A DNA stretch of 64,000 nt from Gluconacetobacter takamatsuzukensis (lineage in GTDB: Bacteria; Pseudomonadota; Alphaproteobacteria; Acetobacterales; Acetobacteraceae), in assembly GCF_014174275.1 (NCBI RefSeq), contig NZ_JABEQK010000011.1:1-64000 (forward strand). Reading direction: 5' to 3'. The translations under genes were made by a program, and so were the position numbers. Numbering within the stretch: position 1 is the first letter of the stretch; each line of letters starts with the position of its first letter. Of this stretch, positions 1 to 64,000 are shown one piece after another. The notes beneath the pieces were generated by a model, which made no database searches, was not told where the DNA came from, and saw only the letters and a program-made list of their open reading frames with translations.

Positions 1-107
1 GACAGGGGCCACAGCCGGCTGCCCGTCCCGCCGGAGAGGATGACAGGCACAATCCGGGTCGTGCTCGCGGCTTCGGTGCCGATCATCGGCAAGGTCGTGT
101 CAGACAT
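1..107 (-). CDS. Mannose-1-phosphate guanylyltransferase, N-terminal fragment (runs off window)
   Basis: Only the first 35 codons lie in the window; the gene continues beyond base 1. The protein begins MSDTTLPMIG and reaches VILSGGTGSRLWPL, which is the nucleotide-binding signature of ManC/AlgA/XanB GDP-mannose pyrophosphorylases (GGxGxRLWPL). These enzymes make GDP-mannose from mannose-1-phosphate and GTP in the cytoplasm. The ATG is preceded by a good ribosome site, GAAGGAG. It follows the GT8 gene on the same strand after about 60 bases, so it is probably the sugar-nucleotide supply gene of the EPS locus. Whether it also has the C-terminal phosphomannose isomerase domain cannot be seen. 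Confidence 0.85.
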   Translation of the reverse strand, partial: MSDTTLPMIGTEAASTTRIVPVILSGGTGSRLWPL

Positions 108-167
108 GGCAAGCTCCTTCCGCTCTCTTCCTGGTCGCAGGATCATGTGGCGCGCGTCCGCACGGTG

Positions 168-1229
168 TCAGAACGTGGCCCCGACCGAAGGCGACAGCAC
201 CGGCTGCACCACCGCCCGGTCCGACAGGCCCGGCATGGCCTCCGCCCGCTTCAGCATGCGCTCATAGGCCAGGATCCGGCGCCTCTTGGCTCCGAACCCC
301 CACGCAAATATCTCCTGCATCCGCTTGTAGCGCTGCTGGACATGATAGCGCACCCATTTCATGCGCCCCATCCGCCGCCAGTACCGCGCCGTCTCCGGAA
401 AGGCCAGCGCGGCCTCCCGATAAGCCACCGAGGCATCGGCGTTCCAGGGCGGAAACACCCCCTCCCACGGCTTGGGCCGCGACATGTAATGAACGATGCG
501 CGGCCTGATCGCGGAGGCGACACGGATATTGTTCATATAGACCGGAAAATTCCACGCCAAAGACATGGAAAGGCAATAAGGCAGCCCGACCAGGTTCAGA
601 ACATCCTGGTCCGGAAAGCGCGAGGCCCCCGACTGGCTGGAAAAGACCTTCCAGGCTTCCGCGCCGATCCGCGCCCACCCCCTGCGCTCGGCATAGATCA
701 CCCCGGTATTGAAATACCGGCACGTATCGGCCGACGACAGGCCCAGCGACGCGAAATGCGCGGCGACCGAGCGGCTAAGCCGGTCCTCGTCACCACGCGT
801 AAACGTCATCGGGTCGGCGGTACCGTAGAACATTCCGTGCGGGACAGGCTTCATCAGCAGGTCGTCCAGCGGACCCCGGATCTGGGTATCACCGTCCACA
901 TACAGGAAAGACTCGTATTGCGGCGGCAGCAGATCCGACAGGAACAGGCGCGCCAGCATGGCGGGCGCCCCCTGGATATCGGCCTCGCTCCGGCTCATGA
1001 ACACGATATCGGCCCGCGCGCACGCCTCCGCGAAGATCACTTCGGCAACCGGATCGATCCCGAACGCGATGATGACGATATCCGCCAGGCTCCGCGGCGC
1101 AAACCGCCGCGCCTGCAACGCGCTGACAAAACTCGGGAAGAGGTACGACAGATCCGGCGTATAGCAGACACAGATCTTCGCTACCCCCTGGGACTGATTC
1201 TCGGCTCGCGCCGGCTCTCCGGTTCGCAT
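168..1229 (-). CDS. Glycosyltransferase family 8-like protein
   Basis: 353 aa cytoplasmic glycosyltransferase. The core has the GT8/GT-A layout: a nucleotide-binding half with the acidic motif YVDGDTQI (a DxD variant) near residue 115, then YFNTGVIYAE, FPDQDVLN and IVHYM, typical of LPS/EPS family 8 transferases that use retaining chemistry and UDP-sugars. Residues 1-15 are poorly conserved in type. The start is supported by GAGGAGAG upstream. It lies between the GT25 gene and manC on the same strand and probably adds one sugar of the EPS repeat unit. Donor and linkage cannot be told from sequence. Confidence 0.75.
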   Translation of the reverse strand: MRTGEPARAENQSQGVAKICVCYTPDLSYLFPSFVSALQARRFAPRSLADIVIIAFGIDPVAEVIFAEACARADIVFMSRSEADIQGAPAMLARLFLSDLLPPQYESFLYVDGDTQIRGPLDDLLMKPVPHGMFYGTADPMTFTRGDEDRLSRSVAAHFASLGLSSADTCRYFNTGVIYAERRGWARIGAEAWKVFSSQSGASRFPDQDVLNLVGLPYCLSMSLAWNFPVYMNNIRVASAIRPRIVHYMSRPKPWEGVFPPWNADASVAYREAALAFPETARYWRRMGRMKWVRYHVQQRYKRMQEIFAWGFGAKRRRILAYERMLKRAEAMPGLSDRAVVQPVLSPSVGATF

Positions 1230-1434
1230 GGGCTCTCGCTCTCCTCACGGTATCCACTCAAACCGCCAGACAGGCTCCGGTCGAAGAATCCGGCTTCCGC
1301 CTTCCGGCCCACGTCGCGCAGCAACCTCAACGTTCCCGGCCGCAGTTGGATTTGCCGCGGATATCCTGTCGTCTCTTTTTGACAACGATCATCCGGATGA
1401 CCATCATGCGGACAACCGGCCAGTTTCCCCTCCA

Positions 1435-2211
1435 TCACTGGTTCCGGTAATCGAATACGGACTGCGACAGGTCCTTCCCGCTGATCTTCACGCGCGGTCC
1501 CGCCGTCCGGTACATCCGCCCGCGCAACCGCTCCAGGACACGGCCACTGTAATAGCGCGCGCTTTCAAGATGCGTGGCCTGCCGGTCGGCATGCCGGCCG
1601 GAGACGGAACTCGGCACCGACAGTTCAAGGGCCGTCGGCGGCACGATCCCGGCAACGGGGATGCCGGTTGCCCAGGGGCGCTCCATCTCGGCATCGATCG
1701 GCCGCGAAAGCCTGCGGAAATTCTGCACGAAGCGCGTGGCGGCGTGCCGTGTCAGAAGATAGATCTGGGTGCCGAACTGCTGGGTCTCATATTGCACCAC
1801 ATGCCGGTCCCAGATCGGATAATTCCACTCCGCAACATGAAATTTCGCCGGGAATCGCCCAAAGAATTTCAGGAAATGCACACCTTTCGACGCCCAGTCG
1901 ACCTCGGTGAGATGCAGCGTGACGGGCCAGTCGACATACACATCGTCCTCGACGACCAGGATCTGGTCCGCCGTCGGGTCGGCCAGGAACGCCTGCCACG
2001 CCCGGACATGGCTGCAATAGCACCCGATCTCGCCGGGCGCGAGCGCGCGCTTTATATGGGCCCAGGCGATGTCGATATCATATTCGAACCCCTCGGCCAG
2101 ACCGGTGGACGCATCGAAAAATTCCCACTCCACCCCCGCCGGGGGGCGATGGAATGTGTCGCGCCGGGCACTACCTGCAACGCTGATCACTCGAATGAGG
2201 GTCTTTGTCAT
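1435..2211 (-). CDS. Glycosyltransferase family 25 (LPS-type) protein
   Basis: 258 aa, matching the usual GT25 length. It starts with the beta-strand LIRVISVAGSARR (compare VISLxxxxxRR), followed by GEIGCYCSHVRAWQ and the acidic motif ILVVEDDVYV around residue 90, all hallmarks of the LgtB/LpsA-type family 25 transferases. The start follows GAGGAAG. It is 54 bases downstream of the flippase gene on the same strand and so part of the EPS operon. About 205 bases separate it from the GT8 gene; no gene is seen there and an internal promoter is possible. It likely transfers a side-chain sugar; specificity is unknown. Confidence 0.8.
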   Translation of the reverse strand: MTKTLIRVISVAGSARRDTFHRPPAGVEWEFFDASTGLAEGFEYDIDIAWAHIKRALAPGEIGCYCSHVRAWQAFLADPTADQILVVEDDVYVDWPVTLHLTEVDWASKGVHFLKFFGRFPAKFHVAEWNYPIWDRHVVQYETQQFGTQIYLLTRHAATRFVQNFRRLSRPIDAEMERPWATGIPVAGIVPPTALELSVPSSVSGRHADRQATHLESARYYSGRVLERLRGRMYRTAGPRVKISGKDLSQSVFDYRNQ

Positions 2212-2265
2212 CCGCTTCCTCGATCAAGAACGAATTCCCCCGATGCCGCGCATCGACACCGGCTT

Positions 2266-3849
2266 TCAGTGAAACGAATCCTGGCCGCCCTGCTCGACGA
2301 CGGGCTGGCTGGCGGGAAAGGGCACCGGCCTGCCGAACATGCCGCCGCCCCTGCCCTTCATCGCGGACAGGGTACGGCGGGCCCGGTCGAAAACCATCGT
2401 CTCGATCCCGTCCGGGCGTCCCGAAACGACCCAGAGCCCGCAAAGCCCGACCGTGTACGCCACGGCTCCGCATGCGCCGCAGGCCAGCAGGTCGACCGCC
2501 GCATGCGCCAGCGTGTCGACGGGCGGCAGCAGCCATTTCAGCCCCTCGACCGCCAGCACCATGAACACCGACGCCCCGACGCTGCGCTTCCACCCCAGCA
2601 CCTGCTCCCAGACACCCAGCCCGGTCAGGCCGCGCACCAGAAACAGCCCGAAAATGTCCGATGCCAGTTCCGACGCAAAGCGCGCGGCGATGACGCCCGA
2701 AAATCCCGCATACAGCACACCGGCAATCGCCAGCGGAAACTTGACGCCGAATTCCAGCAGATTGCGCTTCAGCAGCGTCTTCGTCCGTCCAAACGCCAGC
2801 AGCAGCGGCCAGGTCGCCAGCGTGAACACGGCGGGCGTCAGGCTCAGGGCCAGCCAGCGCACCATCGGCACCGCCCCCGCCCAGGCGGGCCCGACGACCA
2901 CCCGCACCGTGCTGTCCGCAACCAGGCTCTCGCCGATCAGCAGCGGCAGCCCGACCGTCGCCATGGCCACCGACGCCTTCTGGTAACTCGCGGCCAGCCG
3001 CTCCCGATCCTCGCCGAGATGCGAAAACGCCGCCAGCAACGGCCGCGCCATCGGGGTAAACAGGGCCAGGAAAGGAATGTTCGTGATGTCGATGGCCGTC
3101 GAGAACATGCCCAGGGCCGACCGGCTCATCACCTTGCCCAGCAACAGCCGCTCGAACTGCCAGTTGAGGGCACTGACGATCTGCGCCATCGTCATCCAGC
3201 CGGTAAAGCCGGCAAAGACATGGATCTCGCGCAGGCTCAGCCGCGGGCGATAGGGCGCAAAACAGTACGATTGCACCATCATGGCGCCGGAATACATCAC
3301 CGTATTCAGCGCAATCGCCCAATAGCTGTGCGTCAGCAGCGCCATCCCGGTACCGAAGACGAAGCTGATGCCCTTGCCGCACAGTTCGATGGCGAAATCC
3401 CGCCCGAAGCTCAGCTGCTTCTGGAAGGCGACCATGCGCGGGCTCATGATCCCGCGCATGAAGGGGCTCAGTCCCAGAAAGCATACAAGCGGGAACAGCC
3501 GCGCATCGTGGTAGAACCGCGCGACGGGAAACGCGCTGGCCACCAGGATCGCCATCAAAACCACACCGCGGATCAGCCCGATCGTGAAGGCGGTGTCGTA
3601 ATGCAGCCGCGCGACGGCCGGCAGGCGCAGCAGCGCCTGGTTGATCTGCAATTCCAGGATCGCCTCCATCAGCGCGCACAGGCTGCCGGCAATCGCCACC
3701 AGCCCGAAATCGGCCGGCACCAGGATGCGCGTCAGCACCAGCATGCTGCCCAGGTCGATAAAGCGCGTCATCAGGCGCGCGGCGACCATCAGCGCCGCCC
3801 CCGTCGCGGTACGCGCGCCGATATTGGACGGCTTCGCTATCCCGGACAT
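2266..3849 (-). CDS. Polysaccharide flippase (Wzx/GumJ-like, MATE/MOP superfamily)
   Basis: 527 aa inner-membrane protein with a long succession of hydrophobic segments and the N-terminal features of lipopolysaccharide biosynthesis flippases (LVLTRILVPADFGLVAIA; ALNWQFERLLLGKVMS). Its family moves undecaprenyl-diphosphate-linked repeat units from the cytoplasmic to the periplasmic face. Start ATG at 3849 was chosen because it follows a run of G residues (GGGGGGG) as ribosome site and overlaps the end of the preceding GT4 gene by 13 bases; a longer upstream open frame is out-of-frame shadow of that gene. It is the only flippase candidate in the locus, pairing with the polymerase at 15626. Confidence 0.88.
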   Translation of the reverse strand: MSGIAKPSNIGARTATGAALMVAARLMTRFIDLGSMLVLTRILVPADFGLVAIAGSLCALMEAILELQINQALLRLPAVARLHYDTAFTIGLIRGVVLMAILVASAFPVARFYHDARLFPLVCFLGLSPFMRGIMSPRMVAFQKQLSFGRDFAIELCGKGISFVFGTGMALLTHSYWAIALNTVMYSGAMMVQSYCFAPYRPRLSLREIHVFAGFTGWMTMAQIVSALNWQFERLLLGKVMSRSALGMFSTAIDITNIPFLALFTPMARPLLAAFSHLGEDRERLAASYQKASVAMATVGLPLLIGESLVADSTVRVVVGPAWAGAVPMVRWLALSLTPAVFTLATWPLLLAFGRTKTLLKRNLLEFGVKFPLAIAGVLYAGFSGVIAARFASELASDIFGLFLVRGLTGLGVWEQVLGWKRSVGASVFMVLAVEGLKWLLPPVDTLAHAAVDLLACGACGAVAYTVGLCGLWVVSGRPDGIETMVFDRARRTLSAMKGRGGGMFGRPVPFPASQPVVEQGGQDSFH

Positions 3850-5024
3850 ACGCCCCCCCTGCCCGGCATCGAGCCCGAGGCGGCGCCACGATCCGCGGCG
3901 CCGGCGGACGATGTCCGTCCGGGGCGGCGTCTGCGGACGACCTCCTCGTACACGCTCATATAGTCCGGCACCAGCCGCCGGGCGTTGAAGACATCGGCCC
4001 CCCGCCGCGCGGCCCGCCCCATGGCCAGCCGGCGGTCCGGGTTGCCCATGATCTCGCCAAGCTCCCGCGCCAGGATATCGGGGCGCCCGGGCGGAACCAG
4101 GCGCCCGGACGCGCCAAATCCCAGCATCTCGGGCGTTCCGCCGACCGAGGTCGCGACGATCGCGCACCCCGCGGCACGCGCCTCGCCGATCGTCAGGCTG
4201 CCCGGATCGGCATGCGAGGCCAGCACGAAGATATCGGTCTGGCTGTAGAGAACCTCCGGACCCTCCACATAGCCCAGAAAGACGATCCGCTCCGCCAGGC
4301 CCAGTTCCGCGACCCGCGCATCCAGTTCGGCCCGGTCCGGGCCCTCGCCGGCGATATACAGCGTCCATTCCGGCCTGGCCCGCAGCAGCGACGCCGCCGC
4401 TTCGATGACGTCGAACACGCCCTTGCGCGCATGCAGGCCGCAGATCACGGTAATATTGGGGCGGCGCAGCGCCGGCACCGCATCCGGCACCGTCTCCGCG
4501 GCCACCAGTTCCTGCCGGGCAGACGCGACCGGCGCATTCCACACCACCCGCGTCCGGGCCCGCGGAAAGCCGCGATCGACGAGCACATTCCGGTCGACCT
4601 CGCTGACGGCCACGATCCTCTCGCCCAGCCGCATCAGGACCGAATGCCGGTCGAAGGAATTATGCACCGTCGTAACCAGCGGAACGCCGGTCAGGCGCGA
4701 GGCAAGGGCACCGATCAGCGCACCCCCCATCATATGGGCATGCAGGATGTCCGCGCGGACGGTCCGGCACAGCCGCGCCAGCACCAGGCTGCTGCGCAGA
4801 AGTGCGAAAGGCTTCCGGTGGTCCTGCACCAGCGTCAGGTGGTGGACCCCCTCGCGCTCCAGCAGCCCGACAAACGTGCCGCCCCCGCTGCAGAAATAGA
4901 CGTCATGCCCGGCCCTCGCCTGCTCGCAGGCCAGGTCGACGGCAACATGCACATTGCCGTTTCCACGGCCGCAATGTTTGGACAGATGGATAACCGTTCT
5001 GCGTGATTCGGAAAATGTATTCAT
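3837..5024 (-). CDS. Glycosyltransferase family 4
   Basis: 395 aa GT-B fold enzyme. The N-terminal domain has the LSKHCGRGNGNVHVAVDLA glycine-rich loop and DILHAHMMGGALIG; the C-terminal donor domain has GLHARKGVFDVIEA, the LYIAGEGPDRAEL strand-turn, and DPGSLTIGEARAAGCAIVA, the position of the E-x7-E motif. The family uses nucleotide-sugars with retention of configuration at the cytoplasmic membrane face. The ATG at 5024 overlaps the TGA of the previous GT4 gene (ATGA), so translation is coupled. A longer open frame upstream is shadow. It probably builds the lipid-linked EPS repeat unit; the sugar transferred is unknown. Confidence 0.88.
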   Translation of the reverse strand: MNTFSESRRTVIHLSKHCGRGNGNVHVAVDLACEQARAGHDVYFCSGGGTFVGLLEREGVHHLTLVQDHRKPFALLRSSLVLARLCRTVRADILHAHMMGGALIGALASRLTGVPLVTTVHNSFDRHSVLMRLGERIVAVSEVDRNVLVDRGFPRARTRVVWNAPVASARQELVAAETVPDAVPALRRPNITVICGLHARKGVFDVIEAAASLLRARPEWTLYIAGEGPDRAELDARVAELGLAERIVFLGYVEGPEVLYSQTDIFVLASHADPGSLTIGEARAAGCAIVATSVGGTPEMLGFGASGRLVPPGRPDILARELGEIMGNPDRRLAMGRAARRGADVFNARRLVPDYMSVYEEVVRRRRPGRTSSAGAADRGAASGSMPGRGGVCPG

Positions 5025-6319
5025 ATCACTTCGTCTTTCAGTCCCTGACGTCGCGATTCGCCTGCATTTTCCGCCACGATCCCGTGCAGGTCCCGCACCG
5101 CTCCGATCCGCCCGGCCGGGGCCGGCGGCTGGGATGCACGCGCGGCTATCGCCTCGTCGACGATTTCCATGAAACGCCGCCGGAATTCCGCTTCCGAAAA
5201 GCGCATGGCATTGGCACGGCAGGTTTCGGCACGGATACGGTGGCGCTTCTGCTCGAACGCCCGCACGGCCGCGACGATCGCCTCCGCCGTCTGCTCGGCA
5301 AACAGCAGCCCGGTCGGATCGGCCGCATCGGCATCGATCACGATATCGCAGGCGCCCCCCACGCCATAGGCGATGACCGGCGTGCCGCAGGCCTGGGCCT
5401 CGGCCATGACGATACCGAAATCCTCGGCGGCGGCGAAGACGAAAGCCCGCGCCTGCCCCATCAGCGAGACCAGTTCGTCGATCCGCACGGGCTTGCGGAT
5501 CTCGATATTCGCGCATCCGGCCGCCGCCGCCCTGATCGCCGCATCCCCCTCGCCCTCGCCCACGATGACGAGCCTGCGGTCGGGCATCCTGCTGAACGCC
5601 TCGGCAATCAGGTCGATCCGCTTGTACGGAACGAAGCGCGAGACGACCAGATAGAAATCCTGCCGCTCCGACGACAGGCAAAACTTGTCGACGGCAACGG
5701 GCGGGTTCAGGACAAGCGCCTCCCGGCGCCACGCCTTCTGCACGCGCCGGGCGATATAGTGCGAATTGGCGACAAACAGGTCCACGCCCGAGGCCGACCG
5801 TGCATCCCAGTTCCGCAGCCGGTGCAGAAGCCAGCGCGTATAAAGACCCATCGCCCCCCAGCGCAGCCCCCGTTCCTCCAGATAGCGGGCCTGAAGGTCC
5901 CAGGCATAGCGCATCGGACTATGGACATAGCTGACATGAAGCTGGTCCGGCCCGGTAATGACCCCTTTCGCGACAGCATGATGGCTGGAAATCACCAGAT
6001 CGTACCCCGTCAGGTCGAACTGCTCGACAGCCAGCGGCATCAGGCCCAGAAACTTGCGGAAATGCTTCCGGGCAAAGGGAAGTTTCTGGATGAACGAGGT
6101 CCGGACCGCATGCCCATCGAGAAATCCCCTCTGCTTCGGGGGCATGAAGTCCGCAACCACGAAGACATCCGCCGAGGGATAGCACAGCAGGATCTGCTCC
6201 AGCACATGCTCCGACCCGGCATGCTTCTCCAGCCATTCGTGGATCACCGCGATCCGGGGGCCCTGTTCTGTCCGCCCGGCAGCCCCTTGCGCCGGCACGG
6301 CATGCGAATTGCGCATCAT
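5021..6319 (-). CDS. Glycosyltransferase family 4
   Basis: 432 aa GT-B enzyme. After about 20 variable residues it has IAVIHEWLEKHAGSEHVLEQ, typical of GT4 mannosyl/rhamnosyl transferases of EPS loci, then YVHSPMRYAWDLQ, FVANSHYIARRV, FYLVVSRFVPYKRIDL and the donor-site motif EDFGIVMAEAQACGTPVIA (E-x7-E). Start at 6319 is a tandem ATGATG overlapping the TGA of the upstream gene; which ATG is used is uncertain. The stop overlaps the next GT4 start. The chain of ATGA overlaps argues that these glycosyltransferases are translated from one mRNA in fixed proportion. Confidence 0.88.
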   Translation of the reverse strand: MMRNSHAVPAQGAAGRTEQGPRIAVIHEWLEKHAGSEHVLEQILLCYPSADVFVVADFMPPKQRGFLDGHAVRTSFIQKLPFARKHFRKFLGLMPLAVEQFDLTGYDLVISSHHAVAKGVITGPDQLHVSYVHSPMRYAWDLQARYLEERGLRWGAMGLYTRWLLHRLRNWDARSASGVDLFVANSHYIARRVQKAWRREALVLNPPVAVDKFCLSSERQDFYLVVSRFVPYKRIDLIAEAFSRMPDRRLVIVGEGEGDAAIRAAAAGCANIEIRKPVRIDELVSLMGQARAFVFAAAEDFGIVMAEAQACGTPVIAYGVGGACDIVIDADAADPTGLLFAEQTAEAIVAAVRAFEQKRHRIRAETCRANAMRFSEAEFRRRFMEIVDEAIAARASQPPAPAGRIGAVRDLHGIVAENAGESRRQGLKDEVI

Positions 6320-7464
6320 CTGGACGGCTCCATGCTTGAGGGACGACGAATCTGTGTCGGCACGGCACGCAGGGCGGCATGGATGACACCGGCCATGGCG
6401 GTGCCGGCCTGGGTCCAGTTGTAGCGCAGCAGGCGCGCCGCCCCGGCGTCGCGCAGCCGGTCGGCCAGCCCATCCTCGTCGAGGATGCGCATGACCTGCC
6501 GCACGAAGGCATTCTGCGAGAACGGGTCGGCAAACAGCGCGGCCTCGCCGCAGACTTCCCGCAGGACCGGGATGTCGCTCGCGACGACCGGGCAGGCGCA
6601 GGCCATCGCCTCCACCGCCGGCAACCCGAACCCTTCGTAGCGCGAGGGAAATACGAAGCAGGCGGCATGCTCGTACAGCGCGCGCAGCGCACCATCCGAC
6701 ACCCGGCCCAGATAGCGGGCGGCCCGTGGCATGTCCTCGCCGCCCTGCTGCTGGAAGATCCCGTCCCGTCGCGCGCCCACGATGGCCAGCACCATGCCGC
6801 GCGCCTCCAGCGCCTCGCCCAGCTTCGCGAGAACCCGCAGGTTCTTGTGCGCGACCAGGTTGCCCACCACCAGCACATAGCGCCCGGGCACCAGGTCGTT
6901 CGCGGCCAGTACCGTGGCGTCGGCGGCAACGGCCCTGACATGTTCCCCGCCCTCGGGAATGACGGAAACCTGCTCGGCCCGCGCCCCGAGATGATGCATG
7001 ATCTCGCCCCGGGCGAATTCCGACACGGTGACGATCCGCACCCGTCGCGCCACCAGCCCGGCCTGCATCACGCGATAGGTCGCCCGAAAGCGCGCGGAAT
7101 AGGCCTCCGGCACACTCGCCCACCCGCAATCGTGGATCACGACGATCTGCCGGCGCGCCAGCAGCGGGGCGGTATTGCCCAGGTTGACCAGCAGCCCATC
7201 CGCCGCCGCCCATGGAAGCGCGGTCTGCTCCCACGGATGGCCACCCATGAACCCGGCTTTCCTGATCCGGACATTCGCGAAATGCGTCGCGTCCGCCCCC
7301 CCGCCCTCCTTGCCCGAGGGCGGGACGACGATCTCCGAAATCACCCCCTGCCGCGCAAGCCCGGCCGAAATCTCGGTCGCGAAGCGCTGTACGCCACTCA
7401 GCGTCTGCCGCAGGAAGCGGCCGTTCAGATAGACGGGGAGCTCCCGCGCCTCATGCGTTGTCAT
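6316..7464 (-). CDS. Glycosyltransferase family 4
   Basis: 382 aa GT-B enzyme. It has VYLNGRFLRQTLSGVQRFA at the N terminus, a pattern seen in many EPS GT4 proteins, then IVVIHDCGWASVPEAYS, YVLVVGNLVAHKNLRVL and the strong donor motif YEGFGLPAVEAMACACPVVA (E-x7-E). ATG at 7464 was chosen over an in-frame upstream start because it overlaps the kinase stop by 14 bases, as is usual in this operon. It acts in the cytoplasm on lipid-linked intermediates. Being the first transferase after the initiating enzyme and kinase it may add the second sugar, but gene order is weak evidence for this. Confidence 0.88.
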   Translation of the reverse strand: MTTHEARELPVYLNGRFLRQTLSGVQRFATEISAGLARQGVISEIVVPPSGKEGGGADATHFANVRIRKAGFMGGHPWEQTALPWAAADGLLVNLGNTAPLLARRQIVVIHDCGWASVPEAYSARFRATYRVMQAGLVARRVRIVTVSEFARGEIMHHLGARAEQVSVIPEGGEHVRAVAADATVLAANDLVPGRYVLVVGNLVAHKNLRVLAKLGEALEARGMVLAIVGARRDGIFQQQGGEDMPRAARYLGRVSDGALRALYEHAACFVFPSRYEGFGLPAVEAMACACPVVASDIPVLREVCGEAALFADPFSQNAFVRQVMRILDEDGLADRLRDAGAARLLRYNWTQAGTAMAGVIHAALRAVPTQIRRPSSMEPSR

Positions 7465-9682
7465 AGCCGTCCAGATCCTGTGCCAGATAGGCATGCATGC
7501 CGCTGTCCCGTCCCAGGTCGTTCATGTCGGCCTGGGTCAGGATGCCCCCCAGCACGCGCACGCCGCACGCATGCAGCCGCCGCATGGTGGTCAGCACGGC
7601 ATCCATCTCGGTCCGCTGCCACCGCACGGCGATGACCGCCCCATCCACCAGCCGTCCGGCAGAGGCCGCATCGGGAATGACCAGCGCCGGCGGCATGTCG
7701 ACCAGGATCAGGTCGTACAGTCCCCGCGCCTCGACGATGATCGCCCCGAGCTGCTTGAGGTCGAGAAGATACCGCCCGCTCCCGTTGGGCCGCGCACCGC
7801 GCAGCGTGATCAGGTCGACATTCTGCATGATGTCGCGCGTCAGCCCCGGCAGTCCCGTTCCGTTCGGCCCCTCGCCGGGCGGCGGCCGAAAGGTCGGACG
7901 GATCGACAGGCCGACCTGGTTGCGGCGGATATCCGCATCGATGATCAGCGCACGCCCATGGTTGCGCGCCGTGCTCGCGGCCAGCGCGACCGAGAGAAAC
8001 GTCTTGCCCTCCCCCGGCAGGGCCGAGGTCACAAGGACGGCCTGCGCACGAAACCGGTCGTCACCATGCCGCAGCATGTTGCAGATATGATCGACCGAGA
8101 GCGTGTAGGACGATGTCCGGTATTCCAGCAGCGGCCGGCGCTCCCGCCCCGCGAAGGGCACGACGCCCAGCGGAAACAGCGTCGTCTTCTGCTCGAGCTG
8201 TTCCAGCGTCCGCACGCCCGGCCGCAGCCGTTCGAGCATGATCGCACCGAAGCAGCCCACCGCGAGCGACAGCAGCCCCGCCGCGCCAAGCAACTGCCCC
8301 CGATGCGGGCCCGACGGGCCGAGCGGCGTCTGCGCGTAGGAAATGAGTACGGCATCCGGCTCCTGCATCGCCGCCTGGGCGGATGTCTGCTCGAAGCGGG
8401 TCAGATAGTCGCGATAGACCACTTCGGCGGCCTCCGCCTCGCTGACCAGCTGGCGCAGCTGCACCTCGGCCACGTTCTCGCCGGCGACCGCCCCCTTGAG
8501 GTCGCGCACCCGCGCCTCCAGCGTGGCGACCTCGGCACGGGTCGCGTCGACCTGGGCTCGCAGGCTTCCGGCGATATGCCCCTCTTCCGCGCCAAGCTGG
8601 GCCCGAAGCCCGGCAATCGAGGAATCGAGCTGCCGCAGGCGCGGGCTTTCCGACATGTCCGTCGCCCCCAGGCCGGCCCGCTGCTTTTCCAGCTCCGCCA
8701 ATTCGCCCGACAGGCGCTGCACGAGCGGCGATGCCACCACGGCCGGCAACGCCCCCAGCGATCCGCCGCGCCGCGCCGCCTGCACCTGGTCATAGGCGCT
8801 CTGCTGCTCGGCAAGCTTGTTGGTAGCCTCGGTCAGCGCGATATCGACACGGCTCATCCGCCGCCCGGTCAGCGTCGTCTGGTCGCCGTCGCGCGAGACC
8901 TCCTGGCTCAACACCAACCCATGCGCCCGGCGAAACTCCTCGACACGGCTTTCCGCATGCGCCACGCGCGATTGCAGGGCACCGATCTGCTCGTTCAGCC
9001 ATTCATGGGCATGCGCCACGGTCGTGATCTTGAGGTCGCGCATGAAATCCAGATAGGCCGAGGCATAGGCATTCGCGATTCGGGCACTCAGCGCCGCGTC
9101 ATTCGTCTTGGCACTGATCGCGAGCGTGTACGAACGCCCGTCATTGCGCACCGTGACATGCCGCAGCAGCCAGTCGACCGCGACCTGCCGCTCCTCGGCG
9201 CGCGAAAGCGGCAGCGGCCGAACACGATCGAGGCCCAGCCGATGCCGCACCGTATCGACCATCGACCACGGCCACGGCGGCGTCGCGGGCGGATGGATGA
9301 TCTGCTGAAGTTCCGGCCGATGGACCAGATCGATGCGATCGACCACCTTTCCCGCCATGTCCCGCGACAGCAGAATGTCGGTCTGGGTATGGATCATGAG
9401 CGTATCGCCGCTCACGGCCCCCCCATGGGCCTGAAGGTCGGTGAACTCCGTCTTTCCCGTATCGACCAGCAGCGAGGACTGGGTTTCGTAATAGCGCGGG
9501 ATGGAAAAGATCACGGCCGCCAGCGGAACGAACAGCCCTGCCGTAATCAGCACGACGGTCCACCGCCGACGTCGCACGATGACCAGCGCATTGCCCAGCG
9601 GCACTTGCTCCGCCGCCGCTGCCGCAAGCGGCAGGGGCGGCGGCCCGACGAATGATTCGTCGCGAACGGACAGCATTGTCAT
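7451..9682 (-). CDS. Wzc/GumC-like polysaccharide co-polymerase with BY-kinase domain
   Basis: 743 aa. Residues 35-65 hold a basic stretch and first membrane segment, followed by the Wzz-type periplasmic domain and a long coiled-coil (about 240-420). A second membrane segment lies near 462-484, after which comes a cytoplasmic ATPase: Walker A LPGEGKT (about 555-561), Walker A' LIIDAD (579-584) and Walker B ILVDMP near 661. The C terminus (YLAQDLDGYDNA) has two tyrosines, a short version of the autophosphorylated tail. The family controls chain length and export together with the GumB/Wza channel. ATG at 9682 follows AGG; GTG at 9700 is an alternative. No phosphotyrosine phosphatase gene is seen nearby. 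Confidence 0.92.
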   Translation of the reverse strand: MTMLSVRDESFVGPPPLPLAAAAAEQVPLGNALVIVRRRRWTVVLITAGLFVPLAAVIFSIPRYYETQSSLLVDTGKTEFTDLQAHGGAVSGDTLMIHTQTDILLSRDMAGKVVDRIDLVHRPELQQIIHPPATPPWPWSMVDTVRHRLGLDRVRPLPLSRAEERQVAVDWLLRHVTVRNDGRSYTLAISAKTNDAALSARIANAYASAYLDFMRDLKITTVAHAHEWLNEQIGALQSRVAHAESRVEEFRRAHGLVLSQEVSRDGDQTTLTGRRMSRVDIALTEATNKLAEQQSAYDQVQAARRGGSLGALPAVVASPLVQRLSGELAELEKQRAGLGATDMSESPRLRQLDSSIAGLRAQLGAEEGHIAGSLRAQVDATRAEVATLEARVRDLKGAVAGENVAEVQLRQLVSEAEAAEVVYRDYLTRFEQTSAQAAMQEPDAVLISYAQTPLGPSGPHRGQLLGAAGLLSLAVGCFGAIMLERLRPGVRTLEQLEQKTTLFPLGVVPFAGRERRPLLEYRTSSYTLSVDHICNMLRHGDDRFRAQAVLVTSALPGEGKTFLSVALAASTARNHGRALIIDADIRRNQVGLSIRPTFRPPPGEGPNGTGLPGLTRDIMQNVDLITLRGARPNGSGRYLLDLKQLGAIIVEARGLYDLILVDMPPALVIPDAASAGRLVDGAVIAVRWQRTEMDAVLTTMRRLHACGVRVLGGILTQADMNDLGRDSGMHAYLAQDLDGYDNA

Positions 9683-9689
9683 GGCGGGC

Positions 9690-10421
9690 CTAATGCGCAC
9701 CGTCGTGCCGCAGCACGGCGGGTATCGTCTTCAAAAGGATCGTGACGTCCTGCCAGATCGTCCAGTGCCGGACATAGGCGCTATCGAGCGCCACACGCCG
9801 CGCGTAGCTGGTATTGCTCCGCCCGCTGACCTGCCACAGCCCGGTCAGGCCCGGCCGGGTCGCATAATAATAGGCAATATTCTCGCCATAACGCTCGACC
9901 TCGGCCTGAACGATCGGGCGAGGCCCGACAAGGCTCATGTCGCCACGCAGGACGTTCAGCAATTGCGGCAATTCGTCCAGGCTGGTCGCCCGCAGGAAGC
10001 GGCCCAGTCGCGTGATGCGCGGATCGTGGCGCAGCTTCTGGGTGCTGACCCATTCCTCCCGTGCGGCCTCGTCCCGCGCCAGCAGGTCCTTCAGGACCTC
10101 ATCCGCGTTGGCAACCATGCTCCTGAATTTGAGGCAGCGGAAAATCCGCCCCTCCTCGCCGATCCGATTATGACCGAACAGCGCGGCACCGCCGTCACGG
10201 CGCACCAGCAAGGCGATGGCCAGCATCGCAGGCAGGGCGAAGAACAGCATCGTCCCTGCAATCACGATATCCATCACACGCTTGCGCGGATCGCGGATCG
10301 GCGCTGCACTCTCGGGCCTGGCGACCTGCACGCCCATCAGCCCGGTATAGGGAACAACAACCGTCGCATCGTCCGCGATAAAGGCCGTTCCCAAGAATTT
10401 CTCTTGTTGCAGACCAGACAT
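9690..10421 (-). CDS. GumD/ExoY-type undecaprenyl-phosphate sugar-1-phosphate transferase
   Basis: 243 aa. Contains one membrane hairpin (about 48-72) and the complete catalytic domain of bacterial sugar transferases: FRCLKFRSM, RFLRATSLDELPQLLNVLRG, SLVGPRP and TRPGLTGLWQVSGRS. It initiates the repeat unit by transferring glucose- or galactose-1-phosphate from UDP-sugar to undecaprenyl phosphate. It is shorter than GumD/WcaJ (about 460-480 aa) because the N-terminal four-helix/CoA-binding-like region is missing, as in ExoY. It is the first gene of the minus-strand EPS operon, 7 bases before the kinase, and faces the AT-rich control region. Glucose is the likely sugar by analogy with acetan/xanthan; this is inference. 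Confidence 0.88.
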   Translation of the reverse strand: MSGLQQEKFLGTAFIADDATVVVPYTGLMGVQVARPESAAPIRDPRKRVMDIVIAGTMLFFALPAMLAIALLVRRDGGAALFGHNRIGEEGRIFRCLKFRSMVANADEVLKDLLARDEAAREEWVSTQKLRHDPRITRLGRFLRATSLDELPQLLNVLRGDMSLVGPRPIVQAEVERYGENIAYYYATRPGLTGLWQVSGRSNTSYARRVALDSAYVRHWTIWQDVTILLKTIPAVLRHDGAH

Positions 10422-11430
10422 ACTAGCACCTCGTCATCAGCGAAGAATGAAGCTGTCAGGCAAGTTCAAGCGGCGTGACCCGGATCAGATCGCTACCTCC
10501 CTGGTATGAGCGGGACGTTGCCTGTATGGACGAGGCGGAAGCAATAATAAAAACAGGACGTAATGTGTTTTTAATCATTAACGAAAGTAATTACGGACGA
10601 AGTTTATCGTCATTTATTTGTTAAATTAAACATTTACCATTGAAAATCCTATATTTCCTCGTCAAACCTGGCGTCAAACCGCTCCTGTTCCACGAAATTC
10701 CGATCACATAAATGCGAGTTTTTCTGCTGGGGCGCGAAGAATCGGCGCCGATCGCCCAAAAGAGATTTAACGAATAAATCCGCCATTTTTCACGTAATAT
10801 TTCGTTACGCCTCGGAACGACAGATCTTGGTAATTCTTATATTTCGCCGAGGACGTCTCTGATGGCGTCTTTTTGTCCTGTCGGGCGTTGTTCCCTGTAC
10901 TGCACGACGAATGGACGCATTCAACGGTAAACCATCATGAATTTCCGCTCGGCTCCAGAGTGTGATGTCACCTACCAAGCGCCCGTGAGACCACGCGCCA
11001 AAGAGGGAGACCCAGATGCGCGACAAGCCTGACATGATAATGGAAATCCATCGACCGACCGAACACTCCCTCCGCTTTAGCGCTCCGCCCGCCCGGCATC
11101 CGGCATGGGCGCGCCGGCACGGTCCGGCGCTCCTTCCTCTGACGCCATTGTTATTTGACTGGGGCGGAAACGGGATCAGCATATGCCGAGGCAACCGAAC
11201 GGTAGGAAGGCCATTTCCTCCTGCGCGAGCCCGACGCCAACCTCAACCGATCCGGAATCAATCCGGAGCGCGGCAGGCATTCGTTTGCCCTGATTCCAGA
11301 TCACCGCTTCATCATTTCAATATCTGCTTACAAAAGGGACGTAAAGATAACAGCCGCTCCTTTTCCGTATCTGATCGACATATGGCCTGGCGAGAGACAG
11401 GGCGTATCGCGAACGGGGAGTTAGCATGAC
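10422..11430. promoter_or_regulatory. 1 kb AT-rich divergent control region between gumD-like and SARP-like genes
   Basis: No convincing gene is present in these roughly 1,000 bases. The part from about 10540 to 10820 is conspicuously AT-rich (runs such as TTTTTAATCATTAAC and TTAAATTAAACATTTACC) in an otherwise GC-rich window, which is typical of promoter DNA bound by nucleoid proteins or activators. The minus-strand EPS operon and the plus-strand SARP-like gene start at its two ends. Open frames at 10805-11194 (minus) and 11016-11429 (plus) look non-coding in composition. Exact promoter boxes could not be assigned with confidence. Confidence 0.6.
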
Positions 11431-13422
11431 GTGCCTATGACGGGGGCGAACATCCTAAAAATCAGACTGATCGGGCAGATGGTCGCCATAACCGCGACCG
11501 GACAGAATATTCTTCCGGCCGGCGCGCGGAGAACGCGCGGATTGCTGGCCATCCTTGCTTTGTCCAACCGCAAGCCCGTCATGCGGCAGCGCCTGACCGA
11601 ACTCCTGTGGAGCAAGCGCCCGACCGACCTCGCACGCGCATCCCTCCGGCAGGAAATCCATCGCCTGCTCGACGCGCTCCAGCCTTTCGGGACCGAGATC
11701 ATCGACATCGGGCGCCATACATTGACGCTCAAGCCAGACCTGACCTCGGTCGATGTCGAAGACATCTACGCCCGCGGCCTCGATGCGCTGGACAAGACAG
11801 CCGAGCCCGACGAAATGCTGGTCATCGACCTGAACGGAATCGATCCGGCCTTCGACCTCTGGCTCCAGAACCAACGGGCACGATTTTCCCGTCACCTAGA
11901 GCATCTCATGAAATCAGAACTGGCAAACCAGAATGATCCCACGAGAATCCTCATTCCAACACCGTCATTGAACGGAAAAGGCCCGCTCTCCGGCGAGGGC
12001 CCCCACGACACCCCCACGGCGCGCACGGGGTCCCTCCACACCCCGCCGAATACCCCGCTTTCTCCCGGCCGCATCCCCTGGAAGGACCGGGCCCCGGCGC
12101 TCGAAACCCTGCGCCGCCTCTCCGATCCGCTCGAAATCGGGCAGCGCCCGCAAAAAGCGGGAAGCGACTCTCCGCTTTCCTCTCCATTGCAGAAAGTGCG
12201 CTCCCTGAGCCTCGCCCTCATGCCGATCGAGCCGAAAGACCCGTCGCTGACGGCGTTGGCCGACGAGGTCGGAAGCCTGCTCAACATCCTGTTCGTCGGG
12301 TCCGACGCCTTCACGCTGGTCGTCCCCCGCCCGTCCCACGAGGACCAGAACGCAACAGCCGACTGGATCGAGAATCTTCGCGCCAAAAACATCGATTTCC
12401 TGTGCACGGGCGTGCTCCATGCCGGCACCGAGGGCACGCGGGAACACGCCATCCTGCTGCTGCGACTGATCGACGTTCAGAACGGTGGAGAAATGATCTG
12501 GACGGTACGCGCCGTCCTGCCGTCCGACACCAGGCAGAATCCCGGCCACGCAGCTCCCCTGCTTGCCGGCGCGGTGCTGTCGTCGCAATGGGCCGCCGTG
12601 CTCCGCCACGCGCGGTACCTCCTCAAATGCAGCATCCAGACACTGGCGCCGGATCAACTGGCAGCCCGGGCGCTGGTCACACTGCTGCAGGCAAACCACC
12701 ACGCGCTACACGAAGCCGAAAACCTTCTCAAATTCGCGGAATGGCTCGGCCCCACCCAGCCCCTGGTCGCCATCGCCCGGGCGGTAACGGAAATGACGCG
12801 CGCCGGCGCATTCCTCCAGAGCGACTACGCGGAGGGCGTCGCGCGCGCCCTGGCGGCGGCCCAGCACGCAGCCGTGCTTTCCCAGCACAATATCAGCCGA
12901 AATTTCCTGCTCGCCTTCGTCTATTGCCATATTCCCGGCTACGCGGACACGGCCGAGGCCCTGCTCTCCGCATTCAAGAGCAACGGCGAGGACCGCGATC
13001 AGGCCTGGTTCGCCCCGTACCGCGCCCTCCAGGCTCTCCTGGCATTGCTGAACGGACGGCAGGAGACAGCGCGCAACCTGCTGAAAAATTACCGCATGTC
13101 CGGAAATGCCCAGCCGCTCAGCGTCGCGATCGACCCCTGCGCGATCCTCTATCTCTTCCTGGCCGACCTGCATCAGGAGGCAAGCCGGATCGGGCGGATG
13201 GTCTCCGCCCTCTATCCGCAGCTTCCCTCGGCTCTCGTGTACCATCTGGTGGTCCTGACCACCGAGGAGAACGACACCGAACGCGCCGACATCCTCGCCC
13301 GCCTCTCAACGCTCGACCCGACCCTGACGATCCGGCGCGTGATGGCGGCCCATCCCTATCTTCCCGCAGCGGCCCGCGCAAAGCTCGCAGCAGCACTACG
13401 CCTGACAGGCCTTCCGGAATAA
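11431..13422 (+). CDS. SARP/BTAD-type transcriptional regulator with TolB-like and helical-repeat region
   Basis: 663 aa. Residues about 10-105 form an OmpR-like winged helix of the SARP type (LKIRLIGQM; GARRTRGLLAILALS; RQRLTELLWSKRP; SLRQEIHRLLDAL). Residues about 105-155 resemble the BTAD start (SVDVEDIYARGLDAL). A proline-rich linker follows (about 165-245), then a domain like the TolB-N regions seen after such winged helices in proteobacterial regulators (SLALMPIEP; FLCTGVLHAG), then an alpha-helical, TPR-like half. No membrane segment is evident, so it should be cytoplasmic. GTG at 11431 follows GGGGAG at good spacing; ATG 11437 is an alternative. A 4-codon frame (ATG 11425 to TGA 11439) overlaps the start and could couple translation. 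Divergence from gumD suggests, but does not prove, control of EPS genes. Confidence 0.75.
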   Translation: MPMTGANILKIRLIGQMVAITATGQNILPAGARRTRGLLAILALSNRKPVMRQRLTELLWSKRPTDLARASLRQEIHRLLDALQPFGTEIIDIGRHTLTLKPDLTSVDVEDIYARGLDALDKTAEPDEMLVIDLNGIDPAFDLWLQNQRARFSRHLEHLMKSELANQNDPTRILIPTPSLNGKGPLSGEGPHDTPTARTGSLHTPPNTPLSPGRIPWKDRAPALETLRRLSDPLEIGQRPQKAGSDSPLSSPLQKVRSLSLALMPIEPKDPSLTALADEVGSLLNILFVGSDAFTLVVPRPSHEDQNATADWIENLRAKNIDFLCTGVLHAGTEGTREHAILLLRLIDVQNGGEMIWTVRAVLPSDTRQNPGHAAPLLAGAVLSSQWAAVLRHARYLLKCSIQTLAPDQLAARALVTLLQANHHALHEAENLLKFAEWLGPTQPLVAIARAVTEMTRAGAFLQSDYAEGVARALAAAQHAAVLSQHNISRNFLLAFVYCHIPGYADTAEALLSAFKSNGEDRDQAWFAPYRALQALLALLNGRQETARNLLKNYRMSGNAQPLSVAIDPCAILYLFLADLHQEASRIGRMVSALYPQLPSALVYHLVVLTTEENDTERADILARLSTLDPTLTIRRVMAAHPYLPAAARAKLAAALRLTGLPE

Positions 13423-13431
13423 CTGGGAAAT

Positions 13432-13496
13432 GTCTGCAAAGTCGGTCCACGGACCGGCATGCCACGTGCCCTCACCGGCGAACCGACTTTGCAGAC
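13432..13496. repeat. 15-bp perfect inverted repeat with 35-base loop
   Basis: GTCTGCAAAGTCGGT at 13432-13446 is exactly complemented by ACCGACTTTGCAGAC at 13482-13496. It starts 10 bases after the stop of the SARP-like gene and lies before the convergent minus-strand genes. A transcript in either direction would fold into a long stem; the loop itself contains the palindrome GGCATGCC. There is no T-run after either arm, so it is not a classical intrinsic terminator. It may block read-through between convergent units or stabilise 3' ends. Confidence 0.7.
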
Positions 13497-13527
13497 CCTC
13501 TCGAGGGAGCCATCCGCCCGGCCCCCG

Positions 13528-13629
13528 TCATTTCCTGCGCGAAATCCTGAGCCAGCGCGCGATCAGCAGCGCGATCGGAAAACTCAGAGCGATATAGGCG
13601 CCAATGGCGGCAAGGATTGTCTGGATCAT
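13528..13629 (-). CDS. Putative 33-residue single-span membrane protein
   Basis: A short frame with ATG at 13627-13629 and TGA at 13528-13530 encodes a 33 aa peptide. It starts MIQTILAAIGAYIALSF, continues with a hydrophobic stretch ending in LLIAR, and has a strongly basic tail RWLRISRRK. This is the layout of a small inner-membrane protein with its positive end in the cytoplasm. It is on the same strand as, and 49 bases downstream of, the GT2 gene. The ribosome site is weak (AAGGAC lies about 18 bases upstream), so translation is uncertain. No family is recognised. Confidence 0.4.
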   Translation of the reverse strand: MIQTILAAIGAYIALSFPIALLIARWLRISRRK

Positions 13630-13678
13630 GCCCGTGCGCGATCGTCCTTAGGATGAGCGTGTCGAAAAAAACCGTATA

Positions 13679-14554
13679 TCACAGGGTCGCCGCCCGCTCC
13701 GGCGTCATCCGGCCGCGCACGAGATCGAAAAAAGCAAGCATATTGCCCGCAAGGCGCCCCCGCCGGTCTATATAGGGTTCGGGGCGAAGAGCCTTCGCGA
13801 CATTGGAGAGCAGGTTGCGCATAATATGCTCCCATGCGCGCGTTCGAGGATACCCTTCCCCTTTTGCCGCAATATAAAGCGGATTGGCAACCTGCGAATA
13901 GCCCAGCTTGATCCCGGAACTCCGCCCGCGCTTTACACCCAGATGAACCCCCCGCGCATCCGGCAGAAGTCGCACGTCGCCATGGGCAGCAAGCCGGCGC
14001 GAAAGATCCACATCTTCCTGCCAGCCATAAAGCGGCAGACGCTCATCGAACCACAGGTCGAAAGCGCGCATGGGCGCCAGGCGCAGCGCCATGTTGCAGC
14101 CATATCCGGTAAAGACGGGCTCGGGCGCCGACGGCCCGCCCTCCTGCGCGCGCGCGGCCAGAATCGCCCGCCCCTCGGCCACACCGAGGCCCGGTCCCTT
14201 GATTCCATCGGCCAGAACCGCCCCGGTCACGACAACCGTACGATCGTTCGCCGCCATATGCGCCTCGACAGCCTGAAGATAATGGGGGTCGGCCAGGAAA
14301 TCGTCGTCGAAGAACATCACGACATCCGCATCGGGAACGGCGGCGATGATCGCATTCCGCTGCCGCGTCAGTCCGCGCGGGCCGGTAATCAGGTGCACAC
14401 CGGGAAGAGCCTCGGCCGCCCCCAGCATATCCTCTTCCGACGGCGCGCAGACCACCACCTCGTCGGGCTGGCGGGTCTGGCGCATGAGGTCACGAAGTAT
14501 TTCAGCAAGGACGGATGCCCGTCCGGCCGTGGCAATACCAACGACAATCTTCAT
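13679..14554 (-). CDS. Glycosyltransferase family 2
   Basis: 291 aa GT-A enzyme. It opens with KIVVGIATAGRASVLAEILRDL, then GLTRQRNAII, the metal and UDP binding motif VVMFFDDDFLAD near residue 80, and later GWQEDVDLSRRL, which carries the ED acid motif of inverting family 2 transferases. No membrane segments, so it is cytoplasmic and soluble or peripheral. ATG at 14554 overlaps the TGA of the GH16 gene upstream (ATGA), tying the two together in one message. It probably completes the EPS repeat unit, making six transferases besides the initiating enzyme in the locus. Confidence 0.85.
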   Translation of the reverse strand: MKIVVGIATAGRASVLAEILRDLMRQTRQPDEVVVCAPSEEDMLGAAEALPGVHLITGPRGLTRQRNAIIAAVPDADVVMFFDDDFLADPHYLQAVEAHMAANDRTVVVTGAVLADGIKGPGLGVAEGRAILAARAQEGGPSAPEPVFTGYGCNMALRLAPMRAFDLWFDERLPLYGWQEDVDLSRRLAAHGDVRLLPDARGVHLGVKRGRSSGIKLGYSQVANPLYIAAKGEGYPRTRAWEHIMRNLLSNVAKALRPEPYIDRRGRLAGNMLAFFDLVRGRMTPERAATL

Positions 14555-15417
14555 GGCGCCTTCCTGCTCTCGTAAACGCGGACATAGTCGACTTCCATGA
14601 TCGACGGGCTCGGCGCCTTGTCGATCGGCCACCCACCACCCAGCCCGAGATCGACGAGCACATCCAGCCCAGCCAGAGGACGCGCCGGCGTGGGCGTACG
14701 CCAGATCTCCCGACGATCGAAATAGACAATCACCCATTGCGGCGTCACATCCGCGCCATAGGTGTGAAACGCCTGCGACAGGCTTCCGCTCGCAACAGGC
14801 TGGGTATGCATCTCCGAATGGTTCTCACGGCTGTTCAACGGATTCCGTTCCGTAACGGTCGAGTTGAAGGCCGCAGGGAAACGCCCATAATGCTCGATGA
14901 TATCGACCTCCACGGCATGTTTCCCCGATCCTGTGGGCGTCAGCTCCTCAAGCCAGAAGGCCGGCCACACACCATCCCCCGCCGGCAGGCGCGCCCGCAT
15001 CTCGAAATAACCATAGGGCGCGGTAAAACCGCTGCCGTACCCGGGCGCGGACGACAACAGGCCGGATTGCCATTTGCCGTCCGCCATACGCCGCATCTCG
15101 ATCCGAAGGATTCCGTTTCGAACGCTGAACGGTAAATCCGGTTCCTTGTCGCGGAAAACAGCATCGCCGAAATCGCCGCCCCATGGCGTATGCGCGCTCC
15201 AGACCGTGTCCGGACCATGCGGAGAGACACTGATACGGTCGAATTCATCGCTGAAGATCACGGACCGACCGTCAAGGTCGAGCACATCGCCCGGCGCACC
15301 CAGCGCGGCCCCGCAAAATCCTCCCCACCCGACACCCAGAACGGCAAAACCGCCCGCCACGGCAGGGACGATACGCTGCCGCACTCTTCCGATAATCGCT
15401 GCGATGGACCTGGTCAT
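14551..15417 (-). CDS. Secreted glycoside hydrolase family 16 protein
   Basis: 288 aa. Residues 1-41 look like a signal peptide (basic start, hydrophobic core, AALGAPG). The mature part is a beta-jelly-roll GH16 domain: VIFSDEFD, YGYFEMRARLPAGDGVWPAFW, and the catalytic motif EVDIIE (E170, D172, E175; pattern ExDxxE), then HTYGADVTPQWVIVYFDRREIW. The family cleaves beta-1,3/1,4-glucans and galactans with retention. In EPS loci such enzymes (for example ExoK/ExsH) trim the polymer in the periplasm or outside. It is divergent from the polymerase gene across a 208-base gap and overlaps the GT2 gene. Confidence 0.9.
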   Translation of the reverse strand: MTRSIAAIIGRVRQRIVPAVAGGFAVLGVGWGGFCGAALGAPGDVLDLDGRSVIFSDEFDRISVSPHGPDTVWSAHTPWGGDFGDAVFRDKEPDLPFSVRNGILRIEMRRMADGKWQSGLLSSAPGYGSGFTAPYGYFEMRARLPAGDGVWPAFWLEELTPTGSGKHAVEVDIIEHYGRFPAAFNSTVTERNPLNSRENHSEMHTQPVASGSLSQAFHTYGADVTPQWVIVYFDRREIWRTPTPARPLAGLDVLVDLGLGGGWPIDKAPSPSIMEVDYVRVYESRKAP

Positions 15418-15625
15418 GGCGTCTCCTTGGACAATGCCGGTTCCTTGCGGCGTGGCATCGCCACCCGCCGATCAGAGGCCACCTCCCCTTGCCGTTTCCG
15501 GAAGCGAGACACCCGCCTGAAATGAACTTGATTCGCGCTCGGACGTAGACGATGGTTAATACATCCAACGCATTCCGTCCATCTTTTCGAATCGTCACCT
15601 CTGGCCGCCACGTGCGCAATGCCGC

Positions 15626-17143
15626 ATGACCGCGGTGGAAGGAAGTCCCGTGGGCATCACGCTTTTCTTCCTGGTCCTGGCGCCTCTCTGCCTCATATGG
15701 GCCAATCGTCCGGAGCGGCTGATTCAGCTCATGGTGATCATGGGAATCTTCGAGGCCAGCGCCGCCATCACGATCGGCGGCTTCGGCATCGCCCCCAACA
15801 CGCTGCCGGCCCTGACCTTGGTCGGCTATATCGGGACGCAGTTCCTGCTCGGGGCACGCTATCCCGGCCGCGCACGGGTCTGGCCGCTGGCCGTCCCCCT
15901 GATCGTCGTCTCGGCATGGGCAATCCTGACATCCTGGCTAAGCCCCCGGTTTTTCGAAGGGCGCGTCTATGTCTGGCCGCAGAAATCCACGCCCCCCTTC
16001 GTCATCACCCTTCTCTCCCCGGGCTCGGCCAATCTCAACCAGGATCTGTACCTGGCGCTCAACATCGTCCTTTTCGTCATGATCGCGCTGTACACGACAA
16101 GACAAGGCCCTCCGGGACGCGCATTCCATCCCGTCTCCATCCTGCACGCCTATTTCGCAAGCGTCCTGATCGCCTTCGGTTTCGGCGTCTGGCAGTTCGC
16201 CAGCGACGTCGCACACGTCCCCTTTCCTTCCGACATGCTCTATTCAAATCCGGGATGGTCGATCCTTACCGAACAAACAGTCGGTTCCCTTCCACGGATC
16301 AATGCAACTTTCTCGGAGCCATCGGCGTTTGGCGGCTACATGGCGGCTGGCGCCTTCTGTGCGGGATGGCTGATCCTCAATGATTTTCCGGGCACCCTGG
16401 TCAGAATCATCCTGGTGGCCTCCATCGCCGGCGTCCTGCTTTCCACATCGGCGACAGGGATCGTCTCCCTGGCCATCGGCGCGCTGATCGTGGTCCTCAT
16501 GGGCCTGACACTCCATGCGAAGCGGTTCCTGCCCATGATCAAGCGGCGGGCCATCCAGTTCCTCATCCTCAGCATCCTGCTGATGGTTCTGGTCACCGTC
16601 ATGGCGCCCAACCTGCTGACCAGCCTCGGCACGATCTTCGACAGCGTGACGAACAAGCAGGACAGCGAGTCCTATAACGCGCGCAGCTCCACCGACCTCG
16701 ACAGCCTCCAGGCGGCCTTCGACACGTTCGGCCTGGGCGTCGGCTGGGGGAACAACCGGTCGTCCAGCCTCATTCCCGGCCTGCTGGCGGCAATCGGCAT
16801 CCCCGGCATGCTCGGCCTCATCTGGTTCGGCTGGCGCCTCGTATCGCGCGTCCGGTCGTTGCACCGCATGAACCGGAAACTGGAGGATATCCAGGTCGTC
16901 AACGGGGCCAGCGCGGCCCTCGTCGGCTATCTGGTTCCGGCCTGCGTCTCGGCACCGACCATCACCTCCGCCACATTCTACGTCTTTCTCGCCCTGCTGG
17001 TTTCCGGCATCGCCCGGGCGGAAGGCGCGCAGGCAAGCAGGACACCCGCCCGTCTCTTCCCGCCCGCCGAACGCCGCCAGCCCGAACCCCGGCAGGACAC
17101 GCGGGACCGCCCCCTCCAGCATTCGTGGGTGATCACACAGTGA
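15626..17143 (+). CDS. Wzy/GumE-like polysaccharide polymerase
   Basis: 505 aa integral inner-membrane protein with about ten or more hydrophobic segments and a large soluble loop near 150-235, ending in a charged C-terminal tail. The pattern GVLLSTSATGIVSLAIGAL and the loop motif INATFSEPSAFGGYMAAG are those of O-antigen polymerase/ligase-type proteins (SEPS being typical). It would join flipped repeat units in the periplasm. ATG at 15626 has little ribosome site; GTG at 15650 follows GGAAGGAAG and is a good alternative. It leads the plus-strand polymerase, barrel protein, gumB group. Confidence 0.8.
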   Translation: MTAVEGSPVGITLFFLVLAPLCLIWANRPERLIQLMVIMGIFEASAAITIGGFGIAPNTLPALTLVGYIGTQFLLGARYPGRARVWPLAVPLIVVSAWAILTSWLSPRFFEGRVYVWPQKSTPPFVITLLSPGSANLNQDLYLALNIVLFVMIALYTTRQGPPGRAFHPVSILHAYFASVLIAFGFGVWQFASDVAHVPFPSDMLYSNPGWSILTEQTVGSLPRINATFSEPSAFGGYMAAGAFCAGWLILNDFPGTLVRIILVASIAGVLLSTSATGIVSLAIGALIVVLMGLTLHAKRFLPMIKRRAIQFLILSILLMVLVTVMAPNLLTSLGTIFDSVTNKQDSESYNARSSTDLDSLQAAFDTFGLGVGWGNNRSSSLIPGLLAAIGIPGMLGLIWFGWRLVSRVRSLHRMNRKLEDIQVVNGASAALVGYLVPACVSAPTITSATFYVFLALLVSGIARAEGAQASRTPARLFPPAERRQPEPRQDTRDRPLQHSWVITQ

Positions 17144-18516
17144 CTATACGCATTCCCGTCACGAACGGGCCAGACAGACCGGCGCGCAGAACCGGCACGC
17201 TCTACCGCCTCATGGGCGCCGTCGCCTGCGCCGCCCCGCTCTTTCCCACCCATGCGTCCGCCCAGATCCTCAGCCAGTATTTCCCCGAAATCGGGCGCGG
17301 GGTCGGTGAAACCTGGGTCGATTCCGAACAGATCCGCATCAGCAGGGAATACATGCCCCAGGGCCTGCATCTCGGCGGGTTCAAGCTGAACGGAGACCTG
17401 AACGAGGGCGTCGGCTATATCGACAACGCCAATCGCCTGCCGGGCGGCGGGCAGAGCGCGATCATCTCGACCATCGCCGCACTCGGCCTGACCTCCGACT
17501 GGTCGGTAGACCGTCTCTACACCAATGCCTCGGTCTCCGACCTGCGTTATCCAAGCCAAGGCACCCAGAACCAGACGACCTGGACCGCCTCCATCGGCGG
17601 ATACCACGACATCGCCAACGACAGGCTGGGCTTCGACTATTCCCATCTCGACCTGGTCCAGACCCCCAACACGCTCGGCAGCTTCGCCACCATCCAGCCC
17701 GTCAAATACCGGGTCGACCGCGCGGCACTCAGCTACACGCTGGCGCGCGACGGGCGCTTCTCCCTCATCTCCGAAGGCAACATCACCAATTTCGCCTTCG
17801 ACCAGGGCGCGCGCCTGCCCTCGGCAATCGGCATTTCCGTCCCGCAGACCTATCGCAACCGCGCGGTGATCCTCGAAAGCCTCACGGGCCGCTATCACTG
17901 GACGGAGGCCGCCAGCGCGCTGGTCATGCTGCGTGGGACCGAAATCCTCTACACGCACGGGCTGGCCGGCTACCCAGGCCGCGATTCCAACGGACTGGCC
18001 GTCATGGCCGGGCTCGACTACAACGCCGTCCACCTCGTCGACCTGCGCGTCCTGGCCGGGTACCAGCGCCGTTTCTACCGCAACGCCGCCTATCCCGACT
18101 ACGCGACCCCGATCGTGGAAGCCCAGGCGCGCTGGGCGCCCTCGCGCCTGACACGCCTGCAACTGGACGTCCAGCACGGGATCGAGGACAGCGCCTTCGA
18201 AAACGTGGCCGGCTTCACCTACACGAATCTGCAGCTCGGCATCAGCCACCAATATCGGCGCGACGTCATCCTGTCCGGGCATTTCACTTTTCAGAAGGGC
18301 GAATATCAAAACACGCCGACCCATCTCGTCGGCAGCATCCTGACCCAGGCCGGCGGCAACCAGACCATTTTCGGCGGCGGACTCTCCGCTCAATGGCTCA
18401 TCAACCGGCACCTCAGGCTGAACCTCGATTACGACGTCTCCAATCAGAATGTCCTGGGCACGATGGGAAAATTCACCGTCAACACGATCATGATACGGGT
18501 GGATGTCAGCCTGTAA
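17125..18516 (+). CDS. Outer-membrane beta-barrel protein of the EPS locus
   Basis: About 460 aa. An N-terminal signal region (LMGAVACAAPLFPTHASAQ) is followed by alternating-polarity strands rich in Tyr, Asn and Gly and a C terminus NTIMIRVDVSL consistent with a last barrel strand. It resembles the putative beta-barrel porin proteins (BBP2-type, VpsM-like) often encoded with polysaccharide export genes. It may help the polymer cross or attach to the outer membrane; function is inferred from context only. GTG at 17125 gives the longest frame. GTG at 17140 overlaps the polymerase TGA (GTGA) behind GGTGAT and may be the real start. Confidence 0.75.
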   Translation: MGDHTVTIRIPVTNGPDRPARRTGTLYRLMGAVACAAPLFPTHASAQILSQYFPEIGRGVGETWVDSEQIRISREYMPQGLHLGGFKLNGDLNEGVGYIDNANRLPGGGQSAIISTIAALGLTSDWSVDRLYTNASVSDLRYPSQGTQNQTTWTASIGGYHDIANDRLGFDYSHLDLVQTPNTLGSFATIQPVKYRVDRAALSYTLARDGRFSLISEGNITNFAFDQGARLPSAIGISVPQTYRNRAVILESLTGRYHWTEAASALVMLRGTEILYTHGLAGYPGRDSNGLAVMAGLDYNAVHLVDLRVLAGYQRRFYRNAAYPDYATPIVEAQARWAPSRLTRLQLDVQHGIEDSAFENVAGFTYTNLQLGISHQYRRDVILSGHFTFQKGEYQNTPTHLVGSILTQAGGNQTIFGGGLSAQWLINRHLRLNLDYDVSNQNVLGTMGKFTVNTIMIRVDVSL

Positions 18517-18561
18517 CCCCAACCGATCCTCACCAACCAACCTCAGCAGGGAAGTTCCGAT

Positions 18562-19152
18562 ATGTCGCCGCTCCGTCATACAATTGGTGCCCGTACCGCC
18601 AAATTCGGCTTCCCGTTCATGATCACGGGGGCCTGCCTCGCCGGCTGCGCACCCGGAAGCGACCTGACGCCGGTACCGCGCTACGACCCGGCGAGCTACA
18701 CGATCGGCGTCGGCGACCGGATCACCGTCTCGACCTTCGGCGAAAACCAGTTCCAGACCGAAGCCCGCGTGCCGGTCGACGGCAGCATCGCCTTCCCGCT
18801 GATCGGCATGGTCAAGACCGAGGGGCTGACAACCCGGGAACTCAGCCAGAGCATCGCCGCCTCCCTCAAGGACCAGCATATTCTCAGCAATGCGCGCGTC
18901 ACCGTGCAGGTCATCGACTACCGCCCCGTTTCCGTCATCGGCGAGGTCGAACATGGCGGACAGTTCGCCTATCAGCCCGGCATGACCATGCTGAAGGCCG
19001 TGGCGGCGGCCGGCGGCTTCTCCTATCGCGCCTTCCAGGACTACGCCTATGTCGTCCGTCAGGAACCCGGCGGCGCGGTGGTCGGCCGCATCGAACCGCA
19101 GGACTACGTAAAGCCGGACGACGTCATCAAGGTCTACGAACGCCATTTCTGA
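18562..19152 (+). CDS. GumB/Wza-type polysaccharide export lipoprotein
   Basis: 196 aa. A lipoprotein signal ends at LAGC (Cys29). The mature protein has the polysaccharide export (Poly_export) domain: YTIGVGDRITVSTFGEN, VPVDGSIAFPLIG, LKDQHILSNARVTVQVIDYR, and then an SLBB-like segment VSVIGEVEHGGQFAYQPGMTMLKAVAAAGGF. It is short, like GumB, and lacks the C-terminal helix of Wza that crosses the outer membrane. This would fit a partner outer-membrane protein such as the barrel encoded just upstream. A good ribosome site (AGGGAAG) precedes ATG 18562. It works with the Wzc/GumC-like protein. Confidence 0.9.
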   Translation: MSPLRHTIGARTAKFGFPFMITGACLAGCAPGSDLTPVPRYDPASYTIGVGDRITVSTFGENQFQTEARVPVDGSIAFPLIGMVKTEGLTTRELSQSIAASLKDQHILSNARVTVQVIDYRPVSVIGEVEHGGQFAYQPGMTMLKAVAAAGGFSYRAFQDYAYVVRQEPGGAVVGRIEPQDYVKPDDVIKVYERHF

Positions 19153-19170
19153 CAGGCCGCCCCGGCACTC

Positions 19171-19226
19171 GGGAATGCCGGAAACCCGTCATCGCGCATG
19201 ACAGGTTTCCGGCATGTCGTATTCCC
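19171..19226. terminator. Strong hairpin between convergent gumB-like and thioredoxin-like genes
   Basis: Arm 19175-19192 (ATGCCGGAAACCCGTCAT) pairs with 19198-19215 at 17 of 18 positions with a 5-base loop. An outer GGGAAT/ATTCCC pair extends the stem. It sits exactly between two convergent genes, so it probably ends transcription from both sides. No long T-run is present. Confidence 0.7.
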
Positions 19227-19227
19227 G

Positions 19228-20403
19228 CTACCCGAACGTGAACGAATAGGCCGCAACGCCCGGATCGGAAAACCGGATCTCGAACGTCCGCTCCCTGACG
19301 GCGCCCGACTGCCGCACCAGTTGATAGAGCCGCGTCTCCGTCACGACACCCTCGCCGGCACCATCGATGTCGCTGCCATGGTCGGCGCCGGGCGGCGCAC
19401 CGTCAATCAGCACCTGAAACCGCACCGGCTTCCCCCCGGCGACACAGCCCAGCACCAGATGCAGGTCACGCGCACGAAACCGGTAGGCAATCGCCCCGCC
19501 CGGCGCGTCGAGCGTCGCGTGCTCGGCCCCCACCGTCCACACACCTAAAAGGCTCCACTGGTTCAATGCCAGGGTCCCGGATGTGTAGCTTTTCGAAGCA
19601 TCCCGACGCGCGCTCCCGGCAGATGCAAACCCGGTCGCGCGCGCATACCCCAGATATGTCTCTTCCGAGCCGATATTCGCCATATCGGGCGCAGCCTCCG
19701 CGCCCTGCGCATGCGGCACGACCATCTCCCCGCCCGCCGCTCCCTCCCCCGCTGCCTCGGCCAGAAGCTGCTGGATGACCCGCTCGGACGTATCGTATTC
19801 GCCCTCGCCGAACTGATGATGACGGATGCGCCCCTGGGCATCGATAAAATAGAGCGCAGGCCAGTATTGATTGCCGAATGCGTTCCAGATCGACCGATCG
19901 CTGTCGACGGCGATGGGATAGGTCATGCCGAACCGGTCCGCAGCCCGGCGGATATTGGCGATATTGGTCTCGAAGCGAAATTCCGGCGTATGCACACCGA
20001 TGACGACCAACCCCCGATCACGGTATTTGTCGGCCCACGCGCGAATATACGGCTCCGTGCGGATACAGTTGATGCAGGAATACGCCCAGAAATCCACAAG
20101 CACGATTTTGCCGCGCAGATGCCGCGTATCGAGCGGCGGCGAATTGAGCCACGCCACGGCCCCATCGAGCGACGGCATCTCCCCCTCGACCGGCAGTTCG
20201 CCACGGGCGGACAGTTCCGAAGCCGCGCCGGCCCCGTTGCCGGCAACGGTGTGGGCCAGCGCGCAGCGTCCCCCGCCGGCCTCGCTCCCCAGCAGCGCCA
20301 GCGCGGCCAGAAGCCCCACCCGCCGCCGCGCCCGGGAAGAAAACATGCCCGTCATGCCGCGATCTTTCGCACTGGCATTATCTTCTGTCATGCGGTGCGT
20401 CAT
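19228..20403 (-). CDS. Exported thioredoxin-fold protein (DipZ C-terminal type)
   Basis: 391 aa. A membrane anchor or signal (about 28-50) precedes a TlpA/redoxin-like domain with VLVDFWAYSCINCIRTEPYI: Cys110 and Cys113 form a CxxC (CINC) site, and VIGVHTPEFRFE and YWPALYFIDAQGRIRHHQFGEG follow. The last 120 residues form a beta-rich domain as in the C-terminal half of mycobacterial DipZ-type proteins. Such proteins act in periplasmic thiol-disulfide exchange. The ATG overlaps the stop of the alpha/beta hydrolase gene, so the two are co-translated. It is the last gene of the probable ohr-linked operon. Substrate unknown. Confidence 0.85.
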   Translation of the reverse strand: MTHRMTEDNASAKDRGMTGMFSSRARRRVGLLAALALLGSEAGGGRCALAHTVAGNGAGAASELSARGELPVEGEMPSLDGAVAWLNSPPLDTRHLRGKIVLVDFWAYSCINCIRTEPYIRAWADKYRDRGLVVIGVHTPEFRFETNIANIRRAADRFGMTYPIAVDSDRSIWNAFGNQYWPALYFIDAQGRIRHHQFGEGEYDTSERVIQQLLAEAAGEGAAGGEMVVPHAQGAEAAPDMANIGSEETYLGYARATGFASAGSARRDASKSYTSGTLALNQWSLLGVWTVGAEHATLDAPGGAIAYRFRARDLHLVLGCVAGGKPVRFQVLIDGAPPGADHGSDIDGAGEGVVTETRLYQLVRQSGAVRERTFEIRFSDPGVAAYSFTFG

Positions 20404-21437
20404 GACACGACCGCCCGAATGGCATCCGCAAAGGCGGCAGGCGCCTCCTGCGGCAGGTTATGGCCGATCCCGCCCCGGATCAGCCGGTGCGCGTAGCGTC
20501 CGGCAAAACGCGCCCGATAGGCCTCGGGTGAAGGGTGCGGCGCCCCATTGGCATCCCCCTCCATGGTGATGGCGGGCACCGTAATGGACGGCAAAGCCGC
20601 AAGCCGGCCGTCGATGGCATCGTAGCGCGGCTCCCCTGCCGCAAGCCCCAGACGCCAGCGGTAATTATGGATCACGACCGCAACATGGTCGGGATTCTCG
20701 AAGGCCCGGGCCGACCGGTCATAGGTCGCGTCGTCGAAATGCCATTGCGGCGACGCAAGCTGCCAGATCAGCCGGTTGAACTCTTTCGTGTTGCGGGCAT
20801 AGCCCAGCCGCCCGCGCTCGGTCGCGAAATAGAACTGGTACCACCAGGACAATTCCGCTTTCGGCGGCAGGGGTACCGCATTGGCCTGCTGGTTGCCGAT
20901 CAGATAACCGCTGACCGAAACCAGCCCGACGCACCGCTCCGGCCACAGGGCCGCAACACAATCCGCCGTCCGGGCACCCCAGTCGAACCCGGCGAAGATC
21001 GCCTTGCGAATGCCCAGCGCATCCATCAGCGCAATCGCATCGGTCGCCAACGCCGCCTGCTGCGCATTCCGCGGCGTGGCCGCCGAGCGGAACATGGTCG
21101 TGCCGTATCCCCGCAGATACGGAACCACGACACGATAGCCATCGGCCGCGAGCATCGGCGCGACCTCGGCAAAACTGTGAATGTCATAGGGCCAGCCATG
21201 CAGCAGCATGACGACCGGCCCGTCCGCCGGCCCCATCTCGACATAACCGACCGACAGGGGGCCCGCATCGACCTGCCGGGGGGCCGGCAGGGCAGAGGCC
21301 ACCGCCGACCGACCGGCCGACGGCACCGTCGCCTGCGCGGCACGGCCGAACATCCCGGCCTCGAACGCGGCGGCGGACAGGGCCGCCAGGCCAAGAAAGC
21401 GGCGACGGCCCGGATTGCGGAAACAGGTGGAGGACAT
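20400..21437 (-). CDS. Tat-exported alpha/beta hydrolase (epoxide hydrolase/dehalogenase-like)
   Basis: 345 aa. It begins with a twin-arginine-type signal (NPGRRRFLGLAALSAAAF). The catalytic domain has the oxyanion-hole motif HGWPYD (80-85), the nucleophile elbow AGFDWGARTAD with Asp152 in place of Ser, and a terminal GGIGHNLPQE with His326. An Asp nucleophile points to the epoxide hydrolase/haloalkane dehalogenase branch rather than esterases. Its location would be the periplasm. It is 18 bases downstream of the DUF6130 gene and overlaps the thioredoxin-like gene. The substrate is not predictable; the link to ohr suggests reactive lipid or organic electrophile detoxification. Confidence 0.8.
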   Translation of the reverse strand: MSSTCFRNPGRRRFLGLAALSAAAFEAGMFGRAAQATVPSAGRSAVASALPAPRQVDAGPLSVGYVEMGPADGPVVMLLHGWPYDIHSFAEVAPMLAADGYRVVVPYLRGYGTTMFRSAATPRNAQQAALATDAIALMDALGIRKAIFAGFDWGARTADCVAALWPERCVGLVSVSGYLIGNQQANAVPLPPKAELSWWYQFYFATERGRLGYARNTKEFNRLIWQLASPQWHFDDATYDRSARAFENPDHVAVVIHNYRWRLGLAAGEPRYDAIDGRLAALPSITVPAITMEGDANGAPHPSPEAYRARFAGRYAHRLIRGGIGHNLPQEAPAAFADAIRAVVS

Positions 21438-21455
21438 GGCAGGAACTCCGGATTG

Positions 21456-21926
21456 CTAATGGCTGGAAGGCATGTTCGCGGCGGTCGCCGGAACGACGAA
21501 ATCGACAATCTTGCGGTCCAGCGGATGATGGTTCGCATCCGCCAGCGTGATCAGCACCTCATGCGGCCCGGCGGGCAGCCCGACGAGGATCAGCGGCTCG
21601 CCGCTCGCATCCGCCCAATGCCATGGGGCATGGTCCAGCGAGACATGGAGATGCCCGATCCGCGGCGTCACCTCCGTCGCCTTGGGCCCGAAGACGGGCT
21701 CGATCCGCAAATTCTCTGCCCGGTACTGGATAAAGACCTGCCCGCGGGCCAGCGGCGCCGGCAAGGGCGGATCGACGATCAACCGCGCCGGGGGCTGGGG
21801 CGCACTCAGCGGCACCACCCCGGCAGGGCCCAGATAATCCGCCGCACTCTGGCCAGCGGCCGCCCCGGCCGGGATCAGCAGGGCGGCGACCACGACCAGC
21901 GCCATATAATCGAGCGTGAACATCAT
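21456..21926 (-). CDS. DUF6130-like secreted protein
   Basis: 156 aa with an N-terminal signal peptide (about 1-25, ending AGAAAGQ). The mature domain has GHLHVSLDHAPWHWADASGEPLILVGLPAGPHEVLI, which I recognise as the conserved core of the small secreted family DUF6130. The Ig-like, His/Trp-rich core is suggestive of a ligand or copper site, but that is speculation. ATGATG start follows GGAGACG. It lies 18 bases from genes on both sides, in the ohr-linked operon. Function unknown. Confidence 0.7.
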   Translation of the reverse strand: MMFTLDYMALVVVAALLIPAGAAAGQSAADYLGPAGVVPLSAPQPPARLIVDPPLPAPLARGQVFIQYRAENLRIEPVFGPKATEVTPRIGHLHVSLDHAPWHWADASGEPLILVGLPAGPHEVLITLADANHHPLDRKIVDFVVPATAANMPSSH

Positions 21927-21944
21927 ACGTCTCCGATCTATCGT

Positions 21945-22469
21945 TCAGGACAGTGCCGTGAACGCCGCCGGGCGCCGGCCGTGCGGCCCGCTCGTCACGC
22001 GGCCTTCCAGCCAGGCGGCACCGGCGCAGGAGGCCGCCCCGATCGCGCCGGCGGCGGCGAGAATGGCAAAGGTCCCGGCAGAGGGCGCGAAGCCCGAATA
22101 GAAGAAGCTTGTCAGCCCCAGGAAATAGGCCAGCGGGTTCCCGAACGGCGCCATGGTCCGCAGGCTCAGCACCAGGATCACGACGCCCGACACCGCCAGA
22201 GGCGTCGCGGCGTCCCCCAGGCCCGGCGTCAGGGCCCTGATGGCCAGCGCCGTACCGATGCCGAACAGCAGCCCGAACAGGAACGAGACGAAATGCGCAC
22301 AGCCGCCGCGCACCGACGGGCCACCCAGCGCATAGGCAACCCAGCCCAGGAACATGGCCGATGCCGGCAGCATCGCATGGAGCGTTCCGAACGTGGACAG
22401 CCCCGCAACCGACGCAACGGCAACCGACACGACATGAAAACGGGGCGAGGTGAAAGAGAAAGCAGTCAT
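21945..22469 (-). CDS. DUF1097-like inner-membrane protein
   Basis: 174 aa, mostly hydrophobic, with about five membrane segments and the pattern SAMFLGWVAYALGGPSVRGGCAHFVSFLFGLLFG typical of small DUF1097 (YcdZ-like) membrane proteins. ATG follows a very good ribosome site (GGAGGAATTCCC). It begins 70 bases after the ohr stop on the same strand and is followed 18 bases later by the DUF6130 gene, so it is likely co-transcribed with both. Function unknown. Confidence 0.7.
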   Translation of the reverse strand: MTAFSFTSPRFHVVSVAVASVAGLSTFGTLHAMLPASAMFLGWVAYALGGPSVRGGCAHFVSFLFGLLFGIGTALAIRALTPGLGDAATPLAVSGVVILVLSLRTMAPFGNPLAYFLGLTSFFYSGFAPSAGTFAILAAAGAIGAASCAGAAWLEGRVTSGPHGRRPAAFTALS

Positions 22470-22539
22470 GGGAATTCCTCCGGCAGGAACGGCGGACCGG
22501 CACGGATCCGCCCGTAGATCGTAAAAATCATTGTCTGGA

Positions 22540-22950
22540 TCAGGCGATCTCGATCACGACGTCGATATTGCCCCTCGTGGCCCGCGAATAGGGGCAGGTC
22601 CGATGCGCCGCATCCGCAACGGCGCGGGCGACCGACGCGTCCAGGCCCGGCAGATGCACAGCCAACCGCGCCTGCAACACAAACCCGTCGCCTTCCCTCG
22701 CCAGGTCGATATCCGCATCGACCGAGACATCCGCCGGCAGGGCCACGCCCTGCGCGCGGGCGGCCATGCGCATCGCACCGATGAAACAGGCCGACCAGCC
22801 GGCGGCGAAAAGCTGCTCGGGATTGGTCCCCTCCCCGCCCGAGCCGGGCGGAGAAAGACGCACATCCAGACGGCCATCGTCACTGCGCGCCGCACCGTCG
22901 CGACCGCCAACAGTGTGGACGCGGCCGGTATAGAGAATTGTCCTGTCCAT
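22540..22950 (-). CDS. ohr: Organic hydroperoxide resistance protein (Ohr/OsmC family)
   Basis: 136 aa, the usual length. It has ILYTGRVHTVGGRDG with Arg10, NPEQLFAAGWSACFIGAM with peroxidatic Cys55, and HRTCPYSRATRGNI with resolving Cys119, all typical of Ohr. The enzyme reduces fatty-acid and other organic hydroperoxides using lipoylated partners in the cytoplasm. It is divergent from an OhrR-type repressor gene across a 136-base gap with two palindromes, the classic arrangement. It is probably also the first gene of the operon extending to 19228. Confidence 0.92.
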   Translation of the reverse strand: MDRTILYTGRVHTVGGRDGAARSDDGRLDVRLSPPGSGGEGTNPEQLFAAGWSACFIGAMRMAARAQGVALPADVSVDADIDLAREGDGFVLQARLAVHLPGLDASVARAVADAAHRTCPYSRATRGNIDVVIEIA

Positions 22951-22969
22951 GATCGATACTCCTATCGTA

Positions 22970-23039
22970 TCCGATTAACTCGGATGCGATTTCATAGGCG
23001 CTCCCCGTCCCCAGAGTCAAGCCTTCCGATTTAATCGGA
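22970..23039. promoter_or_regulatory. Paired OhrR operator palindromes
   Basis: Two related 15-base palindromes lie between ohr and the OhrR-type gene: TCCGATTAACTCGGA at 22970-22984 and TCCGATTTAATCGGA at 23025-23039. A further half-site (ATCCGATTTATAT) follows the second. One palindrome is close to each start codon, so a single repressor could control both promoters. The assignment rests on the divergent ohr/ohrR arrangement known from other bacteria. Confidence 0.75.
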
Positions 23040-23086
23040 TCCGATTTATATAGGGACCACCCAGCCCGTGAAGGAGAAAACCCCCG

Positions 23087-23548
23087 ATGGACGCCAGCGC
23101 CCCCAAGCCCAACTACCCGAAACTCGCCGATTTCATGTGCTTCGCGGTCTACTCGACCAACCTCGCCTACGGCCGGGCCTACAAGCCGATCCTGGAGGCG
23201 CTGGGCGTCACCTACACGCAGTGGATCGCCATCGTGGCCCTGTGGGAGGACGATCACCAGACCGTCAGCACCCTGGGCGAGAAACTGTTCCTCGAATCCA
23301 ACACTCTGACACCGATCCTGAAAAAGCTCGAAACCCTCGGCTACCTGCGGCGCGAACGCGACCCGAAGGACGAGCGGCAGGTCATCGTCAGCCTGACCCA
23401 GGCCGGCCGCGCCCTGCGCGAACAGGGCGCCCAGAAGACGCTGGTCAAGGCGACGGGCCTGGAACCGGAGGAATTCCGCGTGCTCCAGAAAGCCATCGTC
23501 AAGCTCCGGACAAACCTGCTCCACCATGCGGCAGACCCGGCGGACTGA
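23087..23548 (+). CDS. ohrR: OhrR-type MarR-family peroxide-sensing repressor
   Basis: 153 aa MarR-family winged helix. The sensing region is LADFMCFAVYSTNLAYGRAYKP with Cys18, placed like the reactive cysteine of OhrR; it is the only cysteine, so this is a one-Cys type like the Bacillus protein. The recognition helix region is LGEKLFLESNTLTPILKKLE and the wing RERDPKDERQVIVSLT. Oxidation of Cys18 by organic peroxides should release it from the operators at 22970-23039. The start follows AAGGAG at ideal spacing. Confidence 0.9.
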   Translation: MDASAPKPNYPKLADFMCFAVYSTNLAYGRAYKPILEALGVTYTQWIAIVALWEDDHQTVSTLGEKLFLESNTLTPILKKLETLGYLRRERDPKDERQVIVSLTQAGRALREQGAQKTLVKATGLEPEEFRVLQKAIVKLRTNLLHHAADPAD

Positions 23549-23609
23549 GCGGCCACCTCCCGTCACATCGTTATTGACCGTTCGTTCCATATCCTGCTAT
23601 GCGGCAGCC

Positions 23610-24176
23610 ATGCCACGACCGCAGGAATTCGATCGGGATCAGGTTCTGGACGCCGCAATCGGCGTCTTCCGCCAGCATGGTTTCGAGGGCAGCTCGGCCT
23701 CCATGCTGGTCGAAGCGATGGGGATCGGCCGCCAGAGCCTGTACAACAGCTTCGGCGACAAATGGCAGCTCTACCGCGCAGCCATCGAACACTATGCGGC
23801 AGGCGAGATCGCAGCCCATCTGGCGGCGCTGAAAACAGGCCCCCGCGCCATCGACGGCATCGCCTGCTTTCTCGACCGGGTGGCCGCCTCGGCGCAGGAT
23901 ATGTGCCTGGGCGTCAGCAGCATCTGCGAATTCGGCACTACCCGCCCCGACCTCTCCGCAATCCACGATCGCTGCGGAAAAATCCTGAACGCCGCGCTGA
24001 TCGAACGCGTCCGCCAGGCCCGGGAAGAGGGCGACCTCCTCCCGGATACCGATGCCGACGACACGGTCGCCTTCCTGGTTTCCACCCTCGCCGGCCTGCG
24101 GGTGTCGGCCCGCGCCGGCGCCGACCGCAAGACACGCGCCGCCATCGCTCGCGCGGCGATGAGAGGCATCCGGTAA
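23610..24176 (+). CDS. TetR/AcrR-family transcriptional regulator
   Basis: 188 aa. An N-terminal helix-turn-helix (VLDAAIGVFRQHGFEGSSASMLVEAMGIGRQSLYNSFGDKWQLY) is followed by an all-helical ligand domain with two cysteines around residue 97-105. ATG at 23610 was chosen because it places the helix-turn-helix at the normal position; upstream in-frame codons look non-coding. An inverted GACCGTTCGTTC-like element just upstream (23576-23587) resembles autoregulatory TetR sites. It precedes an SDR gene on the same strand by 48 bases and probably regulates it. Confidence 0.88.
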   Translation: MPRPQEFDRDQVLDAAIGVFRQHGFEGSSASMLVEAMGIGRQSLYNSFGDKWQLYRAAIEHYAAGEIAAHLAALKTGPRAIDGIACFLDRVAASAQDMCLGVSSICEFGTTRPDLSAIHDRCGKILNAALIERVRQAREEGDLLPDTDADDTVAFLVSTLAGLRVSARAGADRKTRAAIARAAMRGIR

Positions 24177-24224
24177 AAAATTTTCCCAATTCTGGAACAT
24201 TCATTCAAAAACAAGAGACGCACG

Positions 24225-24980
24225 ATGACCCATCACGACAACGAACAACCCCAGCCCCAACAGCGGAAAGTCGCCATGATATTCGGCGGCTCGCGCGGCA
24301 TCGGGGCCGGAATCGCCCGGCAACTGGCTCAGGACGGCTACGCGGTCGGCCTCACCTATGTGTCCCGCCCCGAGCAGGCCAACGCGGTCGCGGCGGCAAT
24401 CGTCGCCGATGGCGGCAGCGCCATGGCCATTCCCGCCGACAGCGCCGACCCGTCGGCCCTGCACGCGGCGGTCGACCAGGTCGTCTCGCATTACGGCCTT
24501 CTGGATGTCGCCGTCGTCAACGCGGGCGTCCTCAGGCTGGGCCCGCTGGAGACCTTCGCTCCCGACGATCTCGACCTGTCCCTCACCGTCAATGTCCGCG
24601 GCGTCGTGCTGGCGGTCCAGGCCGCAATCGCCCGCATGCGCGATGGGGGCCGCGTGATCACCATCGGCAGCATCGCCGCCATCCGGCCCATCGCCCCGGG
24701 TTCCAGCATCTATGCCATGACCAAGGCGGCAGTCGCCGCGTTCGTAAAGGGCGCGGCGCTCGACCTCGCCCCCCGCCGGATCACGATCAACAACATCCAG
24801 CCCGGCCCCATCGAAACCGATATGACAGAGGGCATGACCCGGCATCTCGTGGCCGCCATGCCGCTGGGCCGGATGGGACAGCCACAGGACATCGCCGCCC
24901 TGGCCTCCTACCTCGCCAGCCCCGCCGCCTCCTTCATGACCGGCGCCAGCCTGACGATCGACGGCGGCTTCGTCCTCTAG
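24225..24980 (+). CDS. Short-chain dehydrogenase/reductase (SDR)
   Basis: 251 aa classical SDR. It has the cofactor glycine motif GGSRGIG (21-27), NAG (99-101), catalytic Ser149, Tyr163 and Lys167 (YAMTK), and the C-terminal SFMTGASLTIDGGF. It is an NAD(P)H-dependent carbonyl or alcohol oxidoreductase in the cytoplasm. The sequence TYVSRPEQANAVAA after the second strand suggests NADPH preference, but this is not firm. It is paired with the TetR-type gene upstream, a common inducible arrangement in which the substrate or a related aldehyde is the inducer. Confidence 0.88.
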   Translation: MTHHDNEQPQPQQRKVAMIFGGSRGIGAGIARQLAQDGYAVGLTYVSRPEQANAVAAAIVADGGSAMAIPADSADPSALHAAVDQVVSHYGLLDVAVVNAGVLRLGPLETFAPDDLDLSLTVNVRGVVLAVQAAIARMRDGGRVITIGSIAAIRPIAPGSSIYAMTKAAVAAFVKGAALDLAPRRITINNIQPGPIETDMTEGMTRHLVAAMPLGRMGQPQDIAALASYLASPAASFMTGASLTIDGGFVL

Positions 24981-25011
24981 GCCACGTCACGACCAACGCG
25001 CCCCCGGCCTC

Positions 25012-25215
25012 TCAGCCCCCATCCTTTCCCGCGCCCTCCCCCTGCTCCGGCAGGGTAAGCGGTTCCGGCAGATCCTGCGGCACCGGCTCCGGCGCGGGGG
25101 GCGTCTGCGCATCGGGGTCCGGGCGCGCCTCGGGCGGCGAGCTGACGCCGGGGGCCGGATAGCGCTCTTCGGCGCCACGCTCTTGCCGGACAGGCCTGTC
25201 CGCTGCCTTCCCCAT
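25012..25215 (-). CDS. Small proline-rich hypothetical protein
   Basis: 67 aa, starting MGKAADRPVRQERGAEERYP and then low-complexity, with about one quarter proline and many glutamates. No signal or membrane segment. The main support is an excellent ribosome site (GGAGGGAGAC) in front of ATG 25215. It is convergent with the SDR gene. Such small acidic, disordered proteins are common in acetic acid bacteria but no family or function is recognised. Other overlapping frames on this strand start without comparable signals. Confidence 0.45.
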   Translation of the reverse strand: MGKAADRPVRQERGAEERYPAPGVSSPPEARPDPDAQTPPAPEPVPQDLPEPLTLPEQGEGAGKDGG

Positions 25216-25436
25216 GATGTCTCCCTCCGTCCTCATCGTCCTCGACAGGAAACGGGCGCGCATCCAACAGGTTGCGGCCGACCGTCCCAGGGCACGGTCG
25301 AACTGTCGCCCACGGGCGGCGTTGAAGCCTGACGCCTGCCCGCAACGGGCCCCCAGGCGCGCCGGCGGGCGGCCACGCCCACCATCCTCCCCACCAGTGC
25401 ATCACGCGCTTCATCCCAGCGAGGTCGGGTCAAGAG

Positions 25437-25931
25437 ATGTCGATCACCTATGAAGGTACATTGAAGAAAGTCTCCCGTGCCGCCTTCGGCACCGCCAGCA
25501 TCATGCTGATGGTCCTGTCCATAGGGCTGATCTTCTACGGCGTCTTCAACCTGCTCTTCACCCTGCTGACCTCCTGGCACGAGGGACGGGACGCCCTTCT
25601 TCTCGCCATCAGCTATGTCGTCATCGCCATCGCCGTGTTCGACGTGGCCAAGTATTTCATGGAAGAGGAAGTCATTCAAAGCCGCGTCAAGGTCTCCCCC
25701 CTCGAAGCCCGCCTCAGCCTTACGAAATTCATCACGACGATCATCATCGCCGTCTTCATCGAGGGCCTGGTGGCGGTCTTCGAGGTCAGCAAGGAAAACA
25801 TACAGCAGATCTTCTACCCGATCGGCCTCCTGGTCACGGCGACGGTCGTGGTGCTTTCGCTGGCGGTCTACCAGCGAATCAGCGTGGATACCGAAAATCA
25901 GGAATCCCGCTCCTCCGTCCGCCCGAAATAA
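25437..25931 (+). CDS. Four-helix inner-membrane protein of unknown function
   Basis: 164 aa with four clear hydrophobic segments (about 18-45, 52-72, 95-118, 128-148) and a cytoplasmic-looking polar loop containing FMEEEVIQSRVKVSPLEARLSLTKF. The arrangement looks like a compact membrane protein with conserved acidic residues between helices 2 and 3. It is a single gene, convergent with the next one across a 16-base gap containing a hairpin. No known function is recognised. Confidence 0.7.
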   Translation: MSITYEGTLKKVSRAAFGTASIMLMVLSIGLIFYGVFNLLFTLLTSWHEGRDALLLAISYVVIAIAVFDVAKYFMEEEVIQSRVKVSPLEARLSLTKFITTIIIAVFIEGLVAVFEVSKENIQQIFYPIGLLVTATVVVLSLAVYQRISVDTENQESRSSVRPK

Positions 25932-25936
25932 GGCCC

Positions 25937-25961
25937 CGCCCCGCAGGCTAGTCGCGGGGCG
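25937..25961. terminator. Bidirectional hairpin between convergent genes
   Basis: CGCCCCGC (25937-25944) pairs perfectly with GCGGGGCG (25954-25961) around a 9-base loop. It lies between the stop of the membrane protein gene and the end of the minus-strand periplasmic gene, overlapping the latter's last codons. A GC stem of eight pairs here fits a shared terminator, although no T-run follows. Confidence 0.55.
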
Positions 25962-26394
25962 TATTGACCGGCCCCTGCCGGTCCGGGGACGTCTCGCTGC
26001 CCGGCGGCGCATGACCCAGCCGCTTCGTCGCATCCTGGCGCGACATCGGCACCAGTTTGCAATCGGCCTTGCCCGGGCATGGCGCCCGAGGCGTCGGCGA
26101 GACCTGGTCCCGCTTCAGCTGCGGCCAGTCGGACAGTTTTTCCGATGGCGGAACCTTCTTGTCCTTCTGCAGGTACCCACCGCCCGACGGCGGCGTCATG
26201 GCCGACGGCGAAGCGGGGGCCGAAGGCGTGGGCGCCGGCTGCTTTTTCGCATTTTCAACCGTCTCATGGGCAGACCCGCTCACCTCATCCTCCTGCATCC
26301 GCGCAAGCGGCGTCTGCCCCGACGGCGCTACCGTCTGCGCATGGGCACCCGCGGCAACCAGAAGACAGAATCCGGCGACAAAAATCGTCCTCAT
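25948..26394 (-). CDS. Proline-rich periplasmic hypothetical protein
   Basis: 148 aa. It begins with a clear signal peptide (MRTIFVAGFCLLVAAGAHAQ) cut after AHA. The mature part is proline- and lysine-rich with little predicted fold and two cysteines close together (APCPGKADCKLVP) that could form a disulfide. ATG at 26394 was chosen because it follows GAGGATTTTC; ATG 26406, four codons upstream, has no ribosome site. Function unknown; the conserved Cys-x5-Cys may be the only structured element. Confidence 0.6.
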   Translation of the reverse strand: MRTIFVAGFCLLVAAGAHAQTVAPSGQTPLARMQEDEVSGSAHETVENAKKQPAPTPSAPASPSAMTPPSGGGYLQKDKKVPPSEKLSDWPQLKRDQVSPTPRAPCPGKADCKLVPMSRQDATKRLGHAPPGSETSPDRQGPVNTPRD

Positions 26395-26467
26395 GAAAAT
26401 CCTCATATATTTCTATATAATTCCATATATTGATCGGACAGGCCGCCCATGCCCCCATCATTCGCGA

Positions 26468-26488
26468 GGCACGGCATCACGCCGTGCC
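26468..26488. repeat. GC hairpin in the 26407-26689 intergenic stretch
   Basis: GGCACGGC (26468-26475) and GCCGTGCC (26481-26488) form a perfect 8-bp stem with a 5-base loop. It lies in the 283-base gap between the membrane protein at 26690 and the periplasmic protein at 25948, both on the minus strand, and could be an attenuator or terminator. Nothing else is seen in the gap. Confidence 0.4.
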
Positions 26489-26689
26489 CTGCGACGTGCC
26501 GGCACCGGTCACGAATTCCCGCATGTCAGGAAAAATTCCGATCCCCGCCGCGATTGAATCCTCAACGACAGGCCGCTCCGACGGTTCCGGACGCATGCCG
26601 CATGCAGGGCGCATGACAGAACTGGCCTGTATGCATCGGTGTGGGGTCGCAGGCTTCCTCCCCGCGACACCCCCGATCAAATAGTCCCG

Positions 26690-27532
26690 TCAGAACGCAT
26701 CGCGCTGCCGCCCGCCGATCGCCCCGGCGACAGAGGCGACGAACGCCCCGACAAGCATGGAGAAAAACGTATAAAGCGCGAAGGACGAAGCCGCCTTGCG
26801 CGCGACGTCCGCAATATGCCGCGCCTTTGCCAGGGCCTGGCTTTCGGTGGATATCGCCAGATCGACCCGCTTCCCGGCCTCGTCGGGCGAAATACCCGTG
26901 CGGGCCGCAACCAGTTGGGCCAGATAATCACGATCCGCCGGCGCGACGGACCCGGTGGCGGCGGTCGCCAATATCCGCCCCGCTTCGGCCTTCGCGTCAT
27001 GGGCGGGCGCCGCCGCATCCGGCTGGGCAGTCCGGAACAGCGTATCGAGCATATATGCGTCCGGCCCCGATCCCGCATGGCTGGCAGCTCCCGCCCCCAC
27101 CCCCGCAATCATGGTCGCGGCACTTTTCCCCACGCCCCCGGCCGCCGACCAGGCCGCCGATCCCACCAGTCCCGCCACCAGCACGGCCGCAACCGCCCAG
27201 GCGACGAAACCGGCCGCCGTATCGCGAAACATGATTTCGCGGCCATCCACATCCATTGCGGCCGGCCGCAGCCGGCCCGCCAGATACCCGCCGAAGAACG
27301 CGGAAATCCATTGGACCACGATCAGCCAGATCGCCGTCACCACGGTAAACGTCATCCCCGACGGGTTATCGCCGGAAACGGGTGAAACCCAGGCCAGGCC
27401 GAGGCCCGAGCCGAGCGACATGAGCATGATGGCCATCGCCGTCGCGACGATGGCACCACCAAGAACGGCTGCCCACGATATCCCCGCGCGCGGAGAGACC
27501 ACAGCCACATCGTCCGTCATGAGGGTGGGCAT
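26690..27532 (-). CDS. Membrane protein of unknown function (PhnA-like in older annotation)
   Basis: 280 aa. Three or four hydrophobic, Gly/Ala-rich segments at the N-terminal half (ISWAAVLGGAIVATAMAIML; FTVVTAIWLIVVQWISAFFGGYLAGRLR; DTAAGFVAWAVAAVLVAGLVGSAAWS), a polar periplasmic or cytoplasmic domain (about 165-240) and a last segment ending in a GGRQRDAF tail. Similar proteins in alphaproteobacteria are often labelled PhnA-like without evidence. ATG follows TGAGGAG, which is also the stop of a 23-codon frame upstream, so the two are translationally linked. Confidence 0.65.
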   Translation of the reverse strand: MPTLMTDDVAVVSPRAGISWAAVLGGAIVATAMAIMLMSLGSGLGLAWVSPVSGDNPSGMTFTVVTAIWLIVVQWISAFFGGYLAGRLRPAAMDVDGREIMFRDTAAGFVAWAVAAVLVAGLVGSAAWSAAGGVGKSAATMIAGVGAGAASHAGSGPDAYMLDTLFRTAQPDAAAPAHDAKAEAGRILATAATGSVAPADRDYLAQLVAARTGISPDEAGKRVDLAISTESQALAKARHIADVARKAASSFALYTFFSMLVGAFVASVAGAIGGRQRDAF

Positions 27533-27544
27533 GGCAGATGCTCC

Positions 27545-27616
27545 TCAATGATAGAACAGAAGAAGAAGAATGATGATCGGAATGGGCACGCCAAGAAGCC
27601 AGAGCAGAATTGGCAT
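27545..27616 (-). CDS. 23-residue hydrophobic small membrane protein
   Basis: ATG at 27614-27616 and TGA at 27545-27547 enclose 23 codons: MPILLWLLGVPIPIII followed by a leucine-rich end LLLLFYH. Almost the whole peptide is one membrane span with a central GVP turn. It has a ribosome site (GGGAGAATCC) and lies 12 bases before the 280 aa membrane protein, whose ribosome site overlaps this stop codon. Similar tiny MPILLWLLGVP-type proteins occur widely in alphaproteobacteria, as I recall, which supports it being real. Function unknown. Confidence 0.6.
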   Translation of the reverse strand: MPILLWLLGVPIPIIILLLLFYH

Positions 27617-28042
27617 GACAGGATTCTCCCATGGTTTCATTCCCCCAACGTGCCGCCCTCTCCGAAGTTTGCCGCCGGCAGCGCCCGATCGACCGCCGTC
27701 CTCCTTCCCGCCCCCCGATCCTCCACCCCGCCCATCGACACATCGCTTCCGGAATCAGGAGAAATTTCGAACCCAGGGCAACCCTCCGGGCACAGGCGCG
27801 TAGGGTCAGGCATGCCTCCCGACGGGGGAGCTGCCATCGGCGATGGCGCTCTCGAGGCGGTCCCGGCGGACAGGAATCCCCCGGAGCCCACCGACCGGCA
27901 TCCCGCACACCGCCCCCTTTCCCCCGAGCACCCGCTCGCACGCGCAAAAGGGGCGGTCCCTCCGGGCACGGACGATCGACGCTCCCGGGAATACGTCCCG
28001 CCGAGGCTCCGCGCACCCCCATGAAACGGAAAGGACTCCATC
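27617..28042. other. 426-base intergenic region without a recognised gene
   Basis: Divergent spacer between the small membrane protein operon (minus) and the DUF892 gene (plus). Open frames cross it on both strands but have proline/arginine-rich shadow composition and no ribosome sites. It presumably holds the two promoters. No repeat or palindrome stood out. Confidence 0.5.
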
Positions 28043-28549
28043 ATGGCCACCCAGGAAAAGACATTGTCCGACGCGTTCTATGAAACGCTTAAGGATATTT
28101 ATTTTGCCGAGAAACAGATCCTGAAGGCCCTCAGGCGGTCGGTCCGCGCCGCCCAGGCGCCGGATCTCAAACAGGCGTTCGAAACGCACGCCGCCGAGAC
28201 CGCCCATCATGTCGAGCGGCTGAATGACGTGTTCGGCCTGATCGGCAAGGCGCCGCGCGCCAAGACCTGCGAAGCGACGCAGGGCATCCTGGCCGAAATG
28301 GAAGAAGATCTCGAAGAGTTCGGCAAGACCGAGGCCGCGGACGCGGTCCTGATCGGTTGCGCCCAATCCATCGAGCATTACGAAATCTCCCGCTACGGCA
28401 CGCTGAAGGCCTGGGCCGCCACGCTCGGCCTCGCCGAGGCGGAGGAACTGCTGGGCGCAACCCTCGAAGAGGAAAAGCGGACCGACGCCCTCCTCTCCGA
28501 AATCGCCGAGCGCGAGAGCAATCCGGAAGCCGCCCTCCAGCCGACATGA
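28043..28549 (+). CDS. DUF892/YciF-type ferritin-like protein
   Basis: 168 aa, close to the family norm. It begins SDAFYETLKDIYFAEKQILKALRR and has THAAETAHHVERLNDVFGLIG, then QSIEHYEISRYGTLKAWAATLG and LLGATLEEEKRTDALLSEIAE, which are the four helices of the DUF892 ferritin-like bundle with E/H metal ligands (ExxH in QSIEHYE). These proteins bind a di-metal centre and are induced by general stress, but the reaction is unknown. Good ribosome site (GGAAAGGA). Confidence 0.88.
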   Translation: MATQEKTLSDAFYETLKDIYFAEKQILKALRRSVRAAQAPDLKQAFETHAAETAHHVERLNDVFGLIGKAPRAKTCEATQGILAEMEEDLEEFGKTEAADAVLIGCAQSIEHYEISRYGTLKAWAATLGLAEAEELLGATLEEEKRTDALLSEIAERESNPEAALQPT

Positions 28550-28577
28550 CCAGCCCACCCCGCCATCCATGACCGGG

Positions 28578-28627
28578 GGCCTTCCATTTCCCGTTCTCCC
28601 AGCGGAGAACGCGCGGGATGGAAGGCC
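28578..28627 (+). terminator. Long hairpin after the DUF892 gene
   Basis: GGCCTTCCAT (28578-28587) pairs with ATGGAAGGCC (28618-28627), and a second stem CGTTCTC/GAGAACG lies inside it. The position 29 bases after the stop codon fits a terminator, though there is no T-run. Confidence 0.6.
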
Positions 28628-28653
28628 GGGCGCCGCGCGTCGCGGCCAGTCCG

Positions 28654-28694
28654 GAATTCATCCTGCGGAATTCATCCTGATCGAATTCATCCAG
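28654..28694. repeat. Three tandem copies of GAATTCATCCTG
   Basis: GAATTCATCCTG occurs at 28654-28665 and 28668-28679, and GAATTCATCCAG at 28683-28694, with a period of 14-15 bases. Its position upstream of the RND operon could mean a binding array or slipped-strand duplication. Confidence 0.65.
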
Positions 28695-28922
28695 ATCGCT
28701 CGTATGTGACAAACCTCCTGCCCCCGCCGGCGGCTATATCACCAGTTGGCGGGCAACCCTGCCCGCATGCGGAAGTTCCGTACGCCGGACCATGGAAAGA
28801 TGCCGCTTGATGCACGACCGGAGGACTAGCGGACGGCACGGCGCCTGCCCAGGGCGCCCGCCGGAAATGGCGCCCCGCGGGGCATTCCCACCGGATCGGC
28901 CGCAAGCCAGCCCCACGCGGCC

Positions 28923-31900
28923 ATGAACGCGATCGTCCGGCTGGCGCTCGCGCGACCCTATACATTCGTGGTCATGGCGATCCTGATCGTGATCGCGGGC
29001 ATCCTCTCGGCCATCCGAACGCCCAAGGACATCTTTCCCAACATCGACATCCCCGTGGTCGCGGTCGCATGGACCTACACCAACCTCTCGCCGCAGGACA
29101 TGTCGGGCCGCATCCAGCTTCCGTTCCAGCGCGCGCTGACCACGACAGTCAACGATATCGAGCATATCGAGGGCCAGGCCCTGACCGGGATCGGCATCAC
29201 CAAGATCTTCTTCCAGCCGGGCGCCGATGTCCGCCTCGCCAACGCGCAGGTCACGGCCATCGCGCAGACGCTGCTGCGCCAGCTTCCGCTCGGCACCACC
29301 CCGCCACTCATCCTCAACTACAATGCCTCGACCGTGCCCATCCTCCAGCTCGGCCTGTCGGGCACGGGGCTGACCGAACAGCAGCTCTACGATTTCGGCT
29401 TCAACTTCATCCGCACCCGGCTGGTCATGGTCCCCGGCGCCGCCATCCCTTTCCCCAATGGCGGCCGGGTGCGGCAGATCCAGATGGACCTCGACCCCAG
29501 CCAGTTGCAGGCGCGCGGCGTCTCCGGGCTGGACGTGGCCAACGCCCTGTCCATCCAGACCCAGATCACCCCCGCCGGCTTCGTGAAGATCGGCGAGTAC
29601 CAGTACAATCTGCGCCTCAACAACGCGCCGCTATCGGTCGAACAGCTCAACATGCTGCCGATCCGCACGGTCAACGGCGCGGTGGTCCGCGTCCGCGACG
29701 TCGCCCATGTGCGCGACGGCGCGCTGCCGCAGCAGAACATCGTCCATGTCGACGGCCAGCGCTCGGCCATGCTGACGGTGCTGAAATCGGGCGAAACCTC
29801 CACCATCGCCATCGTCCAGGGCATCCGCGACACGATCCCCGACGCCAGGCGCGGCCTGCCGCAGCAGCTTCGGATCACGCCCGTCAACGACCAGTCGCTG
29901 TTCGTCAAGGCCGCCGTCAGCGGCGTATTGCGCGAGGGCGCGATCGCGGCGGGGCTGACCAGCCTGATGATCCTGCTCTTCCTTGGCTCGTGGCGCTCCA
30001 CCCTCATCGTCGCCACCTCGATCCCGCTCTCGATCCTGGGCGCGGTCGCCATCCTGTCGGCCTTCGGCCAGACCCTCAACGTCATGACGCTGGGCGGCCT
30101 GGCGCTGGCCGTCGGCATCCTGGTCGATGAGGCCACGGTGACGATCGAAAATATCGAGCGCCATCTGGAAATGGGCAAGGACGTGCACGCCGCCATCATC
30201 GACGGCTCGGGCGAGATCATCGTCCCCGCCTTCCTCTCCCTGCTGTGCATCTGCATCGTCTTCGTGCCGATGTTCTACCTGCCGGGCGTGTCGGGCTTCC
30301 TCTTCGTGCCGATGGCGCTGTCGGTCATGTTCGCGATGGTGATGTCCTTCATCCTCTCGCGCACCCTGGTCCCCACCATGGCCATGTTCCTGCTGCGCCA
30401 GCATGATCAGGAAAACAAACCGGGCAGCCGCGGCCTCTTCACCCGCTTCCAGCAAGGGTTCGAACGGCGCTTCGCAGCCTTCCGCGAGCATTACGGCATG
30501 GTGCTGGAGGCCGCGCTGGCCCATCGCGGCCGCTTCGTCGGCGCTTTCCTCGCCTTCGCCGTCCTCAGCCTGGCCTTCCTCCCCTTTCTCGGCCGCAATT
30601 TCTTTCCCCAGGTCGATGCCGGTGCCATGACGCTGCACGTGCGCGGACCGGTCGGCATGCGGATCGAGGAAACCGCCTCCCTCTTCCTCGATATCGAGAA
30701 AGCGATCCGCGCCCGCATCCCGGCGGATGAAATCCTGTCCGTCGCCGACCTGATCGGCCTGCCCAACAGCGCCATCAACGTCTCCTACAGCGCCTCCGGC
30801 ACGATCGGCCCCGAGGACGGCGACATCCTGATCGCGCTCAGGCCGAACCATCACCCCACCGCGCGCTATATCCGCCGCCTGCGCGCCGAGCTCCCCATTC
30901 TGTTCCCGCAGGCCGGCTTCGCCTTCCTGCCGTCGGACATCACCAGCCAGATCCTCAATTTCGGCGCCCCTGCCCCGATCGACGTCCAGGTCAGCGGCCC
31001 CCACCCCGACGAGACCCGGCAGTTCGCCGAACAGGTGCTGCGGGACATCCGCCATATCGACGGCCTGGTCGACGCCCGCATCCAGCAGCCCGCCAATTAT
31101 CCCGAACTGCGCTTCGACGTGGACCGCACCCGCATCAACCAGCTCGGCCTGACCGAGGGCGACGTCACCAGCAGCATCGCGACCTCCATCGCCGGCACGT
31201 CGCAGACCGCCCCGCTCTACTGGCTGAACCCACAGAACAACGTCACCTACCCGATCTCGGTGCAGATGCCCGAATACCGCATCGGTGCCCTGGCCGACGT
31301 GATCGGCCTGCCGGTAACGGGCACGGGCGCGCTGGCCACCCGCCCGCAGGTTCTGGGCGCGCTGGGCACGATCACGCGCGGCACCACCTCGCCGGTCGAA
31401 GGCCAGTACAATATCCGCCCGCTGATCGACGTCTTCGCGGGCAGCGACGGGCGCGATCTCGGCGCCGTCGCCTCCGATGTGCAGGCGGTGCTGGACCGGC
31501 TGGACCACCAGCGCCCGCCAACGGTCACGGTGGCGCTGCGCGGGCAGTACGAATCCATGACCACCGCCTTCTCCGGCCTCGGCGCCGGGCTCATGGGCGC
31601 CATCGTGCTGATCTACCTGCTGATCGTCGTGAATTTCCAGAGCTGGACCGATCCCTGCATCATCATCCTCGCCCTGCCGGCGGCGCTGGCCGGCATCTGC
31701 TGGATGCTGTTCGCCACCGGCACGCCGCTGTCGGTCCCGGCCCTCACCGGTGCCATCATGTGCATGGGGGTCGCCACCGCCAATTCCATCCTCGTCATCG
31801 CCTTCTGCCGCGAACAGCTTGCCGAACATGGCGATGCGGTGCAGGCGGCGCTGGCAGCCGGCAAGACCCGCCTGCGGCCGGTGCTGATGACGGCACTGGC

Positions 31901-32096
31901 CATGGTCATCGGCATGCTGCCCATGGCGATGGGCTTCGGCGAGGGCGGCGAGCAGAACGCCCCGCTCGGCCGCGCCGTGGTCGGCGGCCTGGTCTTCGCC
32001 ACCTGCGCCTCGCTGTTCTTCGTGCCGACCCTGTTCGCCATCATCTATCGGCGGCGCGCGCAGGCAGCCGGGCAAGGCGCATCGGCCCATGCCTGA
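28923..32096 (+). CDS. RND efflux pump, inner-membrane permease (AcrB-like superfamily)
   Basis: 1057 aa, the normal length for a proton-driven RND exporter with 12 membrane helices and two large periplasmic loops. TM1 is followed by TPKDIFPNIDIP; TM4 is GGLALAVGILVDEATVTIENIERH, with Asp402-Glu403 where AcrB has two Asp in its proton relay. The C-terminal half repeats the pattern (GRNFFPQVDAG; TALAMVIGMLPMAMGFGEGGEQNAPLG). It exports drugs, dyes, solvents or metabolites as a trimer. Start at 28923 has a weak ribosome site. It comes first in the operon and overlaps the adaptor gene by 8 bases, the reverse of the usual adaptor-pump order. Confidence 0.93.
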   Translation: MNAIVRLALARPYTFVVMAILIVIAGILSAIRTPKDIFPNIDIPVVAVAWTYTNLSPQDMSGRIQLPFQRALTTTVNDIEHIEGQALTGIGITKIFFQPGADVRLANAQVTAIAQTLLRQLPLGTTPPLILNYNASTVPILQLGLSGTGLTEQQLYDFGFNFIRTRLVMVPGAAIPFPNGGRVRQIQMDLDPSQLQARGVSGLDVANALSIQTQITPAGFVKIGEYQYNLRLNNAPLSVEQLNMLPIRTVNGAVVRVRDVAHVRDGALPQQNIVHVDGQRSAMLTVLKSGETSTIAIVQGIRDTIPDARRGLPQQLRITPVNDQSLFVKAAVSGVLREGAIAAGLTSLMILLFLGSWRSTLIVATSIPLSILGAVAILSAFGQTLNVMTLGGLALAVGILVDEATVTIENIERHLEMGKDVHAAIIDGSGEIIVPAFLSLLCICIVFVPMFYLPGVSGFLFVPMALSVMFAMVMSFILSRTLVPTMAMFLLRQHDQENKPGSRGLFTRFQQGFERRFAAFREHYGMVLEAALAHRGRFVGAFLAFAVLSLAFLPFLGRNFFPQVDAGAMTLHVRGPVGMRIEETASLFLDIEKAIRARIPADEILSVADLIGLPNSAINVSYSASGTIGPEDGDILIALRPNHHPTARYIRRLRAELPILFPQAGFAFLPSDITSQILNFGAPAPIDVQVSGPHPDETRQFAEQVLRDIRHIDGLVDARIQQPANYPELRFDVDRTRINQLGLTEGDVTSSIATSIAGTSQTAPLYWLNPQNNVTYPISVQMPEYRIGALADVIGLPVTGTGALATRPQVLGALGTITRGTTSPVEGQYNIRPLIDVFAGSDGRDLGAVASDVQAVLDRLDHQRPPTVTVALRGQYESMTTAFSGLGAGLMGAIVLIYLLIVVNFQSWTDPCIIILALPAALAGICWMLFATGTPLSVPALTGAIMCMGVATANSILVIAFCREQLAEHGDAVQAALAAGKTRLRPVLMTALAMVIGMLPMAMGFGEGGEQNAPLGRAVVGGLVFATCASLFFVPTLFAIIYRRRAQAAGQGASAHA

Positions 32097-33267
32097 CCCC
32101 GCCGAGACCGAGCCCCAACGCGACAGGCCGCCCCCCCGGCTCGGCCGCTTCATCCTGCTCGCCGGTGCGCTATTCGCACTGGTGCTGGTGGCGGGCACGC
32201 TCCTGCGCCTGCACGCCCGCCACCAGTTGCATGCGCAGACCCTCGCCGCCGCGATCCCGACAGTGACCATCGTCCATCCGGGCGGCATGGCCACGGACAG
32301 GCTGGTCCTGCCGGGCCGGTTGCAGGCCTGGTACAGCGCCCCCGCCTACGCGCGCACCAACGGCTATCTGCGGCGCTGGTATGTCGATATCGGGCAGAAG
32401 GTGCAGCAGGGCCAGCTACTGGCGGATATCGACACGCCGGACGTGGACCAGCAGCTCGCCGCCGCCCGCGCCGCCCTGGCCACCCGCACCGCCCAGCGCG
32501 ACCTCGCCCGCATCACCACCCGCCGATGGGACCGCCTGAACGCGCAGAACGCGGTCTCGCAACAGGAAACCGACGAGCGCAGGGGCAATTTCGCCGCCAG
32601 CGAAGCCACGCGCCACGAAGCGGCGGCCGAGGTGGACCGGCTGGAAACCCTCTCCGGCTTCAAACATATCATGGCGCCGTTCACCGGGGTCGTGACCAGC
32701 CGCGCCACGGATATCGGCGCGCTGATCGTCGCCGGCACCTCGGCCGCCCAACCGCTCTTCACCGTCTCCGACGTCGCAAGGCTGCGGCTCTATGTCAGCG
32801 TCCCCCAGGCCTATGCCGCGCGGATGCACGACGGAATGGTGGTGGCCTTCACGGTGCCCGACTATCCCGGCCGAACCTTCCAGGCCCACCTCATCCACGC
32901 GTCCGATGCCGTCGATCCCCAGTCCGGCGCCATGCTGGTGCAACTCGTCTACGACAATGCCGAAAACCTGCTGAAACCGGGCGCCTACGCCCAGATCGCC
33001 TTCACCTTCCCCGGCACCGGCACGGCGGCCGCCGTCCGAATCCCCGCCAGCAGCCTGCTGTTCCGGCGCGACAACACCACCGTCGCGGTGATGGATTCCA
33101 GCCACCATGTCAGGATCCAGCCCATCGCCATCGTCACCGATTTCGGCACCGAGCTCGAGGTCACGGGCCTGCCCCCCCAAAGCGCCGTCATCGACAACCC
33201 CAGGGACGATCTCCGCGACGGCGACGAAGTCAAACCGCAGCAACCGGACCACCCGCATGGCGCCTGA
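32089..33267 (+). CDS. RND efflux periplasmic adaptor (membrane fusion protein)
   Basis: 392 aa. One N-terminal membrane anchor (about 20-42), then beta-barrel, lipoyl and helical hairpin domains: RLQAWYSAPAYARTNGYLRRWYVDIGQKVQQGQLLADIDTPDVDQQL is the first lipoyl half, and GFKHIMAPFTGVVTSRATDIGALI the second. It connects the pump to the outer-membrane channel. The gene overlaps the pump gene and the outer-membrane factor gene on either side, so the three proteins are made from one mRNA with coupled translation. No cysteine lipobox is seen; it is held by the helix. Confidence 0.92.
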   Translation: MPDPAETEPQRDRPPPRLGRFILLAGALFALVLVAGTLLRLHARHQLHAQTLAAAIPTVTIVHPGGMATDRLVLPGRLQAWYSAPAYARTNGYLRRWYVDIGQKVQQGQLLADIDTPDVDQQLAAARAALATRTAQRDLARITTRRWDRLNAQNAVSQQETDERRGNFAASEATRHEAAAEVDRLETLSGFKHIMAPFTGVVTSRATDIGALIVAGTSAAQPLFTVSDVARLRLYVSVPQAYAARMHDGMVVAFTVPDYPGRTFQAHLIHASDAVDPQSGAMLVQLVYDNAENLLKPGAYAQIAFTFPGTGTAAAVRIPASSLLFRRDNTTVAVMDSSHHVRIQPIAIVTDFGTELEVTGLPPQSAVIDNPRDDLRDGDEVKPQQPDHPHGA

Positions 33268-34699
33268 GCCCCCGGCCGCCAGGCGCAGAAGCCCCGCCGT
33301 AAAAAAGAGCGGAGTCCTTCTGCTCACCCTGCTCTCCACCTGCAACCTGGCCCCCGACTATCGCCCGCCCGCGCCCCCCACCCTGCCCGCCACCTTCAAG
33401 GAAACCGGCCCCTGGACCCCGGCCCAGCCGGCGGACCCATCCGCGCGCGCCGACTGGTGGACGATCATGGCCGACGCCCGGCTGAACGATCTGGAATCCC
33501 GGATCGAACACGGCAGCCCGCAGCTTGCGGCGGCGGTGGCGCGCTACGACCAGGCCCGCGCCCTGGTCCGGCGCGCCCGGGCCGAATTCTTCCCCCAGAT
33601 CGACGCGTCCTCCAGCGCCGAGCGCGAACGGGCCGTGCTGGTCCAGACCGGCAATTCGTTCGATTATCGCACCTACGCCGCCGGCGGCACCATCGCGTGG
33701 GAGCCCGATATCTGGGGCCGTATCCGCAACCTCGTCGCCGCCGCGCGGTCCGAGGCCCAGGCCAGCGCCGACGACCTCGCCGGCATGCGCCTCAGCCTGG
33801 AAGCCGAACTGGGCGAGGATTATTTCCAGCTGCGCGGCCTGGATGCGCGGATCGACGTATTGCGGCGCACCGTCACCGCCTACCAGGCGGCGCTGGACCT
33901 GACGACAAAGCGCTTTACCGGCGGCTCCGCGAGCGAACTCGATGTCGGCCGCGCCCGCACCCAGCTTGCCTCCACCCAGTCGGAGCTGGACCAGCAGGTG
34001 GCCAACCGCGCACTGACCGAACATGCCATCGCGGTGCTGATCGGCGAGGACCCCTCGCTCTTCTCGCTCCCGCCGGCCGGCACCCTGGACCCGGTGCCGC
34101 CCGTTCCCGTCACCGCCCCCTCCACGCTGCTGCAACGCCGGCCGGACGTCGCCGCCGCCGAACGGCACATGGCGGCCGCCAATGCCCGCATCGGCATCGC
34201 GCGGGCGGCGTTCTTCCCCACCATCACCCTCGGCGCCTCCGGCGGGTCGTCGACGACGACCGGCATGCTGCTCGCCGCCGGCACGGGGGTCTGGGCGCTC
34301 GGCCCCGCCCTGGCCACGCTGGCGGTCTTCGACGGCGGCCGGCGCTTCGCCGATCTCGCGGCCATGCACGCCGCCTATGCCGAAATGGCCGCAAACTACC
34401 GCCAGACCGCGCTCACCGCGTTCCGCGAGGTCGAAGACCAGCTTGCCCTGCTCAACCACCTGGCCGACGCCTCGGCCCGGCAGCAGGAAGCCGTCTCCGC
34501 CGCCGCCCGCACCAACCAACTGGCCACCATCCAGTATCGCGAAGGCGCGGTGGACTATCTCCAGGTCGTCATCGCCCAGACGGCGGAACTGCAGGCGCGC
34601 GAGGACATGATCGCCATCGCCACCCGCCGCCTGGCCGCGGCGATCGACCTCGTGCGCGCCCTGGGCGGCGGCTGGCAGGCAACGGGCCGTCCCGCCTGA
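33257..34699 (+). CDS. RND efflux outer-membrane factor (NodT/OprM type)
   Basis: 480 aa. N-terminal signal with LLTLLSTCNLAPDYRPP, the CxxAPDY pattern of lipid-anchored NodT/OprM proteins (lipobox LSTC slightly unusual at the -1 Thr). The two repeated OEP domains follow: WEPDIWGRIRNLVAAARSEAQAS and TLLQRRPDVAAAERHMAAANARIGIARAAFFPTITL. ATG at 33257 was chosen; the frame is open upstream but that part is shadow of the adaptor gene. It overlaps the adaptor gene by 11 bases. Trimeric outer-membrane channel for the pump. Confidence 0.92.
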   Translation: MAPEPPAARRRSPAVKKSGVLLLTLLSTCNLAPDYRPPAPPTLPATFKETGPWTPAQPADPSARADWWTIMADARLNDLESRIEHGSPQLAAAVARYDQARALVRRARAEFFPQIDASSSAERERAVLVQTGNSFDYRTYAAGGTIAWEPDIWGRIRNLVAAARSEAQASADDLAGMRLSLEAELGEDYFQLRGLDARIDVLRRTVTAYQAALDLTTKRFTGGSASELDVGRARTQLASTQSELDQQVANRALTEHAIAVLIGEDPSLFSLPPAGTLDPVPPVPVTAPSTLLQRRPDVAAAERHMAAANARIGIARAAFFPTITLGASGGSSTTTGMLLAAGTGVWALGPALATLAVFDGGRRFADLAAMHAAYAEMAANYRQTALTAFREVEDQLALLNHLADASARQQEAVSAAARTNQLATIQYREGAVDYLQVVIAQTAELQAREDMIAIATRRLAAAIDLVRALGGGWQATGRPA

Positions 34700-34794
34700 C
34701 CGCAAAAGACGCCCGCGATATCGTTAAATATTCGGAAAACCCTCCCCACCCTGCAACCCGGCATTCGCAACACACGTTCAGCCGGGACCGAGCC

Positions 34795-34915
34795 GTTGTT
34801 TCAAAAACCCCGCTGGCGGCGGGCAGCCGTCAAGGCCGCTCCGATGCCGGGAAACCACCGCCAGACGCGTGTCTGGCGCCACGCTTCCGGCCGCTATCGG
34901 CACTTTTGAAACAAC
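34795..34915. promoter_or_regulatory. Nested inverted repeats upstream of nuoA
   Basis: GTTGTTTCAAAA at 34795-34806 is perfectly complemented by TTTTGAAACAAC at 34904-34915, and between them lies the hairpin CGCCAGAC/GTCTGGCG (34859-34866, 34871-34878). The structure fills most of the 277-base gap between the efflux operon and nuoA. It could be a terminator for the efflux operon, a structured nuo leader, or a small RNA. No typical promoter boxes were assigned. Confidence 0.55.
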
Positions 34916-34976
34916 CTTCGGCGATCCGGACCAAGGCGCACGCGGCGCCGCGACTTCCTGCTCCCGCGACAACCCG

Positions 34977-35393
34977 ATGGTGTTGTCCATGTGTAGCTTC
35001 TGTACGCTGCATCCTCTGATGACCTACGCAATCGCCATCGCGGCCCTGCTGTCGGTGATGCTGGCCCTGGCATCCGTCACCGGCAACCGGCGGGTCGGAC
35101 CGGCCCGTGGCGCGTCGATGAACCTGCCGTTCGAATCCGGTATCCTGCCCGTGGGTTCGGCCCATCTGCGCCTGCCGGTGCAATATTACCTGGTCGCCGT
35201 GTTCTTCGTGATCTTCGATGCCGAGGCGGTCTTCCTGTTCTCATGGGCCACGGTGGTGCGGCAGACCGGGTGGCAGGGCTACGGCGCGGTGCTGCTGTTC
35301 GTGGTCTTCCTCGGTATCGCACTGGCCTATCTGTGGCGCAGCGGCGGCCTTGAATGGGGCCCGACGCAACGACTGACCCGAAAGGTGCCCTAG
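34977..35393 (+). CDS. nuoA: NADH-quinone oxidoreductase subunit A
   Basis: 138 aa, similar in length to E. coli NuoA. Three membrane helices and the conserved loop [45 protein letters not shown], with the FESG and FDAEA motifs near the quinone channel. ATG 34977 was chosen to give the short N-terminal segment expected before the first helix; ATG 34989 and 35019 are alternatives and an upstream extension to 34869 is unlikely because it would cross the palindrome region. First gene of the 13-gene nuo operon, 2 bases before nuoB. Confidence 0.88.
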
Positions 35394-35395
35394 GC

Positions 35396-36031
35396 ATGCG
35401 CTGGTCCCTGACATCGGCCACCCCGCCCACGGCACGCCCGGAAAACCCGAGCGTGACCGAGACGATCCGGCGCAACCTCGTCGTGGGCCGCCTGCAGGAT
35501 TTCGTGTCCTGGGGCCAGAAGAACTCGATCTGGCCGTTCAATTTCGGCCTGTCCTGCTGCTATGTCGAAATGGCGACCGCCTTCACCAGCAAATACGATA
35601 TCGCCCGCTTCGGCTCCGAAGTGCTGCGCGCCACCCCGCGCGAGGCCGACCTGATTGTCATCTCCGGCACCGTGTTCGTGAAAATGGCGCCGATCATCAA
35701 GTATCTCTACGACCAGATGCTGGAGCCGCGCTGGGTCATCTCGATGGGCTCCTGCGCCAATTCGGGCGGCATGTACGATATCTACAGCGTGGTGCAGGGC
35801 GTGGATTCCTTCCTGCCGGTCGATGTCTACGTCCCCGGCTGCCCACCCCGGCCCGACGCGCTGCTGGAAGGGCTGATGCTGCTGCAAAACGCCATCGGCA
35901 CCCAAAGGCGCCCGCTCAGCTGGATGGTCGGCCCGCAGGGCATCGAACGCGTCACACCGCCCAGCATGCGCGACGCCAAGCGCGACGCGCGCCGCGCGGC
36001 GCGCGACCTTCGCTCTCCTGACGCTCTCTGA
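35396..36031 (+). CDS. nuoB: NADH-quinone oxidoreductase subunit B
   Basis: 211 aa. Carries the ligands of the terminal Fe-S cluster N2: the adjacent Cys54-Cys55 (GLSCCYVEM), Cys120 ([15 protein letters not shown]) and Cys149 ([15 protein letters not shown]). It passes electrons to quinone at the interface with NuoD. ATG 35396 was chosen because it follows nuoA at once and gives the usual N terminus; the C-terminal basic tail ([15 protein letters not shown]) is as in E. coli-type NuoB. Membrane-bound arm, cytoplasmic face. Confidence 0.95.
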
Positions 36032-36043
36032 ACGGAGACGACG

Positions 36044-37819
36044 ATGATCGTGGCCACCCCACCCCGGCCGGCCGATCTTCGCGCCCCCGCAACCATGTTC
36101 GCACAGGTGGCGCACACCCCGGCGATCCTGGCCATCGAGGCCACGCGCGACGCGGTCCCGACCGTCTGGATCGCGCGGCAGGACGCGCATGCGGCACTCG
36201 CCCGCCTCAAACAGCCCGAGGCGGCACTGCGCATGCTCCTCGACCTGACGGTGATCGACGAGCGCGAGCGCACGCATCGCGGCGACCAGCCCCCATCCGC
36301 CTTCACCCTGGTCTATCACCTGCTCTCCTTCGCCGACGATGGGGACGAACTGCGCGTGAAGGTCCCCCTGCCCGCCGACCGTCCCCACGCCCCCACCATC
36401 AGCGACCTGTGGCCGAACGCGAACTGGTACGAATGCGAGGCCTGGGACCTGTTCGGCATCGTCTTCGACGGCCACCCGTTCCTCCGCCGCCTCCTGACGC
36501 CCCCCACCTGGACCGGCCACCCGCTGCGCAAGGACCATTACGCCCGCGCCACCGAAATGCCGCCCTACAGCCTGACGGAGGATCAGGAAAAGCGCGAGCA
36601 GGAAGCCCTGCGCTTCGATCCCGGCCAATGGGGCATGCACCGGCATTCCGCGAACACCGATTTCATGTTCCTCAATCTCGGCCCCAACCATCCCAGCGTG
36701 CACGGCGTGTTCCGCATCGTGCTGCAACTGGAAGGCGAGCGGATCGTCGATGCCGTGCCCGATATCGGCTTCCACCATCGCGGCGCCGAGAAAATGGGCG
36801 AGCGCCAGTCCTGGCACAGCTACATCCCCTACACCGATCGCGTCGACTACCTCGGCGGCGTGATGAACAATTTCCCTTACGTCATGGCGGTGGAAACGCT
36901 GGCCGGCATCCAGCCGCCCCCCCGCGCGCAGATGATCCGCGTGATGCTGGCCGAACTGTTCCGCATCGCCAGCCACCTGGTCTTCTACGGTACCATGAGC
37001 CAGGATGTCGGCCAGCTTTCGCCCGTCTTCTACATGTTCACCGACCGCGAGCGCGTGTTCGAGATCATCGAGGCCATCTGTGGCTTTCGCATGCACCCCG
37101 CCTTCTTCCGCATCGGCGGCGTGGCGATGGACCTGCCCACGGGCTGGGACGGCCTGGTCCGCACCTTCCTCGACTACCTGCCGAAGCGCCTCGACGAATA
37201 CGAGAAAATGGTGATGCGCAACGGCATTTTCCGCGCGCGCACCAAGGGCGTGGGCGCCTACACGGTGCGCGAGGCCATCGAATGGGGCGTCACCGGCCCC
37301 GGCCTGCGCGCCTGCGGCCTGGAATGGGACTACCGCCGCCGCGCGCCCTATGCCTGCTACGACCAGCTCGAATTCGATATCCCGACGGCAGCGAACGGCG
37401 ATTGCTACGACCGCGTGGTGGTGCACATCGCCGAAATCCGCCAGAGCCTGCGCATCGTCCGCCAGTGCGTGGACAACATGCCGGCCGGCCCGATCAAGGC
37501 CGACCATCCGCTCACCACCCCGCCGCCCAGGACGCGGACGATGCACGACATCGAAACTCTGATCCACCATTTCCTGAACGTGAGCTGGGGCCCGGTCATT
37601 CCCCCCGGCGAGGCCCGCGGCTGCGTCGAGGCCACCAAGGGCCTCAACCAGTATCACCTCGTCAGCGACGGCGGCACCATGTCCTACCGCACGCGCATCC
37701 GCACTCCCTCCTTCCCCCACCTGCAAATGATCCCGCTGATCAGCCGCGGCGCCATGATCGCGGACCTGATCGCCATCATCGGCAGCATCGATTTCGTGAT
37801 GGCCGATGTCGACCGCTGA
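36044..37819 (+). CDS. nuoCD: NADH-quinone oxidoreductase fused subunits C and D
   Basis: 591 aa. Residues about 1-190 are the 30 kDa NuoC domain ([31 protein letters not shown]); from about 205 the 49 kDa NuoD domain starts ([68 protein letters not shown]). A single uninterrupted frame encodes both, as in E. coli. In most alphaproteobacteria these are two genes. It shapes the quinone site together with NuoB and binds N2-adjacent residues. Good ribosome site (CGGAGACG). Overlaps nuoE by 14 bases. Confidence 0.96.
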
Positions 37820-38300
37820 CACCCTCCTCCCGCCCGACCTGCGGGCCCAGATCACCGAGCTCGCGCGCGCCGAGCACCGGCCCCGCGCGGCCTCGGTCTC
37901 CGCCCTCACGCTGGTGCAGGCGCATTTCGGCTGGGTCAGCGACGCGCACCTGGCCGAAACCGCATCCCTGCTGGGCATGTCCCCGGCCGATCTCGACGGC
38001 ATCGCCACCTATTTCAACCTGATCTTCCGCCGCCCGGTGGGCCGTCACGTCATCATGCTGTGCGACAGCGTCTCCTGCTGGATCATGGGCCGCGACGCGG
38101 TCTGCGCGCGCCTCCAGGCCCGGCTGGGCATCCGGCCGGGCGAAACCACGGCCGACGGCGCGGTCACGCTGCTGCCGATCGTCTGCCTGGGCCATTGCGA
38201 CCACGCACCGGCCATGCTGGTCGACCACACTCTGCATGGCGACCTCGACGCCGAAACGGCGGAACATCTGGCCGACACCCTGCGGCAGGCCGCGCCATGA
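37806..38300 (+). CDS. nuoE: NADH-quinone oxidoreductase subunit E
   Basis: 164 aa thioredoxin-like [2Fe-2S] protein. The cluster N1a ligands are Cys86 and Cys91 ([11 protein letters not shown]) and Cys127 and Cys131 ([11 protein letters not shown]). The helical N-terminal part ([25 protein letters not shown]) packs on NuoF. It is part of the NADH dehydrogenase tip of complex I in the cytoplasm. The start lies inside the end of nuoCD and its TGA overlaps the nuoF ATG. Confidence 0.94.
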
Positions 38301-39592
38301 ACGTGTCCGAGCGCCCCCTCACCGCCATGATCGGCCTCCCCGACGGCCCGCCCGACTGCGCCGCCTATGGCCGCGCCGGCGGCTGGCAGGCAGTCCGCCG
38401 CGCCCTGCGCGACATGACGCCCGAAGCGGTGATCGAGACGGTCACGGCATCGAAGCTGCGCGGACGCGGCGGCGCGGGCTTCGGCACCGGCCAGAAATGG
38501 AGCTTCGTCCCCAGGGACCCGCCGGCTACCCGCCGCAAATACCTGGTCGCCAACGCCGACGAGATGGAACCCGGCACCTTCAAGGACCGCCTGCTGCTGG
38601 AAGGCAATCCGCTGCAACTGGTCGAGGGCATGATCATCGCCGGCTACGCCATCCAGGCCGGCCACGGGGTGATCTTCCTGCGCGGGGAATATCACCTGGC
38701 ACTGGCACGGCTGAACCACGCGATCGCGGAAGCAAGGCAGGTCGGCTGGCTGGGCGAGAACATCCTGGGCTCGGGCTTCGGGTTCGAAATCCACGTCCAC
38801 GCCAGCGGCGGCCGCTATATCTGCGGCGAGGAAACCGCCCTGCTGACCGCGCTGGAGGGCCGCCGCGCCCAGCCGCGCAGCAAGCCCCCCTTCCCGCAGG
38901 TCGGCGGCCTGTGGGGCGCCCCCAGCGTCGTCAACAATGTCGAGACGCTGTGCAACCTGCCGCATATCGTCGCCAACGGCGCGGAGTGGTTCCTCTCGCT
39001 CGGGCTCGGGCCGGACAGCGGCACCAAGATCTACGGCGTCAGCGGCCGGGTCCGCCGGCCGGGCGCGTGGGAACTGCCGATGGGCACCCCCCTGCGCGAA
39101 ATCGTCGAGCACCATGCCGGCGGCATGCGCGACGGCTACCGGCTGCGCGCATTCCTGCCCGGCGGCGCCTCCACCGCCTTCCTCGACGCGGGCCAGGTCG
39201 ACGTGGCGATGGAGTACGGCGCGGTGGAAAAGGCCGGCAGCCGGCTGGGCACCGGCCTCGCCATCCTGCTGGACGACCGGACCTGCCCCGTCGGCATGCT
39301 GCACAATCTGGAACATTTCTTCGCGCAGGAATCCTGCGGCTGGTGCACCCCCTGCCGCGACGGCCTGCCCTGGGTCGAACGCCTGCTGGACGCCATCGAG
39401 TCCGGCACCGGCGAGCCCGAGGACCTGGATCGCCTGCACGACCATGCCCGCCTGCTCGGCCCGATGGGCCGCACCTTCTGCGCCCACGCACCGGGCGCCA
39501 TGGCCCCGCTGGCCAGCGGCCTGAAACTGTTCCGCGAGGAATTCGACGCCCATATCCGCCAGCGGGCCTGCCCGCTGCGCGAAACCGCATAG
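38297..39592 (+). CDS. nuoF: NADH-quinone oxidoreductase subunit F (NADH and FMN binding)
   Basis: 431 aa. The NADH/FMN site is GRGGAGFGTGQKW (56-68) with ICGEETALLTALEG; the [4Fe-4S] cluster N3 ligands are Cys347, Cys350, Cys353 (ESCGWCTPCRDG) and Cys395 (TFCAHAPGA). It oxidises NADH and feeds electrons to the Fe-S chain. ATG 38297 overlaps the nuoE stop (ATGA); the frame is open further upstream but that part is shadow. Confidence 0.96.
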   Translation: MNVSERPLTAMIGLPDGPPDCAAYGRAGGWQAVRRALRDMTPEAVIETVTASKLRGRGGAGFGTGQKWSFVPRDPPATRRKYLVANADEMEPGTFKDRLLLEGNPLQLVEGMIIAGYAIQAGHGVIFLRGEYHLALARLNHAIAEARQVGWLGENILGSGFGFEIHVHASGGRYICGEETALLTALEGRRAQPRSKPPFPQVGGLWGAPSVVNNVETLCNLPHIVANGAEWFLSLGLGPDSGTKIYGVSGRVRRPGAWELPMGTPLREIVEHHAGGMRDGYRLRAFLPGGASTAFLDAGQVDVAMEYGAVEKAGSRLGTGLAILLDDRTCPVGMLHNLEHFFAQESCGWCTPCRDGLPWVERLLDAIESGTGEPEDLDRLHDHARLLGPMGRTFCAHAPGAMAPLASGLKLFREEFDAHIRQRACPLRETA

Positions 39593-39605
39593 AAGGAACG
39601 GGATT

Positions 39606-42305
39606 ATGGCGACGATCCTGGTCGACGGCCGCGCCTGCCCCGCCCGCATGGACGAGAACCTGCTGCAAGCCTGCCTCGAATCCGGCGCCGACCTCCCCTA
39701 TTTCTGCTGGCATCCCGAACTGGGCTCGGTCGGCGCCTGCCGCCAGTGCGCCGTCAAGCAGTTCAGCGGCCCCGACGACAAGGCCGGCCGCATCGTCATG
39801 GCCTGCATGACACCCGTCACCGACGGCGCGATCCTGTCGATCGACGATCCCCAGGCAAAGGAATTCCGCGCCGGCGTCGTCGAATGGCTGATGATCAACC
39901 ACCCGCACGACTGCCCCGTCTGCCCCGAAGGCGGCGAGTGCCACCTGCAGGACATGACGGTAATGACCGGCCACGCCCGGCGCCGCTACCGCTTCACCAA
40001 GCGCACGCACCGCAACCAGGATCTGGGGCCGTTCCTCAATCACGAAATGAACCGCTGCATCGGCTGCTATCGCTGCGTGCGCTTCTATCGCGACTATGCT
40101 GGCAGCGAGGACCTGGCCGCCTTCGGCGCCCATGACGACCTCTATTTCGGCCGTCACGAAGACGGCGCGCTGGAAAACGCCTTCAGCGGCAACCTGGTGG
40201 AAATCTGCCCCACCGGCGTCTTCACCGACAAACCCTTCTCGGCGATCTACAGCCGCAAATGGGACATGCGCGGCGCCCCCTCGGTCTGCGCGCATTGCGC
40301 GGTAGGCTGCAACACCATCGTCAATGCGCGGCAGGGCACGGTCCGCCGGGTGATCAACCGCTATCACGACGCGGTCAACCGCTATTTCCTGTGCGATCGC
40401 GGGCGCTACGGCCACGGGTTCGCCACCACCCCCACCCGCCCGCGCACGCCCACAACACGGCAGGACGGCATCCCCGTTCCCGTCTCCATCACGACCGCGC
40501 TGGACCGCTTCGCCGCCATGGCCGCCCGGGGCCCGATCGTCGGCATCGGCTCGACACGCGCCTCCCTGGAATCCAATTTCGCCCTCCGCGCCCTCACCGG
40601 CCCCGACCGGTTTTCAACCGGACTGCCACAACCCGAGCACGACCTGACGATGCAGGTCCCGGCCCTCCTGCGCGCCACCCCGGCACGCAACCCCAGCCTG
40701 CACGACATGGAATCCGCCGACGCGGTCCTGGTCCTGGGCGAGGATGTCTGCGCCACCGCCCCCCGCCTGGGCCTGGCACTGCGCCAGACGCTGCGCCGCG
40801 CCGCCAATCCCGCCGCCGACGCGGCAAAGGTGCCGCACTGGATGGATGCCGCCGTGCGCATGCTGGGCGCCGACACACCCTCGCCGCTACGAGTGCTCAC
40901 CCCCGCCGCCACCGACCTCGACCCGATAGCGGCCACGGCCCACCGCGCGGCTCCCGACGACATCGCCCGGCTGGGCTTCGCCATCGCCCACCGGATCGAC
41001 GCCTCGGCCCCCGACGTGCCGGACCTGTCGGAAACCGACCTCCAACTGGCCGACACGCTCGCCACCGCCCTGCGCACGGCCCGTCGCCCCCTGATCGTCG
41101 CCGGCCTGCAATATGCCAACGCCGCCCTGCTCCACGCCGCCGCCAACATCGCCACCGCCCTGCACGCCGCCGGCACCGACGCGGCGCTGTCGCTGGTGGT
41201 GCCCGACTGCAACAGCATGGGCATGGCGCTCATGGGCGGCATCCCGCTCGACGACGTCCGCGCCATGGCCCAGGCGGGCCGCATCGGCACGCTGGTGGTC
41301 ATGGAAAACGACCTCACCCGGCGCCTGGACGCCACCATCCTGCACGACCTCCTGGCCGCCGTGCCCCATCTGGTGGTCATCGACCACATCGCCACGCCAC
41401 TAGCGCAGCAGGCCGATCTGGTACTGCCCGCCACGGCTCTCACCGAAAGCGGCGGCACACTGGTCAGCACCGAGGGCCGCGCCCAACGTTTCCTGCCCGC
41501 CCTTCTCCCCGCCATGCCGGTCCAGGAAAGCTGGCGCTGGGCACGCCAGCTCTCCTTGGCCACGGCCGGCACGGAACCCGACTGGACCGACCTCGACCAG
41601 ATCATCGCCGCCATGGCGCAGGACATCCCGTCCCTCTCGGCCGTCGCCGACGCCGCCCCCGGCGCCGGCTATCGTCTCGACGGCCGCAGGGTCCGCAGCG
41701 AACCGGCCAGGATCAGTGGGCGTACCGCACTACGCGCCCATGTCAGCGTCCACGACCGCCCCCTCCAAGCCTCACCCGACACCCCCCTCGCACCCACCAT
41801 GGAAGGCGCCTATTCCCCCGACATACCGGGGGCCCTGATACCCTTCTACCATGCCCCCGGCTGGAATTCCGTCCAATCCCTCAACCGCTTCCAACAGGAA
41901 ATCGGCGGAAAAATGCGCGGCGGCGAAGCCGGCACACGCCTGCTGGACGGCACGCCCCACACGCCCCCCAACTGGCATCACGACATCCCCCCGCCCTTTA
42001 CCACCGGCCCCGACGACCTCCTGCTGCTGCCCGAATACCGTTTGTTCGGCACGGAGGAACTCAGCACCCTCTCTCCCCCAATCGCCACGCGCATAGCTCC
42101 AGCCGCCCTGCGCCTCGGCACCATGCCGGCAGGGCTGGAAAACGGCACCACGGCCACCATCACGCTGGCCGGCGAGCAAATCACCCTGCCCGTCCGTCAC
42201 GATTCCGCGCTGCCCCCCGGCATCGCTCTGTGTCCCCCCCATCTGGCAGCGCGCGCCTTCGGTACCCCCGTCCACATACAATTGCGCCGAGAAGACGCGT
42301 CATGA
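39606..42305 (+). CDS. nuoG: NADH-quinone oxidoreductase subunit G
   Basis: 899 aa. Cluster ligands in order: N1b Cys34, 45, 48, 67; N5 with HPHDCPVC (a His plus Cys103, 106, 112); N4 Cys151, 154, 157, 201; and the extra N7 cluster Cys228, 231, 235, 263 (VCAHCAVGC...FLCDRG), which is found in E. coli-type NuoG and missing from mitochondrial-type enzymes. The rest is a molybdopterin-oxidoreductase-like domain without cofactor role. Ribosome site AGAAGGAACG. Its stop overlaps the nuoH start. Confidence 0.95.
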   Translation: MATILVDGRACPARMDENLLQACLESGADLPYFCWHPELGSVGACRQCAVKQFSGPDDKAGRIVMACMTPVTDGAILSIDDPQAKEFRAGVVEWLMINHPHDCPVCPEGGECHLQDMTVMTGHARRRYRFTKRTHRNQDLGPFLNHEMNRCIGCYRCVRFYRDYAGSEDLAAFGAHDDLYFGRHEDGALENAFSGNLVEICPTGVFTDKPFSAIYSRKWDMRGAPSVCAHCAVGCNTIVNARQGTVRRVINRYHDAVNRYFLCDRGRYGHGFATTPTRPRTPTTRQDGIPVPVSITTALDRFAAMAARGPIVGIGSTRASLESNFALRALTGPDRFSTGLPQPEHDLTMQVPALLRATPARNPSLHDMESADAVLVLGEDVCATAPRLGLALRQTLRRAANPAADAAKVPHWMDAAVRMLGADTPSPLRVLTPAATDLDPIAATAHRAAPDDIARLGFAIAHRIDASAPDVPDLSETDLQLADTLATALRTARRPLIVAGLQYANAALLHAAANIATALHAAGTDAALSLVVPDCNSMGMALMGGIPLDDVRAMAQAGRIGTLVVMENDLTRRLDATILHDLLAAVPHLVVIDHIATPLAQQADLVLPATALTESGGTLVSTEGRAQRFLPALLPAMPVQESWRWARQLSLATAGTEPDWTDLDQIIAAMAQDIPSLSAVADAAPGAGYRLDGRRVRSEPARISGRTALRAHVSVHDRPLQASPDTPLAPTMEGAYSPDIPGALIPFYHAPGWNSVQSLNRFQQEIGGKMRGGEAGTRLLDGTPHTPPNWHHDIPPPFTTGPDDLLLLPEYRLFGTEELSTLSPPIATRIAPAALRLGTMPAGLENGTTATITLAGEQITLPVRHDSALPPGIALCPPHLAARAFGTPVHIQLRREDAS

Positions 42306-43258
42306 CCGCCCCGATGCCCGTGATCATCGGCGTAACCCTCGCGATCCTCCTGGGTCTGGCGACGTTCCTGACATGGTTCGAGCGCCGGCTACTGGGCCTG
42401 TGGCAGGATCGCTACGGCCCCAACCGGGTAGGCCCGGGCGGCATTCTCCAGGCCGTGGCCGACGGCATCAAGATCCTGTTCAAACAGGACTGGATTCCCC
42501 CTTTCGCCGACCGGGGCGTATTCGTGCTGGCGCCTGCGATCGGCATGATGACGGTGCTGCTATCCTTCGGCGTCGTGCCGGTCACGGCATTCTGGAGCAT
42601 CGCCGGTACCTTGAATGTCGGTCTGCTGTTCGTGCTGGCGATGATGGGCATGGGCGTCTACGGCGTGGTGCTGGCCGGCTGGGCCTCGAACAGCAAATAC
42701 GCGCTGCTGGGCAGCATGCGCGCGGCAGCACAGATGATCAGCTACGAAGTGTTCATGGGCCTGTCGGTGCTGGGCGTCGTGATGCAGGCAGGCTCGTTCA
42801 CCATGCGCGACATCGTGCTGGCCCAGTCCGGCCTCTGGTTCGTCGTGCCGCAGGCGCTGGGCTGCGCGGTGTTTACGCTGGCCGGCATAGCGGAAACGCA
42901 CCGCCTGCCCTTTGACCTGCCGGAAGGCGAGAACGAACTTGGTGCCGGATTTCACACCGAATATTCGGGCATGAAGTTCGGCATGTTCTTCCTGGCCGAA
43001 TATGCGGGCGTGGTCCTGGTCTCGGCCTTGCTGGTCACGCTCTATCTCGGCGGCTGGGAGGGCCCGCTTCTGCCGCCTGCGCTATGGTTCGCGCTGAAGA
43101 CCAGCGCGCTGGTCTGCCTGTTCGTCCTGCTGCGCGCGGCACTCCCCCGCCCGCGCTACGACCAGCTGATGGCCCTGGGCTGGAAGATCCTGTTGCCGCT
43201 GTCCCTGCTCAATATCGCCGCCACCGGCGCGATCCTGCTGCTGCATGCGCCGGGATAG
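42302..43258 (+). CDS. nuoH: NADH-quinone oxidoreductase subunit H
   Basis: 318 aa, about eight membrane helices. Conserved parts: [43 protein letters not shown] near the N terminus, [10 protein letters not shown], and [34 protein letters not shown] with the acidic residues that line the quinone chamber. It anchors the peripheral arm. ATG 42302 overlaps the nuoG TGA; a very long open frame extending upstream is shadow of nuoG. Confidence 0.95.
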
Positions 43259-43281
43259 AAAAGCGAGAGGAAAACCACGCT

Positions 43282-43794
43282 ATGTTTGGAATCCTGCGCA
43301 CCCTCTGGCTGACCTTCCTGCATATGGCCCACCGCCGCGTGACAGTGGGCTATCCCGAGCACAAGCCCCCCCTGCCGCCGCGCTATCGCGGCCGCATCAT
43401 CCTCTCGCGCGACCCCGACGGAATGGAACGCTGCGTGGCCTGCAACCTGTGCGCGGTAGCCTGCCCGGTCGACTGCATCAGCCTGCAAAAGGCCGAACAG
43501 GACGGCAGATGGTATCCCGATTATTTCCGCATCAACTTTTCCCGCTGCATCTTCTGCGGCATGTGCGAGGAATCCTGCCCCACCTATGCCATCCAGCTCA
43601 CCCCCGATTTCGAGATGAGCGAATATCTGCGGCCGAACCTGGTCTACGAAAAGGACGACCTGCTGATCAGCGGTACGGGAAAATATCCCGACTACAGCTT
43701 CTACCACGTAGCGGGCGTAAAAATCCCCGGCAAGGACAAGGGCGAAGCCGAGCGCGAATCCCCGCCGATCGACCTCCACACTCTGTTGCCATAA
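43282..43794 (+). CDS. nuoI: NADH-quinone oxidoreductase subunit I
   Basis: 170 aa ferredoxin-like protein with two [4Fe-4S] clusters, N6a and N6b. Ligands: Cys51, 54, 57 with Cys99, and Cys89, 92, 95 with Cys61 ([12 protein letters not shown] and [12 protein letters not shown]). The N-terminal amphipathic helix ([15 protein letters not shown]) attaches it to the membrane side. It links NuoG to NuoB in the electron path. Ribosome site GAGAGGA. Confidence 0.95.
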
Positions 43795-43809
43795 AGGAAG
43801 AGCGGCACG

Positions 43810-44349
43810 ATGTCGGACCTGCCCTTCATCCTGTTCTCGCTGGTTGCCGCTTGGGCGGCCATCATGGTCGTCACGCGCGACATCGCGGTGCACGCACTGT
43901 TATACTTGGTCGTGGTCCTGCTGTCGCTCGCCGGCGTCTTCTTCGCTCTGGGTGCGCCGTTCGCCGCGATGCTGGAAATCATCATCTATGCCGGCGCCGT
44001 CATGGTGTTGTTCGTCTTCGTGGTCATGATGCTCAATCTAGGCCAGACCGACCGCGACCGCGAGCGGCACTGGATGGCACCCGGGGTCTGGATCGGGCCC
44101 ACCCTCCTCTCAGGCCTCCTGCTCATCGCCCTCTGCCTCACGCTGCGCGCCATGCCGCCCACGACGGGCTCCGATACCTTGGCCCCGATCGGACCGCAGA
44201 CAGTCGGGATCCTGCTCTACGGTCCATACGTGCTGAGCGTGGAACTGGCCTCCTTCCTGCTTCTCGCCGGCTTGGTCAGCGCCTTCCACATCGGCCGCGA
44301 TACCCGCGCCACTGGCGTCAACTCTGGCACCGCAACGGGGGACGTCTGA
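43810..44349 (+). CDS. nuoJ: NADH-quinone oxidoreductase subunit J
   Basis: 179 aa with five expected membrane helices. TM3 carries the hinge sequence LEIIIYAGAVMVLFVFVVMMLNL, the conserved region thought to switch between pi-bulge and alpha-helix in the coupling cycle. Ribosome site AAGGAAG. It is followed by nuoK with no gap. Confidence 0.93.
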   Translation: MSDLPFILFSLVAAWAAIMVVTRDIAVHALLYLVVVLLSLAGVFFALGAPFAAMLEIIIYAGAVMVLFVFVVMMLNLGQTDRDRERHWMAPGVWIGPTLLSGLLLIALCLTLRAMPPTTGSDTLAPIGPQTVGILLYGPYVLSVELASFLLLAGLVSAFHIGRDTRATGVNSGTATGDV

Positions 44350-44350
44350 T

Positions 44351-44662
44351 ATGAACGCCACCTCTCCCACCCAGGCCCTGCTGCTGGCGACCATATTGTT
44401 CACGATCGGGATGCTCGGCGTGCTGGCCCGCCGCAACCTGCTGCTGATGCTGATGTCGATCGAAATCATGCTGAACGCGGCAGCCCTGGCCTTCATCGCC
44501 GCCGGCGCACGCTGGCACGCGGCACAGGGACAGGTGATGTTCCTGATGATCCTGTCGCTCGCCGCCGCCGAAGCCGCCGTCGGGCTGGCCATCATCCTGC
44601 GTCTGCATGCCGCTGGCCGCCCGACGCTGGACGCCGATACCGGCAACCGGCTGAAGGGATAA
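44351..44662 (+). CDS. nuoK: NADH-quinone oxidoreductase subunit K
   Basis: 103 aa, three membrane helices. Contains IGMLGVLARRNLLLMLMSIEIMLNAAALAFI, with the glutamate in SIEIMLN that is conserved in the proton path (Glu36 in E. coli NuoK), and the second one in SLAAAEAAVGLAI (Glu72 equivalent). The length is typical. It lies between nuoJ and nuoL. Confidence 0.95.
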   Translation: MNATSPTQALLLATILFTIGMLGVLARRNLLLMLMSIEIMLNAAALAFIAAGARWHAAQGQVMFLMILSLAAAEAAVGLAIILRLHAAGRPTLDADTGNRLKG

Positions 44663-44669
44663 TAAGGCC

Positions 44670-46520
44670 ATGGATGCGCTGCTCCTGCCCTTGATCGTCG
44701 CCTGCCCCCTCCTCGCGGCCGGCCTCCTGTTCATGTCGGCCGGCCGCATGCCTCCGCTCCCCACCTGCGTGATCGGGGCCGGCTCGGTCGGGCTTTCGGC
44801 CCTGATGGCAGCCATGCTCGCCACCGGGTTCCTGCGGACTCCTCCGCCCGCCGGCGCGCTGCACGCAACATTGTGGTCGTGGATGCAGGTCGAAGGCTTT
44901 AACACCCGGATCGCCTTCACGCTCGACCCGCTGTCACTGGTCATGATGCTGGTCGTTACCGGCGTCGGTTTCCTGATCCAGCTCTACGCATACGGCTATA
45001 TGCACGACGATCCCGGCATCGCACGGTTCTTCGGCTGCATGACCCTCTTTGTCGCAGCAATGCTGGTCCTCGTCTTCTCATCGGACCTGCTGAGCCTTTA
45101 TATCGGCTGGGAGGGCGTGGGCATCTGCTCCTACCTGCTGATCGGATTCTGGCATACCGACACTGCCAACGTCGCCGCCGCGCGCAAGGCCTTCATCGTC
45201 ACCCGCATCGGCGACGCAGCATTGCTCTGCGGCCTGCTGCTGCTGGCAACGCGTGCCGGCACGCTGGATATTCCGGCCCTGCTGCACATCGCGGCCACCC
45301 GCCCCGCCGACCTGTCGGCGGAAACGGCCGCCTTTCTGCTGCTGGGTGGCGCCGTCGCCAAATCTGCGCAGGTGCCGCTCCAGACCTGGCTCCCCGACGC
45401 CATGGCCGGCCCCACCCCGGTCTCCGCGCTGATCCATGCCGCGACCATGGTGACAGCCGGCGTGTATCTGATCGCACGCCTCCATCCCCTGTTCGCTTCG
45501 GTCCCGGCCGCGATGACGGCAGTCACGATCATCGGACTGGTCACCCTCCTTCTGGCCGCCGGCAGCGCCCTGGTACAGACCGACATTAAGCGCATCCTCG
45601 CCTATTCGACCATGAGCCAGATCGGCTACATGTTTCTCGCCCTCGGCGCCGGAGCCTGGCAGGCGGCGATCTTCCACCTCGTCACCCATGCCTTCTTCAA
45701 GGCCCTGCTGTTCATGGCCGCCGGCGCAATCATCCTGCGCGTCCATCACCGGCAGGACATCTACCAGATGGGCGGCCTCGCGCGTGCAATGCCGGGCGTG
45801 TTCGTCGCCTTCCTGGCGGGCGCGGCGGCCCTGGCCGGCCTGCCGCTGCTGACAGCGGGTTTTTACAGCAAGGAGATGATCCTGCAGGGCGCATGGCACG
45901 CCGCCCCCCTGCTCTGGGCAGGTGCCCTGCTCGGCGCCTTCGCAACGGCAATCTATATCTTCCGCTGCCTCTTCATCGTGTTTTTCGGAACCCGGCACAC
46001 GGAACCACACGGCCGCACGGGCGCCACCATGGCCATGCCGCTTGCCTGCCTCGCGGTTCTGGCGCTCACGGGCGGATGGATGGAAATGCCCGACGCTATC
46101 GCCCCGGTGCATCTGTTGTCGCACCTGCTCTCTCCCCTGTTCGGCGCACCGATGCCAGAGGGTCCGACCTGGCTGCTGTGGGCAGGCTCACTGGTCCCGC
46201 TCGCCGGGGTCGGCGTGGCGTGGTTGCTGTGGCGGCCACGCATCCAGACGCGCGCCCCCCCGGAAGACGCCCTCGCCCGCTTGGCTCGCGCCGGCTGGGA
46301 CTTCGATACGCTCTATGACGTCCTGATCATCCACCCGTTCGTCACGCTCGGCCGCCTGAACCAGACCGACATCTGCGATCGCCTCTCCAACGCCACGGCC
46401 GCAACGGCCCGCGCCGGCGGCCGGATGCTCGGCCGCATGCAAAGCGGGCAGGTCCGACGCTATGCGGGCTGGATCGCGGCCGGCACGGTCGTCGCCCTGT
46501 GCCTGGGGGCCCGGCCATGA
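44670..46520 (+). CDS. nuoL: NADH-quinone oxidoreductase subunit L
   Basis: 616 aa antiporter-like subunit. Key signatures: YIGWEGVGICSYLLIGFW with the TM5 glutamate, KSAQVPLQTWLPDAMAGPTPVSALIHAATMVTAGVYLI with the TM7 lysine and broken helix, and TDIKRILAYSTMSQIGYMFLALG. After the core is the long lateral helix (about 520-600) that runs along the membrane arm. It is thought to pump protons. Its stop overlaps nuoM. Confidence 0.95.
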   Translation: MDALLLPLIVACPLLAAGLLFMSAGRMPPLPTCVIGAGSVGLSALMAAMLATGFLRTPPPAGALHATLWSWMQVEGFNTRIAFTLDPLSLVMMLVVTGVGFLIQLYAYGYMHDDPGIARFFGCMTLFVAAMLVLVFSSDLLSLYIGWEGVGICSYLLIGFWHTDTANVAAARKAFIVTRIGDAALLCGLLLLATRAGTLDIPALLHIAATRPADLSAETAAFLLLGGAVAKSAQVPLQTWLPDAMAGPTPVSALIHAATMVTAGVYLIARLHPLFASVPAAMTAVTIIGLVTLLLAAGSALVQTDIKRILAYSTMSQIGYMFLALGAGAWQAAIFHLVTHAFFKALLFMAAGAIILRVHHRQDIYQMGGLARAMPGVFVAFLAGAAALAGLPLLTAGFYSKEMILQGAWHAAPLLWAGALLGAFATAIYIFRCLFIVFFGTRHTEPHGRTGATMAMPLACLAVLALTGGWMEMPDAIAPVHLLSHLLSPLFGAPMPEGPTWLLWAGSLVPLAGVGVAWLLWRPRIQTRAPPEDALARLARAGWDFDTLYDVLIIHPFVTLGRLNQTDICDRLSNATAATARAGGRMLGRMQSGQVRRYAGWIAAGTVVALCLGARP

Positions 46521-48019
46521 TCGCCCTTCCCTCCCTCGTCCTGCTGCCGGCGGCGGGCGGCCTCGCCGCATGGCTGTCCGACCGGGGCCCTCCGGCGCGC
46601 CACCTCCCATGGTGGATCGCCATCGCCACCATCCTGTCGCAGACGCTGCTGCTGCTCTTCGTCACCTGCACTGCCGGATGGAGCAGCGGCCCATGGCTCG
46701 CCCATTTTTCCATGCCGTGGATTCCGGCGCTGGGCATCGCCGCGCGCATGGACATGGACGGGCTGAGCCTGGTGCTGCTGTGGCTGACGACCATCCTGTC
46801 CTTTCCCTGCGTGATCCTGTCCGCGCGCGACGTCGGCGAACGGCCGGGTCTGTTCCACCTGCTCCTTCTCGCAACGATCGCCGGCATCAACGGCGTTTTC
46901 CTAGCCACCGACCTGTTCCTGTTCTTTTTTTTCTGGGAGCTGATGCTGGTGCCGATGTACGTGCTGATCCTGCAATGGGGGCATGAGGACCGGCGCCGCG
47001 CCGCCATCAAGTTCTTCCTGTTCACCCAGGGCAGCGGCCTGCTGATGCTGGTCGCGATCCTCGGCCTCGTCATCCTGCACCAGCACGCCACGGGCGTCGT
47101 CACCTTCGATTACTTCGCGCTGGCCGACACGCCGCTGATGCCGACTGCCGCCATGGTGCTGATGCTCGGCTTCTTCATCGCCTTCGCCGTCAAGCTGCCA
47201 GTGGTGCCGCTGCATGTCTGGCTGCCCGATACCCATACCCAGGCCCCCACCGCCGGCAGCGTGCTGCTGGCCGGCATCCTGCTGAAAACCGGCGGCTACG
47301 GGCTCATCCGCTTCGTCGTACTGCAGTTCCCCGACGCGACGGCCCGCTTCACGCCGGTGGCCTTGGCCATGGGGGCAGCCGGCATCCTGTACGGCGCATG
47401 GCTGTCCCTGGCGCAGGACGACATGAAGCGCCTGATCGCCTACAGCAGCGTGAGCCATCTGGGCTTTGTCCTGCTGGGCGTCTTTTCCGGCTCCGCCATG
47501 GGCATGCGCGGCGCGGTGGTGCAGATGGTCGCACACGGGCTGAGCACAGGCGCATTGTTCGTCATCGCCGGCTCGCTGCAGGACCGGCTGCACACGCGCG
47601 ACATGCGGCGCATGGGCGGCCTGTGGCAAGCCCTGCCGCATCTTTCCTCCATCGGCCTGTTCTTCGCCATCGCGTCGCTCGGCCTGCCGGGCATGGGTAA
47701 TTTCGTCGGCGAATTCCTGGTCCTGCTCGCCACCTGGCGCATCAGTCCGCCAATCGCGATCCTCGGCGCCGCCGGGCTGGTACTCTCGGCGGTCTATTCC
47801 CTCACGATGGTCGGCCGCGCCTTCCTTGGCTCGCCTCATGCGGGGCAGGACACCGACCAAACGCCACCCCCCGCCGATTTCGGCGCCCGGCAGATGACGG
47901 TGCTAGGTCTCACCATGGCCCTGCTGCTGGTGCTGGGCACCTACCCCCAGCCGGTCTTGGACCTATCGCTGCCGGCAACGCCCCACGCCGCGCCGGAGAT
48001 GGAGGCCATCCACCCATGA
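46517..48019 (+). CDS. nuoM: NADH-quinone oxidoreductase subunit M
   Basis: 500 aa antiporter-like subunit. FLFFFFWELMLVPMYVLI carries the TM5 glutamate, KLPVVPLHVWLPDTHTQAPTAGSVLLAGILLKTGGYGLIRF the lysine helix and loop, and DDMKRLIAYSSVSHLGFVLLG the second half. ATG 46517 overlaps the nuoL TGA; GTG 46499 is in frame but less likely. A run of eight T residues at the FFFF codons (near 46925) could be prone to slippage. Confidence 0.95.
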   Translation: MIALPSLVLLPAAGGLAAWLSDRGPPARHLPWWIAIATILSQTLLLLFVTCTAGWSSGPWLAHFSMPWIPALGIAARMDMDGLSLVLLWLTTILSFPCVILSARDVGERPGLFHLLLLATIAGINGVFLATDLFLFFFFWELMLVPMYVLILQWGHEDRRRAAIKFFLFTQGSGLLMLVAILGLVILHQHATGVVTFDYFALADTPLMPTAAMVLMLGFFIAFAVKLPVVPLHVWLPDTHTQAPTAGSVLLAGILLKTGGYGLIRFVVLQFPDATARFTPVALAMGAAGILYGAWLSLAQDDMKRLIAYSSVSHLGFVLLGVFSGSAMGMRGAVVQMVAHGLSTGALFVIAGSLQDRLHTRDMRRMGGLWQALPHLSSIGLFFAIASLGLPGMGNFVGEFLVLLATWRISPPIAILGAAGLVLSAVYSLTMVGRAFLGSPHAGQDTDQTPPPADFGARQMTVLGLTMALLLVLGTYPQPVLDLSLPATPHAAPEMEAIHP

Positions 48020-49476
48020 CCGCCCTGCTCCCGGGCCTGCCGCCGGCGCTGCCGATCCTGGGCGGCGGCATCGCGCTTCTCATGCTGTGCATCGCCTGGC
48101 ACCGGTCGGAAACGCGCGCCATCCTCATTGCGCTGACAACATTGGTGCTGGCCTTCGCCAGCCTGTGGTTGCCCGTCCTCCCTTGGCCTGGCGACCCGAC
48201 CGGCATGCTGTTCGTGCCCGACGGATGGTTCACCTACATTGCCGCCTTGATGCTGCTGTCCTCGGCCGCAAGCGTCATCATGGCGTGGCGCGAGGCCGGC
48301 ACCCCGGCCGATGAATTCTACCTGCTGCTGCTGCTCGGCACGCTGGGCGCTCTGGTCATGGCCGGCAGCATGGACATGGTGATCTTCTTCCTTGGGCTGG
48401 AGACGCTGAGCCTGTCCCTGCTGGGATTGATCGCCTATCACCGCACCCAGCCCACGGCCGACGAAGCGGCGATCAAATACCTGATTCTGGCCGGTCTCTC
48501 TTCGGCGATCCTGCTGTTCGGCCTCGCCCTGTCCTACGCCGACAGCGGCAGCCTGCGCTTTGCCGCCCCCTCCCGGAGCGGGTCGGAAAGTCCGGCCCTC
48601 CCCTTGGCGGCAACGGCGCTCGTGCTGACGGGCCTGTTCTTCAAACTGTCCGCCGTTCCCTTCCACACCTGGCTTCCCGACGTCATGGAAGGCGCCCCGA
48701 TTCCGGTCGCATCCTTCATCGCCGTCACCTCCAAGATCGCCCTGTTCTCAGCTCTCGCACGTTATTTTGCAGGGGCCGATCTGCTCCGCCCCGACGCCGT
48801 GGGCGCCGAACTCGCCATCGTCGCGATGCTGAGCATGTTCGGCGGCAATCTGCTGGCGCTGGGGCAGGTCAACCTCAAGCGCCTGCTGGCCGGCTCCTCC
48901 ATCGCCCATGTCGGATACCTGCTGCTCGCCCTCCTGTCGCCGGGGCCGTTCGGCATGGCCAGCGCCGCCTTCTACCTTGCAGCATATGCCGCCGCGACAT
49001 CGGGCGCCTTCGCCGCGATGCGCGGCGCATCCGGCCTGTCCGACATCGGCGCATGGCGCGGCATGTTCCACCGCCGTCCCGCGCTGGCATTGGCCATGGT
49101 CGTCATGCTAGTCTCCCTGGCAGGGATCCCCCCCGCCATCGGCTTCTTCGCCAAGACCTACATCGTCATCGCAGGCGTCTCGGCACGGCGAATCGTGCTG
49201 CTGGGCGCGCTGGTCGCAAGCAGCATTATCGGTCTCTACTATTATCTCAACGTCGTGCGCGCGATGATGGAACCGGTTCCGGAGGTCCCCCGCGCGGTAC
49301 GCGGCACGACCGCGAATGCCGCCCTGATCACCGCCCTGGCCATCGTGACCGTCCTGGCCGGGCTCTTTCCCGAAACGCTCGTCCGGCAGACCCGCTCACT
49401 CCTGCAACCCACGCCCATCCTGCACGAGGCCGGCCTAGGCCCCGTCGCCGCTCACGACATGCTGTACAGGGAATAA
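48016..49476 (+). CDS. nuoN: NADH-quinone oxidoreductase subunit N
   Basis: 486 aa antiporter-like subunit and last gene of the operon. FFLGLETLSLSLLGLIAYHR has the conserved glutamate, KLSAVPFHTWLPDVMEGAPIPVASFIAVTSKIALFSAL the lysine and DVMEG loop, and NLLALGQVNLKRLLAGSSIAHVGYLL the second half. It overlaps nuoM by 4 bases (ATGA). No clear terminator hairpin follows before the CBS gene. Confidence 0.95.
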   Translation: MTALLPGLPPALPILGGGIALLMLCIAWHRSETRAILIALTTLVLAFASLWLPVLPWPGDPTGMLFVPDGWFTYIAALMLLSSAASVIMAWREAGTPADEFYLLLLLGTLGALVMAGSMDMVIFFLGLETLSLSLLGLIAYHRTQPTADEAAIKYLILAGLSSAILLFGLALSYADSGSLRFAAPSRSGSESPALPLAATALVLTGLFFKLSAVPFHTWLPDVMEGAPIPVASFIAVTSKIALFSALARYFAGADLLRPDAVGAELAIVAMLSMFGGNLLALGQVNLKRLLAGSSIAHVGYLLLALLSPGPFGMASAAFYLAAYAAATSGAFAAMRGASGLSDIGAWRGMFHRRPALALAMVVMLVSLAGIPPAIGFFAKTYIVIAGVSARRIVLLGALVASSIIGLYYYLNVVRAMMEPVPEVPRAVRGTTANAALITALAIVTVLAGLFPETLVRQTRSLLQPTPILHEAGLGPVAAHDMLYRE

Positions 49477-49593
49477 GCCGATACTGCCCCAAAACCCTGT
49501 CTTTTCCCCGAGGCCCCTCCCATCTGATCGATACGGGCAGCGCCGCGACGCGCACATCATATCACCAACCCGAATAAAGGGGGGGAAGACGCC

Positions 49594-50052
49594 ATGACCA
49601 CCACCGTTCTCCAGGCCCTGGAAAAAAAGGATCGCCATCTCTTCACGGTGCACGAAGACACACCGATCCGCGAAATCGCCGGCCTCATGACGCAGAACAG
49701 GATCGGCGCCGTCCCCGTGCTCGACGCCCATGCCCATCTCGGCGGTCTGGTGTCGGAACGCGACCTCGTCGCCGCCTTGGCCGGACACGGCATGGACGTC
49801 GTCCACTTGGCGGCACGTGACATCATGGCCCGCGATGTGCCGACGACCACGCTGGACGAAGATATCCTTAAGGTCGGCCGCAAGATGACCGACCGCCGGG
49901 CCCGTCACCTGCCCATCATAGACAACAGTGCCGTCATCGGCATCGTCAGCATCGGCGATATCGTTAAATTCCGTGTCGACGAAGCCGAACGTCTGGCCTC
50001 CGCGATGCAGGATTACGTCTGGCGCAACGATCACGGCGCGGTCGGACACTGA
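49594..50052 (+). CDS. Two-CBS-domain protein
   Basis: 152 aa consisting of a tandem CBS pair. The first is about 15-70 (LFTVHEDTPIREIAGLMTQNRIGAVPVLDAHAHLGGLVSERDLV), the second about 80-140 (IMARDVPTTTLDEDILKVGRKMTDRRARHLPIIDNSAVIGIVSIGDIVKF). Such stand-alone pairs bind adenosine nucleotides and act as energy sensors, but partners are unknown. It has a strong ribosome site (AAGGGGGGGAAG) and starts 117 bases after nuoN, so it may be read from the same or its own promoter. Confidence 0.88.
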   Translation: MTTTVLQALEKKDRHLFTVHEDTPIREIAGLMTQNRIGAVPVLDAHAHLGGLVSERDLVAALAGHGMDVVHLAARDIMARDVPTTTLDEDILKVGRKMTDRRARHLPIIDNSAVIGIVSIGDIVKFRVDEAERLASAMQDYVWRNDHGAVGH

Positions 50053-50085
50053 CCGCACCGTCTCGCCACTTCATTCGATCAGAAA

Positions 50086-51276
50086 TCAGGCAAAGACCTT
50101 GTCAGTTGCAGCGCAGAATTTCCTCATCTCGTCCGCCGATCCGACAGTGATCCGCGACATATTGGGCCAGATCGGCCAGTTGCGGCCAATATCGATCCAC
50201 TGCGCTGCATATTGCTGCTTCACATGGTGGGCAGGCTGGTTCCAGTTCACCATGAACATGTTGGCACTGCTTGGAATAAACGCGATCTTCCGCTTGCGCA
50301 GATAGTCGAACGTCTCTTCGCGCGCGGCAATCATTTCATTGCGTCGCGCCACGATATTCTCGGCCTGCGTCAGGCTCGAAGCACCGATCGCCAGTGCCAC
50401 GATCGACAGGGTGCCGCTCTGGTTCTGGCCATCATAGCGCATCATCCGCGCATGCAGGTCTGGACGCGCAAAACTGAACCCCAGCCGCAAACCCGCCATC
50501 CCGAACAGCTTCGAGAATGTACGCAGAACAATGACATCCTTGTTCTGGGCTACAAGATACGCCGCGCTCTTCGCTCCAGCGAAATGCAGATAGGCTTCAT
50601 CCACAACAACCACGGCACCCGCAGGCTTGTTGTCCACCAGCCACGCAATATCCTCCAGCGGCGTCAAAGTCCCGGTCGGGTTATTAGGCGAACAGACATA
50701 ATACAGGCCGGCATTCGGATCGGCCTGGAGCATGGCCCGCACGTCGGTGGCGTAATTATTGTGCGCACTCAACGGCACCTTGGAGACCTTGATATTCAGC
50801 CATGCTCCCGTCCGCCATGAGGCTTCGAACGTCGGGTCAGCCGTGACCAGGCCACGCGTGGGCGAGCAGAATGTGACGACAACACGCGAAAGCGGGTCGC
50901 TCGACCCCGGCCAGGGCAGAATATGCGTGGCCGGAATCCCCTCCACGCCCGATGCAGTCTCAATCAGATGGCTCCGCAGATTAGAGGGCTCATAGCGGTT
51001 CCCCACCTTGATCACCGCAGCACCCGCTTCGGCGGCACTGGCAAATGGGCCCGTCCAGCACTCATTGCTGGCGATCCGCACCATACCGGACTTGTCGGGG
51101 CGATTCATCTCCGGGATCGCGGCCCCGGCGGCGCGCGCCTCCCCCATCAGATGCGGCAGCGCGACCGCGGCGGCCACCGGCATGCCAAGCAGGGCCGCGA
51201 TCCGGCCGAACTGGCGGCGCGAATAGCCGCGCTCCAGCAGATCCTCCCGGCCCTCCTTGGGGATCATTGTCGTCAT
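50086..51276 (-). CDS. Tat-exported PLP-dependent aminotransferase (HisC-like fold)
   Basis: 396 aa. Residues 18-50 form a twin-arginine signal (SRRQFGRIAALLGMPVAAAVALP, cut near GEARAAG). The rest is a fold-type I class I/II aminotransferase: RIASNECWTGP, SPNNPTG (196-202), VVDEAYLHF with Asp226, and FSKLFGMAGLRLGF with the PLP lysine Lys256 and Arg264. It looks most like histidinol-phosphate aminotransferases, which are cytoplasmic. Export after cofactor insertion would fit the Tat route. The gene is the last of three on the minus strand, 112 bases after the oxidase. Substrate unknown. Confidence 0.82.
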   Translation of the reverse strand: MTTMIPKEGREDLLERGYSRRQFGRIAALLGMPVAAAVALPHLMGEARAAGAAIPEMNRPDKSGMVRIASNECWTGPFASAAEAGAAVIKVGNRYEPSNLRSHLIETASGVEGIPATHILPWPGSSDPLSRVVVTFCSPTRGLVTADPTFEASWRTGAWLNIKVSKVPLSAHNNYATDVRAMLQADPNAGLYYVCSPNNPTGTLTPLEDIAWLVDNKPAGAVVVVDEAYLHFAGAKSAAYLVAQNKDVIVLRTFSKLFGMAGLRLGFSFARPDLHARMMRYDGQNQSGTLSIVALAIGASSLTQAENIVARRNEMIAAREETFDYLRKRKIAFIPSSANMFMVNWNQPAHHVKQQYAAQWIDIGRNWPIWPNMSRITVGSADEMRKFCAATDKVFA

Positions 51277-51388
51277 TCGAGCACTCCACGCCTGTCGGCC
51301 ATTTCACAATGAGATCAATTACGATCACGATATTGTATGCTGACCGGACAGAAGTCCACCTCCGATCGGCCCCACCGTACCCACCGGC

Positions 51389-52282
51389 TCAGTTCAGGCC
51401 GAAATGCTCTCGATAGCGGCGAAAACAGGCCGCCCCACATTCAAGCCGCATCAGCGCTCCTTCGGCGATTGCCGCTGCGCGCCGAGGGTCCTCCGTGACA
51501 AGCGGGCCGATAATCTCCGCGTTCCAGGCCGCGGAATGGCGGATATCCAGCACGGCGTGCAGATCGAAATAATGCCGGTCATCCGCCCTCACCCCAAGGC
51601 GCTTCAACCCGGCGGCAACCATTGCCGCCCGGCCCGGCGCCGTCAGTTCGATCACCCCCAACGCACCGATGGCGTGAAATGCCAGATGCCGGTGCAACGC
51701 CAGCCCGGCCATGGTATTGGCAAGCGCCAGAGACTGCCACACCGTCCCCTCCGGCTGGGGCGCCAACTCCAGGGCATGCACCAGATGCGCCAGCATCGGC
51801 CCATGCATACCGGGTTCGCGGCCATGGCCCATCTCGTCCCAGTAATTCCGCGCCAATTCGAGCTTGGGCCGTGTCGGCATCCGCACCTGCACCAGCGCCG
51901 TCAGATCCTCGAAACCAGCTTCGCCAGCCACTTCCTGCTCCAGAAACCAGCACATGGCCTCCCGCGGCGCCTCCCGTGCCAGCCACGAGAAAAGCGCGTC
52001 TCCCTGACCGGGACCGGTGCACTCCAACCTCTCGAACCACGCCACAAATGCTGCCCCATCCTCGGGCGCCAGGGCGGCGGCGGGTGCGACCCGTGCGCGT
52101 GCCTCTCTCAGAAAGCGCGCCTCGTCGGCCAGCAACGGGCTGAGATCCAGCCCGCCAGGGTCCTCATCCTCGGGTAGGCACGGCGTCAGACGCACGCGGT
52201 TCAGTGTCGCAAGCCCCAAATGGAAGCGCCGTTGCGTCCGCTCCACGCTATCCCCCGGCAGGCAGTCGTTCATCGGCGCCAT
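51389..52282 (-). CDS. Haem-oxygenase-like diiron (HDO) redox enzyme
   Basis: 297 aa all-helical protein resembling the iron-containing redox enzymes of the haem-oxygenase-like fold (relatives include UndA, BesC and SznF). Candidate metal ligands are in the cluster FLEQEVAGEAGFEDL (Glu115, Glu117, Glu121), LELARNYWDEMGHG (Glu142, Asp149, Glu150, His153) and YFDLHAVLDIRHSAAW (His242, Asp246, His249, matching H-x3-D-x2-H). Members use O2 for C-C cleavage, desaturation or N-oxidation of amino or fatty acids. Starts 6 bases after the methyltransferase stop, so the two are co-transcribed. Substrate unknown. Confidence 0.78.
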   Translation of the reverse strand: MAPMNDCLPGDSVERTQRRFHLGLATLNRVRLTPCLPEDEDPGGLDLSPLLADEARFLREARARVAPAAALAPEDGAAFVAWFERLECTGPGQGDALFSWLAREAPREAMCWFLEQEVAGEAGFEDLTALVQVRMPTRPKLELARNYWDEMGHGREPGMHGPMLAHLVHALELAPQPEGTVWQSLALANTMAGLALHRHLAFHAIGALGVIELTAPGRAAMVAAGLKRLGVRADDRHYFDLHAVLDIRHSAAWNAEIIGPLVTEDPRRAAAIAEGALMRLECGAACFRRYREHFGLN

Positions 52283-52288
52283 CCCGTA

Positions 52289-53260
52289 CTATTTTTGCCG
52301 TGTCATCGTCAGGCAGATCACCGCAATGCGCTCCGCGACAGCTAGCGGCCCGTCCTCCAATTCCTCACCGAAGACATCCGGATCAAGCTCGACCGCCTCC
52401 CAGACGAAATCTCCAAGCCCTACCAAAGATGCGACATCCCGCAAGAACGGATTATCTCCGCCGATGATAGCGGTCCCGGTGTAAAGCAGTAACGTCCCTC
52501 CCGGCGCCAAGCGTTCCATGGCGGTCCCGACAATCGCCAGCGACAACCCCTCCCCCAGCTTGCCGCCTCCGTTCCGGTAGAGCCGGCGTCGAGGATCGGG
52601 CAAATAGGGCGGATTGGAGACGATCAGGTCGAACGAGCCCGAAACCTCCGACAGAAGATCGCTCTGCGCCTGAATGATGTCGACGCCGGCCAGGGCCGCA
52701 TTGACGCGCGCCAGCCGCAGTGCGGCCGCATTGATGTCGACCATCACGATGTCGGCTGCCGGCTCATGCTGCGCGATCAGGATCGCCCCCAGGCCCGAGC
52801 CGCAGCCGATATCGACCGCCCGCACGGGCGACGGCGCATCGCGAAGATAGGCCGCAAGCATGGCAGCAAACCGGTAGCTGTCCGGCCCAAAGAACACGGC
52901 ATCCTCCGCCTCGGTCGGAAAAGCAGAGTGAAAGAACCCATGCGACCCTAGCGTCGAGAACCGGAAACGGCTGCGCCACGCCCCCTCATCGGCAACCAGT
53001 ATCCCCGCCGCCATCGCCTGTTCGAACAACGGCACAGGCAACAGATCCTGCCGAAACGGCCGGCTCCAGCCGAAGATATCGACCAGATTGCCGGCCCATT
53101 CATTGCCCGGCCGGCCATTCACCCGGCGCTGGGTTTCAGGCGTCGGGCAGACAAATCGGTAACCCCCTCGCAACAGCGTGAAGCCCACTTGCTGCATTGC
53201 CCGATCTGGATTCGAAGTGAAGGCGTTACATTGTTCCATGATGAGGTCCCAACGCAGCAT
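52289..53260 (-). CDS. Class I SAM-dependent methyltransferase, PrmC-like
   Basis: About 323 aa from ATG 53260. An N-terminal domain of about 120 residues precedes a Rossmann methyltransferase: VRAVDIGCGSGLGAILIAQ (motif I), IVMVDINAAALRLARVNA, and FDLIVSNPPYLPDP with the NPPY motif found in enzymes that methylate planar amide or amine nitrogens (PrmC, HemK, RlmG). Length and N terminus differ from release-factor methyltransferases, so a small-molecule target is possible. Start is uncertain: in-frame codons at 53353, 53311, 53260 and 53239 are all possible, and the region overlaps the divergent ATP-grasp gene. Confidence 0.75.
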   Translation of the reverse strand: MLRWDLIMEQCNAFTSNPDRAMQQVGFTLLRGGYRFVCPTPETQRRVNGRPGNEWAGNLVDIFGWSRPFRQDLLPVPLFEQAMAAGILVADEGAWRSRFRFSTLGSHGFFHSAFPTEAEDAVFFGPDSYRFAAMLAAYLRDAPSPVRAVDIGCGSGLGAILIAQHEPAADIVMVDINAAALRLARVNAALAGVDIIQAQSDLLSEVSGSFDLIVSNPPYLPDPRRRLYRNGGGKLGEGLSLAIVGTAMERLAPGGTLLLYTGTAIIGGDNPFLRDVASLVGLGDFVWEAVELDPDVFGEELEDGPLAVAERIAVICLTMTRQK

Positions 53261-54323
53261 GAGGGACACCTGTTCCCGTCTCCTCACCGGCCGCCCCGGC
53301 TTCGGCGCCATCGAGCGCCTGCCGAAACCGATATTATGCATCCCCCTCGTCATCCAGTGGCTCTGGCTGGGACTTCGTCATCGCAGCCAGACTCTGCCAT
53401 CGACCGTCAACCCGGCGATAGAGACCGGCGGACTGGCGGGGGAATCAAAATATGCCTGCCTGTCCCGCGTCGGCCCGGAGCATGCCCCCTGGATCGCCCG
53501 CACAGTTCTCATTCCCCCCGCCCGATTCCGCACGGCAGCCGCCATGGCGGACGACCCGACCTTTCCACTGATCGCCAAACCCGACATCGGATGGTGCGGC
53601 TACGGCGTCCGGCGTATCAATAACACTGATGAACTGGCCAATTACATCTCGGCTTTTCCATCCCATGCCGGCTTCCTGCTGCAGGAATTCATCCCCGGCC
53701 CCCATGAAGCCGGCTTGTTCTACATCCGCGGGCCTGCCGAGGCGCATGGCCGCCTCATCGGGCTCGCCGTGCGTCATCCGCCGCAGGTCGTCGGCGACGG
53801 AGTGCGCTCCATCGCCGAACTGATGCTCTCCGATCCCCGGCTCGCTCCCTTGATCAAGCATTATAAGGCGGCCCTTCCGCCCGGCCGCCTGAACCATATC
53901 CCGGCAATCGGTGAATGCATCCTCCTCGGCACCGTCGCCTCCCTGCGGGTCGGGGGGCGCTACGAAAACGCCATGCGGCTGAACACCCCCGACCTCGAAG
54001 CACGCGTCGATGCGATCGCCCGATCGATGAACGGCTTCCATTTCGGCCGCCTCGACGTACGTTTCAGCAGCGAAGACGCCCTGCGCCAGGGACAATTCCA
54101 GATTATCGAAATCAATGGCGCGGGATCGGAAGCCATCGAGTTCTGGGACCCGACGCTGAGCCTCGCGGCCGCCTATCGCGGCGTCTTCGCCAAGCAGAAG
54201 ATTCTTTTCGCACTGGCGGCCGAAATGCGGACTGCCGGCCAAATTCCGATCGGCCCGGCCGCCCTGTTCCGCGCGTGGAGGCGACAATTGCGGCTGATGC
54301 GATGCTATCCGCCGTCGAATTAA
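53238..54323 (+). CDS. ATP-grasp ligase (D-Ala-D-Ala ligase-like)
   Basis: About 361 aa. After a hydrophobic segment (KPILCIPLVIQWLWLGLR) that may dock on the membrane comes an ATP-grasp domain: FPLIAKPDIGWCGYGVRRI, GFLLQEFIPGPHEAGLFYIR, VVGDGVRSIAELM and HFGRLDVRFS...FQIIEINGAGSEA with the metal-binding acidic and Asn residues. These enzymes couple a carboxylate to an amine or thiol with ATP. It is divergent from, and overlaps by about 20 bases, the methyltransferase gene. ATG 53238, 53241 and 53259 are possible starts. Substrates unknown; not an obvious housekeeping D-alanine ligase. Confidence 0.75.
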   Translation: MMRSQRSMRDTCSRLLTGRPGFGAIERLPKPILCIPLVIQWLWLGLRHRSQTLPSTVNPAIETGGLAGESKYACLSRVGPEHAPWIARTVLIPPARFRTAAAMADDPTFPLIAKPDIGWCGYGVRRINNTDELANYISAFPSHAGFLLQEFIPGPHEAGLFYIRGPAEAHGRLIGLAVRHPPQVVGDGVRSIAELMLSDPRLAPLIKHYKAALPPGRLNHIPAIGECILLGTVASLRVGGRYENAMRLNTPDLEARVDAIARSMNGFHFGRLDVRFSSEDALRQGQFQIIEINGAGSEAIEFWDPTLSLAAAYRGVFAKQKILFALAAEMRTAGQIPIGPAALFRAWRRQLRLMRCYPPSN

Positions 54324-54401
54324 CGCCACCCGGCCTGAACGGCCGATGAACAATCCGAACGATGAAGCGTTATCAGGACAACCATTTCCGGAGTCCTCAC
54401 G

Positions 54402-54581
54402 ATGCTGACCCTTCTCGTGATCATCCTCATCATATTCGCCATCGGAGGCGGCGGCTACGGCATTCGCTCCGGCTGGTATGGCGGCCCGCGAGGCTCGGGA
54501 TTCAACGGGCTGGGCCTATTGCCGATCATCGTGATCATCATCGCCCTGTTCCTGCTCTTCCGCAGTCCGGCCGGACCATGA
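54402..54581 (+). CDS. 59-residue small membrane protein
   Basis: Begins MLTLLVIILIIFAIGGGGYG, has a Gly/Arg-rich middle (IRSGWYGGPRGSGFNGLG) and a second hydrophobic span (LLPIIVIIIALFLLFR). It thus looks like a two-span hairpin peptide of the type common in alphaproteobacteria, related in style to DUF3309-like proteins. The ribosome site GGAG is well placed in front of ATG 54402. It follows the ATP-grasp gene by 78 bases. Function unknown. Confidence 0.6.
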   Translation: MLTLLVIILIIFAIGGGGYGIRSGWYGGPRGSGFNGLGLLPIIVIIIALFLLFRSPAGP

Positions 54582-54939
54582 CCCGCCTCCCTGCTCCGTA
54601 CGCGGCCCCGTTCCAGCCAGGAACCACAAACACGAAAAGCGCGTGCGATGAGCGGGCTACCATATCGGTTTAGGGGATATGTCCGCGCGGACAACCATCA
54701 TGAACACCGCGCTCCACAACGCGCAGATCGACGTTCCAGTCTTGCCGGCCCAGCCCGCGTCCCCCTTTCCCGAGGACGTCCCCAAAAGCCTGCCCGTAAA
54801 TTCGGGCTGGCAACCGAAAGCGCCCCGTCAGGGCCGAGTCCGTCATGTGTTTCCGAGCATCGGAGCGGAGCGCCCTCAATGGCCGTGAGCACCAAACCGC
54901 GGAAACGCGCGCCGCATCGCCGGCAGGGGAACTTTCTCT
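54582..54939. other. Intergenic stretch of about 360 bases
   Basis: Several overlapping frames occur, none convincing. The best is on the plus strand at 54679-54888: 69 codons starting MSARTTIMNTALHNAQ behind a good ribosome site (TAGGGGAT), proline-rich with no recognised domain. I would not call it a gene without conservation evidence. The stretch ends at the left side of the decayed IS element. Confidence 0.35.
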
Positions 54940-55590
54940 CAGTGTCTGACTGAAAATGAGTTAAGTGATTTCAGGTAGTTATGATTCATGAATTTGCGAG
55001 AACCTGATGAGATCAAGAAGGCCTGAACTGAAATCACCCACGCGCAGTATTGCCGGGACGACCTGGAGTATACAAGCGACCTGCGCGACGCGGAGTGGGC
55101 GCTGATTGCGTCGCTGATGCCCGAGAGGAAACGACTAGAAAGTCACAGCCAATCGGTTAAAATCGCTGAAAATGGCGGCTATCGAGCATTCCGCCGACGC
55201 TCAGGATCGTGACGGCGCGTCGCTGCAAGCGTCCAGGATACGCTCATTGTTCCCCTGACTTCGCCATCTGATCGGTGACGGAGGATATGCTGGCAAGAAG
55301 TTGCCTGGTGCGCTGACTGAACTCGGCCGATCGACGATCAAGATCGTCAAGGGTAGCGATCGGGCCGAAGGCTTCGTCGTCCTCCCGAAACGCCGGATCG
55401 TGGAGCGCAGCCTTGCATCGCTTCGGACGCTGCCGCCGCCTCATCAAGGATGTCCAGGAAACAATCTTGTCATCATGCGGGTGATTGATGATCGCTCATA
55501 TCCGTAGAGTTCTGTGGAAAATCAATCAAATCGCTTTCTGATTCAAGCTCTCATATCGCCCTGGTTGCGCCTTTACCGGTCAGAACCATC
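54940..55590 (+). mobile_element. Decayed IS5-family insertion sequence (boundaries approximate)
   Basis: The left side near 54940-54960 reads GTGTCTGACTGAAAATGAG, like the ends of IS5-family elements, with a 10-bp inverted repeat (GTGATTTCAG at 54965-54974 and CTGAAATCAC at 55028-55037) inside. The right side near 55570-55590 has a poor counterpart (TTTACCGGTCAGAACC). Between them are pieces of one transposase in order but with a large deletion, a stop and a frameshift. The element is clearly inactive. It sits in a stretch that looks less GC-rich than the rest of the window. Confidence 0.55.
55039..55540 (+). pseudogene. IS5-family transposase remnant
   Basis: N-terminal piece (55039 to about 55135): HAQYCRDDLEYTSDLRDAEWALIASLMPERKR, matching the DUF4096-like start of IS5 transposases. 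C-terminal piece (from about 55190): DAQDRDGASLQ, LFP-stop-LRHLIGDGGYAGKK, LGRSTIKIVKGSDRAEGFVVLPKRRIVERSLAS, then in a shifted frame FGRCRRLIKDVQET and a tail ending near 55540. The second Asp (GDGGYAG) and the Glu (VERSLA) of the DDE triad remain; the segment with the first Asp is deleted. A TGG to TGA change at 55256-55258 and a later frameshift show it is dead. Confidence 0.75.
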
Positions 55591-55654
55591 TGACGTACGT
55601 CTTCTCGGCAGATCGGCGTCAGTCCCGTATGCCGCCTTCCATTCTTCGCCGGTG

Positions 55655-56488
55655 TCAGTGTGGCAAAGGCAATTCCTGCTCAGACAAGCCTTGAAGACGA
55701 ACATCGATTACAGACGTCTTGTCGACCTTGTCCAAAAGCTCCAGGAACGGCTTGATGATGTCGATCGGCATCGGAAAGATAATGGTCGAGTTCTGCTCCG
55801 CCCCGATTTCCGCCAGTGTCTGCAAGTAACGCAACTGCATGGCGGCCGGAATGCTCGACAGGATCGAAGCGGCATTGACCAGTGTTTGCGAAGCCTGAAG
55901 CTCGGCTTCCGCATGGATGATCTTGGCGCGCCGGTCACGTTCTGCCTCCGCCTGTTTGGCGATCGCCTTCACCATGTTGTCCGTCAGTTCAACGGTTCTG
56001 ATCTCGACATTGCTGACCTTGATACCCCAGTTTTCGGTTTGCGAATCCAGAATGCTCTGCACGTCGGTGCTCAGCTTCTTTCGTTCAGCCAGCATCTCAT
56101 CCAGCTCGTGCTGCCCGAGCACCGCACGCAGGGTCGTTTGAGCCAGCATCTGCGTCGCGGGCATGTAATTCTGGACCTGGATGATGGCGCGTTCGGGACT
56201 GACGACATTGAAATAGAGCACAGCATCAACTTTAATAGAAACATTGTCGCGCGAAATCACATCCTGGCTTGGTATCTCGATAACCTGGATGCGTAGGTCC
56301 ACACGCTCCATCCGCTGGACGAAAGGTACTAGCAACACCAACCCAGGCCCCTTGACCTTCGAGAACCGGCCAAGGGTAAAGACGACGGCACGCTCATATT
56401 GGCGCAAAATCCTCACGGCGGCCGTGACCAGAACAAAAGCCGCGATCAGGATGATCGGCGAGCTGATGTAGAGAGGTGAGAAATACAT
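55655..56488 (-). CDS. Slipin/stomatin-like SPFH (band 7) protein
   Basis: 277 aa. One N-terminal membrane segment (about 8-26) is followed by the SPFH domain: RQYERAVVFTLGRFSKVKGPGLVLLVPFVQRMERVDLRIQVIEIPSQDVISRDNVSIKVDAVLYF and TTLRAVLGQHELDEMLAERKKLS, then a charged coiled coil (KAIAKQAEAERDRRAKIIHAEAELQAS). Slipins form membrane-associated rings and organise microdomains, usually with an NfeD partner; no nfeD gene is seen here. Good ribosome site (GAAGGGTGG). Base composition looks lower in GC than neighbours, hinting at transfer together with the adjacent IS remnant. Confidence 0.9.
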   Translation of the reverse strand: MYFSPLYISSPIILIAAFVLVTAAVRILRQYERAVVFTLGRFSKVKGPGLVLLVPFVQRMERVDLRIQVIEIPSQDVISRDNVSIKVDAVLYFNVVSPERAIIQVQNYMPATQMLAQTTLRAVLGQHELDEMLAERKKLSTDVQSILDSQTENWGIKVSNVEIRTVELTDNMVKAIAKQAEAERDRRAKIIHAEAELQASQTLVNAASILSSIPAAMQLRYLQTLAEIGAEQNSTIIFPMPIDIIKPFLELLDKVDKTSVIDVRLQGLSEQELPLPH

Positions 56489-56858
56489 AGTACACCACCC
56501 TTCTCTGCGAAGGCGACAAAGCCCCCCTGTTGATTCGATCGACGCGGCTTATCACCTCGACATCAAGATGCCACGCAACACCGCAGACGGAACTGATGAC
56601 CGAATATAGGTCGCTTTCCCCCTAAGGACAGACTTGTACGTTACCCATGGAACGTGGCAGCAAAGCCCTGGTTTCGAGAGGCCACGCTGGTGCGTGTCGC
56701 CAGCCCCGAACGGAATTGCCTCGGGATCAGCCGAATCCGTTTCTCCCTGCCTAAAGGCCCGGTGAGCAATCCCGATGACAAGCTGGAAGCCGCAGAAGCA
56801 ATCGGCGGCGACGGTTACGCCCTGGCTGACTTAAGAGCGGATCAGCGCAAGGAGCAGA
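56489..56858. other. 370-base intergenic region
   Basis: No convincing gene. It should contain the slipin promoter on the minus strand. A plus-strand frame at 56654-56935 runs into the end of hutG and has no ribosome site. No strong hairpin was seen after hutG. Confidence 0.45.
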
Positions 56859-57659
56859 TCACGGGCGCCATGCCGACGCCTGACGCAGCAACGCGCCGAC
56901 GACATCGACCACAGCCCGTCTCTTCATCTCGCTGATTGGCCACGGCGCGCTCTGACGAGAGAGATAGATGCTCTGCGCCTTTTCCAGCTGGATCGCATGC
57001 AGACCGGTTTCCGGCTGGCCATAATGCCGGGTCGTATAGCCACCTTTGAAACGCCCGTTCAGGACATGCGTATAATCCGGCTGCCGTGTCACGCTCTCCA
57101 TGATCGGCATGATTAGGGAGGCCGCGCAGGACACGCCGTCATTCGTGCCGAAATTGAGGTCCGGCAGCATTCCCTCGAACAGACGGGGAATTTCGTCCCG
57201 GATCGAATGGCCGTCCCATAAAATCGCCCAGCCCCAGCGGGCTTTCAGTCGGGCCAATTCCTCCGTGACGGCATCGTGATAAGGTTGCCAGTAAAGGCTG
57301 CGCCGCAGGGAGATCTCGGACTCATCCGGCACTTCATCCGTACGATAAATGGGCTCGCCATCGAACGTGAACTTGGGCACAAGACCCGTCTTCGGGCGGC
57401 CGGGATAAAGCATCGCATCATCGGCGCCACGATTCAGGTCGATCACATAACGCGAATAATTGGCACGCAGCACGCCGATGCCCAGATCGGCGGCAGCAGC
57501 GTAAAGTCGTTCCATATACCAGTCGGTATCCGGCAGCGAGACTCCGATCTCCGTCATCCGCTCCGCCATGCCGGGCATAAGCGCCGTTCCGGCATGAGGA
57601 ATCGTCACCAGAACCGGCGCATCGCCGCGCGTGAAACTGAAAACCGGAATCTCGACCAT
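56859..57659 (-). CDS. hutG: N-formylglutamate deformylase
   Basis: 266 aa. Begins MVEIPVFSFTRGDAPVLVTIPHAGTALMPG, then DTDWYMERLY, YVIDLNRG and AILWDGHSIRDEIPRLFEG, the metal and substrate motifs of N-formylglutamate amidohydrolases. It releases formate and L-glutamate, the last step of the five-step histidine pathway. ATG 57659 follows GGAAAG; an upstream extension is unlikely. It follows hutF by 14 bases on the same strand, and together they make the deiminase route (no ammonia-plus-formamide route). Confidence 0.92.
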   Translation of the reverse strand: MVEIPVFSFTRGDAPVLVTIPHAGTALMPGMAERMTEIGVSLPDTDWYMERLYAAAADLGIGVLRANYSRYVIDLNRGADDAMLYPGRPKTGLVPKFTFDGEPIYRTDEVPDESEISLRRSLYWQPYHDAVTEELARLKARWGWAILWDGHSIRDEIPRLFEGMLPDLNFGTNDGVSCAASLIMPIMESVTRQPDYTHVLNGRFKGGYTTRHYGQPETGLHAIQLEKAQSIYLSRQSAPWPISEMKRRAVVDVVGALLRQASAWRP

Positions 57660-57673
57660 GTTTTCTTTCCTTC

Positions 57674-59053
57674 TCAGGAATGTAGATGTCTGATCGCGGA
57701 CAGAAACGCTGCGGCAATCCTGTTTTCGTGAATATGACGGCCATCGCGAACCACCCATTCACCACCGCAGAGAACATCGTTGGCCGGAAACGTCGCCCGT
57801 GCGAAAATCAGGCTGTCGAGGACGGTATCTCCCTGCAGATCCGGAAGAGACAACGCCTCCTCGTTTACAACACACAGATCGGCGCGCAGCCCTATCGCAA
57901 GCGCTCCCCCGCCATGTCCACAAGCCTGCGTGCCGCCTTTCAGGGATGCGTCATAAAGATAGCGCCCGACCGATCCCATCGCCTCTCCCGGCAGCGCGCG
58001 GCACCGTTTCTGAAGAGCCAGTCTTTGGCCATATTCCAGCAGACGCAATTCCTCATTCGCGCTCGGCAGGACATTGCTGTCAGTACCAATCCCGAACCGG
58101 CCACCGTAGTCGATGAAATCTTCCAGCGGGAACAATCCATCACCCAGATTGGCCTCCGTAACCGGACAAAGCCCGGCTACAGCACCAGAAGCGGCAAGGC
58201 GGCGCGTCTCTTCTGCATCGAGATGCGTCGCATGGACGAGGCACCAATGCTCATCGACAGGGATTTCGTCGAGCAGCCACGCGACGGGACGTCGACCGAG
58301 AAAATCCAGACAATCCGCAACTTCGCGCTGCTGTTCCGCAATATGAATATGAACGGGCGCACGCTCCGGCGTCAGGGCGAGCATTTCCAAAATGTCTTCA
58401 CGGTTCGCGGCACGCAAGGAATGCAGCCCGACGCCAACATCCACCAGCCCGTTGTCGCGATATGTCGCGGCAATGTCCGCCATCATTCCGGCGATGAAAT
58501 CCGGCGCACTCTCAAAACGCTTCTGCTCCGGTGCCAGCACGCGGCCGAACCCGGCATGGCGATAGAGCGTCGGCAGCATGGTGATGCCGATGCCCGCCTC
58601 CCCCGCCCCGTCGATCACACTCCGGGCCATTTCCGCCGGGCAATCGTAAGCCGTCCCATCCGGTGCACGATGAAGATAATGAAATTCCGCGACCTGCGTG
58701 ATGCCCGCCTTGAGCATCTCCATATAAAGCTGGGCCGCGATCGCACGCATGCCATCCGGTGCGATGCGCGCGGCCAAGGCATACATCTGCTCACGCCATG
58801 TCCAGAACGAGTCCGCCGGATCGCGACGCGTTTCCGTCAATCCGGCCATGGCGCGCTGAAAGGCATGGGAATGCAGGCTCGGCAGCGGCGGCAGCACGAT
58901 ATCGGCACGATGATCGCCCGGCTGAGGCTTGGCATCCGGCTGAACACGCGTGAAGACGCCGCTCGCACACTCAAGACGCACATTCTCGCGCCAACCTTCG
59001 GGTAGAAAGGCCTGGGTGGCGAAAACGGAACGGGAGAGGGTCGGTAAGGACAT
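57674..59053 (-). CDS. hutF: Formimidoylglutamate deiminase
   Basis: 459 aa amidohydrolase-fold enzyme. Metal motif PPLPSLHSHAFQRAMAGL, later HIHIAEQQREV, CLVHATHLD, and RFGIGTDSNVLPSANEELRLLEYGQRL, which distinguish HutF from guanine deaminase or TrzN-type relatives. It converts N-formimidoyl-glutamate to N-formylglutamate and ammonia. ATG 59053 was chosen because it gives the family N terminus; the frame extends upstream into the operator region. It is divergent from hutI. Confidence 0.92.
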   Translation of the reverse strand: MSLPTLSRSVFATQAFLPEGWRENVRLECASGVFTRVQPDAKPQPGDHRADIVLPPLPSLHSHAFQRAMAGLTETRRDPADSFWTWREQMYALAARIAPDGMRAIAAQLYMEMLKAGITQVAEFHYLHRAPDGTAYDCPAEMARSVIDGAGEAGIGITMLPTLYRHAGFGRVLAPEQKRFESAPDFIAGMMADIAATYRDNGLVDVGVGLHSLRAANREDILEMLALTPERAPVHIHIAEQQREVADCLDFLGRRPVAWLLDEIPVDEHWCLVHATHLDAEETRRLAASGAVAGLCPVTEANLGDGLFPLEDFIDYGGRFGIGTDSNVLPSANEELRLLEYGQRLALQKRCRALPGEAMGSVGRYLYDASLKGGTQACGHGGGALAIGLRADLCVVNEEALSLPDLQGDTVLDSLIFARATFPANDVLCGGEWVVRDGRHIHENRIAAAFLSAIRHLHS

Positions 59054-59116
59054 GGCGCCGCCTGTCGATGATTGACGCGGGGAATTGTCGTTGCACGACG
59101 ACATTACAAGAACTAG

Positions 59117-59130
59117 ACATGTATATATGT
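59117..59130. promoter_or_regulatory. HutC-like operator between hutF and hutI
   Basis: ACATGTATATATGT, an imperfect palindrome with ACAT/ATGT arms, lies in the 108-base gap between the divergent hutF and hutI. It resembles the TGTATATACA element in front of hutU and the known HutC site type. It would let one repressor control both directions. Confidence 0.6.
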
Positions 59131-59161
59131 TATAGGTCAAGAGCCCGGAACGGAGAGGCGC

Positions 59162-60406
59162 ATGTGGGACCGGCTATGGGTCAATGTTCATCTCGCAACC
59201 GATGCACGGGGCACAGGACAGCCCGGCGGCGATGATTTCGGCATAATCCTGAACGGCGCCATAGCCGCACATGGGGGCAGGATCGCATGGGTCGGCTCGC
59301 AGGCGGATCTGCCAGGCGCGCCGGAAGCCCTCGCCCGGGAGGTGACTTCCTGCGACGGGCGCTGGATGACGCCCGGACTGGTCGATCCCCATACCCACCT
59401 CGTTTTCGGTGGTGATCGCAGCGCGGAATTCGCCGAGCGCCTTCAGGGCGTCTCCTATCAGGATATCGCATGTCGGGGCGGCGGCATTCTCTCGACCGTA
59501 CGCGCGACACGCGCGGCCAGCGAGGAAGAGCTCCTTCACCTCACGCTGAAACGGGCGCGCCGCCTGGTGGCCAACGGCGTGACCACCGTCGAGATCAAAT
59601 CAGGCTATGGTCTGACGCTGGAGGATGAACTCAAGCAACTCCGCGTCGCCCGTGCCGTCAGCCGCCATGTGCCGCTGCGCGTCCATACCACGTTCCTTGG
59701 CGCCCACGCTCTCCCCCCGGAATTCACGGGGCGCCAAGGCGATTACGTCGCCCATCTCTGCGAGACGATGCTCCCCGCCGTCGCCGAAGCCGGACTTGCC
59801 GATAGCGTGGATGCCTTCTGCGAAACCATCGCCTTCCAGCCCGCTGAAGTGGAGCGCATCTTCGAAGCCGCACGCCGCTGGAACCTGCCCTTGCGCCTGC
59901 ATGCCGACCAGATGTCCGATCTCGGCGGTGGCCATCTTGCCGCCCGATGGGGGGCGCTCTCCGCCGATCATGTCGAATATGCAAGCGAGGCCAGCGTCCG
60001 TGCCATGGCGGAATCCGGCACCGTCGCCATGCTCCTGCCCGGCGCGTTCTATTTCGTGCGTGAGCATCAACAGCCACCCGTCGCACTGTTTCGTGAGCAT
60101 GGCGTCCCCATGGGGCTCGCGACGGACTGCAATCCCGGCACGTCGCCCATCCTGACACCGACAGCTGTCATGAACATGGCCTGCACGCTGTTCCGCCTGA
60201 CTCCAGGCGAGGCCCTGGCCGGCCACACCCATATCGCCGCCAAGGCCCTCGGGCTGGATGCTCTGACAGGCCGCCTACGCCCCGGAATGGCGGCCGACAT
60301 GGCGCTATGGGATATGTCGGGGCCGCATGAACTGTCCTACTGGATCGGAGGGTTAGTGCCGCAGACGCGGATTTTCGGTGGCATGCCGGACCGAAATCTT
60401 ACCTGA
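59162..60406 (+). CDS. hutI: Imidazolonepropionase
   Basis: 414 aa amidohydrolase. Motifs: [28 protein letters not shown] near the N terminus, [39 protein letters not shown] and [15 protein letters not shown]. It hydrolyses 4-imidazolone-5-propanoate to N-formimidoyl-glutamate, the third step of histidine breakdown. Strong ribosome site (GGAGAGG). First gene of the plus-strand hut group, 67 bases before hutC. Confidence 0.94.
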
Positions 60407-60473
60407 CATATGGATGCGCTCACATAGTTCATGCCAGTATAGGCAGCAGCCGTTTGGAATGAGGTGAAGCTGA

Positions 60474-61199
60474 ATGTCGAGTACATTGGGAAAAGACAAG
60501 CCTGCGGCTCGTTATGAACAGGTAAAACAATATATCACGGAGCGGATTGAAATGGGCGAATGGGAGGTCGGCCATCGCCTGCCTTCCGAAAGCGAGCTCG
60601 TCGAACTTCTGGGCGTGTCTCGCATGACGGTTCACCGCGCCCTGCGCGAACTGACGGCAGACGGACTTGTGACGCGCACCCAGGGCGTGGGCACGTTCGT
60701 CGCCGAACCCGCGCAACGCGTCGAACTTCTCGAACTGCGCGACATCGCTGACGACATCACCTCCAACGGCCATATCCACAACACGCGCATCGTGACGCTG
60801 GATTCGATTCGCGCCGACGGCGACCTCGCCATGGCTTTCGGACAGCGCCCCGGCGCGCGGCTTTTCCATTCGATCATCGTTCATTACGAGGACGACACGC
60901 CGCTTCAGGTCGAGGAGCGTTTTGTCTCTCCCCACTTCGCACCGGATTATCTCGATCAGGATTTTTCCCTGACGCATCCGCATCGCCATCTCTCGGCAAT
61001 CGCGCATCCCGAAGAAATCGAACATGTCGTCTTCGCCGTCACACCCAGCCTCGATATCTGCGCGCTGCTCGACCTCGACGAACCGGAAGCATGCCTGCAA
61101 CTCATGCGCCGCACATGGGTTGACGGACGCGTGGTGATGAAGGGCATCTTCACCTATTCCGGCAGCCGTTACAGCTTCGTAGGCCGCTACCGCCCCTGA
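60474..61199 (+). CDS. hutC: Histidine utilisation repressor, GntR/HutC family
   Basis: 241 aa. N-terminal GntR winged helix (KPAARYEQVKQYITERIEMGEWEVGHRLPSESELVELLGVSRMTVHRALRELTADGLVTRTQGVGTFVA) and a C-terminal UTRA ligand domain (LFHSIIVHYEDDTPLQVEERFVSPHFAPDYL). HutC proteins repress hut genes and are released by urocanate. Its own operators are probably the palindromes at 59117 and 61276. Ribosome site GAGGTG. Confidence 0.92.
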   Translation: MSSTLGKDKPAARYEQVKQYITERIEMGEWEVGHRLPSESELVELLGVSRMTVHRALRELTADGLVTRTQGVGTFVAEPAQRVELLELRDIADDITSNGHIHNTRIVTLDSIRADGDLAMAFGQRPGARLFHSIIVHYEDDTPLQVEERFVSPHFAPDYLDQDFSLTHPHRHLSAIAHPEEIEHVVFAVTPSLDICALLDLDEPEACLQLMRRTWVDGRVVMKGIFTYSGSRYSFVGRYRP

Positions 61200-61275
61200 A
61201 ATTCATACGATCACTCGATACGCTCCCCCGACGATTTGTCGTTGACAATGGGTCCTGTCGTGCGGCACTCATTAA

Positions 61276-61285
61276 TGTATATACA
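61276..61285. promoter_or_regulatory. HutC-like operator in front of hutU
   Basis: TGTATATACA is a perfect 10-base palindrome 21 bases before the hutU start and near the ribosome site, so bound repressor would block transcription start or elongation. A TTGACA-like -35 element lies upstream at 61242-61247, but the -10 is not clear. Confidence 0.65.
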
Positions 61286-61305
61286 AGTACAGTCAGGGTA
61301 GCCTC

Positions 61306-62991
61306 ATGAGCAGTCCGACCTTCTCCCGTCTCTCCAACGACCGCGTCGTCCGTGCCGATCATGGCGCCAGGCTGACAGCCAAAAGCTGGCAGACCGAAGC
61401 CGCGTTGCGGATGTTGATGAACAATCTCGACCCCGACGTCGCCGAAAAGCCGTCGGAGCTGGTTGTCTACGGTGGGATCGGCCGCGCAGCCCGCAACTGG
61501 GAATGCTATGACCAGATCGTCGAGAGCCTGCGTGCGCTCGAAAGTGACCAGACGCTGCTCGTCCAGTCCGGCAAGCCGGTCGGCGTGTTCCGCACCCATC
61601 CCAATGCCCCGCGCGTCCTGATCGCCAATTCCAACCTCGTTCCGCACTGGGCGAACTGGGACAAGTTCAACGAACTCGATCGCGCCGGACTGATGATGTA
61701 CGGCCAGATGACGGCCGGTTCGTGGATCTATATCGGCACCCAGGGCATCGTGCAGGGCACGTACGAAACCTTCGTCGAAATGGGGCGCCAGTATTACGGC
61801 GGCGATCTCAAGGGCCGCTGGATCCTCACCGGCGGCCTCGGCGGCATGAGCGGCGCGCAGCCGCTGGCCGCCGTCATGGCCGGGGCATCCCTGCTCGCGG
61901 TCGAATGCGAGCCAAGCCGCATCGAGAAGCGGCTCCAGACCGGCTATCTCGACCGCCGCGTCGACACGCTGGATGAAGCGCTGGAGATCATCGACGCCGC
62001 CTGCAAGAGCGGCAAGCCCGTCTCGGTCGGCCTGCTGGGCAATGCCGCCGAAGTATTCCCCGAACTCGTCCGGCGCGGCATCCGCCCGGACGGCGTAACC
62101 GACCAGACCTCGGCGCACGATCCTCTCAACGGCTATCTCCCCGCCGGATGGACGCTCGACAAGGCGGAGAAGATGCGCATCACCGACCCTGCCGCCGTCG
62201 AGAAGGCCGCCAGGGAGTCGATGCGCCTGCATGTCGAGGCCATGGTGGCGTTCCACCGCATGGGCATCCCGACCTTCGATTACGGCAACAATATCCGCCA
62301 GATGGCTTTCGAGGCCGGGTGTGAGGACGCGTTTGCCTTTCCCGGCTTCGTACCCGCCTATATCCGCCCGCTCTTCTGCCGCGGCATCGGCCCGTTCCGC
62401 TGGGCGGCGCTGTCGGGCGATCCGGAGGACATCTTCAAGACCGACGCCAAGGTCAAGGAACTGCTTCCCGACGACAAACACCTCCACAACTGGCTCGACA
62501 TGGCGCGCGAGAAGATCCATTTCCAGGGCCTGCCGTCGCGTATCTGCTGGGTGGGTCTGGGAGACCGCCACCGGCTCGGCCTCGCCTTCAACGAAATGGT
62601 CGCCAAGGGCGAACTCAAGGCACCGATCGTCATCGGGCGCGACCATCTCGACAGCGGCTCGGTCGCCAGCCCCAACCGCGAGACGGAAGCCATGCGCGAC
62701 GGCTCCGACGCCGTATCCGACTGGCCCCTGCTGAATGCCCTGCTGAACACGGCCTCGGGCGCGACATGGGTCTCGCTGCATCACGGCGGCGGCGTCGGCA
62801 TGGGCTTCTCCCAGCATTCCGGCATGGTCATCGTGGCGGACGGCACCGAGGACGCAGCCCAGCGCCTGGAGCGTGTGCTGTGGAACGACCCCGGAACGGG
62901 CGTCATGCGTCACGCCGATGCGGGCTACGACATCGCCATCGACTGCGCCCACGAAAAGGGCCTCAACCTCCCCATGATCACCAAAGGCTGA
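61306..62991 (+). CDS. hutU: Urocanate hydratase
   Basis: 561 aa, full length. NAD-dependent hydratase with [27 protein letters not shown] at the start, [31 protein letters not shown] (NAD site), [35 protein letters not shown] and [29 protein letters not shown]. It converts urocanate to imidazolone propionate, the second step of the pathway. It has its own operator and is followed by hutH after 5 bases. Confidence 0.96.
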
Positions 62992-62996
62992 AGGCC

Positions 62997-64000
62997 ATGA
63001 CGCCGACACTCGTTCTCCACCCCGGTCAGCTCGACCTCGCGACGTTACGCGGTTTCGTCTTCGACGCGCCGCGCATCACCCTCAGCCCCGATACGGCCGA
63101 GACGCTCCATGCCGCCGCGCGTTCCGTCGAGCGCATCGTGGCGGGCGGGGCGGCCGTCTATGGCGTCAACACAGGCTTCGGCAAGCTCGCCAAGACGCGC
63201 ATCCCCGACGACCGCCTGCGCGATCTCCAGCGCAACCTCGTGCTCAGCCACGCCGCAGGCATCGGCAAGGCGATGCCCGAGCGCGTCGTGCGACTGATCC
63301 TCCTGCTGAAAGCCAACGGGCTGGCGCGCGGCTTCTCCGGCGTGCGGCTGGAAGTCGTGCAACTCCTTCTCGACATGCTCGATCGCGGTGTCATTCCGGT
63401 GATCCCGGAAAAGGGCTCGGTCGGGGCATCGGGCGATCTCGCTCCGCTGGCGCATATGTCCGCCGTCGTGATCGGCGAGGGCGAAGCCTTTTTCAACGGC
63501 GAGCGCCTGCCCGGCCGAGCGGCCCTGAAAGCGGCCGGGCTGGAGCCGGTCGAACTCGGCCCCAAGGAAGGGCTCGCACTTCTCAACGGCACGCAGGCAT
63601 CCACATCGCTTGCCCTTGTGGCACTGTTCGATGCCGAGCGCCTGTTTCAGGCCGCCCTTGTCACAGGCGCGCTAACGCTGGACGCCGCACGCGGCACCGA
63701 CGCACCCTTCGACCCGCGCCTGCACACGCTGCGCGGTCAACAGGGGCAGATCGAGTGCGCCGCCGTCTATCGCAAGCTCATGGAAGGCTCGGCCATCCGC
63801 GCCTCGCATCAGGTGGATGACGAGCGGGTGCAGGATCCCTACTGCCTGCGCTGCCAGCCCCAGGTCATGGGCGCGGCGCTCGACAGCCTGCGTCACGTCG
63901 CGCGCGTGCTGCTGATCGAGGCCAACGCGGTCTCCGACAACCCGATTCATTTCCCGGACACCGACGAGATGATTTCGGGCGGCAATTTCCACGCCGAACC
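62997..64000 (+). CDS. hutH: Histidine ammonia-lyase, N-terminal part (cut by window end)
   Basis: 334 codons are present; the family is about 500 aa, so the last third lies outside. [13 protein letters not shown] near residue 55 includes the catalytic Tyr, and [16 protein letters not shown] near 141-156 holds Ala144-Ser145-Gly146, which cyclise into the MIO electrophile. [11 protein letters not shown] and [10 protein letters not shown] follow. It removes ammonia from histidine to give urocanate, the first step. ATG 62997 follows AAGG and is 5 bases after hutU. No stop codon occurs before base 64000. Confidence 0.95.

Follow-up and report, generated by a model that had tools for sequence, protein, structure and literature searches.

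Side by side in the 64,000-nucleotide stretch of Gluconacetobacter takamatsuzukensis DNA analyzed here (the window) lie genes for an aminotransferase, a haem-oxygenase-like oxidase (HDO), a methyltransferase and an ATP-grasp ligase. Their proximity raises the question of whether they serve one pathway and, if so, what that pathway makes. A preliminary description had read them as a possible four-gene unit that could modify an amino acid or make a small amide.

The gene neighborhood and its conserved core

All four genes are real, and the enzyme classes first assigned to them are borne out by family, Pfam, profile and fold matches (Table 1). The 6-base gap reported between the methyltransferase and HDO genes is also correct. 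The overlap described between the ATP-grasp gene and the methyltransferase start is likely an artefact of choosing upstream start codons. Relatives have stop codons within the upstream extensions, and the ATG codons at 53239 (methyltransferase) and 53241 (ATP-grasp), 1 base apart, are likely the true starts.

Table 1. Features of the locus, with the ORFs as called and the basis of each assignment
Feature	Position	Strand	ORF as called	Basis and remarks
Tat-type HisC-like aminotransferase (PRK09105)	50086-51276	-	50086-51276	NF006580 over cutoff; probably outside the cassette
HDO	51389-52282	-	51389-52282	297 aa, predicted HrmI-like N-oxygenase fold; PF14518 (7e-43), AF2 model, fold match
Methyltransferase, class I SAM-dependent, NPPY motif	52289-53239	-	52289-53353	PF05175; most likely start 53239, ORF reaches 53353
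Start junction CATgATG, methyltransferase/ATP-grasp, head to head	53237-53243			Read in the sequence
ATP-grasp ligase, cyanophycin-synthetase/RimK-like	53241-54323	+	53178-54323	Profile and AF2 fold; most likely start 53241, ORF reaches 53178

The preliminary description would have been refuted, by its own terms, had homologs of the four genes been scattered among genomes; instead, the shared neighborhood of the HDO, methyltransferase and ATP-grasp genes recurs far above chance. The three genes form a conserved and apparently mobile cassette with a patchy, partly plasmid-borne distribution. At its core are the HDO and the methyltransferase. Among the sampled Acetobacteraceae, the methyltransferase is present in 24 of 24 HDO genomes and in none of 30 others. 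Similarly, all 44 methyltransferase genomes of the sampled Sphingomonadaceae carry the HDO, compared to 7 of the 36 that lack the methyltransferase. Furthermore, the HDO and methyltransferase trees mirror each other (r 0.84). The two proteins are, thus, encoded and inherited together, as in an SznE/SznF-like pair. No methyltransferase of this type was found in phage records. The earlier statement that no transporter is seen is incomplete once other genomes are considered, because a PF13444 GNAT acyltransferase and an LplT-like MFS protein are encoded after the trio in Variovorax, Halothiobacillus and a betaproteobacterial MAG.

The aminotransferase behaves differently from the other three. Among the cassette loci examined, it adjoins the cassette only in the window genome and in G. 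asukensis L021, and is absent from all the others, including those of G. johannae L002 and G. azotocaptans L011. Because of this restricted adjacency, the aminotransferase probably falls outside the cassette, and we rejected it as a member on the neighborhood across loci. The idea that all four genes make up one pathway, as first proposed, draws on the shared strand of the aminotransferase and HDO genes and on the 112-bp gap between them, where no terminator-like site was found. Adjacency in just two genomes and an export leader carried by the aminotransferase alone of the four proteins make such a pathway extremely unlikely, and it is the trio that recurs.

The HDO and its methyltransferase partner

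PF14518 is the only Pfam domain of the HDO, and its AF2 model (pLDDT 93.4) adopts the seven-helix haem-oxygenase-like fold, with HDO structures at the top of its fold list. HrmI is the best match both in sequence (1.6e-27) and in fold (TM 0.86, 26% identity in the fold alignment) and shares with it the NYWDEMG and other motifs. RohS follows as the next-best fold (15-18% identity). The ligand set of three histidines and three carboxylates is complete (E117, H160, E212, H242, D246 and H249, at the SznF/HrmI ligand positions) and invariant across 42 sequences. Hence, the concern raised at the outset that the oxidase might lack a full set of metal ligands does not apply. A further residue, E150, falls where SznF has its seventh ligand. 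The best reading is that the HDO is an N-oxygenase of the HrmI/RohS/SznF kind, and a predicted dimetal, O2-activating enzyme. UndA, BesC and SznF had been suggested as enzymes for comparison; the SznF-like fold stands, and the closest characterized HDO is HrmI rather than UndA or BesC. We rejected UndA-like fatty-acid chemistry, as UndA lies outside the best 50 fold matches listed.

Despite these similarities, HrmI operates in the hormaomycin pathway and RohS in the azomycin pathway, and the partners of RohS differ from those of the cassette. For HrmI or its counterpart BelK, we know of no partnership with a methyltransferase and a CphA-type ligase like that of the cassette. Both HrmI and BelK convert lysine to 6-nitronorleucine (PMC13108848). 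Only about a dozen HDOs have been characterized (PMC13108848), and on amino acids their chemistry comprises unusual nitrogen and carbon reactions.

The SAM-binding domain of the methyltransferase has an invariant NPP followed by tyrosine or phenylalanine across 42 sequences, and its profile relatives are HemK, RsmC and AerE. HemK and RsmC act on protein Gln and rRNA, and the fold matches of the HDO include CADD, an HDO that modifies itself. Both similarities would suit a pair that modifies a protein, RNA or cofactor instead of a small molecule. However, HrmI and RohS resemble the HDO more than CADD does, and the patchy, partly plasmid-borne distribution of the pair and its repeated link to amino-acid ligases and cyanophycin genes make macromolecule modification very unlikely.

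A published precedent for the pairing is streptozotocin biosynthesis, where SznE methylates arginine for the HDO SznF (PMC11705231). In both systems a methyltransferase is paired with an HDO, and the HDOs match in fold and ligand positions, including E150. By contrast, the cassette HDO has no C-terminal cupin domain, a trait of the SznF family that in SznF rearranges the enzyme's product. The cassette HDO is also closer to HrmI, and its partner genes are different.

Alternating ligases and the link to cyanophycin

The ATP-grasp protein had no Pfam match at 0.001. Profile and fold place it in the ATP-grasp superfamily, where cyanophycin synthase, glutathione synthetase, RimK and Ddl come closest to it. 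Its AF2 model (pLDDT 84.2) matches CphA, GshF-type, Ddl, RimK and PurD structures with TM scores of 0.3-0.5, and CphA2 and CphA1 are the best of these. Unlike CphA1 and CphA2, the window protein consists of a lone ATP-grasp unit, scoring 19.6 bits against a full-length cutoff of 850 (TIGR02068). It also falls short of the RimK family (TIGR00768/PF08443; 21.7 bits against a curated cutoff of 143.4). The ATP-grasps of HDO genomes form one clade (support 96/93). HDOs next to free-standing ATP-grasp ligases have been counted in at least 25 unique clusters, such as the mangotoxin cluster mboABCDEF (PMC13185094). This arrangement resembles the cassette, but MboA is assisted by a flavin/Fe-S redox partner and its product is an alkyne, and the report on it names neither a methyltransferase nor a cyanophycin link (PMC13185094).

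Across genomes, the HDO-methyltransferase pair is associated with a ligase of one of three kinds, namely CphA, a PurD-like ATP-grasp or the window-type ATP-grasp. In Acetobacteraceae, the PurD-like protein is present with all 13 pairs lacking an adjacent window-type ATP-grasp and with none of the 8 that have it, an alternation that amounts to one switch between sister clades. Two Acetobacteraceae (G023 and G030) have two ligases, and 17 cphA-less sphingomonads with the methyltransferase have none of the three. The PurD-like family is also found away from any HDO seen, and its loci in trans had no operon partners in common.

In sphingomonads, CphA adjoins the pair. Cyanophycin synthetase (cphA) is present in 26 of 44 sampled sphingomonads with the methyltransferase but in none of 36 without it, and 19 of 40 methyltransferase loci in Sphingomonadaceae have cphA/cphB nearby, the genes being arranged in several different orders. 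Near the cphA-less sphingomonad loci we found no partners in common, the neighbors being mostly unrelated or housekeeping genes. A Legionella methyltransferase provides another connection to arginine, as it is fused to an arginine-deiminase-superfamily (arginine-dihydrolase-like) domain whose nearest matches are the arginine dihydrolases Sll1336 and Alr4995. AgrE, whose role is described in PMC8262935, and ArgZ are its best solved relatives; the window cassette does not contain this domain. The literature searched showed no link of an HDO, or of an HDO-methyltransferase pair, to cyanophycin.

The sphingomonad loci also contain degradative genes (cphB, iaaA and a symporter), and the domain fused in Legionella is of a guanidine-removing type. 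The pair could, accordingly, oxidize cyanophycin-derived arginine or its methylated forms for nitrogen recovery, with the ligases as mere neighbors. A SAM-consuming methyltransferase would be unexpected in such a route, however, and cphA itself is in the loci. Furthermore, the cassettes of Acetobacteraceae and of the beta/gamma lineages have ATP-consuming ligases without degradative genes. Nitrogen scavenging is, therefore, quite unlikely.

A candidate pathway for a modified arginine

Because the core pair sits, in other bacteria, inside the gene cluster for cyanophycin, a polymer that stores arginine, a modified arginine is the most likely product. The window alone does not reveal this link, which we raise here from other genomes. 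For the window it rests on analogy, since cphA was found neither in the window genome (at 1e-30) nor in any of the pair-carrying Acetobacteraceae. As the pair occurs there without it, we rejected cphA as a requirement in acetic acid bacteria. We give about an even chance to a cassette (51389-54323) that makes an unusual modified arginine by N-oxygenation and N-methylation, followed by amide formation. The HrmI/SznF-type HDO would hydroxylate a side-chain nitrogen of arginine, whether as the free amino acid or within beta-Asp-Arg, and the NPPY methyltransferase would methylate a planar nitrogen of the guanidine on the same substrate. The ATP-grasp enzyme would then couple the modified amino acid, at the expense of ATP, to a second amino acid or an acid through an amide bond, a role that CphA (in sphingomonads) or the PurD-like ATP-grasp may fill elsewhere. 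The earlier proposal of amino-acid modification and amide formation by oxidase, methyltransferase and ligase is most likely right, with the aminotransferase removed. The genes, the conserved pairing, the ligand set and predicted fold of the HDO, the association with cyanophycin genes and the alternation of ligase families are observed, whereas the activities, substrate, order of steps and product, and the action of the ligase on what the pair makes, are inferred.

Counting for this pathway are the co-occurrence and mirrored trees of the pair, the cphA/cphB loci, the Legionella fusion, the N-oxygenase fold, the SznE precedent, the CphA-like fold of the ATP-grasp, the alternation with the PurD-like ATP-grasp and the ligase clade. 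Counting against it are the absence of cphA from the pair-carrying Acetobacteraceae, the 17 sphingomonads without any of the three ligases, the two-ligase Acetobacteraceae, the single clade switch and the PurD-like proteins away from any HDO seen. HrmI, nearest to the HDO in both sequence and fold, also weighs against it, since it acts on lysine rather than arginine (PMC13108848).

This last match invites a reading in which the HDO acts like HrmI on the side-chain amine of lysine or ornithine, the methyltransferase methylates the resulting product, and the ATP-grasp enzyme, joined in some lineages by an OlsB-like GNAT, forms an amide or an acyl-amino acid, for example as a metal-binding or amino-lipid product. 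Consistent with it are the GNAT and MFS genes of the three beta/gamma lineages and the fusion or adjacency of ATP-grasp relatives to VTT proteins. Yet the amino-lipid reading of the ATP-grasp is weakened because these VTT-linked relatives fall outside the clade of HDO genomes. The low identity between the HDO and HrmI also counts against a lysine or ornithine substrate, and the Legionella fusion and cyanophycin loci indicate arginine, though cyanophycin can hold some lysine. We consider lysine or ornithine unlikely as the substrate.

Returning to arginine, we tentatively extend the proposal to the pair as a dedicated partner of cyanophycin-type ligases, a generalization that could well prove too broad. 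Sphingomonads would make cyanophycin or a beta-Asp-Arg product with N-methylated, N-oxygenated arginine. Acetic acid bacteria would have a compact, partly plasmid-borne form in which a free-standing CphA-like ATP-grasp yields a small amide. The gene context suggests a substrate for the HDO (arginine or beta-Asp-Arg) and a testable three-protein pathway. If this holds, many sphingomonads chemically modify a classic nitrogen-storage polymer or the unit from which it is built. The three ATP-grasp ligase families alternating around one pair offer a natural experiment that should reveal the product.

Four genes and their start sites

The preliminary description named four enzyme classes, and open reading frames of all four are present at the positions it gave in the window, which is part of contig C11 of a Gluconacetobacter-like genome (see table). 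The aminotransferase scored under the PtaA cutoff, and a Pfam search with the ATP-grasp protein gave no match. The ATP-grasp gene had also been described as overlapping the start of the SAM methyltransferase (MTase) gene. Because stops break the upstream extensions of both divergent genes in Komagataeibacter and the window reads CATgATG at 53237–53243, the MTase likely starts at 53239 and the ATP-grasp gene at 53241. The overlap would thus give way to head-to-head starts.

Genes of the locus in the window
Gene	Coordinates	Strand	Basis
Aminotransferase, HisC-like; twin-arginine leader read in the sequence	50086–51276	minus	Above the NF006580/PRK09105 cutoff
Haem-oxygenase-like dimetal oxidase (HDO)	51389–52282	minus	PF14518
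MTase, class I, NPPY motif	52289–53353 (ORF)	minus	Profile relatives HemK, RsmC and PDB 7rc3 (the methyltransferase AerE)
ATP-grasp	53178–54323 (ORF)	plus	Profile and fold

An oxidase-methyltransferase core

The HDO and MTase are the core of the cassette and very probably operate as a functional unit. The MTase was found in 24/24 Acetobacteraceae genomes with the HDO versus 0/30 without it (Fisher, 7e-16). In Sphingomonadaceae, 52 of 299 genomes carry the MTase, and in a sample of these and MTase-free genomes the HDO was present in 44/44 versus 7/36, respectively (Fisher, 1.6e-15); all such P values are too strong as evidence because the genomes are related, yet positives and negatives share genera. 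The distances of the two proteins mirror each other as well (r = 0.84, 42 pairs), and none of 2000 permutations was equally high.

The proposal of a four-gene unit stood in part. The divergent trio (HDO, MTase and ATP-grasp) recurs at loci of Gluconacetobacter, Komagataeibacter, Novacetimonas and Acetobacter musti, but the aminotransferase is adjacent only in the window and in Gluconacetobacter asukensis (L021). The latter HDO (9001–9892) looks frameshifted, with piecewise matches in different frames beside an intact MTase and aminotransferase; oxidase decay or an assembly error is possible. The nearest named relatives of the window HDO are in G. johannae and G. azotocaptans. A close HDO is present in only 4 of the 13 genomes of the genus, our own counted (G000, G001, G002 and G009 of G000–G013). 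Several Komagataeibacter copies are borne on large plasmids, one of them typed as conjugative. A mobile cassette would be the simplest reading. The trio is co-directional on a Variovorax plasmid and in betaproteobacterial and Halothiobacillus MAGs, where the next genes encode an OlsB-like GNAT (PF13444) and an MFS protein that on inspection resembles LplT.

Plasmid cassettes of Komagataeibacter medellinensis pGXY010 (L035, 1–7894) and its kin (L003–L013) lie next to arsenic genes (arsR, arsC and a transporter) and also to an RcnB-like gene and a pair of ABC transporter genes. In the Acetobacteraceae genus g271 (L077–L083), a histone-deacetylase-family gene (Pfam check in L081) lies directly upstream of MTase-HDO on the same strand, and amino-acid ABC transporter genes adjoin the pair in two Acetobacteraceae (L084, 1018–3264; L026, 2–1444). 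In Sphingobium, another HDO from this subfamily (L037, 7953–9187; L043, 7962–9196) is encoded apart from any MTase and close to stress-type genes, with a small response-regulator-like ORF directly after it. Four sphingomonad loci that lack cphA (L158, 6212–7186; L159, L162 and L163) encode, downstream of the MTase and in the same direction, a 324-aa protein that has no Pfam match and is a candidate partner.

Probable ligase partners

CphA (cyanophycin synthetase), cassette-type ATP-grasp and PurD-like ATP-grasp linkages indicate that one HDO-MTase pair associates with three ligase families, and the cassette ligase is probably a partner of the pair. Among 40 flanked sphingomonad MTase loci, the HDO is present in 16, and 19 have cphA and/or cphB within ~7 kb, in many cases accompanied by iaaA. 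The order is cphA-iaaA-cphB-MTase-HDO-symporter on S. yanoikuyae pKN1, and HDO-MTase diverges from cphB-cphA in genome G350; in further loci the MTase and HDO flank cphA-iaaA-cphB on opposite sides. Full-length cphA (score above the TIGR02068 cutoff) occurs in 26/44 MTase-positive versus 0/36 MTase-negative Sphingomonadaceae (Fisher, 1.3e-9), and all cphA genomes of this sample possess both MTase and HDO. We found no cphA in the Acetobacteraceae HDO-MTase genomes searched, our own included; one genus member lacking the pair has it.

A PurD-like ATP-grasp is encoded elsewhere in 13/13 Acetobacteraceae pair genomes without an adjacent ATP-grasp and in 0/8 with one (21 searched). It adjoins HDO and MTase in planctomycete and deltaproteobacterial MAGs and in Sphingomonas daechungensis, and the MTase in one further sphingomonad; the family also occurs in records with no HDO nearby. 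Two genomes (G023 and G030) have both the PurD-like and an unlinked cassette-type enzyme, and none of the three ligases was found in 17 MTase-positive sphingomonads searched for them. The HDO tree requires at least two separate changes for ATP-grasp association and at least two for PurD-like, the pattern inside Acetobacteraceae being one switch between sister clades. A SET-domain gene lies beside the PurD-like gene in two lineages (L041, 6235–7882; L206, 4298–6095).

The best PDB folds for the window ATP-grasp include CphA2 (first) and CphA1, with modest TM scores (0.3–0.5). ATP-grasps of HDO genomes, linked or unlinked, form a single clade (96/93) separate from two unlinked paralogues in our genome, at C9:101273–102292(+) (L092) and C4:231552–232604(-) (L093), and from VTT-linked relatives. 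The paralogues represent an uncharacterised ATP-grasp family, whose relatives in Azospirillum, Paracoccus and Salinivibrio are fused to or beside VTT (DedA-type) membrane proteins.

A proposed arginine-modifying pathway

The HDO model (AF2, mean pLDDT 93.4) best matches HrmI (TM 0.86), followed by RohS, CADD, FlcD and SznF; from these fold neighbors, N-oxygenation is the most likely predicted reaction. Matched to the ligand positions of SznF, the ligands E117, H160, E212, H242, D246 and H249 are invariant in 42 sequences, as is E150 at the seventh-ligand position of SznF. SznF has a cupin domain, whereas the window HDO does not.

On a Legionella sainthelensi plasmid, the gene next to the HDO encodes an MTase fused to an arginine deiminase/DDAH superfamily domain (PF02274, PF19420). 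The best solved relatives of this domain (6e-15) are Sll1336 and Alr4995, the arginine dihydrolases ArgZ and AgrE, respectively. AgrE removes the arginine guanidine in cyanobacterial arginine catabolism (PMC8262935). Together with the cphA linkage, the fusion suggests arginine as the substrate, and a substrate of this type is slightly favored. A parallel from the literature is SznE/SznF, in which an arginine methyltransferase partners an HDO (PMC11705231). Clusters of HDO and ATP-grasp are a recognised group with at least 25 unique members (PMC13185094), which may include the window cluster. In the literature searched, mostly outside subscription journals, we found no report of the MTase partner, the cyanophycin association or the ligase alternation.

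Based on the NPPY motif, the SznE parallel and the dihydrolase fusion, the MTase would methylate Arg or beta-Asp-Arg at one of the planar guanidine nitrogens. The HDO, judging from its fold and ligands, would hydroxylate a guanidine nitrogen, and either step might come first. ATP-grasp enzymes form amides via acyl phosphates; the cassette enzyme would activate a carboxylate in this way and form an amide in which one of the two joined molecules is the modified arginine. Taken as a whole, a modified-arginine cassette with its own ligase has about an even chance of being the correct description.
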